A DNA stretch of 64,000 bases from Pseudoselenomonas ruminantium. Lineage in GTDB: Bacteria > Bacillota > Negativicutes > Selenomonadales > Selenomonadaceae. The DNA is taken from the NCBI RefSeq assembly GCF_900113715.1, contig NZ_FOQK01000001.1, positions 1 through 64,000 of the forward strand. Reading direction: 5' to 3'. This document shows positions 1 to 64,000 of this stretch, piece by piece (the first letter of the stretch is position 1; every line of letters starts with the position of its first letter). The notes beneath the pieces are model-generated. The model saw nothing but the letters and a program-made list of their open reading frames with translations. It was not told the origin of the DNA and made no database searches. Both the position numbers and the translations under genes were made by a program.

Positions 1-1362
1 AAGTTAATATTATTCCTAGGTGATGTAGCGCTTATTATTGCTGCTTATATTATTGCCACAAGCATAGCTCTGGATCGTGATATTATCGTTAGCAATATGT
101 ATCTTTATTCGGGGATGCTGCCGATAATCTTGATTATCAGTAGTTTGCTTTTGAATATCAATGGTTTGTATTCTATTGGTAGAAAACGTTTTGCAGAAAT
201 TATTTTAAGCACGGCTGTGGCTACACTATGTACCTTTATTCTCGTTACTGCATTGAGTTTTTTTATGCATGAGTTTTCGTATTCGCGAATGGTGATTGCG
301 ATATGTTCTATTTTGCAGGGAATCATGCTTATCGCTTGGCGGTATATTGGTTGGCAATTAGAGCAGAAGTTGCATGCACAACGCACTGTAATGCTGATGG
401 GAAGTGCTGAGGAGTGCGAGCATGTATATAACCGATTGCGCGTACAACCACAGCTGAATCTCAAACTCAAATACATTTGTACAGATATAGAGTCAAGCGA
501 CTGGCGTAAGGCAGCAGAAGATATCGATGTGATCATCCTCTGCCCTGGGATGCGTCATCGCTACAAAGTGGCTGTGATTAATCACTGTCATCAGACGGGG
601 AAAACAACACTATTGATTCCTAATACCTACGAAATCTTTTGCACAGGTGCAGAACTGGACAAGATTGATGATATTCCCGTATTTCGCCCACAAAGTCTTA
701 ATCCCAGCTTAGAGGTGCGTACGCTAAAACGAATGATGGATATCGTAGTAGCAGGTATCGGCTTTATCTGCGCTCTGCCCTTTATGATTGCCACAGGGAT
801 AGCAATAAAAATCTTCGATCCTGGTCCTATGCTATACAGTCAGATTCGGACTGGCAAGAACGGAAAAGAATTTCGCGTCTACAAATTCCGCACCATGCGG
901 GTAGATGCAGAAAAATACACGGGGCCAATGCTGGCACAGGAAAATGACCCTAGAATCACTAAGCTGGGGAGATTCTTACGTGCCGTAAGACTTGACGAAT
1001 TGCCACAGATCTGGAATGTAATCATCGGCGATATGAGTATTGTCGGCCCCAGACCGGAGCGGCCTTTCTTTGTGGAACAATTTGTCAAGGAAACACCAGA
1101 ATATGCCTATCGCCATAATGTCAAACCTGGCATTACAGGCATGGCCCAAGTTTATGGGAAATACAATACAACTGCTTTCGATAAGCTGGTTTATGACCTG
1201 ATGTATATCGAAAAATGCGGACTGCTGACAGACTTAGCAATTATCATTCAGACGGTGAAGGTTCTGTTTACTAAGAGTGCTACAGAAGGTGCTGGTGTTG
1301 GACAGAAACCGCTGAATTTAGAAAAGTATGATATTGGCAATAATATTTATGGAGACTTTTAA
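1..1362 (+). CDS. Polyprenyl glycosylphosphotransferase (priming sugar-phosphate transferase), 5' partial
   Basis: The reading frame is open from base 1, so the N-terminus lies outside the window. The N-terminal half shows hydrophobic segments followed by a soluble CoA-binding-like region. The C-terminal about 200 residues form a bacterial sugar transferase domain, with KRMMDI, the basic YKFRTMR segment, RLDELPQ and VGPRPERP. This family (WbaP/WcaJ/CpsE type) moves a sugar-1-phosphate from a UDP-sugar to undecaprenyl phosphate at the inner membrane, the first step of capsule, exopolysaccharide or O-antigen units. The position ahead of glycosyltransferases, polymerase and flippase fits that job. 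The donor sugar cannot be read from the sequence. Base composition is mixed, unlike the very AT-rich genes that follow. Confidence 0.9.
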   Translation, partial: KLILFLGDVALIIAAYIIATSIALDRDIIVSNMYLYSGMLPIILIISSLLLNINGLYSIGRKRFAEIILSTAVATLCTFILVTALSFFMHEFSYSRMVIAICSILQGIMLIAWRYIGWQLEQKLHAQRTVMLMGSAEECEHVYNRLRVQPQLNLKLKYICTDIESSDWRKAAEDIDVIILCPGMRHRYKVAVINHCHQTGKTTLLIPNTYEIFCTGAELDKIDDIPVFRPQSLNPSLEVRTLKRMMDIVVAGIGFICALPFMIATGIAIKIFDPGPMLYSQIRTGKNGKEFRVYKFRTMRVDAEKYTGPMLAQENDPRITKLGRFLRAVRLDELPQIWNVIIGDMSIVGPRPERPFFVEQFVKETPEYAYRHNVKPGITGMAQVYGKYNTTAFDKLVYDLMYIEKCGLLTDLAIIIQTVKVLFTKSATEGAGVGQKPLNLEKYDIGNNIYGDF

Positions 1363-1381
1363 GTACTATGGAGACTTTTAA
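1348..1381 (+). repeat. 15-bp direct repeat at the junction of the sugar transferase and the AT-rich cassette
   Basis: TATGGAGACTTTTAA occurs at 1348-1362 and again at 1367-1381. The first copy encodes the last residues and stop of the sugar transferase; the second provides the first start codon of the next glycosyltransferase. The repeat sits exactly where composition changes to strongly AT-rich. It may be a duplication left when the downstream cassette was exchanged. That origin is inference. Confidence 0.8.
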
Positions 1382-2135
1382 TCAATTTTTAGATGATATG
1401 GTTTCTATAATAATGCCGGCATATAATAGTGATAATACAATTTCAGATAGTATAGAGTCGGTGTTGAAACAAACATATGAAAATTGGGAATTGATTATTA
1501 TAGATGATTGCTCAACTGATAATACAATAAATGTTGTTTTGTCATTTGATGACGAAAGAATATGTTTAATCAGGCAAAATAGTAATCGAGGAGTTGCAGA
1601 AGCAAGAAACATTGGCATAAAAAAAGCAAAAGGGAGGTTTTTAGCATTTTTAGATAGTGATGATGTTTGGTCGGAAATAAAGATAGAAAGACAAATGAGT
1701 TTTATGAAGACAAATGATGTAAGTTTTTCTTATACTTGGTATCATCACTTGGATACGGAAAATAATGGTAAAATTAAGGTTATTAAAACACAGCCATATG
1801 TTAATTATCAAAAATTATTGAAAGGTAATGATATTGGTTGTTTAACTGTCATGATTGATCATGCTGCATACCCTAATATTATGATGCCTAATAAGCGTCA
1901 TGAAGATTATATAACATGGCTAAATATTTTAAAAGAAAATAATGGTTATGCATATTCTATTAATGAAGATTTAGCGGCTTATAGGAAAAGTTTAAATTCA
2001 TTATCAAGTAATAAAATTAAGAGCATAAAGTGGACTTGGGATGTCTATAGAAAAGATCAAAATCTATCTTTTTTTTCTTCTTTGTATTACTTAGCATTTT
2101 ATGCTATAAGAGCTATTCAAAAACACATAAAATGA
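1368..2135 (+). CDS. Glycosyltransferase family 2
   Basis: A GT-A fold glycosyltransferase of about 255 residues. The N-terminus has the family 2 pattern VSIIMPAYN, the IIIDDCSTD donor-binding segment and LDSDD as the metal-binding DxD-type motif. It would add a sugar from a nucleotide donor to the lipid-linked repeat unit on the cytoplasmic face. The first ATG (1368) lies inside the duplicated 15-mer; an internal ATG at 1398 (MVSIIMPAYN) gives a more standard family N-terminus, so the start is uncertain. The gene contains a T8 run at 2069-2076 that leaves the frame intact. Codon use is very AT-rich, as in the next six genes. Acceptor and donor cannot be deduced. Confidence 0.85.
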   Translation: METFNQFLDDMVSIIMPAYNSDNTISDSIESVLKQTYENWELIIIDDCSTDNTINVVLSFDDERICLIRQNSNRGVAEARNIGIKKAKGRFLAFLDSDDVWSEIKIERQMSFMKTNDVSFSYTWYHHLDTENNGKIKVIKTQPYVNYQKLLKGNDIGCLTVMIDHAAYPNIMMPNKRHEDYITWLNILKENNGYAYSINEDLAAYRKSLNSLSSNKIKSIKWTWDVYRKDQNLSFFSSLYYLAFYAIRAIQKHIK

Positions 2136-2141
2136 AATGAA

Positions 2142-3218
2142 GTGAAAGAAAATATGAACATTGTGATTTCCTCGATGCATTTTTCTCCAGCATTTATATC
2201 GCATATGGGAGGATATGGTAATTTATGCAGGATGATTGGTGCTGATGTTAGTTTTTTGATAGATGAAAAATATAAAGAATTCGGAGAGTTTAATAGGCAA
2301 AAAATATATACGGATATTCCTAAAAATGAAATAAGTAAATATGATTTGATTATTTTTGTAAATTTTGCTGTAGAGAATGTTAGAATAGCAAGATTATGGA
2401 GAAAACAGGGGAAAAAGATTATATATGTATTACATGAATCGGATTTGGGGATGAGGAGACTATATCATGAATCTTTTGTAGGCGCAGCAAAAATTATTAT
2501 TGCTGGAATTATATCTAAATACATATGTAGATTAAGTGATTTAGTTTTAGTAGCTTCGCAACAGGGAATGAATAGTTATAAGAAGTATTATAGTATGTAC
2601 AACTCTAATGTACGATTGATTCCTCTGATTTTTGATGATGAAATAAGAAGTGAAGATATAAGAATTGGGAAGAAGATATTTTTTTCATATATTGGAAATA
2701 TTAGTAAATCACATGCTTTTTTAGAATATATAAAAGCTATAAAAAAAATCCACGAGATAAATGGTAAAGCGAAGTTTCTTATAGCAACTAGAAATGATAT
2801 TAATAATTTAATAAACAATGATAAATATGTTAAGACTATGATTGAAGATAAAACATTAATTATACAGTCTGGAAGGGATTTGAGTAATGAGGAAATTAAT
2901 CATTACTATTTGGATAGTTTTTGCGTGTGGACGGCATATACATCTAGTACACAGAGCGGGGTGTTAGGGAAGTCTTTTATGGCTGGTACACCAGTTCTTG
3001 CATCACGTGTTGGTAGCTTTAATGAATTTGTGATTGAAGGTAAAAATGGAGAAATAATAAATTCATACTCTTTTGAAGTTATTAATGAAAAGATTATGCA
3101 AATATTTAATAATAAGAGAGAATATGTAAAAAATGCTAGAGATACGTACGAAAAGATATATTCATATAAAAGTTATAAAAAAACTTTTGCTAAAATTGTT
3201 GATGAATTAAATGGATAA
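2142..3218 (+). CDS. Glycosyltransferase, GT-B fold (GT4-like)
   Basis: About 358 residues. The C-terminal half has the GT-B donor-domain pattern: a strand-rich region, then LGKSFMAGTPVLASRVGSF and a following EGKNG loop typical of GT4 enzymes. The N-terminal domain carries MGGYGNL in place of the usual glycine-rich motif. The expected role is sugar transfer to the growing undecaprenyl-linked unit. The first possible start is GTG at 2142; ATG at 2154 (MNIVISSMHF) is a good alternative and there is no clear ribosome site for either. An in-frame A8 run lies at 2741-2748. It follows the family 2 enzyme by only a few bases, so the two are probably co-transcribed. Confidence 0.75.
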   Translation: MKENMNIVISSMHFSPAFISHMGGYGNLCRMIGADVSFLIDEKYKEFGEFNRQKIYTDIPKNEISKYDLIIFVNFAVENVRIARLWRKQGKKIIYVLHESDLGMRRLYHESFVGAAKIIIAGIISKYICRLSDLVLVASQQGMNSYKKYYSMYNSNVRLIPLIFDDEIRSEDIRIGKKIFFSYIGNISKSHAFLEYIKAIKKIHEINGKAKFLIATRNDINNLINNDKYVKTMIEDKTLIIQSGRDLSNEEINHYYLDSFCVWTAYTSSTQSGVLGKSFMAGTPVLASRVGSFNEFVIEGKNGEIINSYSFEVINEKIMQIFNNKREYVKNARDTYEKIYSYKSYKKTFAKIVDELNG

Positions 3219-3237
3219 TGGAAAACAGAGGTAAATA

Positions 3238-4326
3238 ATGGAAATATACATTTTTCTATATGGATGGAGCATTATTTTAGCCTTGTTTTTTCTGTTGCTT
3301 TGTAAAAATAAATTCAAGAAAATCTATATTCTATTAAATGCAATACCAATGATTACGGTTTTGGGGTTTCGAGGAATATATACTGGGGCAGATACATATA
3401 CTTATGTTTCTGCATTTGAAATTATCGGAGTACATGGCAACGGATGGTTAGACTGCGTTGATATGGAATATGGCTATATCATATTTAATAAAATAGTATA
3501 TACTTTGTTTGGGGATGTTAGATATTTATTTATTTCTATTGCAGGATTAAGTATTGGAATTTTATGTTGGTTTATAAATAAATATTCATGTAATATTTAT
3601 TTATCGCTGATTGTGTTTAATGGAATAGGTTTTTTTATTTCTAATGTAAATACAATAAGACAATGCTTAGCGACTTCTATCTTGTTAATTGCATTAAATT
3701 ATATTATTGAAAACAAAAAATATATAGCAATATTGTTTGTCATGATAGCTGGATCGTTTCATATGACGGCGTATTTGTTTTTTCCGTTGGTCTTTTTACA
3801 ACCATTAAATATGAAAAAAATATTTTTAGTGATAATGTCATGCGTATATGTTGTTTTTTTGGTACATGATGCTGGATTGATGGCTGTAGCATCAATCCTT
3901 CCAGAAAAATATTTGCTATATATAGGAAGTGTACATGATGTTGAAAGTAGCAAAATAGGTTCTGTAATTCGAGGTGTAGCATATATATTCATTTCTCTTG
4001 TTAGTATTTGGCAGTATCATACTGGAAATACTTCTCTTGATAAAGAAATTGATAATAAATTAAATAGTCAATGTGTGTTATGGTTTGCTATGCTTGTTTT
4101 TCTCTCAGGGCTAATATTATGCATTCAATATGATGTGGCGATTATAGGACGAATAGGATATACTTTTACGATTTTTATCTGTTTGCTAGTTCCGATTTTC
4201 TTTTATGGAATGGGAAAAGTGGCAAGGATGTTCGCTATACCAATATTTATCATCGTGTTAACGCTTCAATTTTTTTATATGATTCAAAATCTACCTAAAG
4301 ACAGAATATATTATTTTTTATATTAG
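3238..4326 (+). CDS. EpsG family protein, probable polysaccharide polymerase (Wzy-like)
   Basis: A polytopic membrane protein of 362 residues with about ten hydrophobic segments. It has the EpsG-family signature GFRGIYTGADTYTYV near residues 43-57, and TIRQCLATSILLIA further on. EpsG and Wzy-type proteins join lipid-linked repeat units on the outer face of the inner membrane. A ribosome site AGAGG lies just upstream of the ATG. Placement between glycosyltransferases and upstream of a flippase supports the polymerase role. Such genes are the serotype-specific part of these clusters, so close homologues may be rare. Confidence 0.8.
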   Translation: MEIYIFLYGWSIILALFFLLLCKNKFKKIYILLNAIPMITVLGFRGIYTGADTYTYVSAFEIIGVHGNGWLDCVDMEYGYIIFNKIVYTLFGDVRYLFISIAGLSIGILCWFINKYSCNIYLSLIVFNGIGFFISNVNTIRQCLATSILLIALNYIIENKKYIAILFVMIAGSFHMTAYLFFPLVFLQPLNMKKIFLVIMSCVYVVFLVHDAGLMAVASILPEKYLLYIGSVHDVESSKIGSVIRGVAYIFISLVSIWQYHTGNTSLDKEIDNKLNSQCVLWFAMLVFLSGLILCIQYDVAIIGRIGYTFTIFICLLVPIFFYGMGKVARMFAIPIFIIVLTLQFFYMIQNLPKDRIYYFLY

Positions 4327-4363
4327 TGGTTACATTTTTTTACTATTGTATGGGGGGATATAT

Positions 4364-5469
4364 GTGAAACGAGTATTATGTCTTATTGCAAATATGGACA
4401 CAGGTGGAGCAGAAACATTACTTATGAAACTATATCGAACAATGAATGTTGAAGAATATCAGTTTGATTTTTTAACATATGCTGGGAAAAATGGATATTA
4501 TGATAAAGAGATTATTAATCGAGGTGGCAAGATATATCCTATAACACCTGTAAAAAAAATCCTATAAAATGTTTTTATGATGTTTATACTGTTGTGAAAG
4601 GCGGAGGATATAAATCAGTTCTTTTGTCTGTTCCATTTTCTGTTTATTCGATTATGTTATTAATAGCAAGAATGGCTGGAGCAAAAAAAATAGGTTTACG
4701 TTGCACTAATACAAAAGTCGGTGATGGAAAAATATCTTACACAGTATTGCATTACATTTTTAAACCTTTTGCAAAAGTAGTGACTAATGTGAAGTTATCG
4801 CCATCTGTTCTAGCTGCAGAATGGATGTTTGGTAAAGGCTGCGTTTATAAAAAACAAGCAGTGATATTAAATAATGGAGTGCAGTTAGATAAGTTTATTT
4901 TTTCTATACAAAGAAGAAAGATGATTCGAGAAGAATTTAATGTTTCAAATAAACATGTTTACGGGCATGTTGGTCGGTTTGTAAAACAAAAGAATCATAT
5001 ATTTCTATTAAAGATATTTCAAGAGATATGTAAACAAGACTCTGAGGCGGTTTTGCTTCTGGTTGGTACGGGAATGTTATTAGAGGATATAAAAAAGAAG
5101 GTTTATGAATTAAAGATAGAAAACTCGGTTATTTTTGCTGGGGTTAGAAAAGATATTCCAGATATTATGATGGCACTGGATGTTGTTATTTTTCCATCTT
5201 ATTATGAAGGTATGCCAAATGTGATTATTGAAGCACAATGTACCGGTTTGCCATGTATTATTGCAGATACAATTACACGTGATGTTCAAGTAACAGATCT
5301 TATTGAATTTCTAAGCTTAGAGGATGATGCTTTGATTTGGGCAAATACAGCAATGAAAAAAATGACGCTATCTAAAGATATAAAAAGAAATATTTATAAT
5401 AGTATCATGAAGGAAAAAGGATATGATATCAATGATGTTACTTGTAAATTCTTGGAATTAATGACATAA
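4364..5469 (+). pseudogene. GT4 family glycosyltransferase interrupted by a frameshift at an A8 tract
   Basis: Two reading frames together make one GT4 enzyme. The first part (GTG at 4364 after a GGGGGG ribosome site) starts MKRVLCLIANMDTGGAETLL and stops at 4567. The second frame continues to 5469 with the donor domain, including GRFVKQKNH, FPSYYEGMPN and IIEAQCTGLPC. The switch lies in a run of eight A at 4552-4559; one extra A (or a -1 slip) would join them into about 368 residues, the normal length of the family. As written the product is truncated. Alternatives are a phase-variable gene in its off state, ribosomal or transcriptional slippage, a true pseudogene, or a sequencing error. The internal ATG at 4594 could start only a fragment lacking the acceptor domain. 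Confidence 0.8.
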
Positions 5470-5523
5470 AGGATAAATATATACTATCAAATATTTCGAT
5501 TATATAATTGGGAGTTGTTAATT

Positions 5524-6054
5524 TTGTTGAAATGGATATTAGATAAGTGGAATAAGAAAAAAAATACAATAGATTACTGGAGGGGGGAAGGTACAAGAAT
5601 TGGTGAACGTTGTTTTGTACATCCTGATGCAGATTTTGGATCAGAACCATATTTGATTTCTTTGGGGAATCATGTTCGAGTTAATAATGGCGTAAAGATG
5701 ATAACACATGATGGTGGTGTCTGGGTTTTGCGAGAGTTTCCTAGTATTAATCGTCATAAAGAAATTGATTTGTTCGGGAAAATTTCGATAGGGGATAATG
5801 TTCATATAGGAACTAATGCTATTATTTTGCCAGGCGTGTCAATAGGTTCAAACTCTATTATTGGAGTCGGTGCAATTGTTACGCGTAGTATACCGGAGAA
5901 TTCTATCGCAGTTGGTATTCCAGCACGTGTTATTGAAACTGTAGATGATTATTATGGAAAAAATAAATATAAATTATTATACACTAAACTAATGACTGAT
6001 ATTGAAAAAAAGAATTATTTATTAAAAGAAGATATTGAGTTAAAAAACAAATAA
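5524..6054 (+). CDS. Hexapeptide-repeat acyltransferase (WbbJ/maltose O-acetyltransferase-like)
   Basis: A left-handed beta-helix acyltransferase of about 176 residues. Hexapeptide turns run from GTRIGERCFVHPDADFGS to the C-terminal coil ISIGDNVHIGTNAIILPGVS, SNSIIGVGAIVTRSIPENS and VGIPARV. This group transfers acetyl or similar groups from acyl-CoA to sugars, here probably O-acetylating the polysaccharide repeat unit. GGGAG at 5510-5514 points to the TTG at 5524 as start (9-base spacing); TTG codons at 5515 and 5527 are spaced less well. The sugar position modified is unknown. Confidence 0.8.
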   Translation: MLKWILDKWNKKKNTIDYWRGEGTRIGERCFVHPDADFGSEPYLISLGNHVRVNNGVKMITHDGGVWVLREFPSINRHKEIDLFGKISIGDNVHIGTNAIILPGVSIGSNSIIGVGAIVTRSIPENSIAVGIPARVIETVDDYYGKNKYKLLYTKLMTDIEKKNYLLKEDIELKNK

Positions 6055-6073
6055 TAATGGGAAAAGGACAGAA

Positions 6074-7228
6074 ATGAAAAAGGTACTTCAAATTATAGAA
6101 CATATGGGAGCTGGTGGAGCACAAAAGATTATTACAGATACATTGATTCTTATGAAAAATGATAAGAAGATTAAATTTTCGCTATTGGTGCTAACAAGCA
6201 AAAGTAATTCTAGTTATGAACAACTTTTAGATAAAGAAAATATTCCCATTGTATATTTACATTCTACAGAAGGTTACAATGGTAATAATATTATTCGTAA
6301 AATTTTAAACAAAGTTAAGAATAGAATTATAGATCAATATTTGATTTATAAAAAACTAATGGAAATCTCCCCGGATATCATACATAGTCATATTACTCCT
6401 ATACAGATTAAGCTGTTTATTCCTTTTTTGGTTTCTAGAATTCCTATATGGATACATACTATGCATTCAGACCCGCTAAGATTTTCCTGTTTTATAAGAT
6501 GTTTTACTAAAATATTATGCCGGTATATTAATTTTTTTCCAGTGGCCGTAACAAAAGGACAATTGAATCGCATAAATAAATATTATAATATAAATAATTG
6601 CTATTTATTGCGAAATCGTATAAATGTATTTTTAATAAAAAAATATATAAAAGCACTTGATAAAAAACATGCTAGACGATTGTTTAATATACCAGAAAAT
6701 GCCTTTGTAGTTGGTGGAGCAGGACGATTTGTACAAATAAAAAAATTTGACAAACTTGTAGAGATTTTTTTCGAATATCAAAAATACAATAACAATTCTT
6801 TTTTGATTTTAGTTGGTGATGGCCCGGAGAGAAGAAAAATATCGGATTTGATAATTCAGTATAAATTGGAGAAAAAATCGATAATTATTGGGAGCCTACC
6901 TACGGATAAGATGATTATGTTCTATTCAAGTATTGATGTGTTTTTACAGCCATCTATTTCTGAATCATGTTCATTAGTTGCTCTTGAAGCACAAGCTGTA
7001 GGCATACCAGTCATTGTTTCAGATGCAATACCAACAGACATATTATTTAGCAACAAAACTGTTCAGATGAAAAAAGATGCATCTATTCGTGAATGGGCTG
7101 CAGAAATTTATAAACCTTCTTATCTACAACCGCAGGCATCAATAGATAATTATGATATAAATACTTTAAAAAATGATATATATAATATATATCATTCGAT
7201 TTTATTGAGAGTAAAAAATGGAAATTAA
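6074..7228 (+). CDS. Glycosyltransferase family 4
   Basis: A GT-B enzyme of 384 residues. It begins MKKVLQIIEHMGAGGAQKII, the glycine-rich acceptor-side motif of GT4 enzymes. The C-terminal domain has GAGRFVQIKKFDKLVE, LVGDGPERR and the EX7E-type segment SISESCSLVALEAQAVGIPV. It probably adds one residue of the repeat unit. The end overlaps the flippase start by 11 bases, which suggests translational coupling. Codon use is strongly AT-rich. Confidence 0.88.
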   Translation: MKKVLQIIEHMGAGGAQKIITDTLILMKNDKKIKFSLLVLTSKSNSSYEQLLDKENIPIVYLHSTEGYNGNNIIRKILNKVKNRIIDQYLIYKKLMEISPDIIHSHITPIQIKLFIPFLVSRIPIWIHTMHSDPLRFSCFIRCFTKILCRYINFFPVAVTKGQLNRINKYYNINNCYLLRNRINVFLIKKYIKALDKKHARRLFNIPENAFVVGGAGRFVQIKKFDKLVEIFFEYQKYNNNSFLILVGDGPERRKISDLIIQYKLEKKSIIIGSLPTDKMIMFYSSIDVFLQPSISESCSLVALEAQAVGIPVIVSDAIPTDILFSNKTVQMKKDASIREWAAEIYKPSYLQPQASIDNYDINTLKNDIYNIYHSILLRVKNGN

Positions 7229-8627
7229 AACTAAAAAATCAGATATTATTTGGAATTATTTAGGTGTTTTTCTTGTAATATCTTCACAAATTATATGGTT
7301 GCCTTTTTTGTTACATTATTTATCTAATGAGTTATTGGGGATTTGGTATATTTTTGTTAGTATTGGAGGCTTAGTTACATTATTTGATTTTGGATTTTCT
7401 TCTCAATTTTCGAGAGGAGTAAGTTATGCATGGAGCGGTGTAACGGAATTAAAAAAGGAAGGAATATCGTTAGTAAGAAAAGAATCATTACCCAATATTA
7501 ATTTGATTAAATCTATCATTAAAGCTTGTAAGATGATTTATTTTTTTTTAGCAAGCATTGCTACATTAATTATGTGTACAGGTGGTTCTTTATATTTATA
7601 TAATATAGTACCTAGATCATTACATAATGAAATTTTACTTGCATGGCTGGTGTATATTATTGCAGTATTCTTTAATTTATATATAGGATATTATGTTGCA
7701 GTTCTTCAAGGAATTGGAGATATAAAAAAAATGAACCAAGCAAAGGTAATAGCAAGAGTTGTTATGCTATTTGGAGGGATTGTTGCATTAATTATGCAAT
7801 GGGGATTATTAGGTTTGGCAGTATCCTATCTTTTAAGTGGCTTTATCCAACGGATTTTATGTAAATATTTCGTTTCTTTCCAAGTGCGGAAAAATTCAAA
7901 CGTAGAATATGAAAATTATGTGTATAAACCTTTTGAAATTGTAAAAATATTATGGCACAATGCTTGGCGGGATGGGCTAGTAACAATATCACAGTATATA
8001 ACTGGTCAAGCAAGCGTTTTGCTTTGTGGTGCGTTTTTAACCTTATCGGATACAGGAATTTATTCGGTATCGTTACAAATTATAAATGCAATAGTACAGA
8101 TAGCCCGCAGTATGAGTTCTTCATATATGCCAGCAGTACGTTCAATGTTTGCTAATAATAATTTATTATCAGCAACAACAGTTATTTCGAAATCTGTGGT
8201 TTCTTATTATATTATTACTTTATTATCTATTGTTGTATTTATTTGTTTAGGGATACCGATAATTCAGTATATAAAACCAAATTTTTTAATTGATAGGTGT
8301 GTATTCGTGGTATTGTCTATTCATTTAATTTTAATAGATAGACATCGCTTGTCGGCTGCATTTATATCGTCATTAAATGAGTTACCATACACTTCGGCAT
8401 TTATAGTTTCGAGTTTTCTGGGAATTTTTTTTGCCTGGATGATGATGTCCTTTTTTAATTTAGGTATTTGGGGACTGATTCTTGCACCACTTACCATTCA
8501 ATGCTTATATAATAACTGGAAATGGCCATTATATTTAAATAAATATTTAAACACATCAGAATATACTATCTTAAATAATGGGGTTGTATGGATACGACTA
8601 ACTTTTATTAAATATATCCGTAGATAA
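7218..8627 (+). CDS. Oligosaccharide flippase (Wzx-like, MATE/MOP superfamily)
   Basis: A 469-residue integral membrane protein with about 12-14 hydrophobic helices and a short charged N-terminus. The first helices (IWLPFLLHYLSNELLGIWYI) and the central loop region match polysaccharide biosynthesis exporters. It would flip the undecaprenyl-linked unit to the periplasm for the EpsG-type polymerase. Two T runs, T9 at 7541-7549 and T8 at 8425-8432, are in frame. It is the last gene of the AT-rich cassette. Confidence 0.85.
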   Translation: MEIKTKKSDIIWNYLGVFLVISSQIIWLPFLLHYLSNELLGIWYIFVSIGGLVTLFDFGFSSQFSRGVSYAWSGVTELKKEGISLVRKESLPNINLIKSIIKACKMIYFFLASIATLIMCTGGSLYLYNIVPRSLHNEILLAWLVYIIAVFFNLYIGYYVAVLQGIGDIKKMNQAKVIARVVMLFGGIVALIMQWGLLGLAVSYLLSGFIQRILCKYFVSFQVRKNSNVEYENYVYKPFEIVKILWHNAWRDGLVTISQYITGQASVLLCGAFLTLSDTGIYSVSLQIINAIVQIARSMSSSYMPAVRSMFANNNLLSATTVISKSVVSYYIITLLSIVVFICLGIPIIQYIKPNFLIDRCVFVVLSIHLILIDRHRLSAAFISSLNELPYTSAFIVSSFLGIFFAWMMMSFFNLGIWGLILAPLTIQCLYNNWKWPLYLNKYLNTSEYTILNNGVVWIRLTFIKYIRR

Positions 8628-8863
8628 AAAGTGTGTAGAAGGTGAAGTTGTACTTCACTGATTATGGACTTGGATAAGAAACTGGTGTATTGCCTTCTTG
8701 ATATGTTAAAAATAAACTTCGTACATTTAAAACAAGCTTGCAGTAATACATGGCAAAGGAATGTAATTTATTAAATGCTAACCTTATGTATGGTTTTTTA
8801 TAGGTGTGCCATAATATAGCAGTTTCTTAACTGTGAATTTAATTATAAAGGTGTGAAAAAGTA
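8628..8863. other. Intergenic gap between flippase and manC
   Basis: AT-rich, no open frame of note and no tRNA fold seen. A small hairpin GTGAAG/CTTCAC lies at 8642-8658 without a following T run, so it is a poor terminator. The CATAAT/TAATAT run near 8809 could be a -10 for manC but no convincing -35 is visible. It marks the end of the AT-rich cassette. Confidence 0.4.
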
Positions 8864-10231
8864 TTGAAAATAATAATAATGGCCGGTGGTGGTGGTTCTC
8901 GATTATTTCCGTTATCCCGCAGGTCTTATCCAAAACAATTTTTGAGATTGGAGGATGATATCTCTTTGCTAGCGCATACGGTAAAACGATTTATGTCGTT
9001 TATTCCAGCTGAGGATATTATTGTCATTACCAATCAAAAATATCTGTATCATGTGAAAAATGAGCTGAGTGAGTGTCATGCAGAAGATGCTCATGTTTTA
9101 TTAGAGCCAGTAGCTCGAAATACGGCTCCAGCCATTGCTTTGAGTGCTGAATTTTGCCGTTCTGCTTTAGGCTGTGATGAAGAGGAAATTTTGTTAGTGG
9201 CTGCGGCTGATCATGTGATTCGCCCATTGGATAAATTTCAGCAATGTGTGAAGGCAGCCGAGCAGGCAGCAGAAACAGGCAAGGTTGTTACCTTGGGTAT
9301 CCCGGCTAAACAGCCGGAAACAGGGTATGGTTATATTGAAGCCGGGAAAGTGTGTGGTAATGCTAGGCTAGTAACTTCTTTTAAAGAGAAGCCAGATTTA
9401 GCGACTGCTGAAAAATATGTGGAGGCAGGGAATTACTATTGGAATTCTGGTATGTTTGCATTTTCTCTAAAAACTATTACACAAGAATTGACAGCATATC
9501 AACCAGAAATAGCCCAGCAAATGGCTAGGGGATATGATTATATGCTAGCTAATTTCAATAAGTTGCCAGAAATTTCCATTGATTATGCTGTAGCAGAGCG
9601 TTCGCGTAACGTATGCATGGTGGAACTGCTTTGTTATTGGAATGACATTGGTTCTTGGGACGCTATGTATGATATTTTACCCAAGGACGGTGATGGCAAT
9701 GCAGTGAAAGGCGATGTTTTAGCGCTTGAATGCAAGGATTCCTTGATCATGGGACGCGACCGTTTGATTGCCGGTATTGGTCTTGACGATTTGTTGCTGG
9801 TAGAAACCGATGATGTAATCGTCGTAGCAAAAAAGGGGGAATCACAAAAGGTCAAAGATGTAGTGGAAAAGCTTAAGGCTATGCACCGTAAGGAGGCTGT
9901 TGAACATACGACGATTTATCATGCATGGGGAACCTCATCCATTATTGGACAGGGGAAGGGGTATTGCATGAAAAAAGTTCGGGTTATGCCGGGAAAAAAA
10001 TTATCGTTGCAGATGCATTATCATCGGACGGAACATTGGGTTATACTGCGTGGTACTGCGGAAGTTATACGAGATGGAGAACGTATGTTTATTCATGAGG
10101 AAGAATCTGTATTTATTCCGCAGACAGTAAAACATCAGTTGTCGAATCCCGGAAGAATACCATTGGAGCTCATTGAAATTCAGAATGGCGCTTATATTAG
10201 CGAAGATGATATTGTGAGATTGTCTAATTGA
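8864..10231 (+). CDS. manC: Mannose-1-phosphate guanylyltransferase / mannose-6-phosphate isomerase
   Basis: A bifunctional type II enzyme of 455 residues. The N-terminal nucleotidyltransferase has AGGGGSRLFPLSR, YPKQF, EPVARNTAPAIA and KEKPD; the C-terminal cupin has MPGKKLSLQMHYHRTEHW and IPQTVKHQL, the mannose-6-phosphate isomerase half. It makes GDP-mannose from mannose-1-phosphate and GTP. The start is TTG at 8864, preceded by AAAGGTG; no better ATG exists. Composition is intermediate between the AT-rich cassette and the rest. With manB it supplies GDP-mannose or derived sugars to the polysaccharide. Confidence 0.93.
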   Translation: MKIIIMAGGGGSRLFPLSRRSYPKQFLRLEDDISLLAHTVKRFMSFIPAEDIIVITNQKYLYHVKNELSECHAEDAHVLLEPVARNTAPAIALSAEFCRSALGCDEEEILLVAAADHVIRPLDKFQQCVKAAEQAAETGKVVTLGIPAKQPETGYGYIEAGKVCGNARLVTSFKEKPDLATAEKYVEAGNYYWNSGMFAFSLKTITQELTAYQPEIAQQMARGYDYMLANFNKLPEISIDYAVAERSRNVCMVELLCYWNDIGSWDAMYDILPKDGDGNAVKGDVLALECKDSLIMGRDRLIAGIGLDDLLLVETDDVIVVAKKGESQKVKDVVEKLKAMHRKEAVEHTTIYHAWGTSSIIGQGKGYCMKKVRVMPGKKLSLQMHYHRTEHWVILRGTAEVIRDGERMFIHEEESVFIPQTVKHQLSNPGRIPLELIEIQNGAYISEDDIVRLSN

Positions 10232-10259
10232 TACTTTTTAATGCGTAAGGAATGATTTG

Positions 10260-11615
10260 ATGAGTTATTGCACAAAAGCGTTTGGAGCGTATGATATTCG
10301 GGGGATTTATCCCGAAACAATCAATGAGGAAATCGCTTATAGGATTGGTAGATTTTTTCCAATGTTATTTGCCGCAAAGAGAGTAGTTGTTGGTCATGAT
10401 ATCCGATTGTCTGGACCGTCAATAAAAAAAGCCTTGATACAAGGTTTAGTGGAATCGGGCTGTAATGTTATTGATATCGGTCAATGCGGTACGGAGATGA
10501 TTTATTTTGCGACGTTCCATTTGAAACTCGATGGCGGCGTGATGATTACTGCCAGTCATAATCCGCGAGAATACAACGGCATGAAGTTTGTGCGACAGGA
10601 GGCAAGGCCTATCTCTGGGGATACCGGTCTGCTGGATTTGAAGCAGCAGGTTGCAGATGGTGAACTGCCTGCTATGGCAGAAATTTATGGTAAAGTAGAA
10701 TCGATAGACATTACGGAAAGATATGTGAAGCATATCTTGTCCTATGTGGATGTGACGAAACTGAAACCTTTGAAAGTGGTTGTCAATGCTGGTAATGGTG
10801 CAGCAGGGCCAATTCTTGATGTGATGGAAAAATACTTGCCATTTGAGTTAGTAAAGGTTCACCATGAACCGGACGGTAGTTTCCCTCACGGGGTTCCTAA
10901 TCCGCTACTCTTAGAAAACCGTGATGCAACGGCAAAAGCTGTACGGAAGCATGGTGCTGATGCAGGCGTAGCATGGGATGGCGATTTTGATCGTTGTTTT
11001 ATGTTTGATGAGCAGGGCAACTTTATTGAAGGATATTACATGGTCGGCTTTCTTGCGAAAGCATTTTTGCAAAAGAATCCCGGTGAAAAGATTATCTATG
11101 ACCCACGCCTTACCTGGAATACGGAAGAAATTGTTATAACTAATGGTGGTATACCAATTATTTCTAAAAGCGGCCATGCATTTATCAAGGAAAAGATGCG
11201 TAAGGAAAATGCTATTTATGGGGGCGAAATGAGTGCCCATCATTATTTTCGAGATTTTTCCTACTGTGATAGTGGCATGATTCCGTGGCTTTTAGTGCTG
11301 GAATTATTGTCTCAAGCCAATGGTATCCGGTTATCCGGATTGATGCAGGAACGTATGAAACGATATCCTTGTTCTGGGGAAATAAATAGCAAGGTTAAAG
11401 AGGTTGATGAAGTATTAGCACGGATTGAAGCCGAATATGGATCACAGGGCAAGGTTACGAAAACAGATGGTTTATCGGTAGAATATTCCAATTGGCGTTT
11501 TAATTTACGTAAATCTAATACGGAGCCGGTTATACGTTTGAATGTAGAAACGCGGCGTGATGAAGTGTTGATGGAAAACAAAACACAAGAGTTGCTGGCA
11601 AAAATTCGCGCATAA
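10260..11615 (+). CDS. manB: Phosphomannomutase / phosphoglucomutase
   Basis: An alpha-D-phosphohexomutase of about 451 residues. The phosphoserine loop is TASHNPREYNG, the metal loop DGDFDRC, the sugar-binding loop GGEMSAHHYF and the phosphate-binding loop RKSNTEPVIRLN, in the correct order for four domains. It interconverts mannose-6-phosphate and mannose-1-phosphate (and possibly the glucose forms), feeding ManC just upstream. ATG at 10260 with AAGGA eight bases before is preferred to the TTG one codon earlier. The two genes are 28 bases apart and likely form one operon. Confidence 0.93.
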   Translation: MSYCTKAFGAYDIRGIYPETINEEIAYRIGRFFPMLFAAKRVVVGHDIRLSGPSIKKALIQGLVESGCNVIDIGQCGTEMIYFATFHLKLDGGVMITASHNPREYNGMKFVRQEARPISGDTGLLDLKQQVADGELPAMAEIYGKVESIDITERYVKHILSYVDVTKLKPLKVVVNAGNGAAGPILDVMEKYLPFELVKVHHEPDGSFPHGVPNPLLLENRDATAKAVRKHGADAGVAWDGDFDRCFMFDEQGNFIEGYYMVGFLAKAFLQKNPGEKIIYDPRLTWNTEEIVITNGGIPIISKSGHAFIKEKMRKENAIYGGEMSAHHYFRDFSYCDSGMIPWLLVLELLSQANGIRLSGLMQERMKRYPCSGEINSKVKEVDEVLARIEAEYGSQGKVTKTDGLSVEYSNWRFNLRKSNTEPVIRLNVETRRDEVLMENKTQELLAKIRA

Positions 11616-11685
11616 GAGGAGTGTTTTCCGTTGATTAAAGAGGAATCAAGAATGTGATTATGAAGATATTTTTGGGGGTGAGGGA

Positions 11686-11877
11686 ATGTTCGTAGTCAAG
11701 AAATCATCCGAAATGATGAATAAGACGTTTCGCTTGCCAGTCGATTTACTAGAAAGGTTGACCGAGGTGGCTAAATCACAGGATGTGTCGGTCAATAACC
11801 TGGTGCAGCAATGCTGTGAGTATGCGCTTGGAGACATGGCAGGGGGAGAAAAGCCGGAGACGAAGCAGAGGAAGTGA
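11686..11877 (+). CDS. Small ribbon-helix-helix-like protein
   Basis: A 63-residue protein whose core MNKTFRLPVDLLERL followed by a helix (TEVAKSQDVSVNNLVQQCC) matches the Arc/MetJ ribbon-helix-helix pattern: one beta strand then two helices. Such proteins bind DNA as dimers. The ATG at 11686 follows GGGGGTGAGG; an internal ATG at 11716 would remove nine residues. The C-terminal tail is charged (GEKPETKQRK). The gene lies five bases ahead of the XRE regulator, so they are probably co-translated. The target is unknown. Confidence 0.65.
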   Translation: MFVVKKSSEMMNKTFRLPVDLLERLTEVAKSQDVSVNNLVQQCCEYALGDMAGGEKPETKQRK

Positions 11878-11881
11878 GCTT

Positions 11882-12238
11882 ATGACGGAGCTTTCGAAGA
11901 ATCTCCAGCATATCCGCGCGGCGCGTGGTTTGCGGCAGCAGGATGTAGCGGATGGACTAGGCATCAGCAGAGCTACCTACGCAAACTACGAGGCGGGGCA
12001 GCGAAGCCCGAATAATGTCATGCTGATGAAGATTGCGGCATTGTTTCAGGTGCGTGTCGATGATTTGTTAGGCTTTCAGCCAGATGACAGCCGTCTGTTG
12101 CCAGAGGAAATTTCTCTGCTTGAGCGGTATCGGCGCTTGCCAGCGTCCAAGCAGGAGTTCTTTTCGCGGCTGGTTGATTTTGAGCTACAGGAAAATCTGA
12201 AGGTAGACAGCAAGAAGGCATCGTTCTCCAAGAAATGA
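11882..12238 (+). CDS. XRE family transcriptional regulator
   Basis: 118 residues. The N-terminal helix-turn-helix spans LSKNLQHIRAARGLRQQDVA, GISRATYANYEAGQRSP and IAALFQVRVDDLL, a classic Cro/CI-type domain. The C-terminal part is a short helical region with no enzyme motif. ATG at 11882 has GAGGAAGTGA upstream; a longer frame from 11783 would overlap the preceding gene and is unlikely. It converges on the YafQ-type toxin gene, and a 15-bp dyad covers its stop codon. It could control its own pair or the neighbouring polysaccharide genes; neither is shown by the sequence. Confidence 0.85.
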   Translation: MTELSKNLQHIRAARGLRQQDVADGLGISRATYANYEAGQRSPNNVMLMKIAALFQVRVDDLLGFQPDDSRLLPEEISLLERYRRLPASKQEFFSRLVDFELQENLKVDSKKASFSKK

Positions 12239-12251
12239 GAACGATGCCTTC
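12214..12251. repeat. 15-bp inverted repeat overlapping the XRE stop codon
   Basis: Arms 12214-12228 (GAAGGCATCGTTCTC) and 12237-12251 are perfect complements around an 8-base loop. It lies between two convergent genes, as a shared terminator would, but no T run follows on either strand. The inner nine bases ATCGTTCTC recur in the accC terminator at 12897-12928. Confidence 0.7.
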
Positions 12252-12260
12252 TGTGCGGTG

Positions 12261-12536
12261 TTATTGAAATAAGTCACTATGTGTTCCTGTACGATAGGCG
12301 AGTAGTTCTAGTTCGTTGTTGTCTATGCGGTAGATGAGCAACCAATCAGGCAGGATATGACATTCGCGGAACATGGCATAATTGCCGGAAAGTGCATGAT
12401 CGCGGTGCTTTGGTTCTAAGGCTTTTTCCGATGCAAGTGTTTCAATGATTTTCTTGAGTTCGTGCATCGGAAGACCACGCTTTTTGGCTAGTTTGAAATC
12501 TTTTTTGAACTTTGTAGAGTAACGGACGTTAAGCAT
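12261..12536 (-). CDS. Type II toxin, YafQ family mRNA interferase
   Basis: 91 residues of the RelE/YafQ superfamily. The family pattern is clear: basic N-terminal helix (TKFKKDFKLAKKRG), HRDHALSGNY, ECHILPDWLLIYR and YRTGTHSDLF, with the histidines and aspartate at the positions used for ribosome-dependent mRNA cleavage. It overlaps the upstream antitoxin gene by eight bases, the usual operon arrangement with antitoxin first. Release from antitoxin would cut translated mRNAs and slow growth. All catalytic-type residues appear present, so it is probably functional. Confidence 0.9.
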   Translation of the reverse strand: MLNVRYSTKFKKDFKLAKKRGLPMHELKKIIETLASEKALEPKHRDHALSGNYAMFRECHILPDWLLIYRIDNNELELLAYRTGTHSDLFQ

Positions 12537-12798
12537 TCAGGTCATCCCACATTTCGTCTACTGTAGAAAAGGAACGACTAAGATTCTTTCCTGCCAGAGC
12601 GTCGTCTAAAACTTTTCTGGTTTCTGCATTGGGGATGTTGGGGGCGACAATATCAAAAGGAATGCGCCCTTGGTTCACAACCTGACGGCAGAAAAGATGG
12701 ATTGCTGTGGACATGTTGAGTCCCATGCTTTTGAGTGCAGCTTCGGTTTCTTTTTTCAATGCTGAATCCATGCGCACTTGTATTGTTGCTGTAGCCAT
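12529..12798 (-). CDS. Antitoxin, RelB/DinJ family
   Basis: 89 residues. The N-terminus ATIQVRMDSALKKETEAALKSMGLNMSTAIHLF is a ribbon-helix-helix DNA-binding domain of the DinJ type (long helix, NMSTAI turn); the C-terminus, ending TVDEMWDDLNA, is the acidic flexible part that would wrap the toxin. It neutralises the YafQ-type toxin and represses the shared promoter. A GGAGGGA ribosome site precedes the ATG and a promoter with a palindrome lies just upstream. Family calls rest on motif reading only. Confidence 0.9.
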   Translation of the reverse strand: MATATIQVRMDSALKKETEAALKSMGLNMSTAIHLFCRQVVNQGRIPFDIVAPNIPNAETRKVLDDALAGKNLSRSFSTVDEMWDDLNA

Positions 12799-12810
12799 AC
12801 TGATCCCTCC

Positions 12811-12849
12811 TATACGTATATTTTACAGCTGATATGTAGGTAAAGTCAA
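12811..12849 (-). promoter_or_regulatory. Promoter and operator-like palindrome of the toxin-antitoxin operon
   Basis: On the minus strand TTGACT (12844-12849) and TAAAAT (12820-12825) are 18 bases apart. The perfect palindrome TATACGTATA (12811-12820) sits at the start point side of the -10, where a ribbon-helix-helix antitoxin would repress. The role of the palindrome is inferred. Confidence 0.6.
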
Positions 12850-12896
12850 TGAAATCGCAATGACTTGTAGTGCTTATTTTATATATGTGCAATAAA

Positions 12897-12928
12897 AAAC
12901 ATCGTTCTCGAAAAAGAGAACGATGTTT
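12897..12928 (-). terminator. Intrinsic terminator of accC
   Basis: Perfect 13-bp arms 12897-12909 and 12916-12928 with a 6-base loop. On the minus strand the stem is followed by a T run, directly after the accC stop. Nine bases of each arm are identical to the dyad at 12214-12251. Confidence 0.85.
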
Positions 12929-12938
12929 CAGTATTCGA

Positions 12939-14348
<1,410 letters not shown>

Positions 14349-14406
14349 AGGATTACCTCCTAAACTTAACAAAGTAAATATAAATAAGTTTAAATAAGTC
14401 TATTAG

Positions 14407-14439
14407 TGTCAAGTAACTGGTATTAGTACCTGTTCCTAA
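14407..14439 (-). promoter_or_regulatory. Possible accC promoter element and FapR-like palindrome
   Basis: TTGACA on the minus strand (14407-14412) could be a -35 for accC, although no good -10 is seen. Upstream of it, TTAGTACCTGTTCCTAA (14423-14439) is an imperfect 17-base palindrome whose left half TTAGTACC resembles the FapR operator half-site known from Bacillus lipid genes. A link to lipid control of accC is inference. Confidence 0.35.
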
Positions 14440-14553
14440 CAAGACTTCATGAAGGAATTCTAGCACAGTTGTCTGATAAATGCAATGATAATTTTCGGTT
14501 ATTGTAATAATTCTTTAGAAGAATTATTTATACTGTATACAGATTTGGCGTTT

Positions 14554-14580
14554 CATTTGACCGGTCAAATGGAGTATAAT
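14554..14580 (+). promoter_or_regulatory. uvrC promoter with an 18-bp perfect palindrome
   Basis: TATAAT at 14575-14580 is a consensus -10. The region that should hold the -35 and spacer is occupied by the perfect palindrome CATTTGACCGGTCAAATG (14554-14571). A protein bound there would block polymerase. It does not resemble a LexA box that I know of. Confidence 0.6.
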
Positions 14581-14631
14581 AAGAAGCATCGATTATAAGT
14601 GACGACAATACAGGGGAAAGGAAGTGAGCCG

Positions 14632-16482
14632 ATGAACGAGACGGTGGAGGAAAAGCTCAAGCTGCTGCCCGATAAGCCTGGCGTCTACATCATGAAGAAT
14701 GAACAGGGCAAAATCATTTATGTGGGCAAGGCCGTGGTGCTCAAGAACCGTGTGCGGCAGTATTTCCAGTCGAATAAGAACCATACGCCGAAGGTGCGGG
14801 CGATGGTTTCGCATATCGCGGACTTTGAGATCATCATGACGCATTCTGAGGTCGAGGCCTTGATTCTTGAGTGCAATCTTATCAAGAAGCATCGGCCTCG
14901 CTATAATATCAGTCTCAAGGATGATAAGAGCTATCCTTACGTCAAGGTGACGGTGCAGGAGGATTTTCCGCGCGTGTTCATCACGCGGCGGGTCTTGAAG
15001 GATGGGGCGCGTTATTTTGGCCCGTATACGAATGCGACGGCAGTTCATGAAAGCCTAAAGCTGCTGCGGCGTCTGTTCCCGCTGCGGACCTGCAGGCATC
15101 TGCAGGAGCGGCCGTGCCTTGAGTACCATATCAAGCGCTGCCTGGCACCGTGTGCCGGCAAGGTCGAGAAGGACGATTATGATGCGATGATCCGTGCGGT
15201 GCTATTGTTTTTGGAAGGGCGCACCGATGATGTGGAGCGGGAGCTGCAGTTCCGCATGGAGGCGGCGGCCGATGCCTATCATTTCGAGCTGGCGGCGCGA
15301 TTGCGCGATCAGCTGCTGGCTGTGCGCAAGGTAGCGGAGAAGCAGAATATCGTCACAGGTTCGGGCGATCAGGATGCCGTGGGCATGGCGCGTTCGGAAA
15401 TCGGCGTCGTTGTGCAGATTTTCTTCATCCGTGCAGGCAAGATGATTGGCCGTGAGCATTTCCTGTTGCAGAGCACGGAAGAGGAAAGCGACGAGGCAAT
15501 TCTTGCGGCTTTCTTGCAGCAGTATTATCATCGGGCCGCGTTTATTCCACGCGAGGTATTGCTGCCGTTGGAGCTGCCAGCAGCTGAGCGCGAGCTGCTC
15601 GAAGCCTGGCTCAGTGAGAAAAAGCGCAAAGCCAAGGTGCAGATTTTGTGTCCGCAGCGTGGGACTAAACATGATATCGTGGCAATGGCTGCGGGCAATG
15701 CGCAGAAATATCTGGCGGATGAGGCTGCACGCATCAAGCAGGCCAACGATCAGACACGCGGGGCAGTCGAGGAGCTCGGGCGTTATCTGGGGCTCAGGAA
15801 TCCGCCTGACCGCATGGAGTGTTTCGATATTTCACATATCCAGGGCAGTGAGACGGTGGCGTCGATGGTCGTCTTTGAAGGCGGCCTGCCGAAGAAGTCA
15901 GACTACCGGCGGTTCAAGATCCAAAGTACGGAGGGAAAGCCTGATGACTTCCTGTCGATGCGCGAGGTGACAACGCGCCGTTATGTCGGTCTGCCGGAAA
16001 ATGAGCTGCCTGACCTCATCGTCATTGATGGTGGTAAGGGTCAGCTCTCATCGGCACTGGAAATCATCCGCCAGCATGCCGGACATAAAAAGGTGCCGGT
16101 GGTTGGCCTGGCCAAGCAGTTTGAGCTCGTATTCCGTGAGGGCGAGTCAGAGCCGGTGGTACTGCCGCGCCATAGCCAGGCATTATACCTTATCCAGCGC
16201 ATTAGCGATGAGGCCCATCGGTTTGCGATTACCTATCATCGCAAACTGCGCGGCAAGCGCAATCTTGTCTCGGTGCTTGACCATATCGTCGGTATCGGGC
16301 CGAAACGCCGGCAGGCGCTATGGTCGCATTTCGGCACGCTCAGCCGTATCAAGGCGGCTGGGGTTGAGGAACTCATGGCGGCGCCAGGCATGAATCGGCC
16401 AGCGGCGGAGGCCGTCTTTAATTTCTTTTTGGCACAACAGGAATTTCGAGGGAAGGATAAAGATATAAATGAAAACAGTTGA
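14632..16482 (+). CDS. uvrC: Excinuclease ABC subunit C
   Basis: About 616 residues. The N-terminal GIY-YIG nuclease (PDKPGVYIMKN, IIYVGKAVVLKNRVRQYF) makes the 3' cut. CLAPCAGKV, a UVR motif near residues 200-235, an RNase H-like C-terminal nuclease region (ECFDISHIQG, VIDGGKGQL) and terminal helix-hairpin-helix motifs (IVGIGPKRR, AAPGMNRP) follow. It acts with UvrA and UvrB in nucleotide excision repair. ATG at 14632 has AAAGGAAGTGA upstream; a GTG at 14599 is less likely. The end overlaps the PHP gene by 14 bases. Confidence 0.96.
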   Translation: MNETVEEKLKLLPDKPGVYIMKNEQGKIIYVGKAVVLKNRVRQYFQSNKNHTPKVRAMVSHIADFEIIMTHSEVEALILECNLIKKHRPRYNISLKDDKSYPYVKVTVQEDFPRVFITRRVLKDGARYFGPYTNATAVHESLKLLRRLFPLRTCRHLQERPCLEYHIKRCLAPCAGKVEKDDYDAMIRAVLLFLEGRTDDVERELQFRMEAAADAYHFELAARLRDQLLAVRKVAEKQNIVTGSGDQDAVGMARSEIGVVVQIFFIRAGKMIGREHFLLQSTEEESDEAILAAFLQQYYHRAAFIPREVLLPLELPAAERELLEAWLSEKKRKAKVQILCPQRGTKHDIVAMAAGNAQKYLADEAARIKQANDQTRGAVEELGRYLGLRNPPDRMECFDISHIQGSETVASMVVFEGGLPKKSDYRRFKIQSTEGKPDDFLSMREVTTRRYVGLPENELPDLIVIDGGKGQLSSALEIIRQHAGHKKVPVVGLAKQFELVFREGESEPVVLPRHSQALYLIQRISDEAHRFAITYHRKLRGKRNLVSVLDHIVGIGPKRRQALWSHFGTLSRIKAAGVEELMAAPGMNRPAAEAVFNFFLAQQEFRGKDKDINENS

Positions 16483-17329
16483 TTTGCATGTCCATTCGCT
16501 GGTATCTGATGGCAGCTACCGTCCGGCTGAGCTGGTTAGGCTTGCCAAGGAGCGTGGCCTTTCGGCTTTGGCGCTGACCGACCATGATGTTATTGCGGGC
16601 AATGCGGAGGCCGCTGCAGCGGCAAAGGAAGCTGGTATCGAATTCATCCCGGGCATGGAGCTTGCGGCGACTTTTGGCGAGCGCAAGGTGCATATCGTCT
16701 GCCTTGGCTTCGATCCAAAACATCCATCGTTTCAGAAGGTCTATAAGAAGATCCGCGCGGTCAAGGAAGGAAAAATCGAGGAAATCATAGCCTACGTCAG
16801 GGACAAGGGCGTAGATATTTCCGTAGAGAAGGTGCGTCCCTTTGCCTATGATGGCCCGTTTGACCGCTATGCCATCATGCGCTATCTGGTGTCGCTGCAC
16901 ATGTATGACCGCGCCCAACCGCTCTGGGATAATTATCTCGATCCGGCGGCTGCTGAACTCGGGCTCAATAAGACGATTACGGTCGAGGAAGCGCTGCCGC
17001 TTATCCATGAGGCGGGTGGCGTGACATCACTGGCGCATTTCCATAAGAATATCGGCCTCAAGGGTTTGACGCGTGAGCAGCAGGAAGAGGCTATCTGTTA
17101 TCTGCATAGTCTTGGCCTTGATGGGATGGAGCGTTATTATCCAAACTATACCGAGGAAGATAAGGCGTTTGCTGCGGCCATGATTGACAAATACAGTCTG
17201 CTGCCAACGGGCGGCACGGATTTCCATGGTACGAACCGTCCGGGAATCGAACTCGGGACAGGTATTGACAATAATATGGCCGTGCCGTATGAGTTCTTTG
17301 CCCAGGTCAGGGCGCATTGCGGGAAATGA
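16469..17329 (+). CDS. PHP domain phosphoesterase
   Basis: 286 residues of the polymerase-and-histidinol-phosphatase metal-dependent fold. Metal-binding motifs are visible: DLHVHSLVSDG, LTDHDVIAG, PGMELA, LAHFHKN and TGGTDFHGTN. Length and order match the YciV/nucleoside 3',5'-bisphosphate phosphatase group (RNase AM-like), so it probably hydrolyses a small phosphoester or 5'-end nucleotides. It overlaps the end of uvrC and is likely co-transcribed, but no repair role is shown. The exact substrate is not assignable. Confidence 0.85.
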   Translation: MKTVDLHVHSLVSDGSYRPAELVRLAKERGLSALALTDHDVIAGNAEAAAAAKEAGIEFIPGMELAATFGERKVHIVCLGFDPKHPSFQKVYKKIRAVKEGKIEEIIAYVRDKGVDISVEKVRPFAYDGPFDRYAIMRYLVSLHMYDRAQPLWDNYLDPAAAELGLNKTITVEEALPLIHEAGGVTSLAHFHKNIGLKGLTREQQEEAICYLHSLGLDGMERYYPNYTEEDKAFAAAMIDKYSLLPTGGTDFHGTNRPGIELGTGIDNNMAVPYEFFAQVRAHCGK

Positions 17330-17359
17330 TAGGATAAGACACGGGATTAGAGGATAGCA

Positions 17360-18334
17360 ATGGTTAGGATAAAAGATGTAGCGAAAGAAGCAGGGGTAGC
17401 AGCAAGTACTGTATCATTGGTCATGAACAAGAAAGGCTATGTTTCGGAAGCCACACGGCAAAAAGTCGAGGCTGCCATGAAGAAGCTCAAATATGTGCCG
17501 AGTGAGGTAGCGCGCAATCTGTCTCTTAGCCGGACAAATACGATCGGTGTCATCATGCCATCGGTATCGCATCCATTTTTTGGTGAGGTCATCGAAGCAC
17601 TGGAGGCTGCGCTTTATGACCAGAATTGCAAGATGATGCTATGTTGTACGCAGCATAAAGAAAATGGGGAGCGGACCTTTGTGGATATGCTCAAGCGGCG
17701 GACTATGGATGGCATCATCATGGGCGCCCATTCACTGGATGTTTCGCTGTATGCAGATGTCCAGCAGCCGATTGTGGCCTTTGACCGTTATCTGAATGAT
17801 CGGATTCCGATTGTGCATTGCAATCATAAAAAAGGAGGACAATTGGCGGCGGAGCGCTTTTTGGCGCATGGGTGCAGGCATATTGTCGAAGTCATAGGTT
17901 ATCAAGGGGTACAGACGCCAGCCAATGAATATCATTTCAATGCGGCAGATATCTTACACGCGCATGGGGTAAGGGTGGACGTGGTTGAGATGCCGTGGAA
18001 TGCGTTTGATTATCCGAGTTTTGCAGCGGCAGCACAGCAGTTATTCCAGCAGTATCCGGATGTAGATGGCGTACTGGGAGCAGATTTGGCTATTGCGGCG
18101 TGTTTGCATGTCGCTGCCGCGCTGGGGCGGCGTGTCCCTGATGATTTGCGCTTGCTTGCCTATGATGGCACAGCAGTGACGCGGATGGGGTTAGAGCCGA
18201 TCACTGCTGTGCGGCAGCCGATTCGTGAATTGGCGGAGCTATCGGTACGTAAAGTGCTGCAGATGGTCAATGGTATGTATGAAGACGGTCCTTGGGTTAT
18301 CGATCCGTTTATCCTGGATGGCAATACTTGTTGA
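17360..18334 (+). CDS. LacI family transcriptional regulator of the sucrose locus
   Basis: 324 residues. The N-terminal helix-turn-helix and hinge (IKDVAKEAGVAASTVSLVMN through YVPSEVARNLS) are typical; the periplasmic-binding-protein-like effector domain begins about residue 60 (TIGVIMPSVSHPFFGEV). It most likely represses the downstream GH32 hydrolase and permease, binding the dyads at 18408-18472 until sucrose, fructose or a phosphate derivative is present. The effector is inferred from the neighbours only. Confidence 0.9.
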   Translation: MVRIKDVAKEAGVAASTVSLVMNKKGYVSEATRQKVEAAMKKLKYVPSEVARNLSLSRTNTIGVIMPSVSHPFFGEVIEALEAALYDQNCKMMLCCTQHKENGERTFVDMLKRRTMDGIIMGAHSLDVSLYADVQQPIVAFDRYLNDRIPIVHCNHKKGGQLAAERFLAHGCRHIVEVIGYQGVQTPANEYHFNAADILHAHGVRVDVVEMPWNAFDYPSFAAAAQQLFQQYPDVDGVLGADLAIAACLHVAAALGRRVPDDLRLLAYDGTAVTRMGLEPITAVRQPIRELAELSVRKVLQMVNGMYEDGPWVIDPFILDGNTC

Positions 18335-18364
18335 GTCCTATTTTTTATTATATGCTATATATTT

Positions 18365-18406
18365 GCCGCAAATACTATTGACAAATCGTATTTGCGGCGT
18401 TATTAT
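18365..18406 (+). promoter_or_regulatory. Promoter of the GH32-permease operon inside a hairpin
   Basis: TTGACA (18378-18383) and TATTAT (18401-18406) are 17 bases apart, a strong promoter. The -35 lies in the loop of a perfect 11-bp inverted repeat, GCCGCAAATAC at 18365-18375 and its complement at 18388-18398. The hairpin lacks a T run, so it is more likely an operator than a terminator of the regulator gene. Confidence 0.75.
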
Positions 18407-18407
18407 T

Positions 18408-18472
18408 AATACATCGAACCGATTCGATATTGGTTCGATGTATTTTCGAATAAATCTCGAACCGGTTTGAGA
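18408..18472 (+). promoter_or_regulatory. LacI-type operator dyads
   Basis: A perfect 13-bp inverted repeat (18408-18420 and 18432-18444) overlaps the expected start point; nested in it is ATCGAACCGATTCGAT (18413-18428) with a central CG. A second near-perfect dyad TCTCGAACCGGTTTGAGA (18455-18472) also centres on CG. The shared half TCGAACC is a credible site for the LacI regulator encoded upstream. Binding is inferred. Confidence 0.7.
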
Positions 18473-18499
18473 AAAAGAAGAAGCTATGGGGGATAATCG

Positions 18500-19885
18500 A
18501 TGAAAGAAAAAATACGGGTGAATAATCAAAGATATAGACTAGGGTATCATTTGATGACCAGCGGCGGATGGATGAATGATCCCAATGGTTTTTCCTGGTT
18601 CAAAGGCTATTATCATATGTTTTATCAGTATTATCCATATGCGGCTGAATGGGGGCCGATGCATTGGGGGCATGCGCGGAGCAAGGATTTGGTACATTGG
18701 GAGACGCTGCCTGTGGCGTTGACACCAGATGAAGCGGAGGATGGCTGCTTTTCTGGCAGTGCGGTTGTCTATGAGGACAAACTTTGGCTGATCTATACAG
18801 GCCATCATTTGACCGACCCTGCAGACAGCGAGGCGTTTTATCAGGATCAGAACCTTGCGTGGTCAGAGGATGGCGTTCATTTCGTAAAATATGAAGGAAA
18901 TCCGGTCTTGCAGGTACCGGCGGATAATACAAAACATTTTCGCGATCCTAAGGTTTGGCAGGAGGCGGGGACTTTCTATATGGTGCTGGGGAGCCAAGGG
19001 CAGGACGGCTTAGGACGGGCGCTGCTCTATCAGTCGAAGGATCTCAAGCAGTGGGAGAAGGTCAGTGTCTTAGCAAAAGCTGCAAATGTAAAAAGTGAAG
19101 GTTATATGTGGGAGTGTCCGGATTTCTTCCCTCTGATGGGGCAGGACGTTTTACTGATGTCGCCGCAAGGGTTAGAAGCGCAGGGCGATCGGTTCCGCAA
19201 TCTCAATCAGACGGGCTATATGCTGGGACAGGTTACAGATGACAAGGAATTCATTCGCGGCCAGTTCGAGGAAATCGACCATGGGCATGATTTTTATGCT
19301 ACGCAGACCATGCTGGCACCAGATGGAAGAAGAATCATGGTAGCGTGGATGAATGCTTGGGATTCGCCCATGTATGAAAAGACAGATGGCTGGGCGGGGG
19401 CTTTGACGATTCCTCGGGAATTATCCATAAAGGATAATCATATATATCAGCGGCCGATTCAAGAAATGCAGCTGCTGCGCGAGAAAAAATTATGGGATGG
19501 CAATCTGGCTGCTGGAAAACAGCTGGCGATACCACGTACGGCTGAAGTGGAGCTGGTTTTTGGGGATATCCCCGATGGCAAGCAAAAGCTTTTGGAATTG
19601 AGTGATGGACAGCAGACGCTTAGTTTGGAGATAGATAGGAGGGACAGGCGTCTGATGCTTAGGCGTACGACGGAGGATGGTGAGCGGTCGCTCACCATGC
19701 GTTCGGCGGCGCAGCTGGATTTGACGGTGTATATTGATAATAGTTCTGCAGAATTGTTTGTGAACGAGGGGGAATTTACGTTTACCGAACGGATTTATTG
19801 GCAGAACGATTTGACGATGCAGCTTCCCTGGGGGGCTGAAGTTGCTAAGGTTTACGCCTTGGAGGCACAGGCCAATCAATATTGA
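18500..19885 (+). CDS. Glycoside hydrolase family 32, sucrose-6-phosphate hydrolase / beta-fructofuranosidase
   Basis: 461 residues, no signal peptide, so cytoplasmic. Catalytic GH32 motifs are intact: WMNDPNG with nucleophile Asp27, FRDPK with Asp149, and EC with acid/base Glu205. A beta-sandwich C-terminal domain follows. It splits sucrose, its phosphate or short fructosides to fructose plus the remaining sugar. Because the partner transporter is a proton symporter rather than a PTS enzyme, unphosphorylated sucrose or fructo-oligosaccharide is the more likely substrate. Start ATG at 18500 after GGGGGA. No fructokinase gene is nearby. Confidence 0.9.
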   Translation: MKEKIRVNNQRYRLGYHLMTSGGWMNDPNGFSWFKGYYHMFYQYYPYAAEWGPMHWGHARSKDLVHWETLPVALTPDEAEDGCFSGSAVVYEDKLWLIYTGHHLTDPADSEAFYQDQNLAWSEDGVHFVKYEGNPVLQVPADNTKHFRDPKVWQEAGTFYMVLGSQGQDGLGRALLYQSKDLKQWEKVSVLAKAANVKSEGYMWECPDFFPLMGQDVLLMSPQGLEAQGDRFRNLNQTGYMLGQVTDDKEFIRGQFEEIDHGHDFYATQTMLAPDGRRIMVAWMNAWDSPMYEKTDGWAGALTIPRELSIKDNHIYQRPIQEMQLLREKKLWDGNLAAGKQLAIPRTAEVELVFGDIPDGKQKLLELSDGQQTLSLEIDRRDRRLMLRRTTEDGERSLTMRSAAQLDLTVYIDNSSAELFVNEGEFTFTERIYWQNDLTMQLPWGAEVAKVYALEAQANQY

Positions 19886-19933
19886 CCGCTAGATAATCGG
19901 GGCAGAAATGGTATGGATAAAGGGGGATTTACC

Positions 19934-21211
19934 ATGAAATTTCTACAGGCATTTCAAAATCCATTTTATCGTGTTGGTTCTACACAGTTGTTGTTATTCT
20001 TTATGGGCTGGGGAATCTGGTGGTCATTTTTCCAGATATGGCTCACGACAAAACAAGGTTTTTCGGGGACTCAAGTAGGTACGATTTTTTCGTTTGGCTC
20101 GGCGGTCGCGCTGGTCTTGATGTTTGTTTATGGTTCGATTCAGGATAAACTTGGCATGAGGAAAAATCTGTTGCTGGCTTTGATCGGGTTACAGATATTC
20201 ATAGCACCGTTCTTTACCTGGGTGTATGTACCGATGCTGGAAAACAATTTTTTCCTTGGTGCGATGGTTGGTGCGGTTTATTTGGCAATTTCGTATTTGG
20301 CGGCTTGTCCTGTGTTTGAGGCTGTGACTGAGCGCATGAGCCGGCGGTATCATTTTGAGTATGGACAGGCAAGAGCATGGGGCTCCTTTGGCTATGCTGT
20401 GGCAGCGCTGGCCGCCGGATTCCTCTTCACCATCAATCCGTATCTGATCTTTTGGACGGGGTCGGCGATTTCTGCCATATTGTTCGTGAGCTTGCTGGTA
20501 TGGAGACCTGAGCGCGACACGACAAATCTGGCGCATTATGAGGATAAAGAAGAGAGCAGAAAAGATAATAAAACACCATCGATGCGAGAGATCCTGGGTG
20601 TATTCAAAATCTTTGACGTTTGGAAGATCATACTTTTTGTGGTTATGAGCTGGACGTTTTATACGGTGTTCGATCAACAGATGTTTCCGGAGTTTTTCAC
20701 CCGTTTCTTTGCAACGCCGGAACAGGGGCAGCAGGCTTATGGTGTGCTGAACTCCGTTGAAGTATTTTTGGAATTCCTGATGATGGGGTTGGTGCCTGTA
20801 TTCATGAGAAAGATTGGTGTCCGCAAGGCCATTCTCCTCAGCTGTGCAATCATGATCTTGCGTATCGGCGGCTGCGGCTTGGTTACGAATCCGTTCGGTG
20901 TAGCAGTGATCAAGCTGTTGCATGCTCCGGAGACAGCACTGTTTATTTTGGCCATCTTCCGTTATTTTACGCTCCATTTCGATACGCGTATCTCGGCGAC
21001 GCTCTATATGGTGGGCTTCCAGATTGCTGCGCAGGTTGGCCAGATTATTTTCTCGGCTCCTTTAGGAGCACTGCATGATTCAATTGGTTATCAGCCGACA
21101 TTTCTGGTGATCTCTGGAATCGTGTGTGTGGCAAGCGTGTATGCCTTTGTTGTTCTGCGGAAGGATGATCAATGCGTAGAAGGCCAGCCGCTGGAGGCGG
21201 TGCTCGAGTGA
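19934..21211 (+). CDS. MFS oligosaccharide:H+ symporter, probable sucrose permease
   Basis: About 425 residues with 12 predicted membrane helices. The opening FYRVGSTQLLLFFMGWGIWWSFFQIWL resembles the LacY/CscB/RafB group, and the loop QARAWGSFGYAVAALAAGF is typical of that family. The central loop (RDTTNLAHYEDKEESRKDNK) is charged and cytoplasmic. It should import sucrose or related oligosaccharides with protons for the GH32 enzyme. ATG at 19934 follows AGGGGG; the ATG at 19913 would place that site inside the gene. Confidence 0.85.
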   Translation: MKFLQAFQNPFYRVGSTQLLLFFMGWGIWWSFFQIWLTTKQGFSGTQVGTIFSFGSAVALVLMFVYGSIQDKLGMRKNLLLALIGLQIFIAPFFTWVYVPMLENNFFLGAMVGAVYLAISYLAACPVFEAVTERMSRRYHFEYGQARAWGSFGYAVAALAAGFLFTINPYLIFWTGSAISAILFVSLLVWRPERDTTNLAHYEDKEESRKDNKTPSMREILGVFKIFDVWKIILFVVMSWTFYTVFDQQMFPEFFTRFFATPEQGQQAYGVLNSVEVFLEFLMMGLVPVFMRKIGVRKAILLSCAIMILRIGGCGLVTNPFGVAVIKLLHAPETALFILAIFRYFTLHFDTRISATLYMVGFQIAAQVGQIIFSAPLGALHDSIGYQPTFLVISGIVCVASVYAFVVLRKDDQCVEGQPLEAVLE

Positions 21212-21325
21212 CGTGGCCTCGCTGCAGCCGGGAAAAATAATTGCAGGGAGGCAGGAATTCATCTTTGGTGAGGCGAAGTGTACTCCTAGGATAACAGGTG
21301 TGTAGATATTTTAGGAGGTTCGGTT

Positions 21326-21487
21326 ATGAAGACTTGGGTTTGCTCCGTTTGTGGCTGGATTTATGATGAAGAAAAGGGAGATCCGGATTACGATCTGGCT
21401 CCAGGCGTTCCTTTTGAAGAGCTGCCGGATGATTTCGTCTGCCCGCTCTGTGGTGTCGGCAAGGACATGTTCGAGGAACAGTCGTGA
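21326..21487 (+). CDS. Rubredoxin
   Basis: 53 residues, the standard rubredoxin size. The iron ligands are two CxxC-type knuckles, [10 protein letters not shown] near residue 6 and [10 protein letters not shown] near residue 39, with the conserved [20 protein letters not shown] between them. It carries single electrons in the cytoplasm, often to oxygen or peroxide reductases in anaerobes. AGGAGG lies eight bases before the ATG, and an intrinsic terminator follows, so it is a single-gene unit. The redox partner is not in the window. Confidence 0.96.
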
Positions 21488-21526
21488 CGAGTGGATAGGG
21501 ATGGATCCTGTCCACTCTGTATGGTC

Positions 21527-21559
21527 AAAGAGGCCCTTTACGAAAGGGGCCTCTTTTAT
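21527..21559 (+). terminator. Intrinsic terminator after rubredoxin
   Basis: AAAGAGGCCCTTT (21527-21539) pairs with AAAGGGGCCTCTTT (from 21543), with a tight loop and a following T run. Confidence 0.85.
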
Positions 21560-21583
21560 TTTCTGACGAATTGTTAGCAGGTC

Positions 21584-21695
21584 TTATGATAATAATCATA
21601 ATTTATGATAAAATAAGAAATTTCAAGGAAAGTCATTGCTTTTTTGGTCGTACTTTGTTATAATTTACACGTAATGAATCATAAGTGTGATTCAT
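21584..21695 (+). promoter_or_regulatory. Malate dehydrogenase promoter with two palindromes
   Basis: TTGCTT (21636-21641) and TATAAT (21659-21664) are 17 bases apart. An upstream near-palindrome TTATGATAATAATCATAA (21584-21601) recalls Fur or PerR boxes. A second one, ATGAATCA/TGATTCAT (21674-21695), covers the start point. An untranslated leader of about 100 bases precedes the gene. Which regulators bind is unknown. Confidence 0.6.
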
Positions 21696-21772
21696 AATAA
21701 TAGGCATTCCGAAAGCGGTTTCCATTATGGTAGTGGAGGTGCCGTTTTCAAATTATAAGGAGGCAATCTATT

Positions 21773-22741
21773 ATGAAAGTAACAGTTGTTGGTGCAGGTA
21801 ACGTTGGTGCTACCGTTGCAAATGTCCTGGCAGTCAAGAATTTCTGCAGCGAGGTCATGCTCGTGGATATCAAGAAGGGCTTTTCCGAAGGTAAAGCCAT
21901 GGATATCATGCAGACGGCACATATGCTGAACTTCGACACGCGGGTCATCGGTGTAACGGCCGAGATCGGGGATGAGAATGGCTATGCGCCGACGGCTGGT
22001 TCTGATGTCGTTGTCATCACGTCCGGCATGCCGCGTAAACCGGGCATGACGCGTGAGGAGCTCATCGGCGTCAATGCTAAGATTGTCAAGAGCGTTGTTG
22101 ATCAGGCGCTCAAATATTCGCCGGATGCTATCTTCATCATCATTTCCAACCCGATGGATGCTATGACGTTCCTGACGCTCAAGGACTCCAAACTGCCGCG
22201 CAACCGCGTCATCGGCCAGGGCGGTATGCTCGACAGCAGCCGTTTCCGTTATTTCCTGTCCAAGGCTCTGCAGGAAGCTGGCTATCCGGCTACGCCGACC
22301 GATATCGATGGCACGGTCATCGGCGGTCACAGCGACAAGACGATGGTTCCGCTCACGAGCCTTGCTACGTACCGCGGCATCCCTGTAACGCAGCTCCTCT
22401 CCAAAGAGCAGCTGGATGAGGCTGTTGCCCAGACGAAAGTCGGCGGCGCTACGCTGACGGGCCTGCTGGGCACCTCCGCTTGGTATGCTCCGGGCGCTGC
22501 AGCAGCTGCTATGGTCGAGGCTATTGCCCTTGACTCCAAGAAGCTCATGCCGTGCTGCGTATACCTCGATGGCGAGTATGGAGAGAAAGACCTCTGCATC
22601 GGTGTACCGGTTCTGCTCGGCAAGAACGGTATGGAGAAGATCGTCGAGTACAAACTCGAGGGCGATGAGAAAGCTAAGTTCGATGAGAGCGTAGCTGCTG
22701 CTCGCAACACGAACGCAAAACTCGGTGATGCACTGAAATAA
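21773..22741 (+). CDS. mdh: Malate dehydrogenase (NAD-dependent, LDH-like fold)
   Basis: 322 residues. The Rossmann motif VGAGNVGATVA starts at residue 6 and Asp32 (LVDIKKG) suggests NAD use. The substrate loop GMPRKPGMTREEL has Arg88, typical of malate rather than lactate dehydrogenases, which carry Gln there. The active-site histidine is in GGHSDKTMVP. It converts oxaloacetate to malate, part of the reductive route to succinate and propionate typical of Selenomonas-type fermentation. AAGGAGG precedes the ATG. A terminator at 22770 makes it monocistronic. Confidence 0.88.
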   Translation: MKVTVVGAGNVGATVANVLAVKNFCSEVMLVDIKKGFSEGKAMDIMQTAHMLNFDTRVIGVTAEIGDENGYAPTAGSDVVVITSGMPRKPGMTREELIGVNAKIVKSVVDQALKYSPDAIFIIISNPMDAMTFLTLKDSKLPRNRVIGQGGMLDSSRFRYFLSKALQEAGYPATPTDIDGTVIGGHSDKTMVPLTSLATYRGIPVTQLLSKEQLDEAVAQTKVGGATLTGLLGTSAWYAPGAAAAAMVEAIALDSKKLMPCCVYLDGEYGEKDLCIGVPVLLGKNGMEKIVEYKLEGDEKAKFDESVAAARNTNAKLGDALK

Positions 22742-22769
22742 TCCAGTGATGAAACTGGATCAATAGAGA

Positions 22770-22804
22770 TAGGGGCATGTGCGGTTGGCACATGCCCCTA
22801 TTTT
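22770..22804 (+). terminator. Intrinsic terminator after mdh
   Basis: Perfect 13-bp arms TAGGGGCATGTGC (22770-22782) and 22788-22800 with a 5-base loop, then TTTT. Confidence 0.88.
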
Positions 22805-22916
22805 CATAAAATCTTGTAAAATATCGGCAAAATGCTTAATGTTTGCTGGAAATTTGACGATATAAACTATGTAAGGTATGATAATAACCGCTGCCATCAC
22901 CAGGGAGGTGGTTGAT

Positions 22917-23204
22917 ATGGTAGACCGCATTGAAAGAGTATCCCGTCTCAAGGGAATCGATTCAGGCATTGGCAAGTTCTTTGAGCGCAAGGAAGGCTAT
23001 GAGGACGATCCAAAGAAAAAGAAACAGTTTGCTGACGTGCTCGACCGCGAGCTGGCCAAGGATACACGGCCAGAGAACGAGGCAGGGCCCGGCGCGCCGA
23101 ATGCTTACCGTTTGGAGATTTCGGCCCGGCCTACCCAGTCGTTGTTCTATCGTGGAGGCGTGGACCTCAGCAAGGTAGAAGGGAAGATCCATGACGCTGG
23201 ATGA
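22917..23204 (+). CDS. Hypothetical protein upstream of tadA
   Basis: About 95 residues, not recognised. It begins MVDRIERVSRLKGIDSG, has a lysine-rich middle (DDPKKKKQF) and a Pro/Gly-rich stretch; no signal peptide, membrane segment or metal motif is visible. ATG at 22917 has GGAGGTGG at a good distance. Its last 14 bases overlap tadA, so translation of the two is probably coupled. The composition matches its neighbours, which supports a real gene. Confidence 0.65.
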   Translation: MVDRIERVSRLKGIDSGIGKFFERKEGYEDDPKKKKQFADVLDRELAKDTRPENEAGPGAPNAYRLEISARPTQSLFYRGGVDLSKVEGKIHDAG

Positions 23205-23706
23205 CGAGAAGTATATGAGGCTGGCACTGGCGGAAGCGCAGAAGGCCTATGACAAAGAAGAGGTGCCCATTGGCGCTGTCCTTGTGGATGAGGATGGCGC
23301 TGTTGTGGCGCGTGGGCATAATATGCGGGAGAACTGGCATGATGCGACGGCACATGCCGAGCTCATTGCTATCCAGCAGGCGTGCAAGGATCTGGGGCGC
23401 TGGCGTCTGTCAGGGCTCACGCTCTATGTGACGATCGAGCCGTGCCCGATGTGTGCCGGGGCTATCGTGATGAGCCGCGTCGACCGCGTGGTCTACGGCA
23501 GTACCGATGCCAAGGCCGGAGCCTGTGAATCGGTATTCAACATCCCGGGGAATCCGACGCTCAATCACCGGCCTGAGATCACGGCAGGGATCCTGCAGCA
23601 GGAATGTGCGGACATCATGAAGCGGTTCTTCAAGATGCGACGGGAGCAGCGCAAAGCCGCAAAAAAAAAGCCTTCCCCTATGGGGAAGGTGGCAGACGAA
23701 GTCTGA
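23191..23706 (+). CDS. tadA: tRNA-specific adenosine deaminase
   Basis: 171 residues. Zinc and catalytic motifs of the cytidine deaminase fold are present: HAELIAIQQA (H-A-E) and EPCPMCAGAIV. It deaminates A34 of tRNA-Arg(ACG) to inosine for wobble decoding. Normal TadA proteins end shortly after the helix KRFFKMRREQRK; here about 14 extra residues (KKKPSPMGKVADEV) are translated from a hairpin repeat at 23671. The natural stop seems to have been overrun by that insertion; the core enzyme is intact. Confidence 0.93.
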   Translation: MTLDDEKYMRLALAEAQKAYDKEEVPIGAVLVDEDGAVVARGHNMRENWHDATAHAELIAIQQACKDLGRWRLSGLTLYVTIEPCPMCAGAIVMSRVDRVVYGSTDAKAGACESVFNIPGNPTLNHRPEITAGILQQECADIMKRFFKMRREQRKAAKKKPSPMGKVADEV

Positions 23707-23716
23707 CGGATGAGGT
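23671..23716. repeat. REP-like hairpin repeat at the 3' end of tadA
   Basis: CCTTCCCC and GGGGAAGG form an 8-bp stem (23671-23689); AGAC/GTCT forms a second small stem, followed by GACGGATGAGG. I recall similar elements scattered in Selenomonas-like genomes, but I see only one copy here. It encodes the unusual C-terminus of TadA and may also serve as terminator for the converging genes. Confidence 0.65.
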
Positions 23717-23725
23717 AAAGGGTTA

Positions 23726-24430
23726 TCAGATATCCCAGTGCAGTTTTTCCGGGTTTGGCGTGGCTTTGTCGACCTCGCTGAGGATCCACGAGGCATTGTC
23801 GTGGGTGGCAGCAAAGGCCTTTTCGAGACCTGCTTCGTATCCGGCAGGGATTTCCATGCTATGGATGGCCATGTGCATGTAGTCCTTGGCGACAAGCGTC
23901 ACACCGCGTTCGGCTGAGAGCTGGGCCTTGAAGCGGTAGCCATAGTAGAGATAGCTGTTGTGCTCGACCGGGATGTCCTTGTAGGCGGCGATGCGCTCAT
24001 CGGCCTCGCTTTCGGCTTCGCTGGTCATGCCCAGTTTGTGCATGAGATTCCAGCGGTCAGCCCAAAGCTCGCCACGCAGGATGTATTTGTAGAGGAAGTC
24101 TGTGCCCTCGGCGAGTTCGATGGCCTGATTGATATGCGTCAAGGCCTCGTCGTTTTGGCCAAGGTCTTTTTCAAGTGAGCTGAGGCGCTGCAGTGCATAG
24201 ACCTTCTCTTCGACTTCTTCGGATTTTTCCTCGTCGGGCTCAGCCTCGACGACACTGTGGAAGAGTTCGAGGGCTTCGTTGGTTTTGTCGATGCCCTGCA
24301 TGGCGAGGAAATGCGCAAGACGCGCGCGGGCCTGCCAACTGTCCATACCGCCCATGAACAGCGATTCGGGCGGCTTGGCCGGGGAATCCATTACGACGTG
24401 CACCAATTTATGAAATTCATCTTGAGTCAT
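23726..24430 (-). CDS. Tetratricopeptide-repeat-like protein
   Basis: 234 residues, mostly helical. A TPR-like unit is visible around LQRLSSLEKDLGQNDEALTHINQAIELAEGT, and another looks likely around SWQARARLAHFLAMQGIDKTNEALELFHSVV. There is no signal peptide or catalytic motif, so a cytoplasmic protein-interaction role is likely. ATG at 24430 has GGAGG upstream. It is transcribed divergently from the phosphoethanolamine transferase through a symmetrical promoter. Specific function unknown. Confidence 0.75.
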   Translation of the reverse strand: MTQDEFHKLVHVVMDSPAKPPESLFMGGMDSWQARARLAHFLAMQGIDKTNEALELFHSVVEAEPDEEKSEEVEEKVYALQRLSSLEKDLGQNDEALTHINQAIELAEGTDFLYKYILRGELWADRWNLMHKLGMTSEAESEADERIAAYKDIPVEHNSYLYYGYRFKAQLSAERGVTLVAKDYMHMAIHSMEIPAGYEAGLEKAFAATHDNASWILSEVDKATPNPEKLHWDI

Positions 24431-24449
24431 GAAAAAAACCTCCTGAACG

Positions 24450-24473
24450 TGATATAATGATAACATTATATCA
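24450..24473. promoter_or_regulatory. Symmetrical divergent promoter region
   Basis: Perfect 10-bp inverted repeat TGATATAATG (24450-24459) and 24464-24473 around ATAA. Each arm contains TATAAT, one per strand, so one dyad can supply the -10 of both divergent genes. Confidence 0.55.
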
Positions 24474-24509
24474 TGAATCCTGTGATTTGGCAGGGCAGGA
24501 GGTCTTTTT

Positions 24510-26222
24510 GTGCGATTGAAGGCGTTTATTCTCAAGCTGTGGGCCCGGATGCAGCAGGTCGTTGAGTCAAGGTCAGGCTTGATCCTCAGCCTGTTTGGGC
24601 TGAATTTCTTTACGATTGCCTGGCAGAATATCCACATGTACAAGGGCAGCCAGCTCGATGTGCTCGGGGTGGATGCCTTGTTCCTGCTGGCGGCAGCGAC
24701 GCTGGTGGTCAGCGTGCTGGGCTGCGTACCTCTGCGGAAGGTGCGCACGATGCTGGCAGCGCTCTTGCTGGGAATATCCGCTGTGCTGGCGGCGCTGGAG
24801 TGTTTTTCCATCTACCACTATGAGGCGCTGGTCGGTGCGGGCATCATCACGGCTGTCTTGCAGACGAACAGGCAGGAGGCTGGCGAGTTTTTGCGCATGT
24901 ATGTGGGCTGGCCGGGCTTGGCGATTGGCCTGCTGTTCTTGGGGGCATGGGGCGCCTTGCACTGCCATCCGCTCAAGCTGCAGTTCCGGCCCTGGACACG
25001 GCACTGGCGCAGCCGGGCCCTGCCGCTGTTCTTGTTGGCTGGTGGTGCTGCGGGCGGCTGCCTGTGGCAGTTCTATCATTCGTTTGTCATCAACGATTCG
25101 CTGGATATTCCGGCTGTGCGAGTGGCCCGGGCCATGGATACGTCGGTGCGCAACATTCGGGCTTTCGAGGAGCTGCGCCAGCAGGCGGCTGCGGATGTGA
25201 CGCTTACGGCTAACGGCAGCGATGTGCCCTATGTCGTGTTCATCCTCGGCGAGTCGACCAACCGGGAGCGCATGCACCTGTATGGCTATCCGTTGGAGAA
25301 CACGCCGAATCTCGATGAGCTGGCAGCGAAGGGGGAGATCGCCGTGTTCCGTGACACCATCGCGCCGCAGGGCGCGACGGTGGCGGTGCTACGCGAGCTG
25401 ATGACCTTCAATGATGCGGAGTCGGACAAAGAGTGGTACGAATACAACAATCTCATCGATGTCATGAAGGCTGCGGGCTATCGCACGTACTGGCTGTCCA
25501 ATCAGGAAAGTTCGGGCATCTGGGGCAATGTCGGGCAGCTGTTCGCGGAACGCAGCGATGTGCGCCGCTATACGCAGCTGCGCGAGTCCCATGAGGAAGG
25601 GGGCAGGCTCGATGAGGAGCTGTTCCCGCTGGTCGACGAGGCTTTGCAGCAGCCTGCTGCGAAAAACTTCTATGTATTGCACCTGATGGGGGCGCACAGC
25701 CTGTACTACTTGCGCTTCCCGTATATCTTCACGAAGTTTTCCCTGGACGATATCCCTACGCCGCAGAATGACCTGTCAGAGGAAAAGCGCACGGAAATCG
25801 CCCAGTATGAGAATGCACTGTTCTACAATGACTTTGTCGTAAGCTCGCTGATGGGGAAATTCCAGGATAAGGAAGCCCTGGTCATCTACTTGCCGGATCA
25901 TGGGGAGACCATCTACGACAACGGCAGCAATTTTGCTGGTCATGTCGAGGAGAACCCCAATCGTCAGCAACTCGAAGTACCGTTGGTGTTCTGGGCCTCG
26001 CCTGCATACCGCCAGAAGCACCCGGAGAAGTGGCAGGCCATTTGTGCGGCTGTGAACCGGCCCTATATGACTGATGATATGATCCATACCCTGCTGGATA
26101 TCCTGGATATCCGGACGCCGGAGTTCAATCCAGCGAAAAGCGTCATCAATCCGGCCTTTGCTGCTGACCGCAAGCGCATGGTGCGCGGGCGTGACTACGA
26201 TGCAGATATGAAAACGAAATGA
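24510..26222 (+). CDS. Phosphoethanolamine transferase (EptA/CptA-like sulfatase superfamily)
   Basis: 570 residues. About five N-terminal membrane helices precede a periplasmic alkaline-phosphatase-like domain. Motifs: VFILGESTNRERMHLYGY with metal ligand Glu near 246, a likely nucleophile Thr in QGATVAVLREL, LPDHGE near 461 and FAGHVEEN. Such enzymes transfer phosphoethanolamine from phosphatidylethanolamine to lipid A or core sugars, giving cationic-peptide resistance. Its presence agrees with an outer membrane. GTG at 24510 has AGGAGG seven bases before; no ATG fits. Lipid A or core target cannot be told apart. Confidence 0.82.
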   Translation: MRLKAFILKLWARMQQVVESRSGLILSLFGLNFFTIAWQNIHMYKGSQLDVLGVDALFLLAAATLVVSVLGCVPLRKVRTMLAALLLGISAVLAALECFSIYHYEALVGAGIITAVLQTNRQEAGEFLRMYVGWPGLAIGLLFLGAWGALHCHPLKLQFRPWTRHWRSRALPLFLLAGGAAGGCLWQFYHSFVINDSLDIPAVRVARAMDTSVRNIRAFEELRQQAAADVTLTANGSDVPYVVFILGESTNRERMHLYGYPLENTPNLDELAAKGEIAVFRDTIAPQGATVAVLRELMTFNDAESDKEWYEYNNLIDVMKAAGYRTYWLSNQESSGIWGNVGQLFAERSDVRRYTQLRESHEEGGRLDEELFPLVDEALQQPAAKNFYVLHLMGAHSLYYLRFPYIFTKFSLDDIPTPQNDLSEEKRTEIAQYENALFYNDFVVSSLMGKFQDKEALVIYLPDHGETIYDNGSNFAGHVEENPNRQQLEVPLVFWASPAYRQKHPEKWQAICAAVNRPYMTDDMIHTLLDILDIRTPEFNPAKSVINPAFAADRKRMVRGRDYDADMKTK

Positions 26223-26223
26223 T

Positions 26224-27855
26224 TCAGAGTCTCACGACTTGCTGGACGCGGGCTGCGGCCAGCGGATCGTGGGTAATGATGAGCAGCGTCCGCTGCTTTT
26301 CATCGAGTTCGTCAAGAACAGCGGTGAGAAGGGCGGACGCTGTTTTTTCGTCGAGCCCTGCGGTCGGTTCGTCAAGGAGCAGGATGGGGGCAGGGCGGGC
26401 GATGGCCAGCGCTGTCAGCAGCCGGTTGCGCTCACCACCCGAGAGATTTCCTGCACTGCTGGTGAGCGGGCTGTCGAGTCCTGCTGGCAGCTTTCCGATG
26501 ACGGCGGCTAGCTGGGCAACCTGCAGGCTGTGCCAGATCGCTTCGTCGCTGATGCCGGGGATGAGCCGCAGAAAGAGGGAGCGGATGCTGCCGGCAGGAA
26601 GATCGCAGCCTTGCAGGGGGGCGGAGAAATATTCTCGCTGCTGGGCAGGGGACAGGCTGGTGCTATCCTGCCCCTGCAGGCGGATGGTACCGGCAGGAAC
26701 TGGCCAGCAGGCCGTGAGCAGGCAGCCAAGCGTGGTCTTGCCACTGCCGCTGTCCCCGAGGATGGCAGTATGTGCTCCTGCTGTCACCGTAAAGGAAATG
26801 TCGTGCAGGATCGGCATTTGCTCGTGGTAGCCAAAGGTCAGATGGCTGACGGCAAGCAGTGGCGCCGTGGCAAGCGGGGAAGAGGCCGCAGATGCGGGGG
26901 GAGGGCAGGTGGCGGCAACGGGGACGGAAAAGAGCGGCGCTGCTGCCTGCTGGCTCTCCTGGAAGGCGCGGGCGGCTGCTGCCAGCGGCTGGAACTCGCT
27001 CTGCAGGGCCAATAGGAGAAAGAGCCAGACCGTAAGCTCGATGAAGGTCTGTGTCCCGGAAAGGGCGGCAGAGGTCAGGCTGGCGAGGAGCAGGATGAGG
27101 ACGAGTGCATCAAGGACTTGCAGCAGGAGGTCGCTGTATAGTGTCTGGTGCTGGCCTTGCTGCTGCTCCTGACGCAGCTGGCGGGCAAGTGCTGCCAGGC
27201 GAGATTGTACGGCTGGCAGACTGCCAGCCACCAGCAGTTCCGCCTGGCCTGAGGCGGCATCCAGGAGCGCACTGCGATAGGCGGCCTTGGCTTGGCCGCC
27301 AGCTGCGCCATGGGGTGTTTCCAGCAGACAGGGCAGGAGCAGATGGGAAAGCCAGAGCAGCGGCAGCAGCAGGCTGACTGTGCCGATGGTGCCGAAGAGC
27401 ACAAAGGAGGTCAGCAGGCTGAGCAGCAGGCTGGCAATGGGCGGCAGCAGCGCACGCAGGTAGAACTCACGCAGAGTCTGGCAGCTGCTGGTCAGCTGAT
27501 GCAGCCATAGTCCCTGGGATGCCATTCCCGTGCGCAGGGGCAGGGTGGCGGCTGCCTGGTCGTAGAGCTTCAATTGCAGCTGGGTATGGCTGTGGAAGGC
27601 TAGCTGATGGGAGAACCAGCGGTCTGCGTAGCGGAAGACTGCGCGGCCGATGCCGCAGGTGCGGACGATGGTGATGCCGAGAGCCAGCTCAGCCAGTGGC
27701 GGCTGCAGTGCGGCCGAGGTTATGAGCCAGGCGGCTGCTCCCATAAGGCCGAGCGCACAGATGGCCGCGGTCAGGGAGGCGGTTGCGGCAGCCGCCAGCT
27801 GGCCGGGGGCTGCCAGCCGCAGCAGAGGGCAGAATAGCTGGTAAACGGATTTCAT
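26224..27855 (-). CDS. cydC: Thiol reductant ABC exporter subunit CydC
   Basis: 543 residues: six membrane helices then an ABC ATPase. Walker A is GDSGSGKTT, the signature LSGGERNR, Walker B ILLLDEPT, and the H-loop ITHDP. CydC pairs with CydD to export cysteine or glutathione (and bind heme), needed for cytochrome bd assembly. The start overlaps the cydD stop by four bases, so translation is coupled. It is the last gene of the cyd cluster. Confidence 0.9.
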   Translation of the reverse strand: MKSVYQLFCPLLRLAAPGQLAAAATASLTAAICALGLMGAAAWLITSAALQPPLAELALGITIVRTCGIGRAVFRYADRWFSHQLAFHSHTQLQLKLYDQAAATLPLRTGMASQGLWLHQLTSSCQTLREFYLRALLPPIASLLLSLLTSFVLFGTIGTVSLLLPLLWLSHLLLPCLLETPHGAAGGQAKAAYRSALLDAASGQAELLVAGSLPAVQSRLAALARQLRQEQQQGQHQTLYSDLLLQVLDALVLILLLASLTSAALSGTQTFIELTVWLFLLLALQSEFQPLAAAARAFQESQQAAAPLFSVPVAATCPPPASAASSPLATAPLLAVSHLTFGYHEQMPILHDISFTVTAGAHTAILGDSGSGKTTLGCLLTACWPVPAGTIRLQGQDSTSLSPAQQREYFSAPLQGCDLPAGSIRSLFLRLIPGISDEAIWHSLQVAQLAAVIGKLPAGLDSPLTSSAGNLSGGERNRLLTALAIARPAPILLLDEPTAGLDEKTASALLTAVLDELDEKQRTLLIITHDPLAAARVQQVVRL

Positions 27856-29495
27856 GGGCGATCGGCTCCTTCCGTAGGATAGGGGGCAAGGTGGATGATC
27901 TTATCGGCTATGGCCTGGATGGCGGGATGATGGGAGATGATGACGAGGGTGCGCCGGTGGGCAAAGGCGGTCAAGGCGCGGATGATTTGCTGCTCCAAGG
28001 CTTCGTCCATGCCGGCGGTGGGCTCGTCGAGCAGGGTGACCGGGCGGTTCTGCAAGAGGGCACGGGCAAGGCCTAGGCGTTTGCGTTCGCCCTGGGAAAG
28101 GGGCAGGCCGTTGCCGCCGAGTTTAGTATCAAGCCCTGCAGGCAGCCTGTGCAGAAGGCCGTCAAGGGAGGCGAGACGCAGGGCCTGGCGGATGCGTTCA
28201 GCTGGTACCTCTTGGAAAAGGCTGACGTTCTCTTGCAGGCTCGCAGCGTAGAGATGCGGCTGCTGCGGGACATAGGCGATGAGTTTTTGCCGGCTGGCAG
28301 CCGCCATGGTCGCCAGGGGCTGGTCGTTCAGCAAGACCAGCCCTTGGTCGGGCGGCAGCAGGCCAGCCAGGAGCTTCAGCAGGGTGGATTTGCCGCAGCC
28401 GCTGGGGCCTGTGATGACGGAAATCTTATGGGCGGGGAATGTTTCCTGCTGCAGGCCGAGGAGGATGTCCTTGGTGCCCGGATAACGGTAGCGGATGTCT
28501 TGCAGATGGATGGCTGGCGGCAGCTGCAATTGTTCATGATGGCCATCAGCCGCAGCTGGCTGGGGGGCGAGGACAAAGGCCTGCAGTTTTTGCCAGGCGG
28601 TCAGGGATTCGATGGCGGCATGGAAGATGATGCCGCCTTGCCGCAGGGGCTGGTAGAATTCTGGGGCCAGAAGCAGGAGCAGGAGCGCCGTGCGGAAGGC
28701 GAGGGCATTGTCCAGCAGCCGCAAGCCGGTGCTTACGGCGACGATGGCAATCGACAGGGTCGTGATGAGCTCCAGGGCAAAGGAACTGGCGAAAGCCAGC
28801 TTGAGTACCTGCAGGGAGGTCTGCGCAAAGCCCTGGCTGAGCGTTCGGAGATCCTGACGCTGTGCTTGTTCTTGGGCGAAAAGCTTCCAGGTCATCATGC
28901 TGCGCAGCATGTCGTCGAAGCCGGCATTGAGCTGCTGGAGACGATGCCATTCCCGGCTGCTGGCGGTTTTGGTGGCCTGGCCTATCAGATAGAGCAGGAA
29001 GGGGGCAATCGGCAGGGTAAGGGCGAAGAGCAAGGCGGTCAGCGGATCGGCTGCAAGGGCAGCGGTGAGGATGACCGGTGTGCGGAACAAGAGTGCACTG
29101 GTCACTGGCAGTGCCTTGCTGAGCAGGTGGTCGAGCCTATCGACGGTTTCGGTAGCCTGCAGTGACAAGGCTGCCGGTGATGCGGACGTATGGGGAACGT
29201 GCTGGTGCAGACGCAGGCGGCACGTCTCGCGCCAGCTGGCGGACAGGCGGATGATGATGCGGCGCTGCTGGAAGCTTGCCAGCAGCTGCAGGCAGAGCAT
29301 AAGAAACAGCGCCAGCAATACTGGCGCTGCAGCAGGAAAGCCCGTGAATGCATGCTGATAGACATTGGCAACCAGCCCGGAGAATTGCCAGGCGATTGCC
29401 AGCAGCAGCAGGCTGTGCAGGAGTTCCAGGCCGGCAAGAGCGAGCAAGGAAGTCTTATAGGTGGTGATGATTTCTTTGCAAAGTTGTTTGGTCAT
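27852..29495 (-). CDS. cydD: Thiol reductant ABC exporter subunit CydD
   Basis: 547 residues: membrane domain then ABC ATPase with Walker A GPSGCGKST, signature LSQGERKR, Walker B VTLLDEPT and H-loop ISHHP. It is the heterodimer partner of CydC in the inner membrane. GTGAGG precedes the ATG. The 31-base gap to cydB holds TGACCGGTCA (29512-29521), a 10-base palindrome that is also the core of the uvrC promoter dyad. Order A-B-D-C matches the Bacillus cydABCD-type unit. Confidence 0.9.
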   Translation of the reverse strand: MTKQLCKEIITTYKTSLLALAGLELLHSLLLLAIAWQFSGLVANVYQHAFTGFPAAAPVLLALFLMLCLQLLASFQQRRIIIRLSASWRETCRLRLHQHVPHTSASPAALSLQATETVDRLDHLLSKALPVTSALLFRTPVILTAALAADPLTALLFALTLPIAPFLLYLIGQATKTASSREWHRLQQLNAGFDDMLRSMMTWKLFAQEQAQRQDLRTLSQGFAQTSLQVLKLAFASSFALELITTLSIAIVAVSTGLRLLDNALAFRTALLLLLLAPEFYQPLRQGGIIFHAAIESLTAWQKLQAFVLAPQPAAADGHHEQLQLPPAIHLQDIRYRYPGTKDILLGLQQETFPAHKISVITGPSGCGKSTLLKLLAGLLPPDQGLVLLNDQPLATMAAASRQKLIAYVPQQPHLYAASLQENVSLFQEVPAERIRQALRLASLDGLLHRLPAGLDTKLGGNGLPLSQGERKRLGLARALLQNRPVTLLDEPTAGMDEALEQQIIRALTAFAHRRTLVIISHHPAIQAIADKIIHLAPYPTEGADRP

Positions 29496-29526
29496 GATTC
29501 CTCACTGTTCTTGACCGGTCAGTTAC

Positions 29527-30543
29527 TCAATGGGTGTCATTGCAATCGTTGGGGGAAATGCGCTGGCGGAAGATCCAGTAGGTCCAGCCTTGATAGATCA
29601 GGACGACAGGAACCAGGCAGGCCGCTGCGATTGTCATGATGGAGAGTGTGTAGTGGGTAGAGGCGGCATTGACGATGGTCAGCGACCAGGCAGGATCGAG
29701 ACTGGATACCATGAGCCGCGGGAACAGTCCGGCAAAGAAGCCGACGGTAGTGGCGGCGATGGCCAGCGAGCTCAGTACGAAGGCCAGGCGGGAATGCCCT
29801 TGGAACAGGCGCAGGTACCCCACGATGAATGCGGCACCAGCGGCCAGGAGACACAGTCCGCCTAGAGCGCTCTGGAAGAGATCGGTGTTGAGGAAGGTCA
29901 GCAGCAGGCAGAAGACAAAGGCGATGATAGCCAGAGCTCCAGCCTTGGCTGCGAGTGTCCTGGCCCGTAGGGTGAGTCCGTGGCTGGCCAGCCGTTGGGT
30001 CAGGAAGGCGGCCCCGTGGAAGGTGAAGACAAAGAAGAAGGTCAGTCCGCCGATGATGGTATAGGGGGTCAGCAGGTCAAAGAAGCCTCCCAGATAGATC
30101 ATTTTCTCGTTGATGGGCAGCCCCTGGATGAGGTTCGTGACGGCAACACCCCATAAGAAGGCGGGGACAGCACTGCCGAAGCAGATCGCCCCCTCCCAGA
30201 AATGGCGCCAGCACGGCGACTCATGACGGCCGCGCAGCTCGAAGGCCACGCCGCGCAGGATGAGGGCGACGAGCATCAGGAACAGGGCGAGGTAGAAAGT
30301 CGAAAACATCGTAGCGTAGACGTGGGGGAAAGCAGCGAACAGCGCACCGCCAGCAGTAATCATCCAGACTTCGTTGCCATCCCAGACTGGGGCAATCGTG
30401 CGCAGTACCTGTGAGCGCTCGCTGTCGTGCGGGCTCATGAAGGGCAGCAGTATGCCGACGCCGTAATCAAAGCCTTCGAGCAGGAAAAAGCCTGTGAACA
30501 GGACGACGATGAGCACAAACCAGATCAGATTGAGTTCCATCAT
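29527..30543 (-). CDS. cydB: Cytochrome bd ubiquinol oxidase subunit II
   Basis: 338 residues, usual length, about nine membrane helices. It opens LIWFVLIVVLFTGFFLLEGFDYGVG and has the WDGNEVW segment, both characteristic of CydB. It structurally supports CydA and may form the proton/oxygen path. It overlaps cydA by four bases. The C-terminus is short and charged. Confidence 0.95.
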   Translation of the reverse strand: MMELNLIWFVLIVVLFTGFFLLEGFDYGVGILLPFMSPHDSERSQVLRTIAPVWDGNEVWMITAGGALFAAFPHVYATMFSTFYLALFLMLVALILRGVAFELRGRHESPCWRHFWEGAICFGSAVPAFLWGVAVTNLIQGLPINEKMIYLGGFFDLLTPYTIIGGLTFFFVFTFHGAAFLTQRLASHGLTLRARTLAAKAGALAIIAFVFCLLLTFLNTDLFQSALGGLCLLAAGAAFIVGYLRLFQGHSRLAFVLSSLAIAATTVGFFAGLFPRLMVSSLDPAWSLTIVNAASTHYTLSIMTIAAACLVPVVLIYQGWTYWIFRQRISPNDCNDTH

Positions 30544-31907
30544 GAATCCCTCCCTTCAACAGGAATCGAAGTCGTGCGGATATGGCGCAGAGCGATGTAG
30601 AGAGCGGCGATGGCCAGCAGCAGGTAGAGGGCCGTAAAGCCGATCATGGTCAGCCAGACTGAACCGGCAGTGAGATTGGGCGAAACCGCATCGGCTGTCT
30701 TCTGCAGGCCAACGACAATCCAGGGCTGACGGCCGGCTTCTGCGATGAACCAGCCAGCCGAATTGGCAAGGAAGGGCAGTGGCAGCAGGAAGGGCAGGGC
30801 CTTGAGCAGAAGCGGGAAGGCCATGACGCGATCCATCTTCGCCAGCAGTGCGATGGCGAAGGCCAGCATCAGCATGAAGCCGCCAGCTGCCACCATGATG
30901 CGGAAGCTCCAGAACAAGGCCGGCACGTCTGGGCGATAATCACCGGGGCCGTACTTTGCCTGGTATTCTTTCTGCAGGGCGTTGATTCCCTTGACCTCTC
31001 CTTCGGGCTTATTGTAGAGCATGAAGGAAAAGACGCCGGGCACAGCCAGCTCGCAGTCGTTGCGGTTCTTCTCCATGTTGATGTCGGCCATGATGGCAAA
31101 AGGTGCCGGATCTTCGGTTTCCCAGAGGGCCTCCATCGAGGAAAGCTTCATGGGATTGGCCTCAGCAAGATACTGCGTGTGCATATGGCCGCTGCCCATG
31201 ACTCCGAGGAGCCCGATGGCCATGTAGATGGCGCCGGCCTTGAGCGTCTGGGTAAACGCATAGCGTGAAGCCTCGTCGTGGAGAACTTTCCAGGCAGAAA
31301 TAGCCAGTACGACAAAGCCGCCTGTCGAGATACCGGCAAATAATGCATGTGAATATTCGCCGAGGACATAGTGATTGGTAAGCAGGGCGAAGAAATCGGT
31401 CATGACGGCACGCCCGTTTTCAATGGCATAGCCGACTGGATGCTGCATGAAGCTGTTGGCGACGAGGATCCAGAATGCCGAGATATTGCTGCCGATGGCG
31501 ACAAGCCAGATGCAGGCGCAGTGGAGTTTCTCAGACAGCTTATCCCAGCCGAAGACCCAGATGCCGAGGAAGGTCGACTCAAGGAAGAACGCCGTGAGTG
31601 CCTCAAGGGCCAACGGCGCGCCGAAGATGTCGCCCATGAAGCGCGAGTACTCGGACCAGTTCATGCCGAAGTGGAATTCCTGCACGATGCCAGTGACGAC
31701 GCCCATGGAAAAATTGATCAGGAAGATCGTGCCGAAGAAGCGTACCAGCTTACGGCAGGTTTCCTTCCAGGCCGGGCGCTTGGTGCGCACATAGCACGTC
31801 TCGAGCAGGGCGACGAAGATCGACAAGCCCAATGTTATCGGGACGAACAGGAAGTGATACGTTGTCGTGATGGCGAACTGCCATCGGGATAAGAGCAAGG
31901 CTTCCAT
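30540..31907 (-). CDS. cydA: Cytochrome bd ubiquinol oxidase subunit I
   Basis: About 455 residues. The N-terminus WQFAITTTYHFLFVPITLGL has the heme-ligand histidine, EYSHALFAGISTGG carries another, and AGRQPWIVVG is the conserved signature near the C-terminal half. The Q-loop is short, as in Firmicute-type enzymes. The oxidase reduces oxygen with quinol at high affinity; in an anaerobe it probably removes oxygen and supports microaerobic respiration. ATG at 31907 has AGGAGG seven bases upstream, preferred to 31949. Confidence 0.95.
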   Translation of the reverse strand: MEALLLSRWQFAITTTYHFLFVPITLGLSIFVALLETCYVRTKRPAWKETCRKLVRFFGTIFLINFSMGVVTGIVQEFHFGMNWSEYSRFMGDIFGAPLALEALTAFFLESTFLGIWVFGWDKLSEKLHCACIWLVAIGSNISAFWILVANSFMQHPVGYAIENGRAVMTDFFALLTNHYVLGEYSHALFAGISTGGFVVLAISAWKVLHDEASRYAFTQTLKAGAIYMAIGLLGVMGSGHMHTQYLAEANPMKLSSMEALWETEDPAPFAIMADINMEKNRNDCELAVPGVFSFMLYNKPEGEVKGINALQKEYQAKYGPGDYRPDVPALFWSFRIMVAAGGFMLMLAFAIALLAKMDRVMAFPLLLKALPFLLPLPFLANSAGWFIAEAGRQPWIVVGLQKTADAVSPNLTAGSVWLTMIGFTALYLLLAIAALYIALRHIRTTSIPVEGRDS

Positions 31908-31953
31908 ATGATTCCCTCCTTTGCTATATAGATGCAGACATAAATTCACCTTT

Positions 31954-31982
31954 ATTATAAATCAGAAAATTAAGAATTACAA
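31954..31982 (-). promoter_or_regulatory. cydABDC promoter
   Basis: On the minus strand TTGTAA (31977-31982) and TATAAT (31954-31959) are 17 bases apart, about 47 bases before cydA. It overlaps the T run of the preceding terminator. Confidence 0.75.
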
Positions 31983-32019
31983 TAAAATAAAAACACCGCT
32001 TCCGTTTGCGAAAGCGGTG
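31981..32019 (-). terminator. Intrinsic terminator after the P-type ATPase homologue
   Basis: Arms CACCGCTT (31994-32001) and AAGCGGTG (32012-32019); on the minus strand a T-rich run follows. It separates the gene from cydA, so the two have different transcripts unless read-through occurs. Confidence 0.85.
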
Positions 32020-32029
32020 CTGGCGACAA

Positions 32030-33247
32030 TCAAGCGCGCAGTGAATTGAGCAGGATGAGGATAGCGGCAAGGAGCTGTCCGGCAGCTGCGCAGAAGGGAG
32101 GCAGGAAGGGCCCGCCAAAGACGTGCAGCAGACCCAGGGCTGGCGGCAGCAGCAGGAGCCAGGCAATGGCGGCAAGGATGCGATTGGCCTTGACGATGCT
32201 CATGGTACTGCGGCTGATGGTAAGCAATGACGAAAAATCCCAGAGCTTGCCGCTTTTGAGGACGATGGAAAAAGCGGGCGGTGCCTGCGGGGCGTCCGCC
32301 GAGACGGGAGTTTCGGGCAGCGCGCCAACGTGGATGCTGAGATCGGCAGCAGCCATGGCGGGCATATCCGTAGCCGGATTGCCTGCCATGGCCAGCGTTG
32401 CACCATGGGCACGCAGCAGCTGGATCTCGCGGACCTTGTCCTGGGGGGAGAGGTTCGCATGGGCTTCATCGATAGCAGCCTGTTTGCGGACTGCGTTGGC
32501 TGTGCGGCGGCTGTCACTGGTCAGCATGACAAGTTTCAGCCGCTGGCGGTGGAATTTGTGGAAGGCCGTGATGTTGTCCTGCGGGATCTCGTCGGCCATG
32601 GCGATGATGCCACGGCAGTATTTATCGTTGGCGACGAATACAGTTGTCTGTCCGCGCTGGGATAGCTGGTCGGCCTTGGTCAGCAGGTTGGCACTGATCT
32701 CGATGCCTTCTTCCTGCAGCCATTCGCCTCTGCCGACCCGCAGCGGTGAGCGGTTGATCAGGGCCTCTACGCCGTAGCCGGGGAATTCGTTGGCGGCCGA
32801 CAAACGCTGGAGATGCAGCCGGCGTTCGATAGCGGTCTGGTAGATGGCCTGGTAAAGTGGCTGGCTGGAATCGCGTACAGCCGAAGCGGCGAGCGCGAGC
32901 AAGGCGCCTTGGCTGATGCCCTCCGGAACGAGCGCGGCGACATAGGGATGGCCTTCTGTGACGATGCCGCCCTTGGCGACGGCAAGCGTATCGATTTTTG
33001 CCGTCTCGGCAATCACCGCCGGACTGGCAAGATCGATGTCCTCCTTTGCGGCCCGTTTCGCACCGCGGGCAAGGGCGACGGGGCGCGAGAGCCAGAGCGG
33101 TATGGGCAGGCCAGCCAGCAGGATGGCAGCAAAGATATTGATGGTTTCGGGGAGCGGCAGTCCGGTGGAATACCAATAGCCGCTCATTCCGGCAGCGAGC
33201 AATACGGCCAGGACGGTGAAATAACGGATGTTTGCTTGTTTTTTCAT
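32030..33247 (-). CDS. Truncated, catalytically degenerate P1B-type ATPase homologue
   Basis: 405 residues. Order: two membrane helices (about 8-27 and 36-53), a P/N-domain region, and two C-terminal helices (about 359-402). This matches the last four helices of heavy-metal ATPases; the metal-binding N-terminus, first helices and A domain are absent. The phosphorylation motif DKTGTLT reads AKGGIVT at 91-97 (Asp to Ala), the CPC site reads PIPL, TGD reads TSD, the HP motif reads QP, and GDGIND reads GNPATD. ATP-driven transport is therefore very unlikely. The frame is intact and a GAGGTC ribosome site is present, so it is probably expressed. It lies directly upstream of cydABDC. A role in metal or heme supply to the oxidase is a guess. 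Confidence 0.8.
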   Translation of the reverse strand: MKKQANIRYFTVLAVLLAAGMSGYWYSTGLPLPETINIFAAILLAGLPIPLWLSRPVALARGAKRAAKEDIDLASPAVIAETAKIDTLAVAKGGIVTEGHPYVAALVPEGISQGALLALAASAVRDSSQPLYQAIYQTAIERRLHLQRLSAANEFPGYGVEALINRSPLRVGRGEWLQEEGIEISANLLTKADQLSQRGQTTVFVANDKYCRGIIAMADEIPQDNITAFHKFHRQRLKLVMLTSDSRRTANAVRKQAAIDEAHANLSPQDKVREIQLLRAHGATLAMAGNPATDMPAMAAADLSIHVGALPETPVSADAPQAPPAFSIVLKSGKLWDFSSLLTISRSTMSIVKANRILAAIAWLLLLPPALGLLHVFGGPFLPPFCAAAGQLLAAILILLNSLRA

Positions 33248-33391
33248 GCGTATGACCTCATTTTCTCAGTTTTCTGATTCTTATTATCCTGCAAAAAGCA
33301 GAAATGTGCAATAGATTAGGGGGAAACACTTGAACCCGTGGGGAATTATTGCTATCCTTATAAAGAAAAGTATGCGAAAGGACGTGGTTTC

Positions 33392-34252
33392 GTGATTAAA
33401 GTGGAGGGCAATGCCAAGATAAATCTCACCTTGGACATTCTGGGCAAGCGTCCCGACGGCTATCATGAAGTGGCGATGGTCATGCAGTCAATCGGCCTCA
33501 GTGATACAGTGGAAATGGAGAAGACGGATGGGCCCATCGAGCTGACGATCAATGTGCCATGGCTCAAGGCCGATGAGAAGAATCTGGCCTGGCGGGCAGC
33601 GGCATTGATCAAGGAAGAATACAAGCTGGCGGGTGGCGTGCGTATGAAGCTCACCAAGCGCATCCCGGTGGCTGCGGGCCTGGCAGGTGGCAGTACCGAT
33701 GCTGCTGCCGTGCTGCGCGGCATGAAGGAGCTCTATGCGCTGGATATTTCGGAGGAAAGACTTTGCGAGCTGGGCTCTCAGCTGGGCTCGGATATTCCCT
33801 TCTGCCTGCTTGGCGGTACGATGCTGTCGACGGGGCGCGGTGAAGTGCTCAAGCGGCTGCCGGATCTGCCAGCAACGTGGGTCGTGCTGGCGAAGCCGCG
33901 TATCTCGGTCTCGACGGCCTGGGCTTATCAGAATTATGATGCACAGGGAGCAAAGGAGCATCCGGATAATGAGAGAATCCAGCAGGAAATTGCCCGCGGC
34001 GACCGAAAAGCTGTGGCCGGATTATTGTGCAATGTGCTCGAAAGTGTTACTATTAAAAAGTATGATGTGATTTCCCAGTACAAGCAGATGATGATGCAGC
34101 AGGGCGCCATGGCCAGCATGATGTCTGGCAGCGGGCCGACCGTTTTCGGCTTGGCAGAGAGCAAGGAGACGGCTGACAGGATTGCTACGCATATGCGCGA
34201 GCATACCGATGCCTATGTCTATGTCATCCGCACGACGGGGAAGGTACAGTAA
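33392..34252 (+). CDS. ispE: 4-diphosphocytidyl-2-C-methyl-D-erythritol kinase
   Basis: About 286 residues of the GHMP kinase family. N-terminal VEGNAKINLTLDILGKRPDGYHE and the ATP loop PVAAGLAGGSTDAAAVL are typical of IspE; the C-terminal SGSGPTVFGL motif completes the fold. It phosphorylates CDP-methylerythritol in the MEP isoprenoid pathway. GTG at 33392 has AAAGGA upstream; an ATG at 33338 would give a non-homologous extension. It is followed after 42 bases by the GntR regulator. Confidence 0.93.
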   Translation: MIKVEGNAKINLTLDILGKRPDGYHEVAMVMQSIGLSDTVEMEKTDGPIELTINVPWLKADEKNLAWRAAALIKEEYKLAGGVRMKLTKRIPVAAGLAGGSTDAAAVLRGMKELYALDISEERLCELGSQLGSDIPFCLLGGTMLSTGRGEVLKRLPDLPATWVVLAKPRISVSTAWAYQNYDAQGAKEHPDNERIQQEIARGDRKAVAGLLCNVLESVTIKKYDVISQYKQMMMQQGAMASMMSGSGPTVFGLAESKETADRIATHMREHTDAYVYVIRTTGKVQ

Positions 34253-34294
34253 ACGTAGAATATCACTAAGCTACCAGAATTGAGGGAATCGTAA

Positions 34295-35023
34295 ATGGAC
34301 AACAGATTAGCTCCCATTAAGCTTGACAGCTATCAGCCGTTGCGCGAGGTCGTGTGTGAGTCTCTGCGCGAGGCTATCCGCAATGGCGTCTTGAAGCCAG
34401 GTGAACGCATCATGGAAATCCAGCTGGCCGAGGAACTCGGCGTCAGCCGTACACCGGTACGTGAGGCAATCCGCAAGCTGGAGCTCGAAGGCTATGTTGT
34501 CATGATGCCGCGGCGTGGTACTTACGTGGCGAGCATGTCGATACGTGACATCAATGAAATCTTTGAAATCCGCACGGCGCTGGAATCGTTGTCGAACGGG
34601 CTGGCAGCCGATCACATCACGGATGAGGAGCTTGAGCACCTGCAGCGCCTGCTCGTCATCATCGGCGGTTATATCAAAGAGGGCAACATGGAAAAGATCG
34701 TCGAGACGGACATCGAGTTCCATGATACGATGTACCATGCTGCCCGCAATACGCGGTTGGTCGGTATCATCTCGAATCTGCGTGACCAGCTGACGCGTTT
34801 CCGCACGCTGTCCATGTCGTATCCGGGCCGCCTCGAGGCTACGCTGGAGGAACACCGCTTGATCGTAGAAGCCATTGCCCAGGGGGATCGCAAGGCAGCC
34901 AGCAAGGCCGCTGAGCGTCACATGGAGAATTCGGAGAAGACGCTGCTCAAGGCGATGGAGATCATGGACAAGAAGAGCGAGACCAAGACGAAAGCGAGAA
35001 AGAAAAAAGCCGAGGACAAATAA
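34295..35023 (+). CDS. GntR family regulator with FCD domain
   Basis: 242 residues. The winged helix includes LREAIRNGVLKPGERI, LAEELGVSRTPVREAI and LELEGYV; the FCD effector domain follows with metal-type residues in EIRTALE, DIEFHDTMYHAA and EEHRLIVEAI. FCD regulators respond to small organic acids or metabolites. The tail is very lysine-rich. Sitting between ispE and glmU, it may be co-transcribed with both; its ligand is unknown. Confidence 0.9.
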   Translation: MDNRLAPIKLDSYQPLREVVCESLREAIRNGVLKPGERIMEIQLAEELGVSRTPVREAIRKLELEGYVVMMPRRGTYVASMSIRDINEIFEIRTALESLSNGLAADHITDEELEHLQRLLVIIGGYIKEGNMEKIVETDIEFHDTMYHAARNTRLVGIISNLRDQLTRFRTLSMSYPGRLEATLEEHRLIVEAIAQGDRKAASKAAERHMENSEKTLLKAMEIMDKKSETKTKARKKKAEDK

Positions 35024-35053
35024 GCCTTGGAATGATAAAGGAGTAATTTCAAC

Positions 35054-36421
35054 ATGTCTGATTTAGTTACAGTTATCCTGGCTGCCGGCAAGGGCACCCG
35101 CATGAAATCCAAACTGCCGAAGGTCCTGCATAAAGCAGCTGGCAAATCCATGGTACAGCATGTCATCGATGCCGCTAAGGCTGCTGGAGCCAAGCGCAAT
35201 ATCGTGGTGACGGGCTTCGGCGGCGATGTCGTCCGCGAGGCCATCGGGGCTCAGGCTGAGTTCGTCGAGCAGAAAGAGCAGCTCGGCACGGGCCATGCGG
35301 TCATGCAGACGGCAGACCTCTTGCAGGACGAGACGGGCACGGTCATGGTGCTCTGCGGGGATACGCCGCTCCTGACGGGGGACCTGCTGAAAAAACTCTT
35401 TGATTCCCATGTCGAAGCACAGGCGAAGGCCACGGTACTCACGGCTATCATGCCGGATGCTACGGGCTATGGCCGCATCATCCGCATGGCGGATGGCTCT
35501 GTGCAGAAGATTGTCGAGCATAAGGATGCTACGGAGGAAGAGCGTCAGGTAAAAGAAGTCAACTCCGGCATCTATTGCTTCGATGCCAAGGCTCTGTTTG
35601 AGTCTCTGAAGAAAGTCACCAATGACAACGCGCAAGGTGAGTATTACCTGCCGGATGTCCTCGAAATCCTGCAGAAGCAGGGGGAGAAGATCTGGGCTGT
35701 GGCTGCCGATGATTACGAGTCGACGCTGGGCATCAACTCCCGCCAGCAGCTGGCCGGTGCGGAAAAGATCCTGCGCCGCCGCAAGAATGAGGAGCTCATG
35801 GCTGAAGGCGTAACGCTGATGGACCCGGATACGACTTATGTCGATGCCGATGTCAAAGTCGGCCGCGATACGGTCATCTATCCGATGACCTGGCTTGAGG
35901 GCGATACGGTCATCGGTGAGGAATGCGAGATCGGTCCGAGCATCCGCTTCCAGAACGTCAAAGCAGGCAATCGCGTGACGGGACAGTTCACTTATGCCCA
36001 TGACTGCGAGCTGGAGGATGGCGTCATCCTCGGCCAGTTTACCCATATCCGTCCGGATACGCATCTGGCTGAAGGCGTCAAGATCGGCAATTTCGTTGAG
36101 GTCAAGAACTCCACGGTCGGCAAAGGTTCCAAGCTGCCGCACCTTTCCTACATCGGCGATACCGATATGGGCTCGGGCTGCAACATGGGCTGCGGCACGA
36201 TCACGGTCAACTATGATGGCAAGACCAAGTTCCGCACGAAGATCGGCAACGATGCGTTCATCGGCTGCAACTCGAATCTCGTCGCACCGGTCGAGGTTGA
36301 AGATGGTGCCTATGTAGGGGCAGGCTCCACCATCACCAAGAAGGTGCCGAGTAACACGCTGGCCATTGCCCGCGCACGCCAGACGAACATCGAAGGCTGG
36401 AAAGACAAGCGCAACAGCTAA
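35054..36421 (+). CDS. glmU: UDP-N-acetylglucosamine pyrophosphorylase / glucosamine-1-phosphate acetyltransferase
   Basis: 455 residues, both domains complete. The N-terminal uridylyltransferase has LAAGKGTRMKSKLPKVLH; the C-terminal left-handed beta-helix has NFVEVKNSTVGKGSKLPHLSYIGD and the TVNYDGKTKFRT acetyltransferase site. It makes UDP-GlcNAc for peptidoglycan and LPS in the cytoplasm. AAAGGAG precedes the ATG. The glmU-prs order is the same as in Bacillus. Confidence 0.96.
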   Translation: MSDLVTVILAAGKGTRMKSKLPKVLHKAAGKSMVQHVIDAAKAAGAKRNIVVTGFGGDVVREAIGAQAEFVEQKEQLGTGHAVMQTADLLQDETGTVMVLCGDTPLLTGDLLKKLFDSHVEAQAKATVLTAIMPDATGYGRIIRMADGSVQKIVEHKDATEEERQVKEVNSGIYCFDAKALFESLKKVTNDNAQGEYYLPDVLEILQKQGEKIWAVAADDYESTLGINSRQQLAGAEKILRRRKNEELMAEGVTLMDPDTTYVDADVKVGRDTVIYPMTWLEGDTVIGEECEIGPSIRFQNVKAGNRVTGQFTYAHDCELEDGVILGQFTHIRPDTHLAEGVKIGNFVEVKNSTVGKGSKLPHLSYIGDTDMGSGCNMGCGTITVNYDGKTKFRTKIGNDAFIGCNSNLVAPVEVEDGAYVGAGSTITKKVPSNTLAIARARQTNIEGWKDKRNS

Positions 36422-36568
36422 GCAAAGTTTTAATAAATTTTTAAAAACAAATAGAAAGCTTTATGTTATTTTGGTACAAACAGTGCTATACTGTTGTATA
36501 AAGGGTGACTTTGCTCACTCAGGAGAAGAAAACTTTTAGTACAAAACGATTTGGAGGATTTTTACAAA

Positions 36569-37516
36569 ATGGCTTTAGACACTGGAAATTTATGCATCCT
36601 TACCGGTAACGCGAATCCGGAACTGGCAAAAGAAATCGCTGACCATATCGGCGTCAATCTCTGCGATGCATATGTCGGTCATTTCAACAATGGTGAGACG
36701 CAGGTCATGATCAGCGAGAGCATCCGTGGCAAGGATATCTTCATCATCCAGCCGACGTCCTATCCGGTCAATGACAACCTGATGGAGCTGCTTATCATGG
36801 CAGATGCCTGCAAGCGCGCTTCGGCACACAGCGTTACGGCTGTAGTCCCGTACTATGCTTATGCCCGTCAGGATCGCAAGACCCGTGGCCGTGAGCCGAT
36901 TTCCGCAAAGCTCGTCGCTAACCTCATGGTTACGGCTGGTGTTACCCGCGTGGTTACCGTTGACCTCCATGCCGGCCAGATCCAGGGCTTCTTCGATATC
37001 CCGGTCGATCATCTGGCAGCAGCTCCGGTCATTGCCAACTACTTCCGCGAGCAGAAGCTCGAGGATGTCGTCGTCGTATCGCCGGACCTCGGCGGTGTTA
37101 CGCGTGCACGCGTACTGGCTGACCATCTCCATGCGCCGATTGCCATCATCGAGAAGCGCCGTCCGAAACCGGGCTGCGCTGAGGTCATGAACCTCATCGG
37201 CGATGTTGAGGGCAAGACGGCTATCATCATCGATGATATCGTTGATACGGCTGGTTCCCTCTGCGAAGGTGCTAAAGCCCTCCAGAAGCGCGGTGCAAAA
37301 CGCATCTTTGCTTCCTGCTCCCATGCAATCCTCAGCGATCCGGCTGTTTCGCGCATCAACGAGTCGCCTATCGAGAAGCTCGTCATCACGAACACGATCC
37401 CGCTGCCGCCGGAGAAGAAATCCGACAAAATCGTTACGCTGTCCTTGGCCGATGCTCTTGGTGACGTAATCATGCGCATCCAGAGCCACCGTTCGGTCAG
37501 CCAGCTCTTCCGCTAA
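36569..37516 (+). CDS. prs: Ribose-phosphate pyrophosphokinase
   Basis: About 315 residues. Motifs: the flexible loop [17 protein letters not shown], the metal-binding [12 protein letters not shown] and the PRPP loop [13 protein letters not shown]. It makes PRPP from ribose-5-phosphate and ATP for nucleotides, His and Trp. The ATG at 36569 has GGAGG 11 bases before; an in-frame TTG at 36551 overlaps that site. A 147-base gap from glmU contains possible promoter sequence, so prs may have its own start; a terminator follows. Confidence 0.96.
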
Positions 37517-37535
37517 TCGTATAAAGTGGTTTTCC

Positions 37536-37567
37536 AAGCAGTCTGCTCGCAGGAGCAGGCTGCTTTT
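37536..37567 (+). terminator. Intrinsic terminator after prs
   Basis: AAGCAGTCTGCTC (37536-37548) pairs with GAGCAGGCTGCTT (37553-37565) with one mismatch pair and a GCAG loop, then TTTT. Confidence 0.85.
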
Positions 37568-37595
37568 GTGCATGAGTTACAGAATCCGGCGCTGC

Positions 37596-37614
37596 GTTCC
37601 AGTATAATAGGAAC
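37596..37614 (+). promoter_or_regulatory. Crp/Fnr gene promoter with a dyad around the -10
   Basis: TATAAT at 37603-37608 is enclosed by GTTCC (37596-37600) and GGAAC (37610-37614). The dyad is placed where a repressor, possibly the gene product itself, could block polymerase. No good -35 is seen. Confidence 0.5.
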
Positions 37615-37642
37615 AGAGAGTTTCTGAAGGGGAGGAATATGT

Positions 37643-38323
37643 TTGGAAATGAATTCGAGTGTTACAGACTTGTTCATCCAGCACTTTGATTTTTGGCCGC
37701 ATCTGTCGGAAGCGGAGAAGGATCTGATCAGTGCACATACCAATATTGTCCGCTATGCGAAAGGGACGCAGGTCCATCAAGGGCCTTTGGATTGTATCGG
37801 TGTCCTGCTCATCAAGAGCGGGCAGCTGCGTGTCTACACGATGTCTGAGGATGGCCGTGAGGTCACGCTCTACCGCCTGTTCCCTGATGATGTCGGCATC
37901 CTGTCGGCGGCCTGTGCCCTGGATGCCGTGACCTTTGATGTCTATATCGATGCCGAGGAGGATACGGAGGTGCTGTTGACGGATGCCGTGGCCTTCCGCA
38001 AGCTGGCAGACACCAATGTGTATGTGCGCTGCTTTGGCTACGAGAAGGCATCGAACCGCTTGTCAGAGATGCTCTGGAAGATGCAGCAGGTCCTGTTCCT
38101 GTCCGCCGACCGGCGGCTAGCCATTTTCCTGCTCGAAGAGAGTGAGAAGCTGGGCGGCGATGAGATCCATATGACCCATGAACAGATTGCCCGCTTCATG
38201 GGGACGGCCCGCGAGGTGGTGAGCCGGCTGGTCAAGTATTTCAGCCAGGAGGGCTGGGTGAAGACGGCCCGTGGCTGCATCCGTCTGACGAACCGTGAGG
38301 CTCTGCGCGATTTGGCTGGCTGA
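37643..38323 (+). CDS. Crp/Fnr family transcriptional regulator
   Basis: 226 residues. A cyclic-nucleotide-binding-like beta-roll (GVLLIKSGQLRVYTMSEDGREVTLYRL) is joined by a long helix to a C-terminal HTH (MTHEQIARFMGTAREVVSRLVKYF). The N-terminus lacks the cysteine cluster of true FNR, so it is not an Fe-S oxygen sensor by that design; PRODORIC-type or other ligand control is possible. TTG at 37643 has GGGAGG seven bases before; the ATG at 37649 is the alternative. It might act on the FNR-like site before the nap operon. Confidence 0.85.
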   Translation: MEMNSSVTDLFIQHFDFWPHLSEAEKDLISAHTNIVRYAKGTQVHQGPLDCIGVLLIKSGQLRVYTMSEDGREVTLYRLFPDDVGILSAACALDAVTFDVYIDAEEDTEVLLTDAVAFRKLADTNVYVRCFGYEKASNRLSEMLWKMQQVLFLSADRRLAIFLLEESEKLGGDEIHMTHEQIARFMGTAREVVSRLVKYFSQEGWVKTARGCIRLTNREALRDLAG

Positions 38324-38340
38324 GCAAAATAGCAGGAAAT

Positions 38341-38384
38341 ACGCTGAGAGATGGCGAAAAAAGTCATTATCTCAGCGTTTTTTA
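38341..38384 (+). terminator. Intrinsic terminator after the Crp/Fnr gene
   Basis: ACGCTGAGA (38341-38349) pairs with TCTCAGCGT (38370-38378), followed by a T run. A TATAAT at 38397-38402 just beyond it probably serves the next operon. Confidence 0.8.
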
Positions 38385-38456
38385 GTGTATGTATTGTATA
38401 ATGAGGGCGTTTTGTTGATGGCAGGCAGAGAGCCTGAGCCAGAAAGGGGAAAGAAT

Positions 38457-39731
38457 ATGGGACTGATCAAAGCAGCTGCTGGCGCTGTAGGTGGCGTATT
38501 AGCAGATCAATGGAAAGAATTCTTCTACTGTGACAGCCTGACGGCAGATGTCCTGGCAGCAAAGGGACAGAAGCGTACGAGCGCCAGGAGCTCGAATACG
38601 AGCGGTGAGGATAACATCATTTCCAATGGCTCGACCATCGCTGTCAATGACGGGCAGTGCATGCTCATCGTCGAGCAGGGCAAGGTTGTCGATATCTGTG
38701 CCGAGCCGGGCGAGTATGTCTATGACAAGTCAACGGAACCTTCGATATTCGGCGGCAACCTGCGCGAGGATATCCAGGCAGTCTTTGAACGCATTGGCCA
38801 TCGTTTCACCTATGGCGGCGACACGGGGAAAGACCAGCGCGTCTACTATATCAATACGAAGGAAATCATGGGCAACAAATACGGTACGCCGAGTCCCATT
38901 CCCTTCCGTGTCGTCGACCAGAACATCGGACTGGATGTGGATATTTCCATCCGCTGCTTTGGCGAATACAGCTATCGGTTGACCAATCCAATCCTGTTCT
39001 ATACGAATGTCTGCGGCAATGTGGAGGAAAGCTATGATCGTAGTGCGATCGACAGCCAGCTCAAGACGGAGCTCATGACGGCATTGCAGCCGGCCTTTGC
39101 CAAGATTTCAGCAATGGGGATCCGTTACAGCGCTTTGCCGGGACATACGCAGGAGATCGCTGATGCCCTCAATGAGGTGTTGAGCCAGAAATGGGGACAA
39201 CTGCGCGGCATCGATGTCGTGTCGTTCGGTGTCAGCAACGTCAGCGCCAGTGAGGAGGATCAGCAGCTCATCAAGGAAATCCAGCGCAATGCGGCCTTCC
39301 GCAACCCGACGATGGCGGCTGCTCACCTTGTGGGCGCTCAGGCCGAGGCGATGCAGGCTGCGGCGGCCAATGAAGGCGGCATGGGAGCGGCCTTGGGCTT
39401 CATGGGCATGAATATGGCTGGCCAGGCTGGCGGCATGAACGCTGGCAATCTCTACGCGATGGGACAGCAGCAGGGGGCGCAGGCACCTGCTGCGGCAGCC
39501 GGCAGCTGGACCTGTGAATGCGGGACAGTCAATGAGGGCAAGTTCTGCTCGGACTGTGGCAAGGCGAAACCAGCAGCGGCAGCTTGGACGTGCAGCTGCG
39601 GGCATGCTGGCAATACGGGCAAATTCTGCTCCGAGTGTGGCAAGCCAAGGCCGGCAGGTCCCTGGACCTGTGGATGCGGCGCGGTGAATGAAGGCAGATT
39701 CTGTTCGGAGTGCGGCAAGCCGCGTCCATAA
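38457..39731 (+). CDS. SPFH domain protein with three C-terminal zinc ribbons (YdjI-like)
   Basis: About 424 residues. The N-terminal part (GLIKAAAGAVGGVLADQWKE) and central SPFH/band-7-like region match the YdjI or virion-core-like family. A Gln/Ala/Met-rich linker leads to three tandem ribbons from about residue 350, each of form WTCxCG...KFCSxCGK. It heads a module with a zinc-ribbon membrane protein and a TPM protein, as in Bacillus ydjG-ydjH-ydjI, which is linked to PspA-type envelope stress; no pspA is present here. A scaffold role at the membrane is inferred. ATG at 38457 follows AAAGGGGA. Confidence 0.78.
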   Translation: MGLIKAAAGAVGGVLADQWKEFFYCDSLTADVLAAKGQKRTSARSSNTSGEDNIISNGSTIAVNDGQCMLIVEQGKVVDICAEPGEYVYDKSTEPSIFGGNLREDIQAVFERIGHRFTYGGDTGKDQRVYYINTKEIMGNKYGTPSPIPFRVVDQNIGLDVDISIRCFGEYSYRLTNPILFYTNVCGNVEESYDRSAIDSQLKTELMTALQPAFAKISAMGIRYSALPGHTQEIADALNEVLSQKWGQLRGIDVVSFGVSNVSASEEDQQLIKEIQRNAAFRNPTMAAAHLVGAQAEAMQAAAANEGGMGAALGFMGMNMAGQAGGMNAGNLYAMGQQQGAQAPAAAAGSWTCECGTVNEGKFCSDCGKAKPAAAAWTCSCGHAGNTGKFCSECGKPRPAGPWTCGCGAVNEGRFCSECGKPRP

Positions 39732-39745
39732 AAGGAGGGAGATTG

Positions 39746-40849
39746 ATGGCGGAGACCTCTGTGAATTACAAGTGTCCGAATTGCAGTGCACCATTGGTCT
39801 TCCAGCCTGGCAAGGACAAGGTAAGCTGTGAATACTGCGGCAATGAATTTGCTGTGTCGGCCATCGAGGAGCTGTTCCAGAAGGAACAGGAACGTGCCGC
39901 CAGGGCGGCTGAGGCGCAGGAAGCCAAATGGGCGACGGAGCAGGCGGGAGGCCAGTGGGCAGAGGAAGAGGCTGCGGTCCTGCGCGTCTGTACTTGTCCT
40001 TCCTGTGGTGCCGAGCTTGTCTGCGATGGCAATACGATGGCGACTGAGTGCGTGTATTGTGGCAATCCGACCATGATACCGCGGAACTTTGATGGTATGC
40101 TCAAACCGGACTATGTCATTCCGTTCAAGAAGACAAAAGAGGAGGCAATGGCAGCTCTTAGGGAATTCTACAAAGGCAAGCTGCTGCTGCCGGCTGAGTT
40201 TAAGACCCAGAACCGCATTGAGGCAATACAGCCGATGTATGTACCATTTTGGCTGTTTGATTCAGCTGTGAAGGCGCATGCCGGATTCCAGGCGACGCGG
40301 GTACGTGTCTATGAGACTTCGGATGAGCGCGTTACAGAGACTTCGTATTACGACTGCGAGCGCAGCGGGACGATGGCTTTCGCCCGGATTCCCGTCGATG
40401 GCAGCGAGAAGATGGATGACAGCTACATGGAGAGCATCGAACCCTTTGATTATACGGAGATGGTACCGTTCAGCTCCGCGTTCCTGACGGGGTTCCTCGC
40501 GGATAAGTACGATGTGGATGCCCAGGCGTCTGGCCCGCGGGCGGATAAGCGGGTGGAACACAGTGCTGTCGGGGTGCTCGAAGAAAGTGTCACAGGCTAT
40601 GATACCGTAGCGTGCCAATCCTCAGCTGTCATCAAGGAGGGGGGCGAGGTGGCTTATGCCATGGCACCTGTCTGGATCTTGACGACACGTTATAAGGGCA
40701 CGCCGTATACGTTCATGATGAATGGACAGACTGGCAAGGTCGTTGGCAGCCTGCCCAGTGACAAGCGCAAGGAAGTCCTGTATCCGGCGGCGGTCTTTTT
40801 GCTGGTGCTGCCGATGCTTTACTATCTGGCGAAATGGATTTTTGCGTGA
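39746..40849 (+). CDS. TFIIB-type zinc-ribbon membrane protein (YdjG-like)
   Basis: About 367 residues. Two N-terminal zinc ribbons (KCPNCSAPL...CEYCGN and CPSCGAEL...CVYCGN) flank a charged coiled segment. A beta-rich domain follows, and one membrane helix lies near the C-terminus (AAVFLLVLPMLYYLAKWIFA). AAGGAGGGAG precedes the ATG. It lies 14 bases after the SPFH gene. Family knowledge places YdjG with YdjH and YdjI as a membrane complex; its biochemical role is not known. Confidence 0.75.
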   Translation: MAETSVNYKCPNCSAPLVFQPGKDKVSCEYCGNEFAVSAIEELFQKEQERAARAAEAQEAKWATEQAGGQWAEEEAAVLRVCTCPSCGAELVCDGNTMATECVYCGNPTMIPRNFDGMLKPDYVIPFKKTKEEAMAALREFYKGKLLLPAEFKTQNRIEAIQPMYVPFWLFDSAVKAHAGFQATRVRVYETSDERVTETSYYDCERSGTMAFARIPVDGSEKMDDSYMESIEPFDYTEMVPFSSAFLTGFLADKYDVDAQASGPRADKRVEHSAVGVLEESVTGYDTVACQSSAVIKEGGEVAYAMAPVWILTTRYKGTPYTFMMNGQTGKVVGSLPSDKRKEVLYPAAVFLLVLPMLYYLAKWIFA

Positions 40850-40861
40850 GGAGGAGAAGCG

Positions 40862-41662
40862 ATGAGGAAAAAAATCTTTATGATGCTGTCGGTTCTCGTC
40901 CTGACGGTCCTGCTGCCGGCGACGGTTTTGGCAGCAGCCAGCAACCTGACCGTGCCGCAGCATGCGGGAAGCCCGGTGTCCAGCGTGGTAGACCAGGCGA
41001 AGCTGCTCAGTGACAAGCAGCGGCAACAGCTCAGTGCGCAGATCGAACAGGTGGAGCGCAACCACGGCGTCAGGATTGCGGTGGTGACGCTGCAATCCCT
41101 GCAGGGGAAGGAGCCAGGACAGGCAGCTGATGCCATCCTTGACCGTGATTATGCGGATGGTGCGCATGGCAGCATGGTCTTGTTGCTGGCGATGGATACA
41201 AGGGACTGGTATGTGTCGACGGATAACTCGATGCGCAAGCGTATCACCGATGATGGTGGCTTTGCCTATCTTTCTGATGCGTTCCTGCCGTCTCTCAAGG
41301 ACGGCGATTATGCTGGGGCTTTCCGCCAGTATGTGGCGACAGCCGATGCTATGCTGGATTATTATGAAGAACAGGGCGAGCCATACGATCCAGCAAGTGA
41401 ATTCAGTTTATTAGCGTTTATCGTGGCCGTTGTTTTGGCGGGACTCGCGGCCATTGGTGTCTGGCAAATTCTGCTCTGCCAGCTTAATAACGTGACGCGC
41501 GCTGTCGCCGCAGATTCGTATCTGCAGCGCGATAGTGTGGCGCTTACTGAACAGAGCGACACGTATCTTTATACCGATGTTACGCGTACGCCGAAAGCTA
41601 AAAGCAGCAGCGGCAGCAGCAGTTCAGGTGGAAGCCACGGTGGTGGTGGCGGCAAGTTCTGA
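40862..41662 (+). CDS. TPM domain protein (YgcG/YdjH-like), secreted and membrane-anchored
   Basis: 266 residues. An N-terminal signal or anchor (KIFMMLSVLVLTVLLPATVLA) precedes a TPM domain (VVDQAKLLSDKQRQQLSAQI, HGVRIAVVTLQ, YADGAHGSMVLLLAM). A membrane helix near residues 180-205 and a Ser/Gly-rich tail ending GGSHGGGGGKF follow, as in YgcG proteins. TPM domains include acid phosphatases and chaperone-like proteins. As third gene of the module it likely interacts with the two upstream products. Confidence 0.78.
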   Translation: MRKKIFMMLSVLVLTVLLPATVLAAASNLTVPQHAGSPVSSVVDQAKLLSDKQRQQLSAQIEQVERNHGVRIAVVTLQSLQGKEPGQAADAILDRDYADGAHGSMVLLLAMDTRDWYVSTDNSMRKRITDDGGFAYLSDAFLPSLKDGDYAGAFRQYVATADAMLDYYEEQGEPYDPASEFSLLAFIVAVVLAGLAAIGVWQILLCQLNNVTRAVAADSYLQRDSVALTEQSDTYLYTDVTRTPKAKSSSGSSSSGGSHGGGGGKF

Positions 41663-41667
41663 GACAT

Positions 41668-41701
41668 AGAAAAAGCCCTCCCGCAGGGGAGGACTTTTTC
41701 T
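41668..41701. terminator. Bidirectional terminator between the TPM gene and trxA
   Basis: GAAAAAGCCCTCCC and GGGAGGACTTTTTC form an almost complete stem around GCAG, with T runs on both strands. Confidence 0.85.
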
Positions 41702-41707
41702 ATGGAA

Positions 41708-42016
41708 TCACTGGATGAGTGTTTCGATATTTTCCTTAGGGATAAGGCCGACCGATTCGTTGACTTTCTGGCCGTCCTTGAAGACTACGAGGGTAGGGAT
41801 GCTCATGACGCCGAATTGTGCGGCGAGCTCCTGCTGCTCATCGACGTTGATCTTGCCGACTTTCACTTCACTGTGCGCAGCGGCGACTTCATCGATGAGT
41901 GGGGAGAGCATGCGGCAGGGGCCGCACCATGGTGCCCAGAAATCGATGAGTACTGTGCCTTTGGCATCGAGGACTTCGGCTTGGAAATTTTCATTGGTGA
42001 TGGTGATTGCTTCCAT
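41708..42016 (-). CDS. trxA: Thioredoxin
   Basis: 102 residues, normal length. Active site FWAPWCGPCRM and the cis-proline SIPTLVVF are present. It reduces protein disulfides in the cytoplasm with thioredoxin reductase. ATG at 42016 has GGAGG upstream; a longer frame to 42163 is non-homologous. Single gene with its own promoter at 42071-42100. Confidence 0.96.
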   Translation of the reverse strand: MEAITITNENFQAEVLDAKGTVLIDFWAPWCGPCRMLSPLIDEVAAAHSEVKVGKINVDEQQELAAQFGVMSIPTLVVFKDGQKVNESVGLIPKENIETLIQ

Positions 42017-42070
42017 GAGATACCTCCTAGGTAAGTGACAGGATTTTGTATGGTTCGTTTCGTTACCTGC

Positions 42071-42100
42071 ATTATAGCAGTGGAGGAAAATTGTTTTCAG
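42071..42100 (-). promoter_or_regulatory. trxA promoter
   Basis: Minus strand TATAAT (42071-42076), preceded by TG-C as an extended -10, with CTGAAA (42095-42100) 18 bases upstream. Confidence 0.6.
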
Positions 42101-42181
42101 TGACCGGCTCACACAGAGGCTGTGCAGACAATAAAAATATGCTGATTTTTTGCTGATACGCATGCATAAGGACGGCGGCTG

Positions 42182-42190
42182 TGCTATAAT
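42182..42190 (+). promoter_or_regulatory. Extended -10 promoter of uppP
   Basis: TGCTATAAT (42182-42190) lies about 50 bases before the gene. No -35 is recognisable, which extended -10 promoters tolerate. Confidence 0.55.
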
Positions 42191-42238
42191 GGGATTTGTT
42201 TTTGAATCTGAACACGGATTTTAGGAGGAAGTAGTACA

Positions 42239-43087
42239 GTGGATCTAAGTATCATAGAATTATTGAAAACAATCATCCTAGGTATTGTCGAGGGCTTGAC
42301 CGAGTGGCTGCCCGTATCGAGCACAGGCCATATGATTCTCGTGGACGAGTTCATCAAGCTGGATGTCAGCAAGGCATTCATGGATATGTTCCTCGTGGTT
42401 ATCCAGCTCGGTGCTATCCTGGCGGTCGTGGTGCTGAATTTTGAGAAGCTCAATCCCTGGTCGTCGTGGAAGTCGCGCCAGGAGAAGCGCGAGACGATGC
42501 AGCTCTGGGCCAAGGTCATCGTAGCATGCCTGCCGGCAGCTGTCATTGGCCTGGCGTTCAACAAATACATGGAAGAGCATTTCATGACGGCACCGGTCGT
42601 TGCAGCAACGCTTATTTTCTATGGTATCATGTTCATCCTGGTCGAGAATTATAACAAGCGCCGCCGTCCGCGCGTCAATGAGCTTCGCCGTCTCGACTAC
42701 AAGACGGCGCTCATCATCGGCATGTTCCAGGTATTGTCGCTGGTCCCGGGAACGAGCCGTTCGGGAGCGACGATCCTTGGTGGTATCCTGTTCGGCACGA
42801 GCCGCTATGTAGCTGCTGAGTTCACGTTCTTCCTGGCTATCCCGGTCATGTTCGGCGCGAGCCTGCTCAAGATGGTCAAGTTCGGCTTCCATTATACAGG
42901 GGCGGAGATCGTCATCCTGCTGGTCGGCATGGTGACGGCTTTCATCGTTTCCATCCTGTCCATCAAGTTCTTGCTCAGCTACATCAAGACGAATGACTTC
43001 AAGGCCTTCGGCTGGTACCGTATCGTTCTCGGTATCATCGTCATCGCTTATCTGCTCTTGGTTGGCGATCCGACGGCTGACAACTGA
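42239..43087 (+). CDS. uppP: Undecaprenyl-diphosphatase
   Basis: 282 residues, about eight membrane helices. BacA/UppP motifs: [19 protein letters not shown] (glutamate-rich first motif) and [12 protein letters not shown] (second motif). It dephosphorylates undecaprenyl diphosphate to recycle the carrier for peptidoglycan and for the polysaccharide of the first 9 kb. GTG at 42239 follows AGGAGGAAG. Monocistronic or with pth. Confidence 0.95.
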
Positions 43088-43193
43088 TGCATACAGCAGC
43101 TTTCCTTTGGGAGGGCTGTTTTTTTATGGCTTGCCGTTGCTGGATAACTTTACTATAATGGGAGTTACAGTTTTGATGGGAGTGAAAACCAGA

Positions 43194-43820
43194 ATGAAGA
43201 TAATTGCAGGCCTGGGAAATCCGGGCAGTGAATATGCCAAGACGAAGCATAATGTCGGTTTTATGCTTGTCGATGCACTGGCCGAAAAGCTGGGGGTGAC
43301 GGAGTGGAAGGATAGATTCGACGCGAAGATCGGCGAGGCCCGGATCGGTACCGAGAAAATCCTGCTGGTGAAGCCGCAGACTTATATGAATGAGAGCGGA
43401 CAGGCTATTGGCCCGTTGATGAATTTCTACAAGTCAGCGCTGGAAGACCTCATCGTCGTCCATGACGATATGGACATCCCCGCTGGCATGATCCGCATCC
43501 GCAAGAAGGGCAGCGCAGGCGGCCATAACGGCATCAAGTCGATTCTCGCGCATGTGGGGGATGAGCATTTTGCCCGCGTGCGCATCGGCATTGGTCGTCC
43601 GCTGCCAGGCTGGACGGTGGTCAATCATGTACTGGCACCGTTTACGGCTGAGGACGAGCCGAAGATCCGTGAGGCCATCGCCTATCTGCTGCCCGCGGTG
43701 GAATGCATCGTGCGCGATGATGTCGATATGGCGATGAACCAGTATAACCCGAAGAAGCAGAAGAAAAAGAAGGCGGCACCAGCCGGCGGGGAACAGGAAG
43801 GAGAGGCAGTCAATGCATGA
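43194..43820 (+). CDS. pth: Peptidyl-tRNA hydrolase
   Basis: About 208 residues. AGLGNPGSEYAKTKHNVGF contains the catalytic His; KPQTYMNESG, VHDDMDIPAG and GGHNGIKSI are further family motifs. It releases peptides from stalled peptidyl-tRNA. A lysine/glutamate-rich tail (KKQKKKKAAPAGGEQ) extends past the usual end. TATAAT at 43154-43159 is a likely promoter. ATG at 43176 is an alternative start. It overlaps the radical SAM gene by 8 bases. Confidence 0.94.
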   Translation: MKIIAGLGNPGSEYAKTKHNVGFMLVDALAEKLGVTEWKDRFDAKIGEARIGTEKILLVKPQTYMNESGQAIGPLMNFYKSALEDLIVVHDDMDIPAGMIRIRKKGSAGGHNGIKSILAHVGDEHFARVRIGIGRPLPGWTVVNHVLAPFTAEDEPKIREAIAYLLPAVECIVRDDVDMAMNQYNPKKQKKKKAAPAGGEQEGEAVNA

Positions 43821-45054
43821 GAGGATTACGGCAGTCTATGCCGATGAAGAGGGAAATATCCTCGATGCGCCAGGCATGCAGGGCATGGGGCGCACGGGGC
43901 GTGAGAATATCCTGCTGAAGCCTGAGGATCTGATTCCGCTGCCGGAGAGTGCAGATCTCATGCTGCTGCCGGATCGCCTGGCTGTGGGCTGCACGGCAGA
44001 TGGCGAGGTCATGCCGATAAGCGGCCTGGCCGTTGCGGCCATCCTGCCTGCCGGCTATACGCGCCTTTACATGCCCGCCTATGAGCGGGCCGAAGAGGCT
44101 GAGCGCCTGCCGCTCTATGGCTATACGGCCGTGGTGGTCTACAAGGATGAGCTCTATTGTGCGGCGGTCTATACCGATGAGAACGACAAGTGGGATCCGG
44201 TCCACTACAATACGAAGGAACTCAAGAATCTCGTCAAGCGCACGAAAAAAGATCTGCCGGGCAACCGCATCGTCGAGCAGGTCGGCGGCTGCTCCCTCAA
44301 CTGGCATTGCTGCACGGCACAGAATCTCTTCTATCGCCGCTGGGAGTGCGGCATCCCGACCTCACCAGTCTGCAATGCCAACTGCTTTGGCTGTATTTCG
44401 CTGCAGCCGGCAGAGTGCTGTCCTTCGCCGCAGGAGCGCATCAAGTTCCGGCCGACGCCTGAGGAGATCGCCGAGGTGGGCATCTACCATCTGAGCGTGG
44501 CTCCCGATGGCATCATCAGTTTTGGCCAGGGGTGCGAGGGCGAACCGTCGTTGGCGGCTGACAATATCGCAGCCGGCATCAAGCTGATCCGTGCCAAGAC
44601 GAGCAAGGGGCAGATCAACATGAACTCGAATGTCGGCTGGACTGAGGGCGTAAAGAAGATCGTCGATGCCGGGCTCGATTCGTTGCGCGTCTCGATCATC
44701 AGTGCGCGTGAGGAAGGTTATGATGCTTATTACCGGGCCAGCTATCATCTGGAGAACGTCAAGGACTCCATCCGCTATGCCCTGGAAAAAGGTGTCTATG
44801 TATCCTTGAATCTCTTGTACTTCCCGGGCTTCAATGACCGTGAGGAAGAGCTTGCCGCTTGGCAGGAATTCTTCCGGGAGCTACCTGTGCAGATGATCCA
44901 GGTGCGCAATCTCAATATCGATCCCGATGCGTTCCTCGATATCATGCCGGAGCCGCAGGGCAAGGCCGTGGGCACGCGCAGATTCATCGAGACGCTGCAT
45001 GCGGAGTTCCCGCAGCTGGTCATCGGCAGTTTCAGCCACTATGTGGAGGATTGA
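43813..45054 (+). CDS. Radical SAM protein of unknown function
   Basis: 413 residues. The AdoMet [4Fe-4S] motif is Cys187-x3-Cys191-x2-Cys194 in VCNANCFGC, unusually far from the N-terminus. The first 185 residues form a domain I do not recognise, with a cysteine group just before the motif (GGCSLNWHCC, WECG) and another just after (ECCP). The barrel follows, with INMNSNVGWTEGVKKIVDAG and SLNLLYFPGFNDREEE. The clustered cysteines may hold an auxiliary cluster. It overlaps pth by 8 bases and is 4 bases before nagA. Substrate unknown. Confidence 0.85.
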   Translation: MHERITAVYADEEGNILDAPGMQGMGRTGRENILLKPEDLIPLPESADLMLLPDRLAVGCTADGEVMPISGLAVAAILPAGYTRLYMPAYERAEEAERLPLYGYTAVVVYKDELYCAAVYTDENDKWDPVHYNTKELKNLVKRTKKDLPGNRIVEQVGGCSLNWHCCTAQNLFYRRWECGIPTSPVCNANCFGCISLQPAECCPSPQERIKFRPTPEEIAEVGIYHLSVAPDGIISFGQGCEGEPSLAADNIAAGIKLIRAKTSKGQINMNSNVGWTEGVKKIVDAGLDSLRVSIISAREEGYDAYYRASYHLENVKDSIRYALEKGVYVSLNLLYFPGFNDREEELAAWQEFFRELPVQMIQVRNLNIDPDAFLDIMPEPQGKAVGTRRFIETLHAEFPQLVIGSFSHYVED

Positions 45055-45058
45055 CGCT

Positions 45059-46213
45059 ATGATTGCAATCATCAATGGCCGGTTCATCCTGCCCGATGCC
45101 AAGGGGGACTTTGCCATCGTGACGGACAAGGCGATCCTTTGCGAGGGGGAGCGCATCGCAGACATCGTTGATGCGCAGGAAGCGGCAGCTCTGCCCGCAG
45201 AAAGCATTATCGATGCTGGGGGCGGCTATGTAGCGCCGGGCTTCCTCAATGTCCATGTGCATGGCTGCGATGGGATGGATACGATGGACGACGATGCGCA
45301 GGCCTTGCCGCGCATGGCAAGATTGCAGGCCAAGACCGGTGTCACGGGCTTCCTGCCGACGACGATGACCTGTGCCTGGACGGAAGTGGAAACGGCGTTT
45401 GCCCATATCCGCCAATGCATGCAGAAGCAGCCAGAGGGAGCGCGCGTGCTTGGTGCGCATATGGAGGGCCCCTTCATCAGTCCGGCCAAGAAAGGGGCGC
45501 AGGCCGAAGAGAATATCCGCCAGGCGGATTTCTCGCTGGTCGAGCCGTGGCAGGATGTTGTGCGCATCATTACACTGGCACCTGAGGAGCTGCCGGATCC
45601 TGCTTTTGTTGCATCCTGTGAGCAGGCAGGCATCACAGTCTCTATCGGCCACACGGCGGCTGACTATGATACTGTGATGGATGCCATCGAAAACCATGGC
45701 GTCCACCATATCACGCACCTCTACAATGCGATGACGCCGTTTCATCATCGCAACCCCGGTGTGGTCGGTGCGGCACTGGATTCGGCGGCCAACTGTGAAA
45801 TCATCGCCGACAATGTCCATGCGCATCCAGCCGCCCAGCGGCTGCTGTACCGGGCCAAGGGCGGCAGGCATATCATCCTGATCACCGATTCGCTGCGGGC
45901 CTGCGGCATTGGCGACGGGCCATCAGAGCTTGGCGGGCAGGCGGTATTTGTCAAAGGTGAGCTGGCGACGCTGGCCGATGGGACAATCGCGGGCAGTGTG
46001 GCGACGATGAACCGGTGCGTGGCCCACTTCTGGGAGAATACAGGAGCGCCGCTGCCGCTGGTCATCGAAATGGTGACGAAGACCCCCGCACAGGAATTGG
46101 GCCTTTATGAGGAGCTCGGCTCGCTGGCGGTTGGCAAGCGGGCCGACATCGTGATTTTTGATGATGCGGTCGGTATCCAGCGGACAATCATTGGCGGCAA
46201 GTCGTTGGACTGA
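45059..46213 (+). CDS. nagA: N-acetylglucosamine-6-phosphate deacetylase
   Basis: 384 residues of the amidohydrolase superfamily. Metal and substrate motifs: APGFLNVHVHGCDGMDTMD, GAHMEGPFISPAKKGAQ, SIGHTAADYD, THLYNAM and LITDSL. It removes acetate from GlcNAc-6-P during recycling or use of amino sugars. No nagB is adjacent. The start at 45059 lies 4 bases after the radical SAM stop, so they are probably co-transcribed; a terminator follows. Confidence 0.94.
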   Translation: MIAIINGRFILPDAKGDFAIVTDKAILCEGERIADIVDAQEAAALPAESIIDAGGGYVAPGFLNVHVHGCDGMDTMDDDAQALPRMARLQAKTGVTGFLPTTMTCAWTEVETAFAHIRQCMQKQPEGARVLGAHMEGPFISPAKKGAQAEENIRQADFSLVEPWQDVVRIITLAPEELPDPAFVASCEQAGITVSIGHTAADYDTVMDAIENHGVHHITHLYNAMTPFHHRNPGVVGAALDSAANCEIIADNVHAHPAAQRLLYRAKGGRHIILITDSLRACGIGDGPSELGGQAVFVKGELATLADGTIAGSVATMNRCVAHFWENTGAPLPLVIEMVTKTPAQELGLYEELGSLAVGKRADIVIFDDAVGIQRTIIGGKSLD

Positions 46214-46240
46214 ATCTGACGGCCGTCACATAAGAGATAC

Positions 46241-46272
46241 AGAACTGTTGAGCAATCGGCAGTTCTTTTTTT
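46241..46272 (+). terminator. Intrinsic terminator after nagA
   Basis: AGAACTG (46241-46247) pairs with CAGTTCT (46260-46266), followed by seven T. Confidence 0.8.
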
Positions 46273-46301
46273 ATGCAAAAAGTGCGCAATCTGACAAGTG
46301 A

Positions 46302-46372
46302 TTGATTTTTATCACAAAATTTTCAGACGCGTGACTGCGGCAACATCAGACAATGATAATAACCGCTATAAT
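46302..46372 (+). promoter_or_regulatory. nap operon promoter region with an FNR-like site
   Basis: TTGATTTTTATCAC (46302-46315) differs by one base from the FNR consensus TTGAT-N4-ATCAA. TATAAT at 46367-46372 (or GATAAT at 46355-46360) can be the -10, putting the site at about -60 to -70, a class I position. Anaerobic activation is inferred. Confidence 0.55.
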
Positions 46373-46438
46373 TATAGTAATAACTGCGGCCATTTGCGCT
46401 GCAACAAGAATGACAGGGGATTATGGGGAAGGATGACT

Positions 46439-46996
46439 ATGGAGAGACGCACGTTTATCAAAATGGCGGCAGGTGCGGGACTGCTCGGCTTGGTCTTTGG
46501 CGTCAGCAAGGGCAGAGCGTCGCCCAGGCTCAGGCCGCCGGGGGCGGAGGATGAGGAGATGTTCCTGGCCAAATGTGCCCGTTGCGGCAAATGCGCCGAG
46601 GTATGCCCGCTGGGCTGCATTCAGATCGCACACGCGGAGGATGGCATTTTGTCGCTGGGGACACCGTATATGACGCCGCTGGAACATCCCTGCGACCTTT
46701 GTATGAAATGCACTGAAGTCTGCAGTACAGGTGCATTGAAGACAATTCCGAAGGAAGAGGTGCGCATGGGCATTGCGGTCATCGACAAGGATCTCTGCAT
46801 TGCGCGCCGCGATGATGACTGCCAGACCTGCTATCGCACTTGCCCGCAATATGGCAAGGCAATCAAGCTCGAGAAGCTCAAGTACCCGGTCATCGATCCG
46901 GACTACTGCACCGGGTGCGGCATGTGTGAACATGTCTGTCTGGGCAATCCGAAGGCAGTCCATGTCAAGGTGCGGGAACAGGAGGCGAAGCTATGA
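46439..46996 (+). CDS. napG: NapG-type ferredoxin-like protein
   Basis: About 185 residues. A Tat signal (MERRTFIKMAAGAGLLGLVFG) directs it to the periplasm. Four [4Fe-4S] cysteine groups follow: CARCGKCAEVCPLGC, CDLCMKCTEVC, CQTCYRTCPQYG and CTGCGMCEHVC. NapG with NapH passes electrons from quinol toward nitrate reductase. ATG at 46439 has GGAAGG upstream; ATG at 46433 overlaps that site. It overlaps napH by four bases. Confidence 0.88.
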   Translation: MERRTFIKMAAGAGLLGLVFGVSKGRASPRLRPPGAEDEEMFLAKCARCGKCAEVCPLGCIQIAHAEDGILSLGTPYMTPLEHPCDLCMKCTEVCSTGALKTIPKEEVRMGIAVIDKDLCIARRDDDCQTCYRTCPQYGKAIKLEKLKYPVIDPDYCTGCGMCEHVCLGNPKAVHVKVREQEAKL

Positions 46997-47763
46997 AGTA
47001 TAAACGTAAGTACATTCGCCGCCTGATCCAGCTGGCAGCTATCGGCTGGCTGCTGCCGCCGGTATATTTCCTGGGGACGGTTTGGATAGGGACGTATATA
47101 TCGGCCGATTTCCTTGGGGTCGGTTTGACCGATCCGCTTTCGGTATTGGAGATCACCCTGGCGGGCAGGGCCTTTTGGCCGGCCCTGTGGCTGTCGGCAT
47201 TGCCGCTGGTTGTGCTGGCGCTGCTCTTGGGGCGCGTATTCTGCAGCTATATCTGTCCGTTGAATTTCCTGCTGGAGCTTTTGCCGCGCAGGCAGGACAG
47301 GCAGCTGACGCTGAAGATACTGCCCATCGTTATCTTGATCCTGGTGCTGCTGCTGTCGCTGCTGTTGGCGGTTCCCGTCAATAACACGCTGTCGCCGGTC
47401 TTTGCGCTGATGCGTGTGTTGTTGTTCGGCTGGGGCCTTGAGCTGCTGCTGGTGGCAGTGGCAGCAGCCAGCGCATTGCGCTGGGGGCAGAAGATATGGT
47501 GCCGGGCTATCTGTCCGCTCGGTGCGGTGTATGGATTGCTGGGAATCAAGCGCCGCTTGTTCCTGCAGGTCGATGCAGCCAAATGCGTCCGCTGCGGCAG
47601 ATGCCGGGCGGCATGTTCGATGGGGACATACCCAGGGGGCAGCAGCTGGAAGGAAGCGTATATATGCACGAACTGTGGCGACTGCTTGGATGTCTGTGAC
47701 AAGGATGCAATCAAGTTTATATGGAGTGGAAAGGGAAAAGACACTCTAGGGGAGGGAAAGTAA
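46993..47763 (+). CDS. napH: NapH-type membrane iron-sulfur quinol dehydrogenase
   Basis: 256 residues, about four membrane helices. Two cytoplasmic CxxxCP pairs (CSYICP and CRAICP) and two C-terminal [4Fe-4S] ferredoxin motifs (CVRCGRCRAAC, CTNCGDCLDVC) are the NapH signature. It oxidises menaquinol and hands electrons to NapG. Coupled to napG by an ATGA overlap, and one base from the next gene. Confidence 0.9.
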   Translation: MKYKRKYIRRLIQLAAIGWLLPPVYFLGTVWIGTYISADFLGVGLTDPLSVLEITLAGRAFWPALWLSALPLVVLALLLGRVFCSYICPLNFLLELLPRRQDRQLTLKILPIVILILVLLLSLLLAVPVNNTLSPVFALMRVLLFGWGLELLLVAVAAASALRWGQKIWCRAICPLGAVYGLLGIKRRLFLQVDAAKCVRCGRCRAACSMGTYPGGSSWKEAYICTNCGDCLDVCDKDAIKFIWSGKGKDTLGEGK

Positions 47764-47764
47764 G

Positions 47765-48310
47765 ATGAAATTATCAGAATTGCCAGATAAGAAATTCAAG
47801 CTCAAACACATCGCTATCGCAGGCCTGGCCTGCATTGTCCTGCTCGGTGCGTCGACGGTTATGATCGAAGCGACGAATACGACGTCGTTCTGTTCAACGA
47901 CTTGTCACGAGATGGAGCCGATGGCGAAGAGCTATGACCATTCGATCCATGCCAAGGCCGGTGTCGGCTGTGCTGACTGCCATGAGAAGCCGGGCCTTCA
48001 GGGCACCATCGCCTCGAAGTGGCAGGGCACCCAGGAGCTTTTCCTGCATGTGACCGGTCAGGTGCCAGATCCGATCAAGATGACCGATGCGCATAAGAAG
48101 GTCAACTGCTATATCTGCCATCAGGATAAGATCATGAACAGCGAAGTGGCGGCAAAACACAAAGACCCGCATACGGCCAAGCACTTTGAGAATGGCATGA
48201 ACTGCCTGACCTGCCATACGGGTGTGGTCCACGATGATAAGGTCAATATGGATGTGCCAGGGCGTGAGCGCTGCTATACCTGTCATCTGGATAATATGGG
48301 CAAGCTGTAA
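47765..48310 (+). CDS. NapC/NrfH-type multiheme cytochrome c
   Basis: 181 residues with one N-terminal membrane anchor (HIAIAGLACIVLLGAS). Heme sites: C43-STT-C47-H48 (a CX3CH form followed by EMEP, the NrfH-like first heme), then CxxCH at 69-73, 115-119, 147-151 and 170-174. That is four standard sites plus one variant. It should relay electrons from quinol or NapGH to NapA in the periplasm. Five sites rather than four is unusual for NapC. AGGGGAGGG precedes the ATG. Confidence 0.85.
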   Translation: MKLSELPDKKFKLKHIAIAGLACIVLLGASTVMIEATNTTSFCSTTCHEMEPMAKSYDHSIHAKAGVGCADCHEKPGLQGTIASKWQGTQELFLHVTGQVPDPIKMTDAHKKVNCYICHQDKIMNSEVAAKHKDPHTAKHFENGMNCLTCHTGVVHDDKVNMDVPGRERCYTCHLDNMGKL

Positions 48311-48322
48311 GGAGGCATAATG

Positions 48323-50602
48323 ATGAAATCGATAACGCGTAGAAATTTCCTGAAGGCGATGGCCGTTTCCTGTGCCATGCTTACAGCCGGATGTACCTCG
48401 AAAGACCGCGATACACAGAATGGCCCCAAGGGGGCCGAAGATGCCGAGAAATGGGTGAAGGGCGTCTGCCGTTACTGCGGTACTGGCTGCGGTGTGCTGG
48501 CTGGTGTCAAGGGCAATAAGATCGTGGCCGTAAAAGGCGATCCGGATTGCGCGGTCAACAAGGGACGTCTTTGTGTCAAAGGCATACTGCTGCCGAAGAT
48601 CATAAACACGAAAGACCGCGTGCTGCATCCATTGATCAAGAAGAATGGCGAGTTCGTCGAGGCTTCCTGGGATGAAGCCCTTGACCTCATCGTCTCCAAG
48701 ATCAAGGAGTCGGTTGACCAGTATGGCCCGGATTCCATCGGTTTCTACGGTTCGGGGCAGACGTTTGCCGAGGAGACTTATGTAGCGCAGAAGGTCATCC
48801 GTGCGGGCATCGGTACGAACAACATCGATGGCAATCCGCGTACCTGCATGGCGTCGGCTGTCGCAGGTTTCATGACTTCGTTTGGTGAGGATGAACCGTC
48901 GGGCACCTATGCCGATATCGAGGAGGCCGATACATTCTTCATCATTGGTGCCAATCCGGCCGAGGCGCATCCAGTGCTGTTCTCGCGCCTGATCGACCGC
49001 AAGAATTCCAACCCCGATGTCAAGGTCATCGTGGCAGACCCGCGCAAGACGCGCACGGGCGATATCGCCGATTACTATCTGGAATTCATTCCAGGCCGTG
49101 ATCTGGCCCTGCTGAACTCGATGGCCCAGGTCATCATCGAGGAGAATCTGATCAATCAGGGCTTCATCGACCGTCATACGGAATTCATGAAGGGGACGGA
49201 TAAGCTGTCCTTTGATGCGTATAAGGCCTTCCTGCAGGATTACACGCCGGAGAAGGTCGAGGCGGTTTCGGGGATCCCCGCACAGACTATCCGCGAGGTA
49301 GCAAGATTGTTTGCTGCTCCGGGGCGCAAGACCATGTCGCTTTGGTGCATGGGACTCAACCAGCGCACACGCGGCGTCTGGGTCAACAACCTTGTCCACA
49401 ACCTGCACCTGCTGACGGGCAAGATCTGCTCACCAGGCAATTCGTCCTTCTCGCTGACTGGCCAGCCAAGTGCCTGCGGCTCTGTCCGCGAGACGGGTGG
49501 TCTTTCTCATATCCTGCCAGCACACCGCCTGGTGGCAAATGCAAAGCATCGCGAAGAGCTGGCGAAGATTTGGGGCATAGATCCTGCGCGGATGCCGAGC
49601 AAGCCTGGTTATCATACGCTGGCGATGTTCAAGGCTGCTGTCGAAGGCAAGCTCAAGTTCCTTTGGGTCATGTGCACGAATCCTGGACAGTCGCTGCCGA
49701 ATCTTGAATATTACCGTCCGGGCATGGAGAAGACGTTCATGGTCGTTTCGGAGGCGTATCATCCAACGCGCACGTCCGAGCTGGCTGACGTTGTCCTGCC
49801 TGCTGCCTTGTGGATGGAGAAAGAAGGCGTCTATGGAAATGGTGAGCGCCGCACGCAGCATCTGGCGAAGGCAATCGATCCGCCGGGGGAGGCCAAGCCG
49901 GATCTGGAAGTCCTCATCGAGGTGGCAAAGCGCCTCGGCTATGAGGAGCTTGTCCCGTTCCAGACCCCAGAAGATGTCTGGAAAGAATATCAGAAATGCC
50001 AGGAAGGTACAGCGATGCAGCTGGCTTCGTATGACCGCCTGCGCAAGGAGCATGGCCTTACCTGGCCAGTGCCGGGGGATGACAAGCCAGAGACGTATAT
50101 CCGTTACGCACGTCCTTGGGATCCGTACGTCAAGGAGGATGCGCCGGATGGCATCGAATTCTACGGCCGTCCGAACGGGCGCGCAGTCATCTGGGCACGG
50201 CCGCAGGTCGACCCGCAGGAGAATCCGGATGCGGAGTACCCGTTCTATCTGACGACGGGACGTATCCTGGAGCATTGGCATACGGGAACCATGACCTTCA
50301 ATGTGCCGGAGCTCAAGAATGTTGTCGGGGAGATGTATGTCGAGATCCATCCGGAGGATGCAGCTGGTCTGGGGATTGCAGATGGCGATGAGGTGGATGT
50401 GATTTCACGCCGTGCGACTTGTACGCTCAAGGCGCATCTCAACGGTCGTGGCCGCCCGCGCAAGGGCCTGGTCTATGTGCCGTTCCACGATCAGGTCAAG
50501 GAGCGCATGATCAACCGTGTGCTGCTCGATGCCTTTGATGCGGCATCCAAGCAGCCTGAGTATAAGGTCTGTGCTGTGAGACTGCAGAAGCATCAAGCCT
50601 GA
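48323..50602 (+). CDS. napA: Periplasmic nitrate reductase catalytic subunit
   Basis: About 759 residues. Tat signal TRRNFLKAM, then a possible lipobox LTAGC with Cys24, which would tether the enzyme to a membrane. [4Fe-4S] ligands Cys49, Cys52, Cys56 and Cys84 (CRYCGTGCGV, GRLCVKG). The likely Mo ligand is Cys175 (RTCMASAVAGF). FSLTGQPSACGSVRETGGLSH is typical of NapA. It reduces nitrate to nitrite with bis-MGD. ATG at 48323 is seven bases from GGAGG; ATG at 48320 is four bases away. No napD chaperone gene is beside it. Confidence 0.92.
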   Translation: MKSITRRNFLKAMAVSCAMLTAGCTSKDRDTQNGPKGAEDAEKWVKGVCRYCGTGCGVLAGVKGNKIVAVKGDPDCAVNKGRLCVKGILLPKIINTKDRVLHPLIKKNGEFVEASWDEALDLIVSKIKESVDQYGPDSIGFYGSGQTFAEETYVAQKVIRAGIGTNNIDGNPRTCMASAVAGFMTSFGEDEPSGTYADIEEADTFFIIGANPAEAHPVLFSRLIDRKNSNPDVKVIVADPRKTRTGDIADYYLEFIPGRDLALLNSMAQVIIEENLINQGFIDRHTEFMKGTDKLSFDAYKAFLQDYTPEKVEAVSGIPAQTIREVARLFAAPGRKTMSLWCMGLNQRTRGVWVNNLVHNLHLLTGKICSPGNSSFSLTGQPSACGSVRETGGLSHILPAHRLVANAKHREELAKIWGIDPARMPSKPGYHTLAMFKAAVEGKLKFLWVMCTNPGQSLPNLEYYRPGMEKTFMVVSEAYHPTRTSELADVVLPAALWMEKEGVYGNGERRTQHLAKAIDPPGEAKPDLEVLIEVAKRLGYEELVPFQTPEDVWKEYQKCQEGTAMQLASYDRLRKEHGLTWPVPGDDKPETYIRYARPWDPYVKEDAPDGIEFYGRPNGRAVIWARPQVDPQENPDAEYPFYLTTGRILEHWHTGTMTFNVPELKNVVGEMYVEIHPEDAAGLGIADGDEVDVISRRATCTLKAHLNGRGRPRKGLVYVPFHDQVKERMINRVLLDAFDAASKQPEYKVCAVRLQKHQA

Positions 50603-50628
50603 AGAAGAGGCATCTTGTTTGATGGGAT

Positions 50629-50674
50629 AAAAAATATAGAGCCGCTTGTTTTGGCAAGCGGCTCTATATTTTTT
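50629..50674. terminator. Long bidirectional terminator after napA
   Basis: Perfect 20-bp arms 50629-50648 and 50655-50674 with a TTTTGG loop; outer A and T runs serve both strands. Confidence 0.92.
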
Positions 50675-50675
50675 G

Positions 50676-50960
50676 TCAGCGTTTCTGGTGATTGGCATAT
50701 CTGGCCAGAGCCAGCGTGTAGGCATCGGGGCGCTGCCCTTTGGGAGCGATGCCTGTGCGCAGGTAGTCCTGTGCTTTCTGGAGGTCATGTTTCATCTTCC
50801 CATAATGCTGGCAAGTGTGCCAGACGGAGAGGATTCCCCAAGCTGCGCCGAAAGCGACATGCAGTTTCTTCCCGGCGAAGATGGTGGCGATGGTGCCGGC
50901 TGAGGCCAAGGCTAGTGGCCAGCCGAGCGGCATGGTTTGCAGTCTGTTCTTGACATTCAT
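50676..50960 (-). CDS. Small membrane protein of unknown function
   Basis: 94 residues. Two hydrophobic segments (GWPLALASAGTIATIFAG and VAFGAAWGILSVWH) with histidines in LHVAF and HTCQHYGKMKH, which recall small heme-binding or redox membrane proteins but match no family I can name. GGGAGGA precedes the ATG. It converges on napA through the shared terminator. Confidence 0.65.
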   Translation of the reverse strand: MNVKNRLQTMPLGWPLALASAGTIATIFAGKKLHVAFGAAWGILSVWHTCQHYGKMKHDLQKAQDYLRTGIAPKGQRPDAYTLALARYANHQKR

Positions 50961-51044
50961 GATAGTTCCTCCCTTATGTTGGAATGGTTAGCGGTTCTTT
51001 TCTGATTATATCATCTTTGGGGATGCAATTACCATAGCACGAGT

Positions 51045-51074
51045 TTGGACTTTCCTGGGGAACTTTGCTATAAT
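51045..51074 (+). promoter_or_regulatory. pepT promoter
   Basis: TTGGAC (51045-51050) and TATAAT (51069-51074) are 18 bases apart. Confidence 0.7.
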
Positions 51075-51117
51075 GTAATGATGTATAAATAGAAATATTG
51101 ATCGAGGTGTTTTATCC

Positions 51118-52368
51118 ATGGAACTGGAAATGGATGTATTAGTAAAACGTTTTAAGGACTATATCAGCTTTGATACGCAGTCTGACGAAGAAAATGATAA
51201 GGTCTGCCCGAGTACGCCGGGACAGTTGGTACTGGCCAAACATCTCGCCGAAGAATTGAAGGAAATCGGCCTTACGGAGGTCGAGCTTGATAACCATGGC
51301 TATGTCATGGCAACCCTGCCAGCAAATGGCGTCACGGAGGCGCCGGTCGTCGGCTTCATCGCGCATGTGGATACGAGTCCTGATGCCTCTGGGGCGGACA
51401 TCAAACCGCAGATCGTCAAGGATTATGATGGCAAGGATGTCGTGCTCAACGAGAATGGTCCGATTGTTTTTTCGACGAAGGATTTCCCCGAGGTGCTCAA
51501 GTACAAGGGCCAGGACATCATGTTCACCGATGGCACGACGCTTTTGGGCGCTGATGACAAGGCTGGCGTCACGGCTATCGTGAGTGCTATGGAATATCTT
51601 GTCAAACATCCGGAAATCAAGCATGGTAAGATCCGCGTCGGCTTCACGCCCGATGAGGAGGTGGGACGCAGTGCCGACCGCTTCGATGTTAAGAAGTTTG
51701 CGGCTGATTTTGCCTATACGATTGATGGTGGCGAGCTTGGCGGACTGGAATATGAGAACTTCAATGCGGCGAATCCGACTATCACGTTCCATGGCCGCAG
51801 CATGCATACGGGCAGTGCCAAAGGAAAGATGATCAATGCGCTTAGCGTGGCCGCTGAGTGGCAGCAGATGCTGCCAGCCGGGGAGAAGCCGGAGTATACG
51901 GAAGGCTATGAAGGCTTCTATCAGGTACACAAGCTCGAGGGCGGTGTGGAGAAGTGCACGATGCATATGCTGATCCGCGACCATGACCGTCAGAAGTTTG
52001 AGGCCCGCAAGGCCATGCTGCAGACGATTGCCGATTTCCTCAATGCCAAGTATGGTGAGGGCACAGTAGAGATCACGCCGCATGATGTCTATTACAACAT
52101 GCTCGAGAAAATCGCGGATGGCAATATGTATGTGGTGGAATTGGCCAAGCAGGCCATGGAAGGCTGCGGCGTTACGCCGGATGTGCAGCCAATCCGTGGT
52201 GGCACGGATGGTGCGCGCTTGTCCTTCATGGGACTGCCATGCCCGAATATCTTTACGGGCGGGGCCAACTTCCACGGCCGGTTTGAGTATCTGCCGCTCG
52301 AATCCCTCAAGAAAGCCGGGGAGACGGTTCTCGGCATCGCGGTGGGAGCGGCAGCGTTGAAGAAATAA
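51118..52368 (+). CDS. pepT: Peptidase T (tripeptide aminopeptidase)
   Basis: 416 residues of the M20 family. Metal and catalytic motifs: FIAHVDTSPDASG, LLGADDKAGVTAIV, FTPDEEVGRSAD and YTIDGGELGG. PepT removes the N-terminal residue of tripeptides in the cytoplasm. AGGTG precedes the ATG; an internal ATG at 51130 is possible. It is followed after 9 bases by an amidohydrolase gene. Confidence 0.93.
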   Translation: MELEMDVLVKRFKDYISFDTQSDEENDKVCPSTPGQLVLAKHLAEELKEIGLTEVELDNHGYVMATLPANGVTEAPVVGFIAHVDTSPDASGADIKPQIVKDYDGKDVVLNENGPIVFSTKDFPEVLKYKGQDIMFTDGTTLLGADDKAGVTAIVSAMEYLVKHPEIKHGKIRVGFTPDEEVGRSADRFDVKKFAADFAYTIDGGELGGLEYENFNAANPTITFHGRSMHTGSAKGKMINALSVAAEWQQMLPAGEKPEYTEGYEGFYQVHKLEGGVEKCTMHMLIRDHDRQKFEARKAMLQTIADFLNAKYGEGTVEITPHDVYYNMLEKIADGNMYVVELAKQAMEGCGVTPDVQPIRGGTDGARLSFMGLPCPNIFTGGANFHGRFEYLPLESLKKAGETVLGIAVGAAALKK

Positions 52369-52377
52369 GGGATAGCG

Positions 52378-53232
52378 ATGAAGATCATTGACGCGCATCT
52401 GCATATGGGGGCGGACGCCTATTTCGATGAGATCGCCAAGGCGGCGGGCCACGAGAACAATGCAGAGCATTTGGCAGAGCAGTACCGCGCCCGAGGCATG
52501 GTGCATGGCATCATCATGGGCAATCTGCCGCTGGAGAATACGGCGCCGCAGTACCCGCGCTTCATGAGTTATTGTGTGGGCATTGACAGCCGCACGGGCT
52601 TTGACCGTGAAACAATCAAGGCCCAGGCGGCGCTGGTGAGGCAGCACTTCCAGAATCCACAGTGTGTGGGGCTCAAATTGTATCCAGGCTACAATTATTT
52701 CTATATCTATGATGACTGCCTGGAGCCCTTTTACGAGTTAGCGGAGAAGTATGATAAGCCCGTGGCTGTCCATATGGGGCTTACGGCATCAAACGACGCG
52801 CTGCTCAAGTACAGCCACCCGCTGGTCATGGATGAGGCGGCCACGAAATTCCGCGGGGTGCAGTTTGTCATGTGCCACTTTGGCGAGCCGTGGTTTGAGG
52901 ATGCAGCGGCGGTGATTGAGAAGAATCCCAATGTCGTGGCTGACCTGTCGGGGATACTTACGGCTAAGATCCCCGATTTTGCGGCATTCCTGCAGAAGAA
53001 GCATTTCTATATCGACCGTATGAAGGGATGGCTGGAATACCTGGACAGTTATGACCGGTTCTTGTTCGGTACGGATTGGCCCTTGGCAAATCTTGGTGAC
53101 TATATCAAGTTCACCAAGGAAATCATCCCCGCCGGGCATTGGGAGGCCGTGTTCGCTGCAAATGCCCAGCGTGTCTATCATCTGCAGTTGACGGAAGAGA
53201 ATACCATAAATCGATATCAAGTGAAGGAGTAA
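52378..53232 (+). CDS. Amidohydrolase family protein (TIM-barrel metal hydrolase)
   Basis: 284 residues. Metal motifs of the amidohydrolase-2 group: IDAHLHMG at the N-terminus, PVAVHMG, VMCHFGEPW and FGTDWPL. The family includes decarboxylases and lactone hydrolases; no substrate can be named. It is tightly placed between pepT and def, so likely co-transcribed with them. Confidence 0.82.
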   Translation: MKIIDAHLHMGADAYFDEIAKAAGHENNAEHLAEQYRARGMVHGIIMGNLPLENTAPQYPRFMSYCVGIDSRTGFDRETIKAQAALVRQHFQNPQCVGLKLYPGYNYFYIYDDCLEPFYELAEKYDKPVAVHMGLTASNDALLKYSHPLVMDEAATKFRGVQFVMCHFGEPWFEDAAAVIEKNPNVVADLSGILTAKIPDFAAFLQKKHFYIDRMKGWLEYLDSYDRFLFGTDWPLANLGDYIKFTKEIIPAGHWEAVFAANAQRVYHLQLTEENTINRYQVKE

Positions 53233-53236
53233 TGGA

Positions 53237-53704
53237 ATGGCATTATTAGAGATAAAGAAGGCCGGCGATCCGGTCTTGAAGGAAGTCTGTGCGCCAGTCG
53301 AGAAGATTGACAAGCAGCTGAAGAAACTGATGGATGACATGGCTGAAACCATGTATCAGAACGATGGTGTGGGCCTGGCCGCACCGCAGATCGGCAAGTC
53401 TATCCGGCTTGTCGTCATCGACTGCCAGGATGACCATGGCCTCATCGAGCTCATTAATCCGGTCATCACGTTCCGTGAGGGAACGGCGCTGGATACGGAA
53501 GGCTGTCTTTCGGTACCGAATATCTTCGGTGAGGTCGAGCGCTCGGCCAAGGTCAAGGTAGAGTTCCTGAACCGCCGGGGCAAGAAACAGCATTTGACGG
53601 CAACGGGGCTGCTCGCACGCTGCATCCAGCATGAGCTGGATCATCTGGAGGGGCAGCTGTTCATTGATGTGGCAAAAAGCATCCGCAGGGGGAATCAGGA
53701 ATGA
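53237..53704 (+). CDS. def: Peptide deformylase
   Basis: 155 residues. The three catalytic motifs are complete: GVGLAAPQIG, EGCLSVP and QHELDHLEG, giving Cys and two His ligands of the metal. It removes the formyl group from nascent proteins. It overlaps fmt by four bases; def-fmt pairing is common. Confidence 0.96.
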   Translation: MALLEIKKAGDPVLKEVCAPVEKIDKQLKKLMDDMAETMYQNDGVGLAAPQIGKSIRLVVIDCQDDHGLIELINPVITFREGTALDTEGCLSVPNIFGEVERSAKVKVEFLNRRGKKQHLTATGLLARCIQHELDHLEGQLFIDVAKSIRRGNQE

Positions 53705-54636
53705 AGAAGTTCCGTGTAATCTTTATGGGGACGCCGGAGTTTGCCGTGCCGTGCCTGGCTGCCCTGCATGAGCAGTGCGAAGTCATCGGTGTCATCACGC
53801 AGCCGGATAAGCCACGTGGCCGCGGGCAGAAGCTGATGCCGTCACCGGTCAAGGCTTGGGCGGTAGAACATGAGCTGCCGGTCTATCAGCCGGAAAAGAT
53901 CAAGACAGAGGAGTTCACGGCCAAGCTCGAGGAGCTCAAGCCGGATCTGATGGTCGTCGTGGCTTTTGGCCAGATCCTGTCGCAGCGCATCCTGGATATC
54001 CCGCCCTATGGCTGCATCAATGTGCATGCATCGCTGCTGCCGCGCTACCGTGGGGCAGCACCGATGCAGTGGTGTGTCATCAATGGTGAGGTCAAGACCG
54101 GCGTAACGACGATGTTCATGGATGCTGGCCTTGATACGGGCGATATGCTGCTCAAACAAGAACTGCCGATTGGTCCGGATATGACGCTGGAAGCAGTCCA
54201 TGACGGCCTGATGGCGATGGGGGCGGATGTGCTCATGACGACGCTGGAGCAGCTGTCCGAGGGGACGCTTACGCGTACGCCGCAGACTGGTGAGTCGAAC
54301 TATGCGCCGATGCTCACGAAGGAGACCGGGCATATTGACTGGTCAAAGCCAGCGCAGCAGGTCCATAATCTCGTGCGCGGCCTGAATTCGTGGCCGGGGG
54401 CATTCACGGAGCTGGATGGCAAGAAGTATAAGATCTGGCTGACGAAGAAAACGGGCTGCAAGACTGAAGCCGTTCCGGGGACGGTCGTCAAAGCGGACAA
54501 GAAGGAAGGACTTCTGGTAGCTGCTGGCGATGAACTGCTGGAGATCCTGGAACTGCAGGCACCGGGGAAGAAGAAGATGCGTGCAGCCGATTACTTGAAT
54601 GGCCATGGCATCAGCCTGCCGGCGGCATTTGCCTGA
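53701..54636 (+). CDS. fmt: Methionyl-tRNA formyltransferase
   Basis: 311 residues. FMGTPEFAVPCLAAL, the folate-binding segment HASLLPRYRGAAPMQW and a C-terminal OB-like tRNA domain are typical. It formylates initiator Met-tRNA with 10-formyl-THF; the product is later processed by Def. ATG overlaps the def stop. Confidence 0.96.
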   Translation: MKKFRVIFMGTPEFAVPCLAALHEQCEVIGVITQPDKPRGRGQKLMPSPVKAWAVEHELPVYQPEKIKTEEFTAKLEELKPDLMVVVAFGQILSQRILDIPPYGCINVHASLLPRYRGAAPMQWCVINGEVKTGVTTMFMDAGLDTGDMLLKQELPIGPDMTLEAVHDGLMAMGADVLMTTLEQLSEGTLTRTPQTGESNYAPMLTKETGHIDWSKPAQQVHNLVRGLNSWPGAFTELDGKKYKIWLTKKTGCKTEAVPGTVVKADKKEGLLVAAGDELLEILELQAPGKKKMRAADYLNGHGISLPAAFA

Positions 54637-54688
54637 GGGATTTTGAGAAGCAAGATGCGAGAAAGGTGAGATTTGTTGGAGGTTGACA

Positions 54689-55489
54689 ATGGCAGATCAA
54701 TCCATGAATAAGAAGAAAATCGTGATTCCCGGACGGCCGAAGAAACGCTTGTTTCTGGCGATGCTGTCGCTGACTGTGCTTTTGACAGCTGCCGTGCTCT
54801 ATGGCATCTGGTATATCGCGTCGCCGGGTCTTTCCAATATCGCTGCGGTGCTGCCAATGGTGGCCGGTGTCATCTTTGGTGCTATGGTGGCAGTTTCCTT
54901 GCTGGGCATAGCCAATATGGTGCTGGCCGTGATGGACCTGCCGTATCTGCCAGTGCTGCAGCGCCAGACCTATGAGCTCATCAATCTGCTTTTTCCCGTT
55001 GCTGTGCGGCTGGCAAAGCCGTTTGGCATTGGGCGGCGGAAGCTCGAGGGCTCATTCATCGCGACGAGCAACCTGATGTTTGGCCGCATGGGAATCCGCG
55101 TGCCAGCTGACCGGCTGCTCGTGGTTACGCCGCACTGCCTGCAGCTGGCGACCTGTCCGCATAAGATCACGCGTGACCCGAATAACTGCAAGCGCTGTGG
55201 TGGTTGTGACATCGGTGCGCTCGTGACGCTGGCTGAGGAAATGGGCTTTCACTTTTTCGTGGCGACGGGGGGCACACTGGCCCGGCAGATTGTCTATCAG
55301 ACACGGCCTAAGGCTGTGCTGGCGATTGCCTGTGAGCGCGATCTCATGAGCGGCATACAGGATGTCTATCCGCTGCCAGCGGTGGGGGTGCTCAACATCC
55401 GACCGAACGGGCCGTGCTATAACACCCATGTGGACATCGACGAAGTGAAGGCCCAGCTGGAGAAGATTATCATACCGAAGGAGAAATAA
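54689..55489 (+). CDS. DUF116 domain protein
   Basis: About 266 residues. Two N-terminal membrane helices (FLAMLSLTVLLTAAVLYGIW and a second near 50-75) precede a cytoplasmic DUF116 domain with cysteines in TCPHKI, CKRCGGCDIG, IACERD and PCYN, possibly an iron-sulfur or zinc site. Function is not known. The gene recurs between fmt and rsmB in related Firmicutes, suggesting a link to translation. ATG at 54689 has GGAGG six bases upstream; one base separates it from rsmB. Confidence 0.85.
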   Translation: MADQSMNKKKIVIPGRPKKRLFLAMLSLTVLLTAAVLYGIWYIASPGLSNIAAVLPMVAGVIFGAMVAVSLLGIANMVLAVMDLPYLPVLQRQTYELINLLFPVAVRLAKPFGIGRRKLEGSFIATSNLMFGRMGIRVPADRLLVVTPHCLQLATCPHKITRDPNNCKRCGGCDIGALVTLAEEMGFHFFVATGGTLARQIVYQTRPKAVLAIACERDLMSGIQDVYPLPAVGVLNIRPNGPCYNTHVDIDEVKAQLEKIIIPKEK

Positions 55490-56824
55490 ATGGACAAAGC
55501 GCGTGACACCGCGGTAAAAATCTTGAATGAAGTGCATGAGAAGGGTGCATATGCGAATGTGGCGTTAGTCAGGGAGCTGCGCCGCGCTGGCCTTGAGGAC
55601 CGTGACCGCCGCTTTGTGACGGAACTTGTATATGGTGCCGTAAAGGCTGGTGATACGCTGGATTGGATCCTGCGCCGTTACGTGGACCGTCCGCTCAGGA
55701 AGATCGAGCCCATGGTGCGCGATATCCTGCGGCTCGGCATCTATCAGCTGTTCTACCTCGATAAGGTGCCGGCTTCGGCTGCTTGCAATACGGCCGTCGA
55801 TCTGGCCAAGAAATACAGCAATGCGGGGACGGCGAAGTTCGTCAATGCGGTACTGCGGACGGCTGTGCGGCAGCCGGAGAAAGCGGCATTCCCCAGCGGC
55901 AAGGGGCATGGTGTCGAGGAGCTGGCGCTGAAAAGCCAGCATCCATACTGGCTCGTCAAGCGCTGGGTCAAAGAATTCGGTTTCCATGAGGCGCGTGATC
56001 TCTGTGCCTTCAATAACGGGGAGCCGACTCTTTCCGTGCGCACGAATACGTTGAAGACAGACCGCCAGGAGCTGCTTGCCAAGCTGGCTGAACAGGGAGC
56101 TGAGACGGAGATCTCGGCGTGGACGCCAGAAGGCGTACGCATTACGCGTCATGGTGCCTTGGATGCATTGACGCCGCTGCAGCAGGGCCTCTGCCAAGTG
56201 CAGGATGAGAGCTCGATGCTGGTGGCGCATGTCGTCGATCCGCAGCCGGGAGAGTTCATCATCGACTGCTGCAGTGCACCCGGCGGTAAAACGACGCATA
56301 TGGCAGCACTGATGCAGGATAAGGGGCGTATTGTGGCTGGTGATGTCTACGAGCATAAGCTCGAGCGCATCAAGGAGAACACAGAGCGCCTGGGCATCCA
56401 CATCGTCGAGACGCAGCTGCTCGATGCGCGCCAGGTAGGCGACGCTTATCCTGACCAGGCAGACCGCGTGCTTGTCGATGCACCGTGCTCGGGACTGGGG
56501 GTACTGCGCCGCAAGCCCGATGCACGCTGGAACAAGACGGCGGCTGAGATCGATGCCCTGCCGGCGCTGCAGCTGGAAATCCTCAAGAGTGCAGCCAAGG
56601 CCGTGAAGAAGGGCGGCGTGCTGGTTTATAGTACCTGTACGATCGAGGCGGCAGAAAATCAGGACGTAGTCAAGGCTTTCCTAGCGGAACAGCCAGGGTT
56701 TGTGCTGGAGGATACAGGAAGTTTCCTGCCAGGCCAGAAGCGGCAGGAAAAGATGGTGCAGCTTTACCCGCAGCATGACGGCACCGATGGGTTCTTTATC
56801 GCGCGCATGCGGCGCAGCGGCTAG
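55490..56824 (+). CDS. rsmB: 16S rRNA (cytosine967-C5)-methyltransferase
   Basis: 444 residues. An N-terminal NusB-like domain (VKILNEVHEKGAYANVAL, DRRFVTELVYGAVK) precedes a Rossmann methyltransferase with CCSAPGGKTTHMA, DAPCSGLG and the catalytic YSTCTIE. It methylates C967 of 16S rRNA. AAGGAGA precedes the ATG. Confidence 0.95.
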   Translation: MDKARDTAVKILNEVHEKGAYANVALVRELRRAGLEDRDRRFVTELVYGAVKAGDTLDWILRRYVDRPLRKIEPMVRDILRLGIYQLFYLDKVPASAACNTAVDLAKKYSNAGTAKFVNAVLRTAVRQPEKAAFPSGKGHGVEELALKSQHPYWLVKRWVKEFGFHEARDLCAFNNGEPTLSVRTNTLKTDRQELLAKLAEQGAETEISAWTPEGVRITRHGALDALTPLQQGLCQVQDESSMLVAHVVDPQPGEFIIDCCSAPGGKTTHMAALMQDKGRIVAGDVYEHKLERIKENTERLGIHIVETQLLDARQVGDAYPDQADRVLVDAPCSGLGVLRRKPDARWNKTAAEIDALPALQLEILKSAAKAVKKGGVLVYSTCTIEAAENQDVVKAFLAEQPGFVLEDTGSFLPGQKRQEKMVQLYPQHDGTDGFFIARMRRSG

Positions 56825-56837
56825 AAAGGAAAGAAAC

Positions 56838-57881
56838 GTGAAAGATATATTTGGAATGACACTGGCAGAGCTGCAGGAAGTGCTGGCGCCATATAGGGTT
56901 CAGAAATTCCGTGCCAAGCAGATTGCGGAGTGGATGTACCAGCGTGGGGCGAAAGATTTTGCAGCGATGACGAATCTTTCCAAGTCTCTGCGCGAGGAAC
57001 TGGCAAAGCAGCTGAATATCGGCCGCCCGCGCATCAAGGATCGTCTGGATTCCAAGGATGAACGCACGACGAAGTTCCTGCTGGAATATGCAGATGGAAC
57101 GGCAGTCGAGACCGTGCTGATGCGGCAGCCGTATGGCAATAGCATCTGTGTGTCGACCCAGGCTGGCTGCAATATGGGCTGTGCATTCTGTGCGTCGACG
57201 CTGCACGGCATGGCCCGTGATCTCACGAAGGGAGAGATCCTTGCCCAGGCTGTAACCATCAACGATATGCTGCGTGAGGAAGAGAATGGAGCGAAGGTCG
57301 ATACGATGGTCATCATGGGCTCGGGAGAACCACTGATGAACTATGAGAACGTCATTGCGTTTCTGCGGCTGATCCATGAGGATTATACGCTGGGCATGGG
57401 GTATCGCAACATCACGCTGTCGACCTCGGGCATCGTGCCGCATATGTATAAGCTGGCGGAGGAGGGGATGCCGATATCGTTGTCGGTATCGCTGCATGCG
57501 CCCAATCAGGAGCTGCGTTCGCAGATCATGCCGATCAACCGCAAGTATCCTTTGGCGGATGTCATAGCGGCGGCCAAGCATTATGCCGATACGACGAAGC
57601 GGCGTGTGACCTATGAGTATATCCTCATCGATCAGCTCAATGACGGTGAGCAGCAGGCACGGGAGCTATCCGCCTTGCTGAAGGGGCAGCTGGCCAGTGT
57701 CAATCTCATCCCCATCAACCCCGTAGTTGAGCGCAATCTGCTGCGGCCCTCGAAGGCACGCATCGATTGGTTTGAGAAATATCTGGCCGATCATCATGTG
57801 AACGTTACGGTTCGCCGCGAGATGGGAACTGACATTCAGGCTGCCTGTGGGCAGCTGCGCAACAAGCATCTGCAAGACTGA
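56838..57881 (+). CDS. rlmN: 23S rRNA (adenine2503-C2)-methyltransferase
   Basis: About 347 residues. Radical SAM motif CNMGCAFCAST (CxxxCxxC), the MGSGEPLMNYENV segment and SLHAPN are typical of RlmN; the catalytic C-terminal cysteine is in IQAACGQLR. It methylates A2503 of 23S rRNA and A37 of some tRNAs. GTG at 56838 follows AAAGGAAAG. A promoter for the next genes begins after it. Confidence 0.95.
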   Translation: MKDIFGMTLAELQEVLAPYRVQKFRAKQIAEWMYQRGAKDFAAMTNLSKSLREELAKQLNIGRPRIKDRLDSKDERTTKFLLEYADGTAVETVLMRQPYGNSICVSTQAGCNMGCAFCASTLHGMARDLTKGEILAQAVTINDMLREEENGAKVDTMVIMGSGEPLMNYENVIAFLRLIHEDYTLGMGYRNITLSTSGIVPHMYKLAEEGMPISLSVSLHAPNQELRSQIMPINRKYPLADVIAAAKHYADTTKRRVTYEYILIDQLNDGEQQARELSALLKGQLASVNLIPINPVVERNLLRPSKARIDWFEKYLADHHVNVTVRREMGTDIQAACGQLRNKHLQD

Positions 57882-57924
57882 AGGGTGTCTGGAGGCGTGC
57901 AGCCTAGGCATGGCGGAGGCTTTC

Positions 57925-57933
57925 TGCTATAAT
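57925..57933 (+). promoter_or_regulatory. Extended -10 promoter of the fha-stp-rodA-pbpA-prkC operon
   Basis: TGCTATAAT at 57925-57933, about 40 bases before fhaA, with no clear -35. It would allow the signalling and wall genes to be transcribed apart from rlmN. Confidence 0.5.
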
Positions 57934-57973
57934 GGACAAAAAGGAAAACAGACAGGAAAAGGAGGTCTGTTTT

Positions 57974-58717
57974 ATGGGAATCGGCAAGCTGGAATCGTTC
58001 CTCGAAAACCATATCGAAGGATTTTTCAACAAAAGGTTCAGCAGCAGCCTGGAATTGGTTGAGCTGATCAAGGGAATCGAAAAAGAAGTGGCGCGGCAGG
58101 GGCGTGGCAAGGCCATGCATCAAGTGCCGAACTGCTATGCATTCACTTTAGCTGGCGATGATTACCAGCGGTTCTGTGCCCAGCGTGTCATCGACACCTT
58201 GTATGCTGCGGTGGAGAAACAGGTGATCCTGCAGAATTATCGCATGACAGGTCAATTGCGGATCGAGTGCCGGCAGGATAAGGCGCGGGGCATTGGAACC
58301 TACACGCTTGAATCCTCCTATGAGGAGCTGCCGACGCCCCAGCAGTCTGAGGCGGCAGCCAATACGATCGTCTTGGAGCGGTCTGCTCTTTTGGCCAGCA
58401 CGCCATTGAATCTTCCCCGTGAGTACAAGACGGTATCGCTGACGGTACTGGAGGGGCCGGATAAGGATGCTTATCTGGAATTTGGTGAGAAGAAGATCTA
58501 TATCGGCCGCCGGGACAAAAATGAATTTATCCTGACCGATACGAAAGCATCGCGGCTTCATGCCTGGATCACATATGAGGAGCATCGTCATATCCTGCAC
58601 GATGCACAGAGTACGAATGGCACGTTTGTGAATGGCAAGCGCGTGGATACGCATTGTCTGCAAGCGGGCGATAAGATCAAGGCAGGTTCCACGGTTTTAG
58701 TATATGAGGTGATTTGA
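57974..58717 (+). CDS. fhaA: FhaA-type protein: DUF3662 plus FHA domain
   Basis: 247 residues. The N-terminal DUF3662 domain (KLESFLENHIEGFFNKRFSS, ELIKGIEKEVARQGRGKA) is followed by a C-terminal FHA domain with IYIGRRDKNEF, ASRLHAWI and STNGTFVNG. FHA binds phosphothreonine, so it is a likely partner or substrate of the PASTA kinase at 62592. The long DUF3662-FHA design is that of actinobacterial FhaA. AGGAGG precedes the ATG. Confidence 0.88.
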   Translation: MGIGKLESFLENHIEGFFNKRFSSSLELVELIKGIEKEVARQGRGKAMHQVPNCYAFTLAGDDYQRFCAQRVIDTLYAAVEKQVILQNYRMTGQLRIECRQDKARGIGTYTLESSYEELPTPQQSEAAANTIVLERSALLASTPLNLPREYKTVSLTVLEGPDKDAYLEFGEKKIYIGRRDKNEFILTDTKASRLHAWITYEEHRHILHDAQSTNGTFVNGKRVDTHCLQAGDKIKAGSTVLVYEVI

Positions 58718-58718
58718 A

Positions 58719-59171
58719 TTGCCGGCAATGGCGATGATTTTGAAGGGTGTCCGCGTGATACTCGAATATGGCATGCTGCTATGGCTGCTGTGGTTTGCCA
58801 CGAAGCTCACACGGCGTATGTTTATGGAAATCCGCAAGGAGAGCAGGCAGCAGCGGCGGCCGGAGACCAGCCAGAATGAAGCTGTGCTTTCCGTGCTGGA
58901 GGCTGAGGAAGAAAATCTTGCTGGCAGGCGGTTTGCTTTCCAGGAGCAGATTGCCATCGGCCGTGGAGAGGATAACGATATCGTGATCCCTGAGGGATTT
59001 GTGTCGCATCATCATGCGGTCATCTATCAGCATGGCAATCAGTATGTCGTTGAAGACCTGGGCAGCATGAATCACACGTATGTGAATGATCAAGTGCTGG
59101 AAGGCAGGGCTTATATCAAGCCAGGCGACATTGTCCGTATTGGCATGGTCGCATTGAGATTCGAGAGGTGA
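58719..59171 (+). CDS. fhaB: FhaB-type FHA domain membrane protein
   Basis: 150 residues. One N-terminal membrane helix (VILEYGMLLWLLWFATKL) anchors a C-terminal FHA domain: IAIGRGEDNDI, VSHHHAVIY and SMNHTYVND. It probably docks phosphorylated wall-synthesis proteins at the membrane. TTG at 58719 fits GAGGTGA; ATG codons at 58728 and 58734 are alternatives. One base after fhaA. Confidence 0.85.
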   Translation: MPAMAMILKGVRVILEYGMLLWLLWFATKLTRRMFMEIRKESRQQRRPETSQNEAVLSVLEAEEENLAGRRFAFQEQIAIGRGEDNDIVIPEGFVSHHHAVIYQHGNQYVVEDLGSMNHTYVNDQVLEGRAYIKPGDIVRIGMVALRFER

Positions 59172-59175
59172 GCTG

Positions 59176-59880
59176 ATGATTCAGGTATACGAGGCCACCG
59201 ATGTTGGTCTGGTCCGTCCGAGAAATGAAGATTGTGCGGTGGTGTTTGAGCCCTCGACGTATGTGGTGGCTGACGGCATGGGCGGCCATGTGGCCGGTGA
59301 AGTGGCCAGCCATCTGCTTACGGATACGGTTCGCCGCCAGTTGTCAGGCGTAGCAGCAATCGGGGAAGAGGAACTGCGTCAGGCTGTGCTGGCGGGGAAC
59401 CGGGCCATTTTGGATTGTGAGAAAGAAAATCCGGATTACAAAGGCATGGGCACTACGGCCACGGTCCTGCACCTGGCTGGCGATGAAGCCTATTGGGCCC
59501 ATGTCGGTGACAGCCGCTTGTATCTGCTGCGTGGCGACTCGCTGCGGCAGGTCACGCGCGACCATTCCTATGTGGAAGACTTGGTGGTGGAAGGCACGAT
59601 CACTGAGGCCGAGGCCCGTGTGCATCCGAAACGGAATTATCTGACGCGGGCTGTTGGGGTCGAGGCTGACCTTGAAGTCGATACAGGCCGCTTCAGCGTG
59701 CAGCAGCAGGATATCCTGCTGCTGGCGACGGATGGCTTGATGAAGGCCGTCGATGATGATGCGATCGGGGAAATCCTCCGTGCTGGGGGAGAAGACCCGG
59801 CAGCAGAGCTCATCCAGCAGGCATTGGCTGGTGGCGGCCGTGATAATATCACAGCAATCGTGGTGGTGTGTGGCCCATGA
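59176..59880 (+). CDS. PP2C-family Ser/Thr phosphatase (Stp/PrpC)
   Basis: 234 residues. Metal motifs of PPM phosphatases: VRPRNEDC, VVADGMGGHVAGE, HVGDSRLYLL, LLLATDGLM and GGRDNITAI. It reverses kinase-catalysed phosphorylation of FHA proteins, the kinase itself and wall enzymes. It lies 4 bases after fhaB and overlaps the SEDS gene (ATGA). Confidence 0.93.
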   Translation: MIQVYEATDVGLVRPRNEDCAVVFEPSTYVVADGMGGHVAGEVASHLLTDTVRRQLSGVAAIGEEELRQAVLAGNRAILDCEKENPDYKGMGTTATVLHLAGDEAYWAHVGDSRLYLLRGDSLRQVTRDHSYVEDLVVEGTITEAEARVHPKRNYLTRAVGVEADLEVDTGRFSVQQQDILLLATDGLMKAVDDDAIGEILRAGGEDPAAELIQQALAGGGRDNITAIVVVCGP

Positions 59881-61148
59881 AGAATTGGGGATTACTTACC
59901 GCACCCTTGGGAATCGTCCTATGTGGCCTGAGCGTGCTTTACCTGAAGATGAATCCCGGTGGCTCGAAGCTGACGGCTGATGTGCTGCAGGGGCCGCTGG
60001 CCTATATACCGTGGCTGGCCGGTGTGATCCTGCTGGCACTGTTCATCCAGGCAGTCATCATCCGGCGGCATGAGGATACGTTCCTGTTTCCGATCGTTAT
60101 GACCCTGGCAAGTGTCGGCATCGTTGAGATAGCCAGGCTCAAGCCATCACTGCTCGTCCGCCAGCTGCAGTGGCTTTGTGTGGCGATGTTCGTGATGATT
60201 TTGGTATTGCGCTTTTGGAGCCGCATCCGGCGGATGCTCAGTTATCCTTATCTGTTGGGGATTGTCTGTGTGTTCCTGCTTGGTCTGCCCCTGGTGTTTG
60301 GCACAGAGATCGGCGGCAGCAAGAACTGGCTGGTCTTGGGGCCTGTTTCCGTTCAGCCGTCGGAATTTGGCAAGATCCTGCTGGTATTTTTCCTTGCCTC
60401 GTACCTGTCGGATCATCGGCGGGTACTGACACTGCCTTCGCGGCGCTTCCTGCTGCTGCGCCTGCCGCCTATCCGCTTCATCGCCCCGCTTATCTGCATC
60501 TGGGGCATGGCGGTCTTGATGTTTGTGGTAGAGAAGGATCTGGGGTCAGCCTTGCTGTTCTTTGGCATGGCCGTACTCATGACCTATATGGCGACTGGCA
60601 GCAAGTCGTATGCGTTTTTGGCGCTGGCGTTCATCGGCATTGCCGCGGCTGCCAGCTATGCGGCTTTCGGCCATGTGCGCGTGCGTTTTGACATCTGGCT
60701 GGATCCGTGGCAGGATCCGAATGGCATGGCCTATCAGATCGTGCAGTCGCTGTTCGCCTTCGGTACAGGGGGAATCTGGGGCACTGGCTTTGGCTTCGGT
60801 CATCCAGGCTTCATCCCCGAGGTGCACACGGATTTCATCTTTGCGGCTATCGCTGAGGAGATGGGGCTGATTGCGACGATGATGCTGATTGTCTGCTATG
60901 TGCTGTTTTTCTGGCGGGGCATCAAAGCCGCGCTTGCCTGCCGCAGCGAGAAGGAAGCGCTGATGGCTGCTGGCTGCAGTTCGCTGCTGCTTCTGCAGGC
61001 GTTTATTATCATCGCCGGTGTTACGAAGTTCCTGCCACTTACCGGCATCACGCTGCCGTTCATCAGTTATGGCGGCAGTTCCCTGGTATCCAGCTTTATC
61101 TTGCTGGGCTTATTAGTATCATTATCAAAGGAGCAGGAACATGGCTGA
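59877..61148 (+). CDS. SEDS family peptidoglycan glycosyltransferase (RodA/FtsW)
   Basis: 423 residues, about ten membrane helices. SEDS motifs: GGSKNWLVLGPVSVQPSEF, WLDPWQDPNGMAYQIVQSL with a conserved Asp, HTDFIFAAIAEEMG and LPFISYGGSSLV. It polymerises lipid II into glycan with its partner transpeptidase just downstream. Being paired with pbpA in an fha operon suggests RodA-type elongation, but FtsW cannot be excluded. ATG at 59877 overlaps the phosphatase stop. Confidence 0.9.
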   Translation: MKNWGLLTAPLGIVLCGLSVLYLKMNPGGSKLTADVLQGPLAYIPWLAGVILLALFIQAVIIRRHEDTFLFPIVMTLASVGIVEIARLKPSLLVRQLQWLCVAMFVMILVLRFWSRIRRMLSYPYLLGIVCVFLLGLPLVFGTEIGGSKNWLVLGPVSVQPSEFGKILLVFFLASYLSDHRRVLTLPSRRFLLLRLPPIRFIAPLICIWGMAVLMFVVEKDLGSALLFFGMAVLMTYMATGSKSYAFLALAFIGIAAAASYAAFGHVRVRFDIWLDPWQDPNGMAYQIVQSLFAFGTGGIWGTGFGFGHPGFIPEVHTDFIFAAIAEEMGLIATMMLIVCYVLFFWRGIKAALACRSEKEALMAAGCSSLLLLQAFIIIAGVTKFLPLTGITLPFISYGGSSLVSSFILLGLLVSLSKEQEHG

Positions 61149-62538
61149 TTGGAAAATCAAGCGGCAAATCCTGCAAGCGGCATCGATTCTGTTGGTGCTG
61201 ACAGGTCTTTTGACCGCATATATCGTTTATCTTTCCACTTGGGAGGCTGATGGCCTTGCCAACAATTCGCTGAATATGCGCCGTGCTGCGGCTCGGGCGG
61301 ATATCTGGCGCGGGGCGATCCTGGATGCACAGGGGCGTGTGCTGGCACAGAACCGGCAGGATGGCAGCCGCAGCTACCCGATGGGAGCGGCTATGGCTGC
61401 CGTGACAGGTTACAATGGGGAGAATATCGGCAGTGCTGGCGTGGAAGGCCATGCCAACCGTGAACTGCTGGGCCTGTCCGAGGACTTGAGCCATATGGGG
61501 GCTGTCTCGCAGTTATTCCAGTCAGAGCGTGGCAATGACGTCAGGCTGACAATCGAAGCCGATGCCCAGCAGGCTGCCTATGATGGCCTCGATGGCCGCA
61601 AGGGCGCTGTGGTGGTGCTCGATGCGGATACTGGTGCAGTGCTGGCGATGGTCAGTGCACCGTCATATGATCCGAACAATATCGAGGCCAATTGGAAAGA
61701 GTTATCGCAGCAGGCCGATGGCGCTTTGCTGAATCGGGCGGTGCAGGGCATGTATCCGCCGGGGTCGACCATCAAGCCGATGATTGCCGATGCAGCATTG
61801 ACGGAGGGTGTGACCGATGAGAAGGAAATCTTTGACTGCAATGGTGAGCTGGATGTAGGCGGCGGCCACTCCATCCGCGAGAGCCATGGCGAGGTCCACG
61901 GCAAAGTGGATCTGCGCAAGGCACTGACTGAATCGTGCAACGTCACGTTTGGCACGCTGGGAATGCGTCTGGGCGATGCCAAGCTCAAGAAGAGTTTTGA
62001 ACGGTTTGGCTTTGACCGCGGGCTGGGGGGCGAGATACTCATGGCCAGACCGCATCTGCCTGACTTCGGCAAGCTGGGCAGCGGCGATCAGGCGCAGACG
62101 GCCATCGGCCAGAGCACCTTGCTGGTGACGCCGATGCATATGGCCTTGCTGGCTGCTGCATATGCAAATGGCGGAACGATGATGAAGCCCTATCTGGTGC
62201 AGCAGGTCATCACGCCAGGCGGAATGGTCATTGCGGATACGCGTCCCGAAAAATGGCTGACGGTCACGACGCCGGAGATGGCCGCGAAGATCGACAGCTA
62301 TATGGAAGATGTTGTCACTAGGGGCACGGGCCGGGCGGCTCAAGTCAGCGGTGTGCGTGTGACGGGCAAGACCGGTACAGCCGAGAATGCGGCTGGCGAG
62401 GATCATGCCTGGTTCATCGGTTCGGCTGAGCTTCGCAACCGCCGGATTGCGTTTGCTATCATCGTGGAAAATGGTGGCGGCGGCGGTACCCAGGCGGCCC
62501 CGATTGCCCGTAAGGTGATCCTTAGCTTGCAGAATTAG
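61141..62538 (+). CDS. Class B penicillin-binding protein (PbpA-like transpeptidase)
   Basis: 465 residues with an N-terminal membrane helix. Transpeptidase motifs are complete: STIK (SxxK), SCN (SxN) and KTGTAEN (KTG). The short N-terminal domain and gene order match actinobacterial PbpA. It cross-links peptidoglycan together with the SEDS protein. It overlaps the SEDS gene by 8 bases. Confidence 0.92.
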   Translation: MADWKIKRQILQAASILLVLTGLLTAYIVYLSTWEADGLANNSLNMRRAAARADIWRGAILDAQGRVLAQNRQDGSRSYPMGAAMAAVTGYNGENIGSAGVEGHANRELLGLSEDLSHMGAVSQLFQSERGNDVRLTIEADAQQAAYDGLDGRKGAVVVLDADTGAVLAMVSAPSYDPNNIEANWKELSQQADGALLNRAVQGMYPPGSTIKPMIADAALTEGVTDEKEIFDCNGELDVGGGHSIRESHGEVHGKVDLRKALTESCNVTFGTLGMRLGDAKLKKSFERFGFDRGLGGEILMARPHLPDFGKLGSGDQAQTAIGQSTLLVTPMHMALLAAAYANGGTMMKPYLVQQVITPGGMVIADTRPEKWLTVTTPEMAAKIDSYMEDVVTRGTGRAAQVSGVRVTGKTGTAENAAGEDHAWFIGSAELRNRRIAFAIIVENGGGGGTQAAPIARKVILSLQN

Positions 62539-62591
62539 AGAAGGATGCAGGGTGTTCGATAGATTTTACTTTTGTCTAGGAGGAACAGTTA

Positions 62592-64000
62592 ATGATAAAG
62601 CGTGTATTAGACCAACGCTATGAGCTGCAGGAACTGATCGGCGGCGGTGGCATGGCAGATGTCTACAGGGCGCAGGATTTATTGCTCAATCGCCCCGTAG
62701 CCGTAAAGATACTGCATGAGCAGTTCAAGAGCGATACGGAATTCATCAATAAGTTCAATCGCGAAGCGCAGGCGGCTGCACGCTTGTCGCATCCGAATAT
62801 CGTCAACATCTTTGACGTTGGTGTGATGGATGACGCGCATTATATTGTCATGGAGTACGTGCCTGGCCGCACGTTGAAGGACAGGATCAAGCAGGAAGGC
62901 CATCTTTCTGTGGGCGATGCGCTGCAGGTTGCCAAGGACATCGCGCGGGCACTGGCACATGCCCATGCGAATAATCTGGTCCATTGCGATATCAAGCCGC
63001 ATAACATCCTGATGATGCCGGATGGCAGTGCCAAGGTCGCAGACTTCGGCATTGCGCGTGCGGTCACGGAGTCTACGATGACTTATACGGGCAATGTGGT
63101 GGGGTCGGTACACTATTTCTCCCCGGAACAGGCCAAGGGCACGCTGATCACCCCGAAGTCTGATGTTTATTCGCTGGGCGTGGTGCTCTATGAGATGCTT
63201 ACCGGAGCGCTGCCCTTTACCGGAGAGACGCCGGTGAGCATCGCGATGAAGCATCTGCAGGAGGAGCCAGTATCGGTGCGCCAGCTCGACCCTGCCATCC
63301 CGCCGGTCGTCGAGGCCATCGTGGCGCGGGCTATGAGCAAGGATCCTGCCATGCGTCCGGCGGCCGCGGAGTTCATGCATGATATCCAGCAGGCTGAGCA
63401 GATGCTGGGGGCAGGACAGGGCTTTGGATCGGCAGCACCAGCTGATCCCTTTGCTACGCAGGTACTGCCGCGCGTAGAAGAGCCGGCTGAACCGGTTGTC
63501 TCGCGGCGCGAACGCCATCAGGCAGCGTCGTATGAGGATGAGGAACCTGAGCAGGAGAAATCGATCTTCAAGTCCAAGGCGTTCATTGCCGGCCTTATCA
63601 TGGTACTGGTCATGGGCTTCTTCGCAGGAGCGTTCATGAGTTATGGCAAATTCTGGAGCACGGCTGAGGTTGTGGTGCCAGATGTGACCGGCAAACAGAT
63701 GACGCTGGCCCGGCAGATCCTTGAAGACAAGAAGCTGCGGGTCAATGTGGCTGAGACTTATGATGCAAGCGTGCCGGCAGGAACGGTTGTCTCCCAGAAT
63801 CCGGAAGCTGGCGCGAAGGTCAAAGAGGAGCGTCTGGTCACGATCTATGTCAGCAAGGGCGGCGAAAGCCTGGAGATGCCAGATCTCAAGGGGCTTAGCC
63901 GCAAGGATGCGGAAGAGAAGCTCACGAAGATGGGGCTCAAGATCGGCTCTATCTATGAGCGGAATTCGGACGAGGAAGCCGGTACGGTCATAGCGACAGA
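62592..64000 (+). CDS. PASTA-domain Ser/Thr kinase (PrkC/PknB), 3' partial
   Basis: The frame stays open to the window end, so the C-terminus is missing. Kinase domain: GGGGMADVYRA (P-loop), AVKIL, HCDIKPHN at 131-138, DFG at 151 and SPEQA. A membrane helix lies near 330-350, then a first PASTA repeat from about 360 (VVVPDVTGK) and a second from about 430 (LEMPDLKGL). It senses wall fragments or lipid II and phosphorylates targets such as the FHA proteins. The catalytic-loop Arg is Cys132 here (HCD instead of HRD). AGGAGGA precedes the ATG at 62592. Confidence 0.93.
   Translation, partial: MIKRVLDQRYELQELIGGGGMADVYRAQDLLLNRPVAVKILHEQFKSDTEFINKFNREAQAAARLSHPNIVNIFDVGVMDDAHYIVMEYVPGRTLKDRIKQEGHLSVGDALQVAKDIARALAHAHANNLVHCDIKPHNILMMPDGSAKVADFGIARAVTESTMTYTGNVVGSVHYFSPEQAKGTLITPKSDVYSLGVVLYEMLTGALPFTGETPVSIAMKHLQEEPVSVRQLDPAIPPVVEAIVARAMSKDPAMRPAAAEFMHDIQQAEQMLGAGQGFGSAAPADPFATQVLPRVEEPAEPVVSRRERHQAASYEDEEPEQEKSIFKSKAFIAGLIMVLVMGFFAGAFMSYGKFWSTAEVVVPDVTGKQMTLARQILEDKKLRVNVAETYDASVPAGTVVSQNPEAGAKVKEERLVTIYVSKGGESLEMPDLKGLSRKDAEEKLTKMGLKIGSIYERNSDEEAGTVIAT

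Follow-up and report, generated by a model that had tools for sequence, protein, structure and literature searches.

A gene lying between ispE and cydABDC in Pseudoselenomonas ruminantium, here called the pseudo-pump, probably encodes a membrane-anchored pseudoenzyme whose nucleotide-binding (N) domain, inherited from a CopA-type copper pump, serves as a ligand sensor or partner scaffold. The gene is located in a 64,000-nucleotide stretch at the start of contig NZ_FOQK01000001.1, which was analysed as a whole and is referred to below as the window. Coordinates of the gene, its domains and its surroundings are collected in Table 1.

Table 1. Features of the pseudo-pump locus and coordinates in the window
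Feature	Position	Strand	Remarks
Pseudo-P1B-ATPase gene, 405 aa	32030..33247	-	intact ORF, homology, orthologues
Counterparts of M3 and M4, with LPI in the CPC position and Pro48 retained	33047..33247	-	residues 1-67
AKGGIVT replacing DKTGTIT, phosphorylated Asp lost	32957..32977	-	residues 91-97
N (nucleotide-binding) domain, most constrained part	32606..32917	-	residues 111-214, borders set by the authors from homology
M5 and M6 equivalents	32033..32242	-	residues 336-405
Promoter-like hexamers TGCACA-16-GATAAT before the pseudo-pump	33283..33310	-	9 of 12; 2 sites found, 1.0 expected by shuffling
Terminator-like stem-loop after the pseudo-pump, 13 pairs	31992..32021	-	2 such sites found, 1.4 expected by shuffling
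cydA promoter-like site TTGTAA-17-TATAAT	31954..31982	-	nearly unchanged in inspected genus relatives
cydABDC, downstream neighbour	26224..31949	-	
ispE, divergent neighbour, shared-locus anchor	33338..34252	+	

Homology of the window protein and loss of catalytic motifs

The product of the gene corresponds to the M3-to-M6 span of a P1B ATPase of the CopA type, including the P and N domains. The heavy-metal P-type ATPase model TIGR01525 matched it with an E value of 3e-57 over model positions 171 to 559 of 560, at a score (194.7 bits) that did not reach the curated cut-off of 346 bits. The Pfam HAD hydrolase model matched residues 94 to 302 (57 bits), while the E1-E2_ATPase model could be placed only by its last part (positions 119 to 180 of 181), below its cut-off, on residues 7 to 68. 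The closest solved structures were the copper ATPases 3rfu and 3j08, of which 3rfu matched residues 12 to 404 (E 6e-44). No TGE-type A domain aligned to the window protein in the family alignment. These matches bear out the initial annotation, which had described a P/N fold with the last four helices and a missing A domain. Its claim of an intact frame likewise held, with a GAGGT ribosome site ahead of the ATG, an open reading frame of 405 aa and the terminator-like stem of 13 pairs after the stop.

The fold was assigned by homology, which places two helices at the N terminus and two at the C terminus. A hydropathy scan of the window protein returned one N-terminal segment (residues 35 to 53), a doubtful one (103 to 121) and overlapping ones over residues 349 to 400. 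Among the 81 short forms of the family, the same scan gave two helices within the first 100 residues in 57 and two C-terminal helices in 52. An AF2 model of the window protein, computed from three sequences (together with L039 and part of L040), had a pLDDT of 39, too low to inform the fold. The window protein and the host genome's own CopA share 31% identity. Three further P1B ATPases scored above the family cut-off in this genome, with intact DKTGT, TGD, GDGIND and TGES/SGES motifs, and the cell thus has working pumps besides the pseudo-pump.

In the window protein, DKTGT reads AKGGI (residues 91 to 95), TGD reads TSD, HP reads QP and GDGIND reads GNPATD. All four changes had been recognised in the initial annotation, which had also given PIPL as the replacement of CPC; the alignment instead puts LPI at this position, with the proline retained as P48. 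Proteins without DKTGT, referred to here as dead, accounted for 102 of the 108 matches to the window protein at an E value of 1e-50. Their Asp column contained P (24), S (19), G (19), N (17), A (16), T (4), C (1), R (1) and D (1), the sole D being that of L079, which reads DRSGT. CPC was present in none of the 102 dead proteins, and the second Gly of GxG was kept in all of them. The loss of HP, correctly noted for the window protein, is atypical of the family, where the His was kept in 87 of 102; the Glu preceding it was retained in 76 of the 81 short forms, and the window's subclade is without both residues. As the Asp, the Cys pair of CPC and the A domain are missing, neither a phospho-intermediate nor metal pumping should be expected of the window protein on the basis of known P-type ATPase chemistry. 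The pseudo-pump descends from P1B ATPases and fails their catalytic tests, which speaks against classifying it as a metal transporter.

Distribution in the genus and family

Of the 22 genus genomes, 20 carry a dead copy. The orthologues are similar in length, one having an in-frame stop and one being cut by a contig end. Across the family, 108 of 151 genomes matched the window protein at E 1e-50, and the loci of all 108 were fetched. The initial annotation had regarded an intact DKTGT in close relatives as a sign of decay; DKTGT was present in none of the 20 genus copies and in 6 of the 108 family copies, so that intact relatives occurred only outside the genus. A profile search added 13 further dead proteins, and the dead gene occurs in at least 115 of 151 family genomes and in 22 of 30 genera sampled. 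The sets contained no copy, dead or active, from 30 family genomes. Eight of these 30 were inspected by profile search, which found no short frame; 115 of 151 is therefore a minimum, and the 22 genomes that have cydA without the dead gene are a maximum. Many of the family genomes are incomplete drafts.

The profile search found only frames of at least 662 aa in genera g11 and g22, and only frames of at least 652 aa in two genomes each of g8 and g13; the short gene was absent in all of these. In some other genera the pseudo-pump has been relocated yet retained. A scan of genome contigs yielded one orthologue (L039, from Selenomonas ruminantium SIG241, probably identical to the record L010/L052) and one active ATPase (L040), and the viral contigs searched contained no relative of the pseudo-pump.

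Phylogeny and probable stepwise origin

The main tree comprised 61 rows, with the DKTGT columns removed and the short forms thinned at 60% identity. It omitted the long-branch rows L104, L110 and L157, as well as L089, near copies and L191 to L195, and took four of the eight g21 rows. Every dead protein fell on one side of a single branch in this tree (100/100), the main-group short forms clustered as a single clade (99/99), and the dead clade was adjoined by active CopA-like members of the family. In a quick tree of 113 rows (L088 omitted), the dead group received an SH-aLRT value of 86, with a long-branch warning. Outside the family, the seven proteins inspected for motifs among the best-scoring profile matches were all active. 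The active genes L071, L074 and L075 and many dead genes, both long and short, adjoin ispE-gntR-glmU-prs, and L074 and L075 also precede cydABDC. These three active proteins thus occupy the same ispE-side place as the dead genes, and L071 and L074 adjoin the dead clade; they differ in their length (738 to 762 aa) and in having intact TGES, CPC, DKTGT, TGD and GDGIND motifs.

An A domain scored above the Pfam cut-off in five of the ten long dead proteins scanned (L077, L078, L080, L090 and L125), in which DKTGT reads AKTGI, GKTGI or GKSGI. In the other five (L079, L083, L084, L085 and L087; 600 to 710 aa), the A domain was unrecognisable beyond its end, and among the scanned proteins only the first five can be called full-length. 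As a dead lineage with a recognisable A domain exists, the catalytic Asp was probably lost before the A domain. In a copper-pump gene of the Selenomonas family, the catalytic site seems to have been lost once, long ago, and the front half later. The g21 short dead forms grouped with the A-domain-bearing lineage (89/85), and the tree suggests that they probably underwent a separate loss of the N-terminal half.

The g21 short dead ATPases (L183 to L190) are 376 to 444 aa in length, lie near ispE and have another N terminus in place of the CPC helix. One g9 copy (L132) reaches 585 aa with a different C-terminal stretch, which may be an extension or a frame shift.

Constraint on the N domain and state of the ATP site

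The distribution of constraint over the domains is reversed between active and dead proteins. The N domain had the highest dN in all eight active P1B pairs. In dead pairs, its dN was below that of the transmembrane helices in 20 of 20 and below that of the P domain in 18 of 20 (a tie in L098/L113, reversed in L144/L145), where the 20 pairs share rows and give 13 sets without shared rows, and the domain borders were set by us. In the pair L051/L052 of the window clade, dN was 0.009 for the N domain, 0.034 for the P domain and 0.076 for the helices. Site entropy after filtering at 70% identity agreed, the N domain minus the other domains giving -0.39 in short forms, -0.53 in long dead proteins and +0.69 in active proteins. 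The entropy and residue analyses covered 81 short and 18 long dead proteins and omitted L056, L059 and L088, which are broken or cut. The lowest dN and entropy in the N domain mark it as the shared working part of the dead family.

Nine positions had a frequency of 1.00 in the 81 short forms (P48, L116, A121, G159, E161, G172, G213, E274 and D302). Four more were near-fixed in short forms yet rare in active pumps (E154, 99%; T190, 96%; R273, 96%; R212, 95%), and W176 was also present at 95 to 99% in the 81 short forms. The ATP-pocket residues, which we take to be the E, H, G and G named from CopA structures, were all present in 44 of the 81 short forms, in 16 of 18 long dead proteins and in 17 of 19 active proteins. 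Three of the four were present in 33 short forms, at least three in 77 of the 81, and two in the remaining four, among which is the window's clade. The window protein has V, Q, G and G at these positions, both Glu and His being lost. Separate subclades have lost different residues of the site, and because this loss was piecemeal, canonical ATP binding cannot be assumed for every member of the dead family.

The same comparison bears on the idea that the pseudo-pump is a regulatory subunit of a canonical P1B ATPase that it would tune through its own N domain, an idea we consider unlikely. The pseudo-pump does derive from such a pump in the 61-row tree, and all 10 genomes checked with TIGR01525, 9 of which carry the dead gene, have at least one P1B ATPase above the cut-off. 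However, P1B ATPases are common in bacteria (14 of 14 control genomes matched the family), and their presence says little. Furthermore, the helices and the P domain, where pairing might occur, are less constrained than the N domain.

Genomic neighborhood and the possible link to cytochrome bd

A position directly upstream of cydABDC had led the initial annotation to suggest a role in heme, copper or oxidase assembly or as a sensor. Among the 102 dead loci, cydA lies at most 0.7 kb downstream in 37. It was the commonest downstream neighbour in neighbour clustering (36 loci), which returned no constant partner besides ispE and cydA. The pairing of the gene with cydA persists away from ispE in 14 of 14 g9 loci and in 5 of 6 g3 loci, the latter five having gaps of 4 to 56 bases between the two genes. 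Presence of cydA was also associated with that of the dead gene (97 of 115 genomes with it and 22 of 36 without it; Fisher p 0.005, uncorrected for kinship). At most 22 of 151 family genomes have cydA without a detected dead gene, and 4 of these 22 have an active CopA-like copy.

Although these observations could be explained by an assembly factor or sensor for cytochrome bd, we regard such a factor as rather improbable. The predicted co-occurrence with cydAB stands above chance, kinship aside, but 18 of 115 gene-bearing genomes are without cydA; 9 of the 18, among them G019 of the same genus (99%), are at least 90% complete. In g11 (L167 and L168) and g22 (L169), cydA and ispE remain within about 1.2 kb of each other and the pseudo-pump is gone, another ORF lying between them in g11; the profile search also covered the g11 genome G076. 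For 50 dead loci, either cydA maps to another part of the genome or the contig stops close to the gene. Neither ispE nor cydA was present in the fetched stretches of 41 of 102 dead loci, 31 of which have at least 5 kb of upstream and 2 kb of downstream sequence. In the window, the gene and cydA are separated by the terminator-like stem and by a promoter-like site of cydA's own. A specific cytochrome bd role is therefore possible and not favoured, and the assembly role proposed initially loses ground through the 18 genomes without cydA and the loss of the gene beside cydA in g11 and g22.

Several further features of these loci were recorded. A T-run stem occurs at the same place in L052, L053, L055, L057, L058 and L070, with different stem letters (judged by eye), and the TTGTAA-17-TATAAT site of cydA is nearly constant in the same six loci. 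The listed GTG start of cydA (31949) is probably too early, as an ATG at 31907 stands behind a good ribosome site (GGAGGG). The ORF between ispE and cydA in L167 (4221 to 5072) looks ferredoxin-like by eye, with a CxxCxxCxxxCP motif. Elsewhere in the window (38295 to 41662), three adjacent ORFs were seen, two with Cys-rich stretches resembling zinc ribbons by eye and one resembling TPM-domain proteins (by eye, from the ORF list).

Readings as a transporter or pseudogene, and selection

It is very unlikely that the pseudo-pump is still a transporter, using other chemistry or allowing passive substrate movement. The helices are kept, as is the P-domain Lys in 86 of 102 dead proteins. However, an acidic residue is absent from the Asp position in 101 of 102, the helices count by site entropy among the parts of the dead family with the weakest conservation, and the A domain, which couples hydrolysis to movement, is gone in the window protein.

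Across 16 dead pairs, dN/dS ranged from 0.05 to 0.19. In pairs with comparable neighbours, the values for the pseudo-pump were mostly higher than those for cydA and no higher than those for cydD. The view that the gene was repurposed and is not decaying, already put forward in the initial annotation, agrees with this range, with the wide conservation of the gene and with its single clade, and repurposing over decay is well supported by sequence comparison. A decaying copA pseudogene is scarcely credible: all catalytic motifs have drifted and a stop or shift breaks three loci (L056, L088 and L099), but the three are all in draft assemblies, the L056 genome has glmU and cydA broken too, the gene persists in most sampled genera, and decay was rejected on the dN/dS values.

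Proposed function

The pseudo-pump has probably been recruited to a different task that involves no pumping. As a membrane-anchored N-domain pseudoenzyme, it would use its helices to tether the N domain to the inner side of the membrane. With the Asp and the A domain both missing, the phosphorylation cycle as known could not run, and the remaining tethered module would bind a nucleotide or nucleotide-like ligand or dock a partner protein. Binding by the N domain may in turn regulate or scaffold something in the envelope. For the family as a whole, nucleotide sensing is the first candidate, as nearly all short forms lack no more than one of the four ATP-site residues. The subclade of the window protein has lost two of the four, and there partner binding or an altered ligand is probable instead. 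Against a sensor of this kind, it must be counted that some genera do without the pseudo-pump gene.

More tentatively, a transporter may have become a receptor here, with a copper pump rebuilt stepwise into a membrane-anchored N-domain sensor of a nucleotide or partner in the Selenomonadaceae envelope. In the course of such rebuilding, the A domain would have been lost or eroded after the Asp, probably more than once.

Relation to known systems and implications

The window protein shares the order M3-M4, P, N, P, M5-M6 with CopA (Legionella pneumophila, 3rfu; Archaeoglobus fulgidus, 3j08 and 3a1c). It differs from CopA in being without the HMA domain, M1-M2, the A domain, the phosphorylated Asp and CPC, and in that constraint has shifted to the N domain. 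MJ0968 is a soluble P-type ATPase consisting of the P and N domains only, with the Asp and without an A domain. The window protein likewise combines the P and N domains and has no A domain but, unlike MJ0968, it is membrane-bound and has no Asp. Well-known examples of pseudoenzymes occur among kinases and phosphatases. As in pseudokinases and other pseudoenzymes, the catalytic residues of the pseudo-pump are lost while the fold and the binding part are kept, and the gene, intact and under purifying selection, fits the pseudoenzyme idea. A literature search of open-licence PMC papers found no pseudoenzyme family of pseudo-P-type ATPases; the matches were a paper on designed transporters (PMC12395301) and papers on unrelated topics.

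Genes of this kind match HAD hydrolase and P1B ATPase models and yet should not pump, which is a warning for annotation. The reversed domain constraint singles out the N domain, about 100 residues, as the working part. The Selenomonadaceae lineage offers intermediates of the transition, namely dead proteins with an A domain and short dead proteins, together with active relatives at the same locus.
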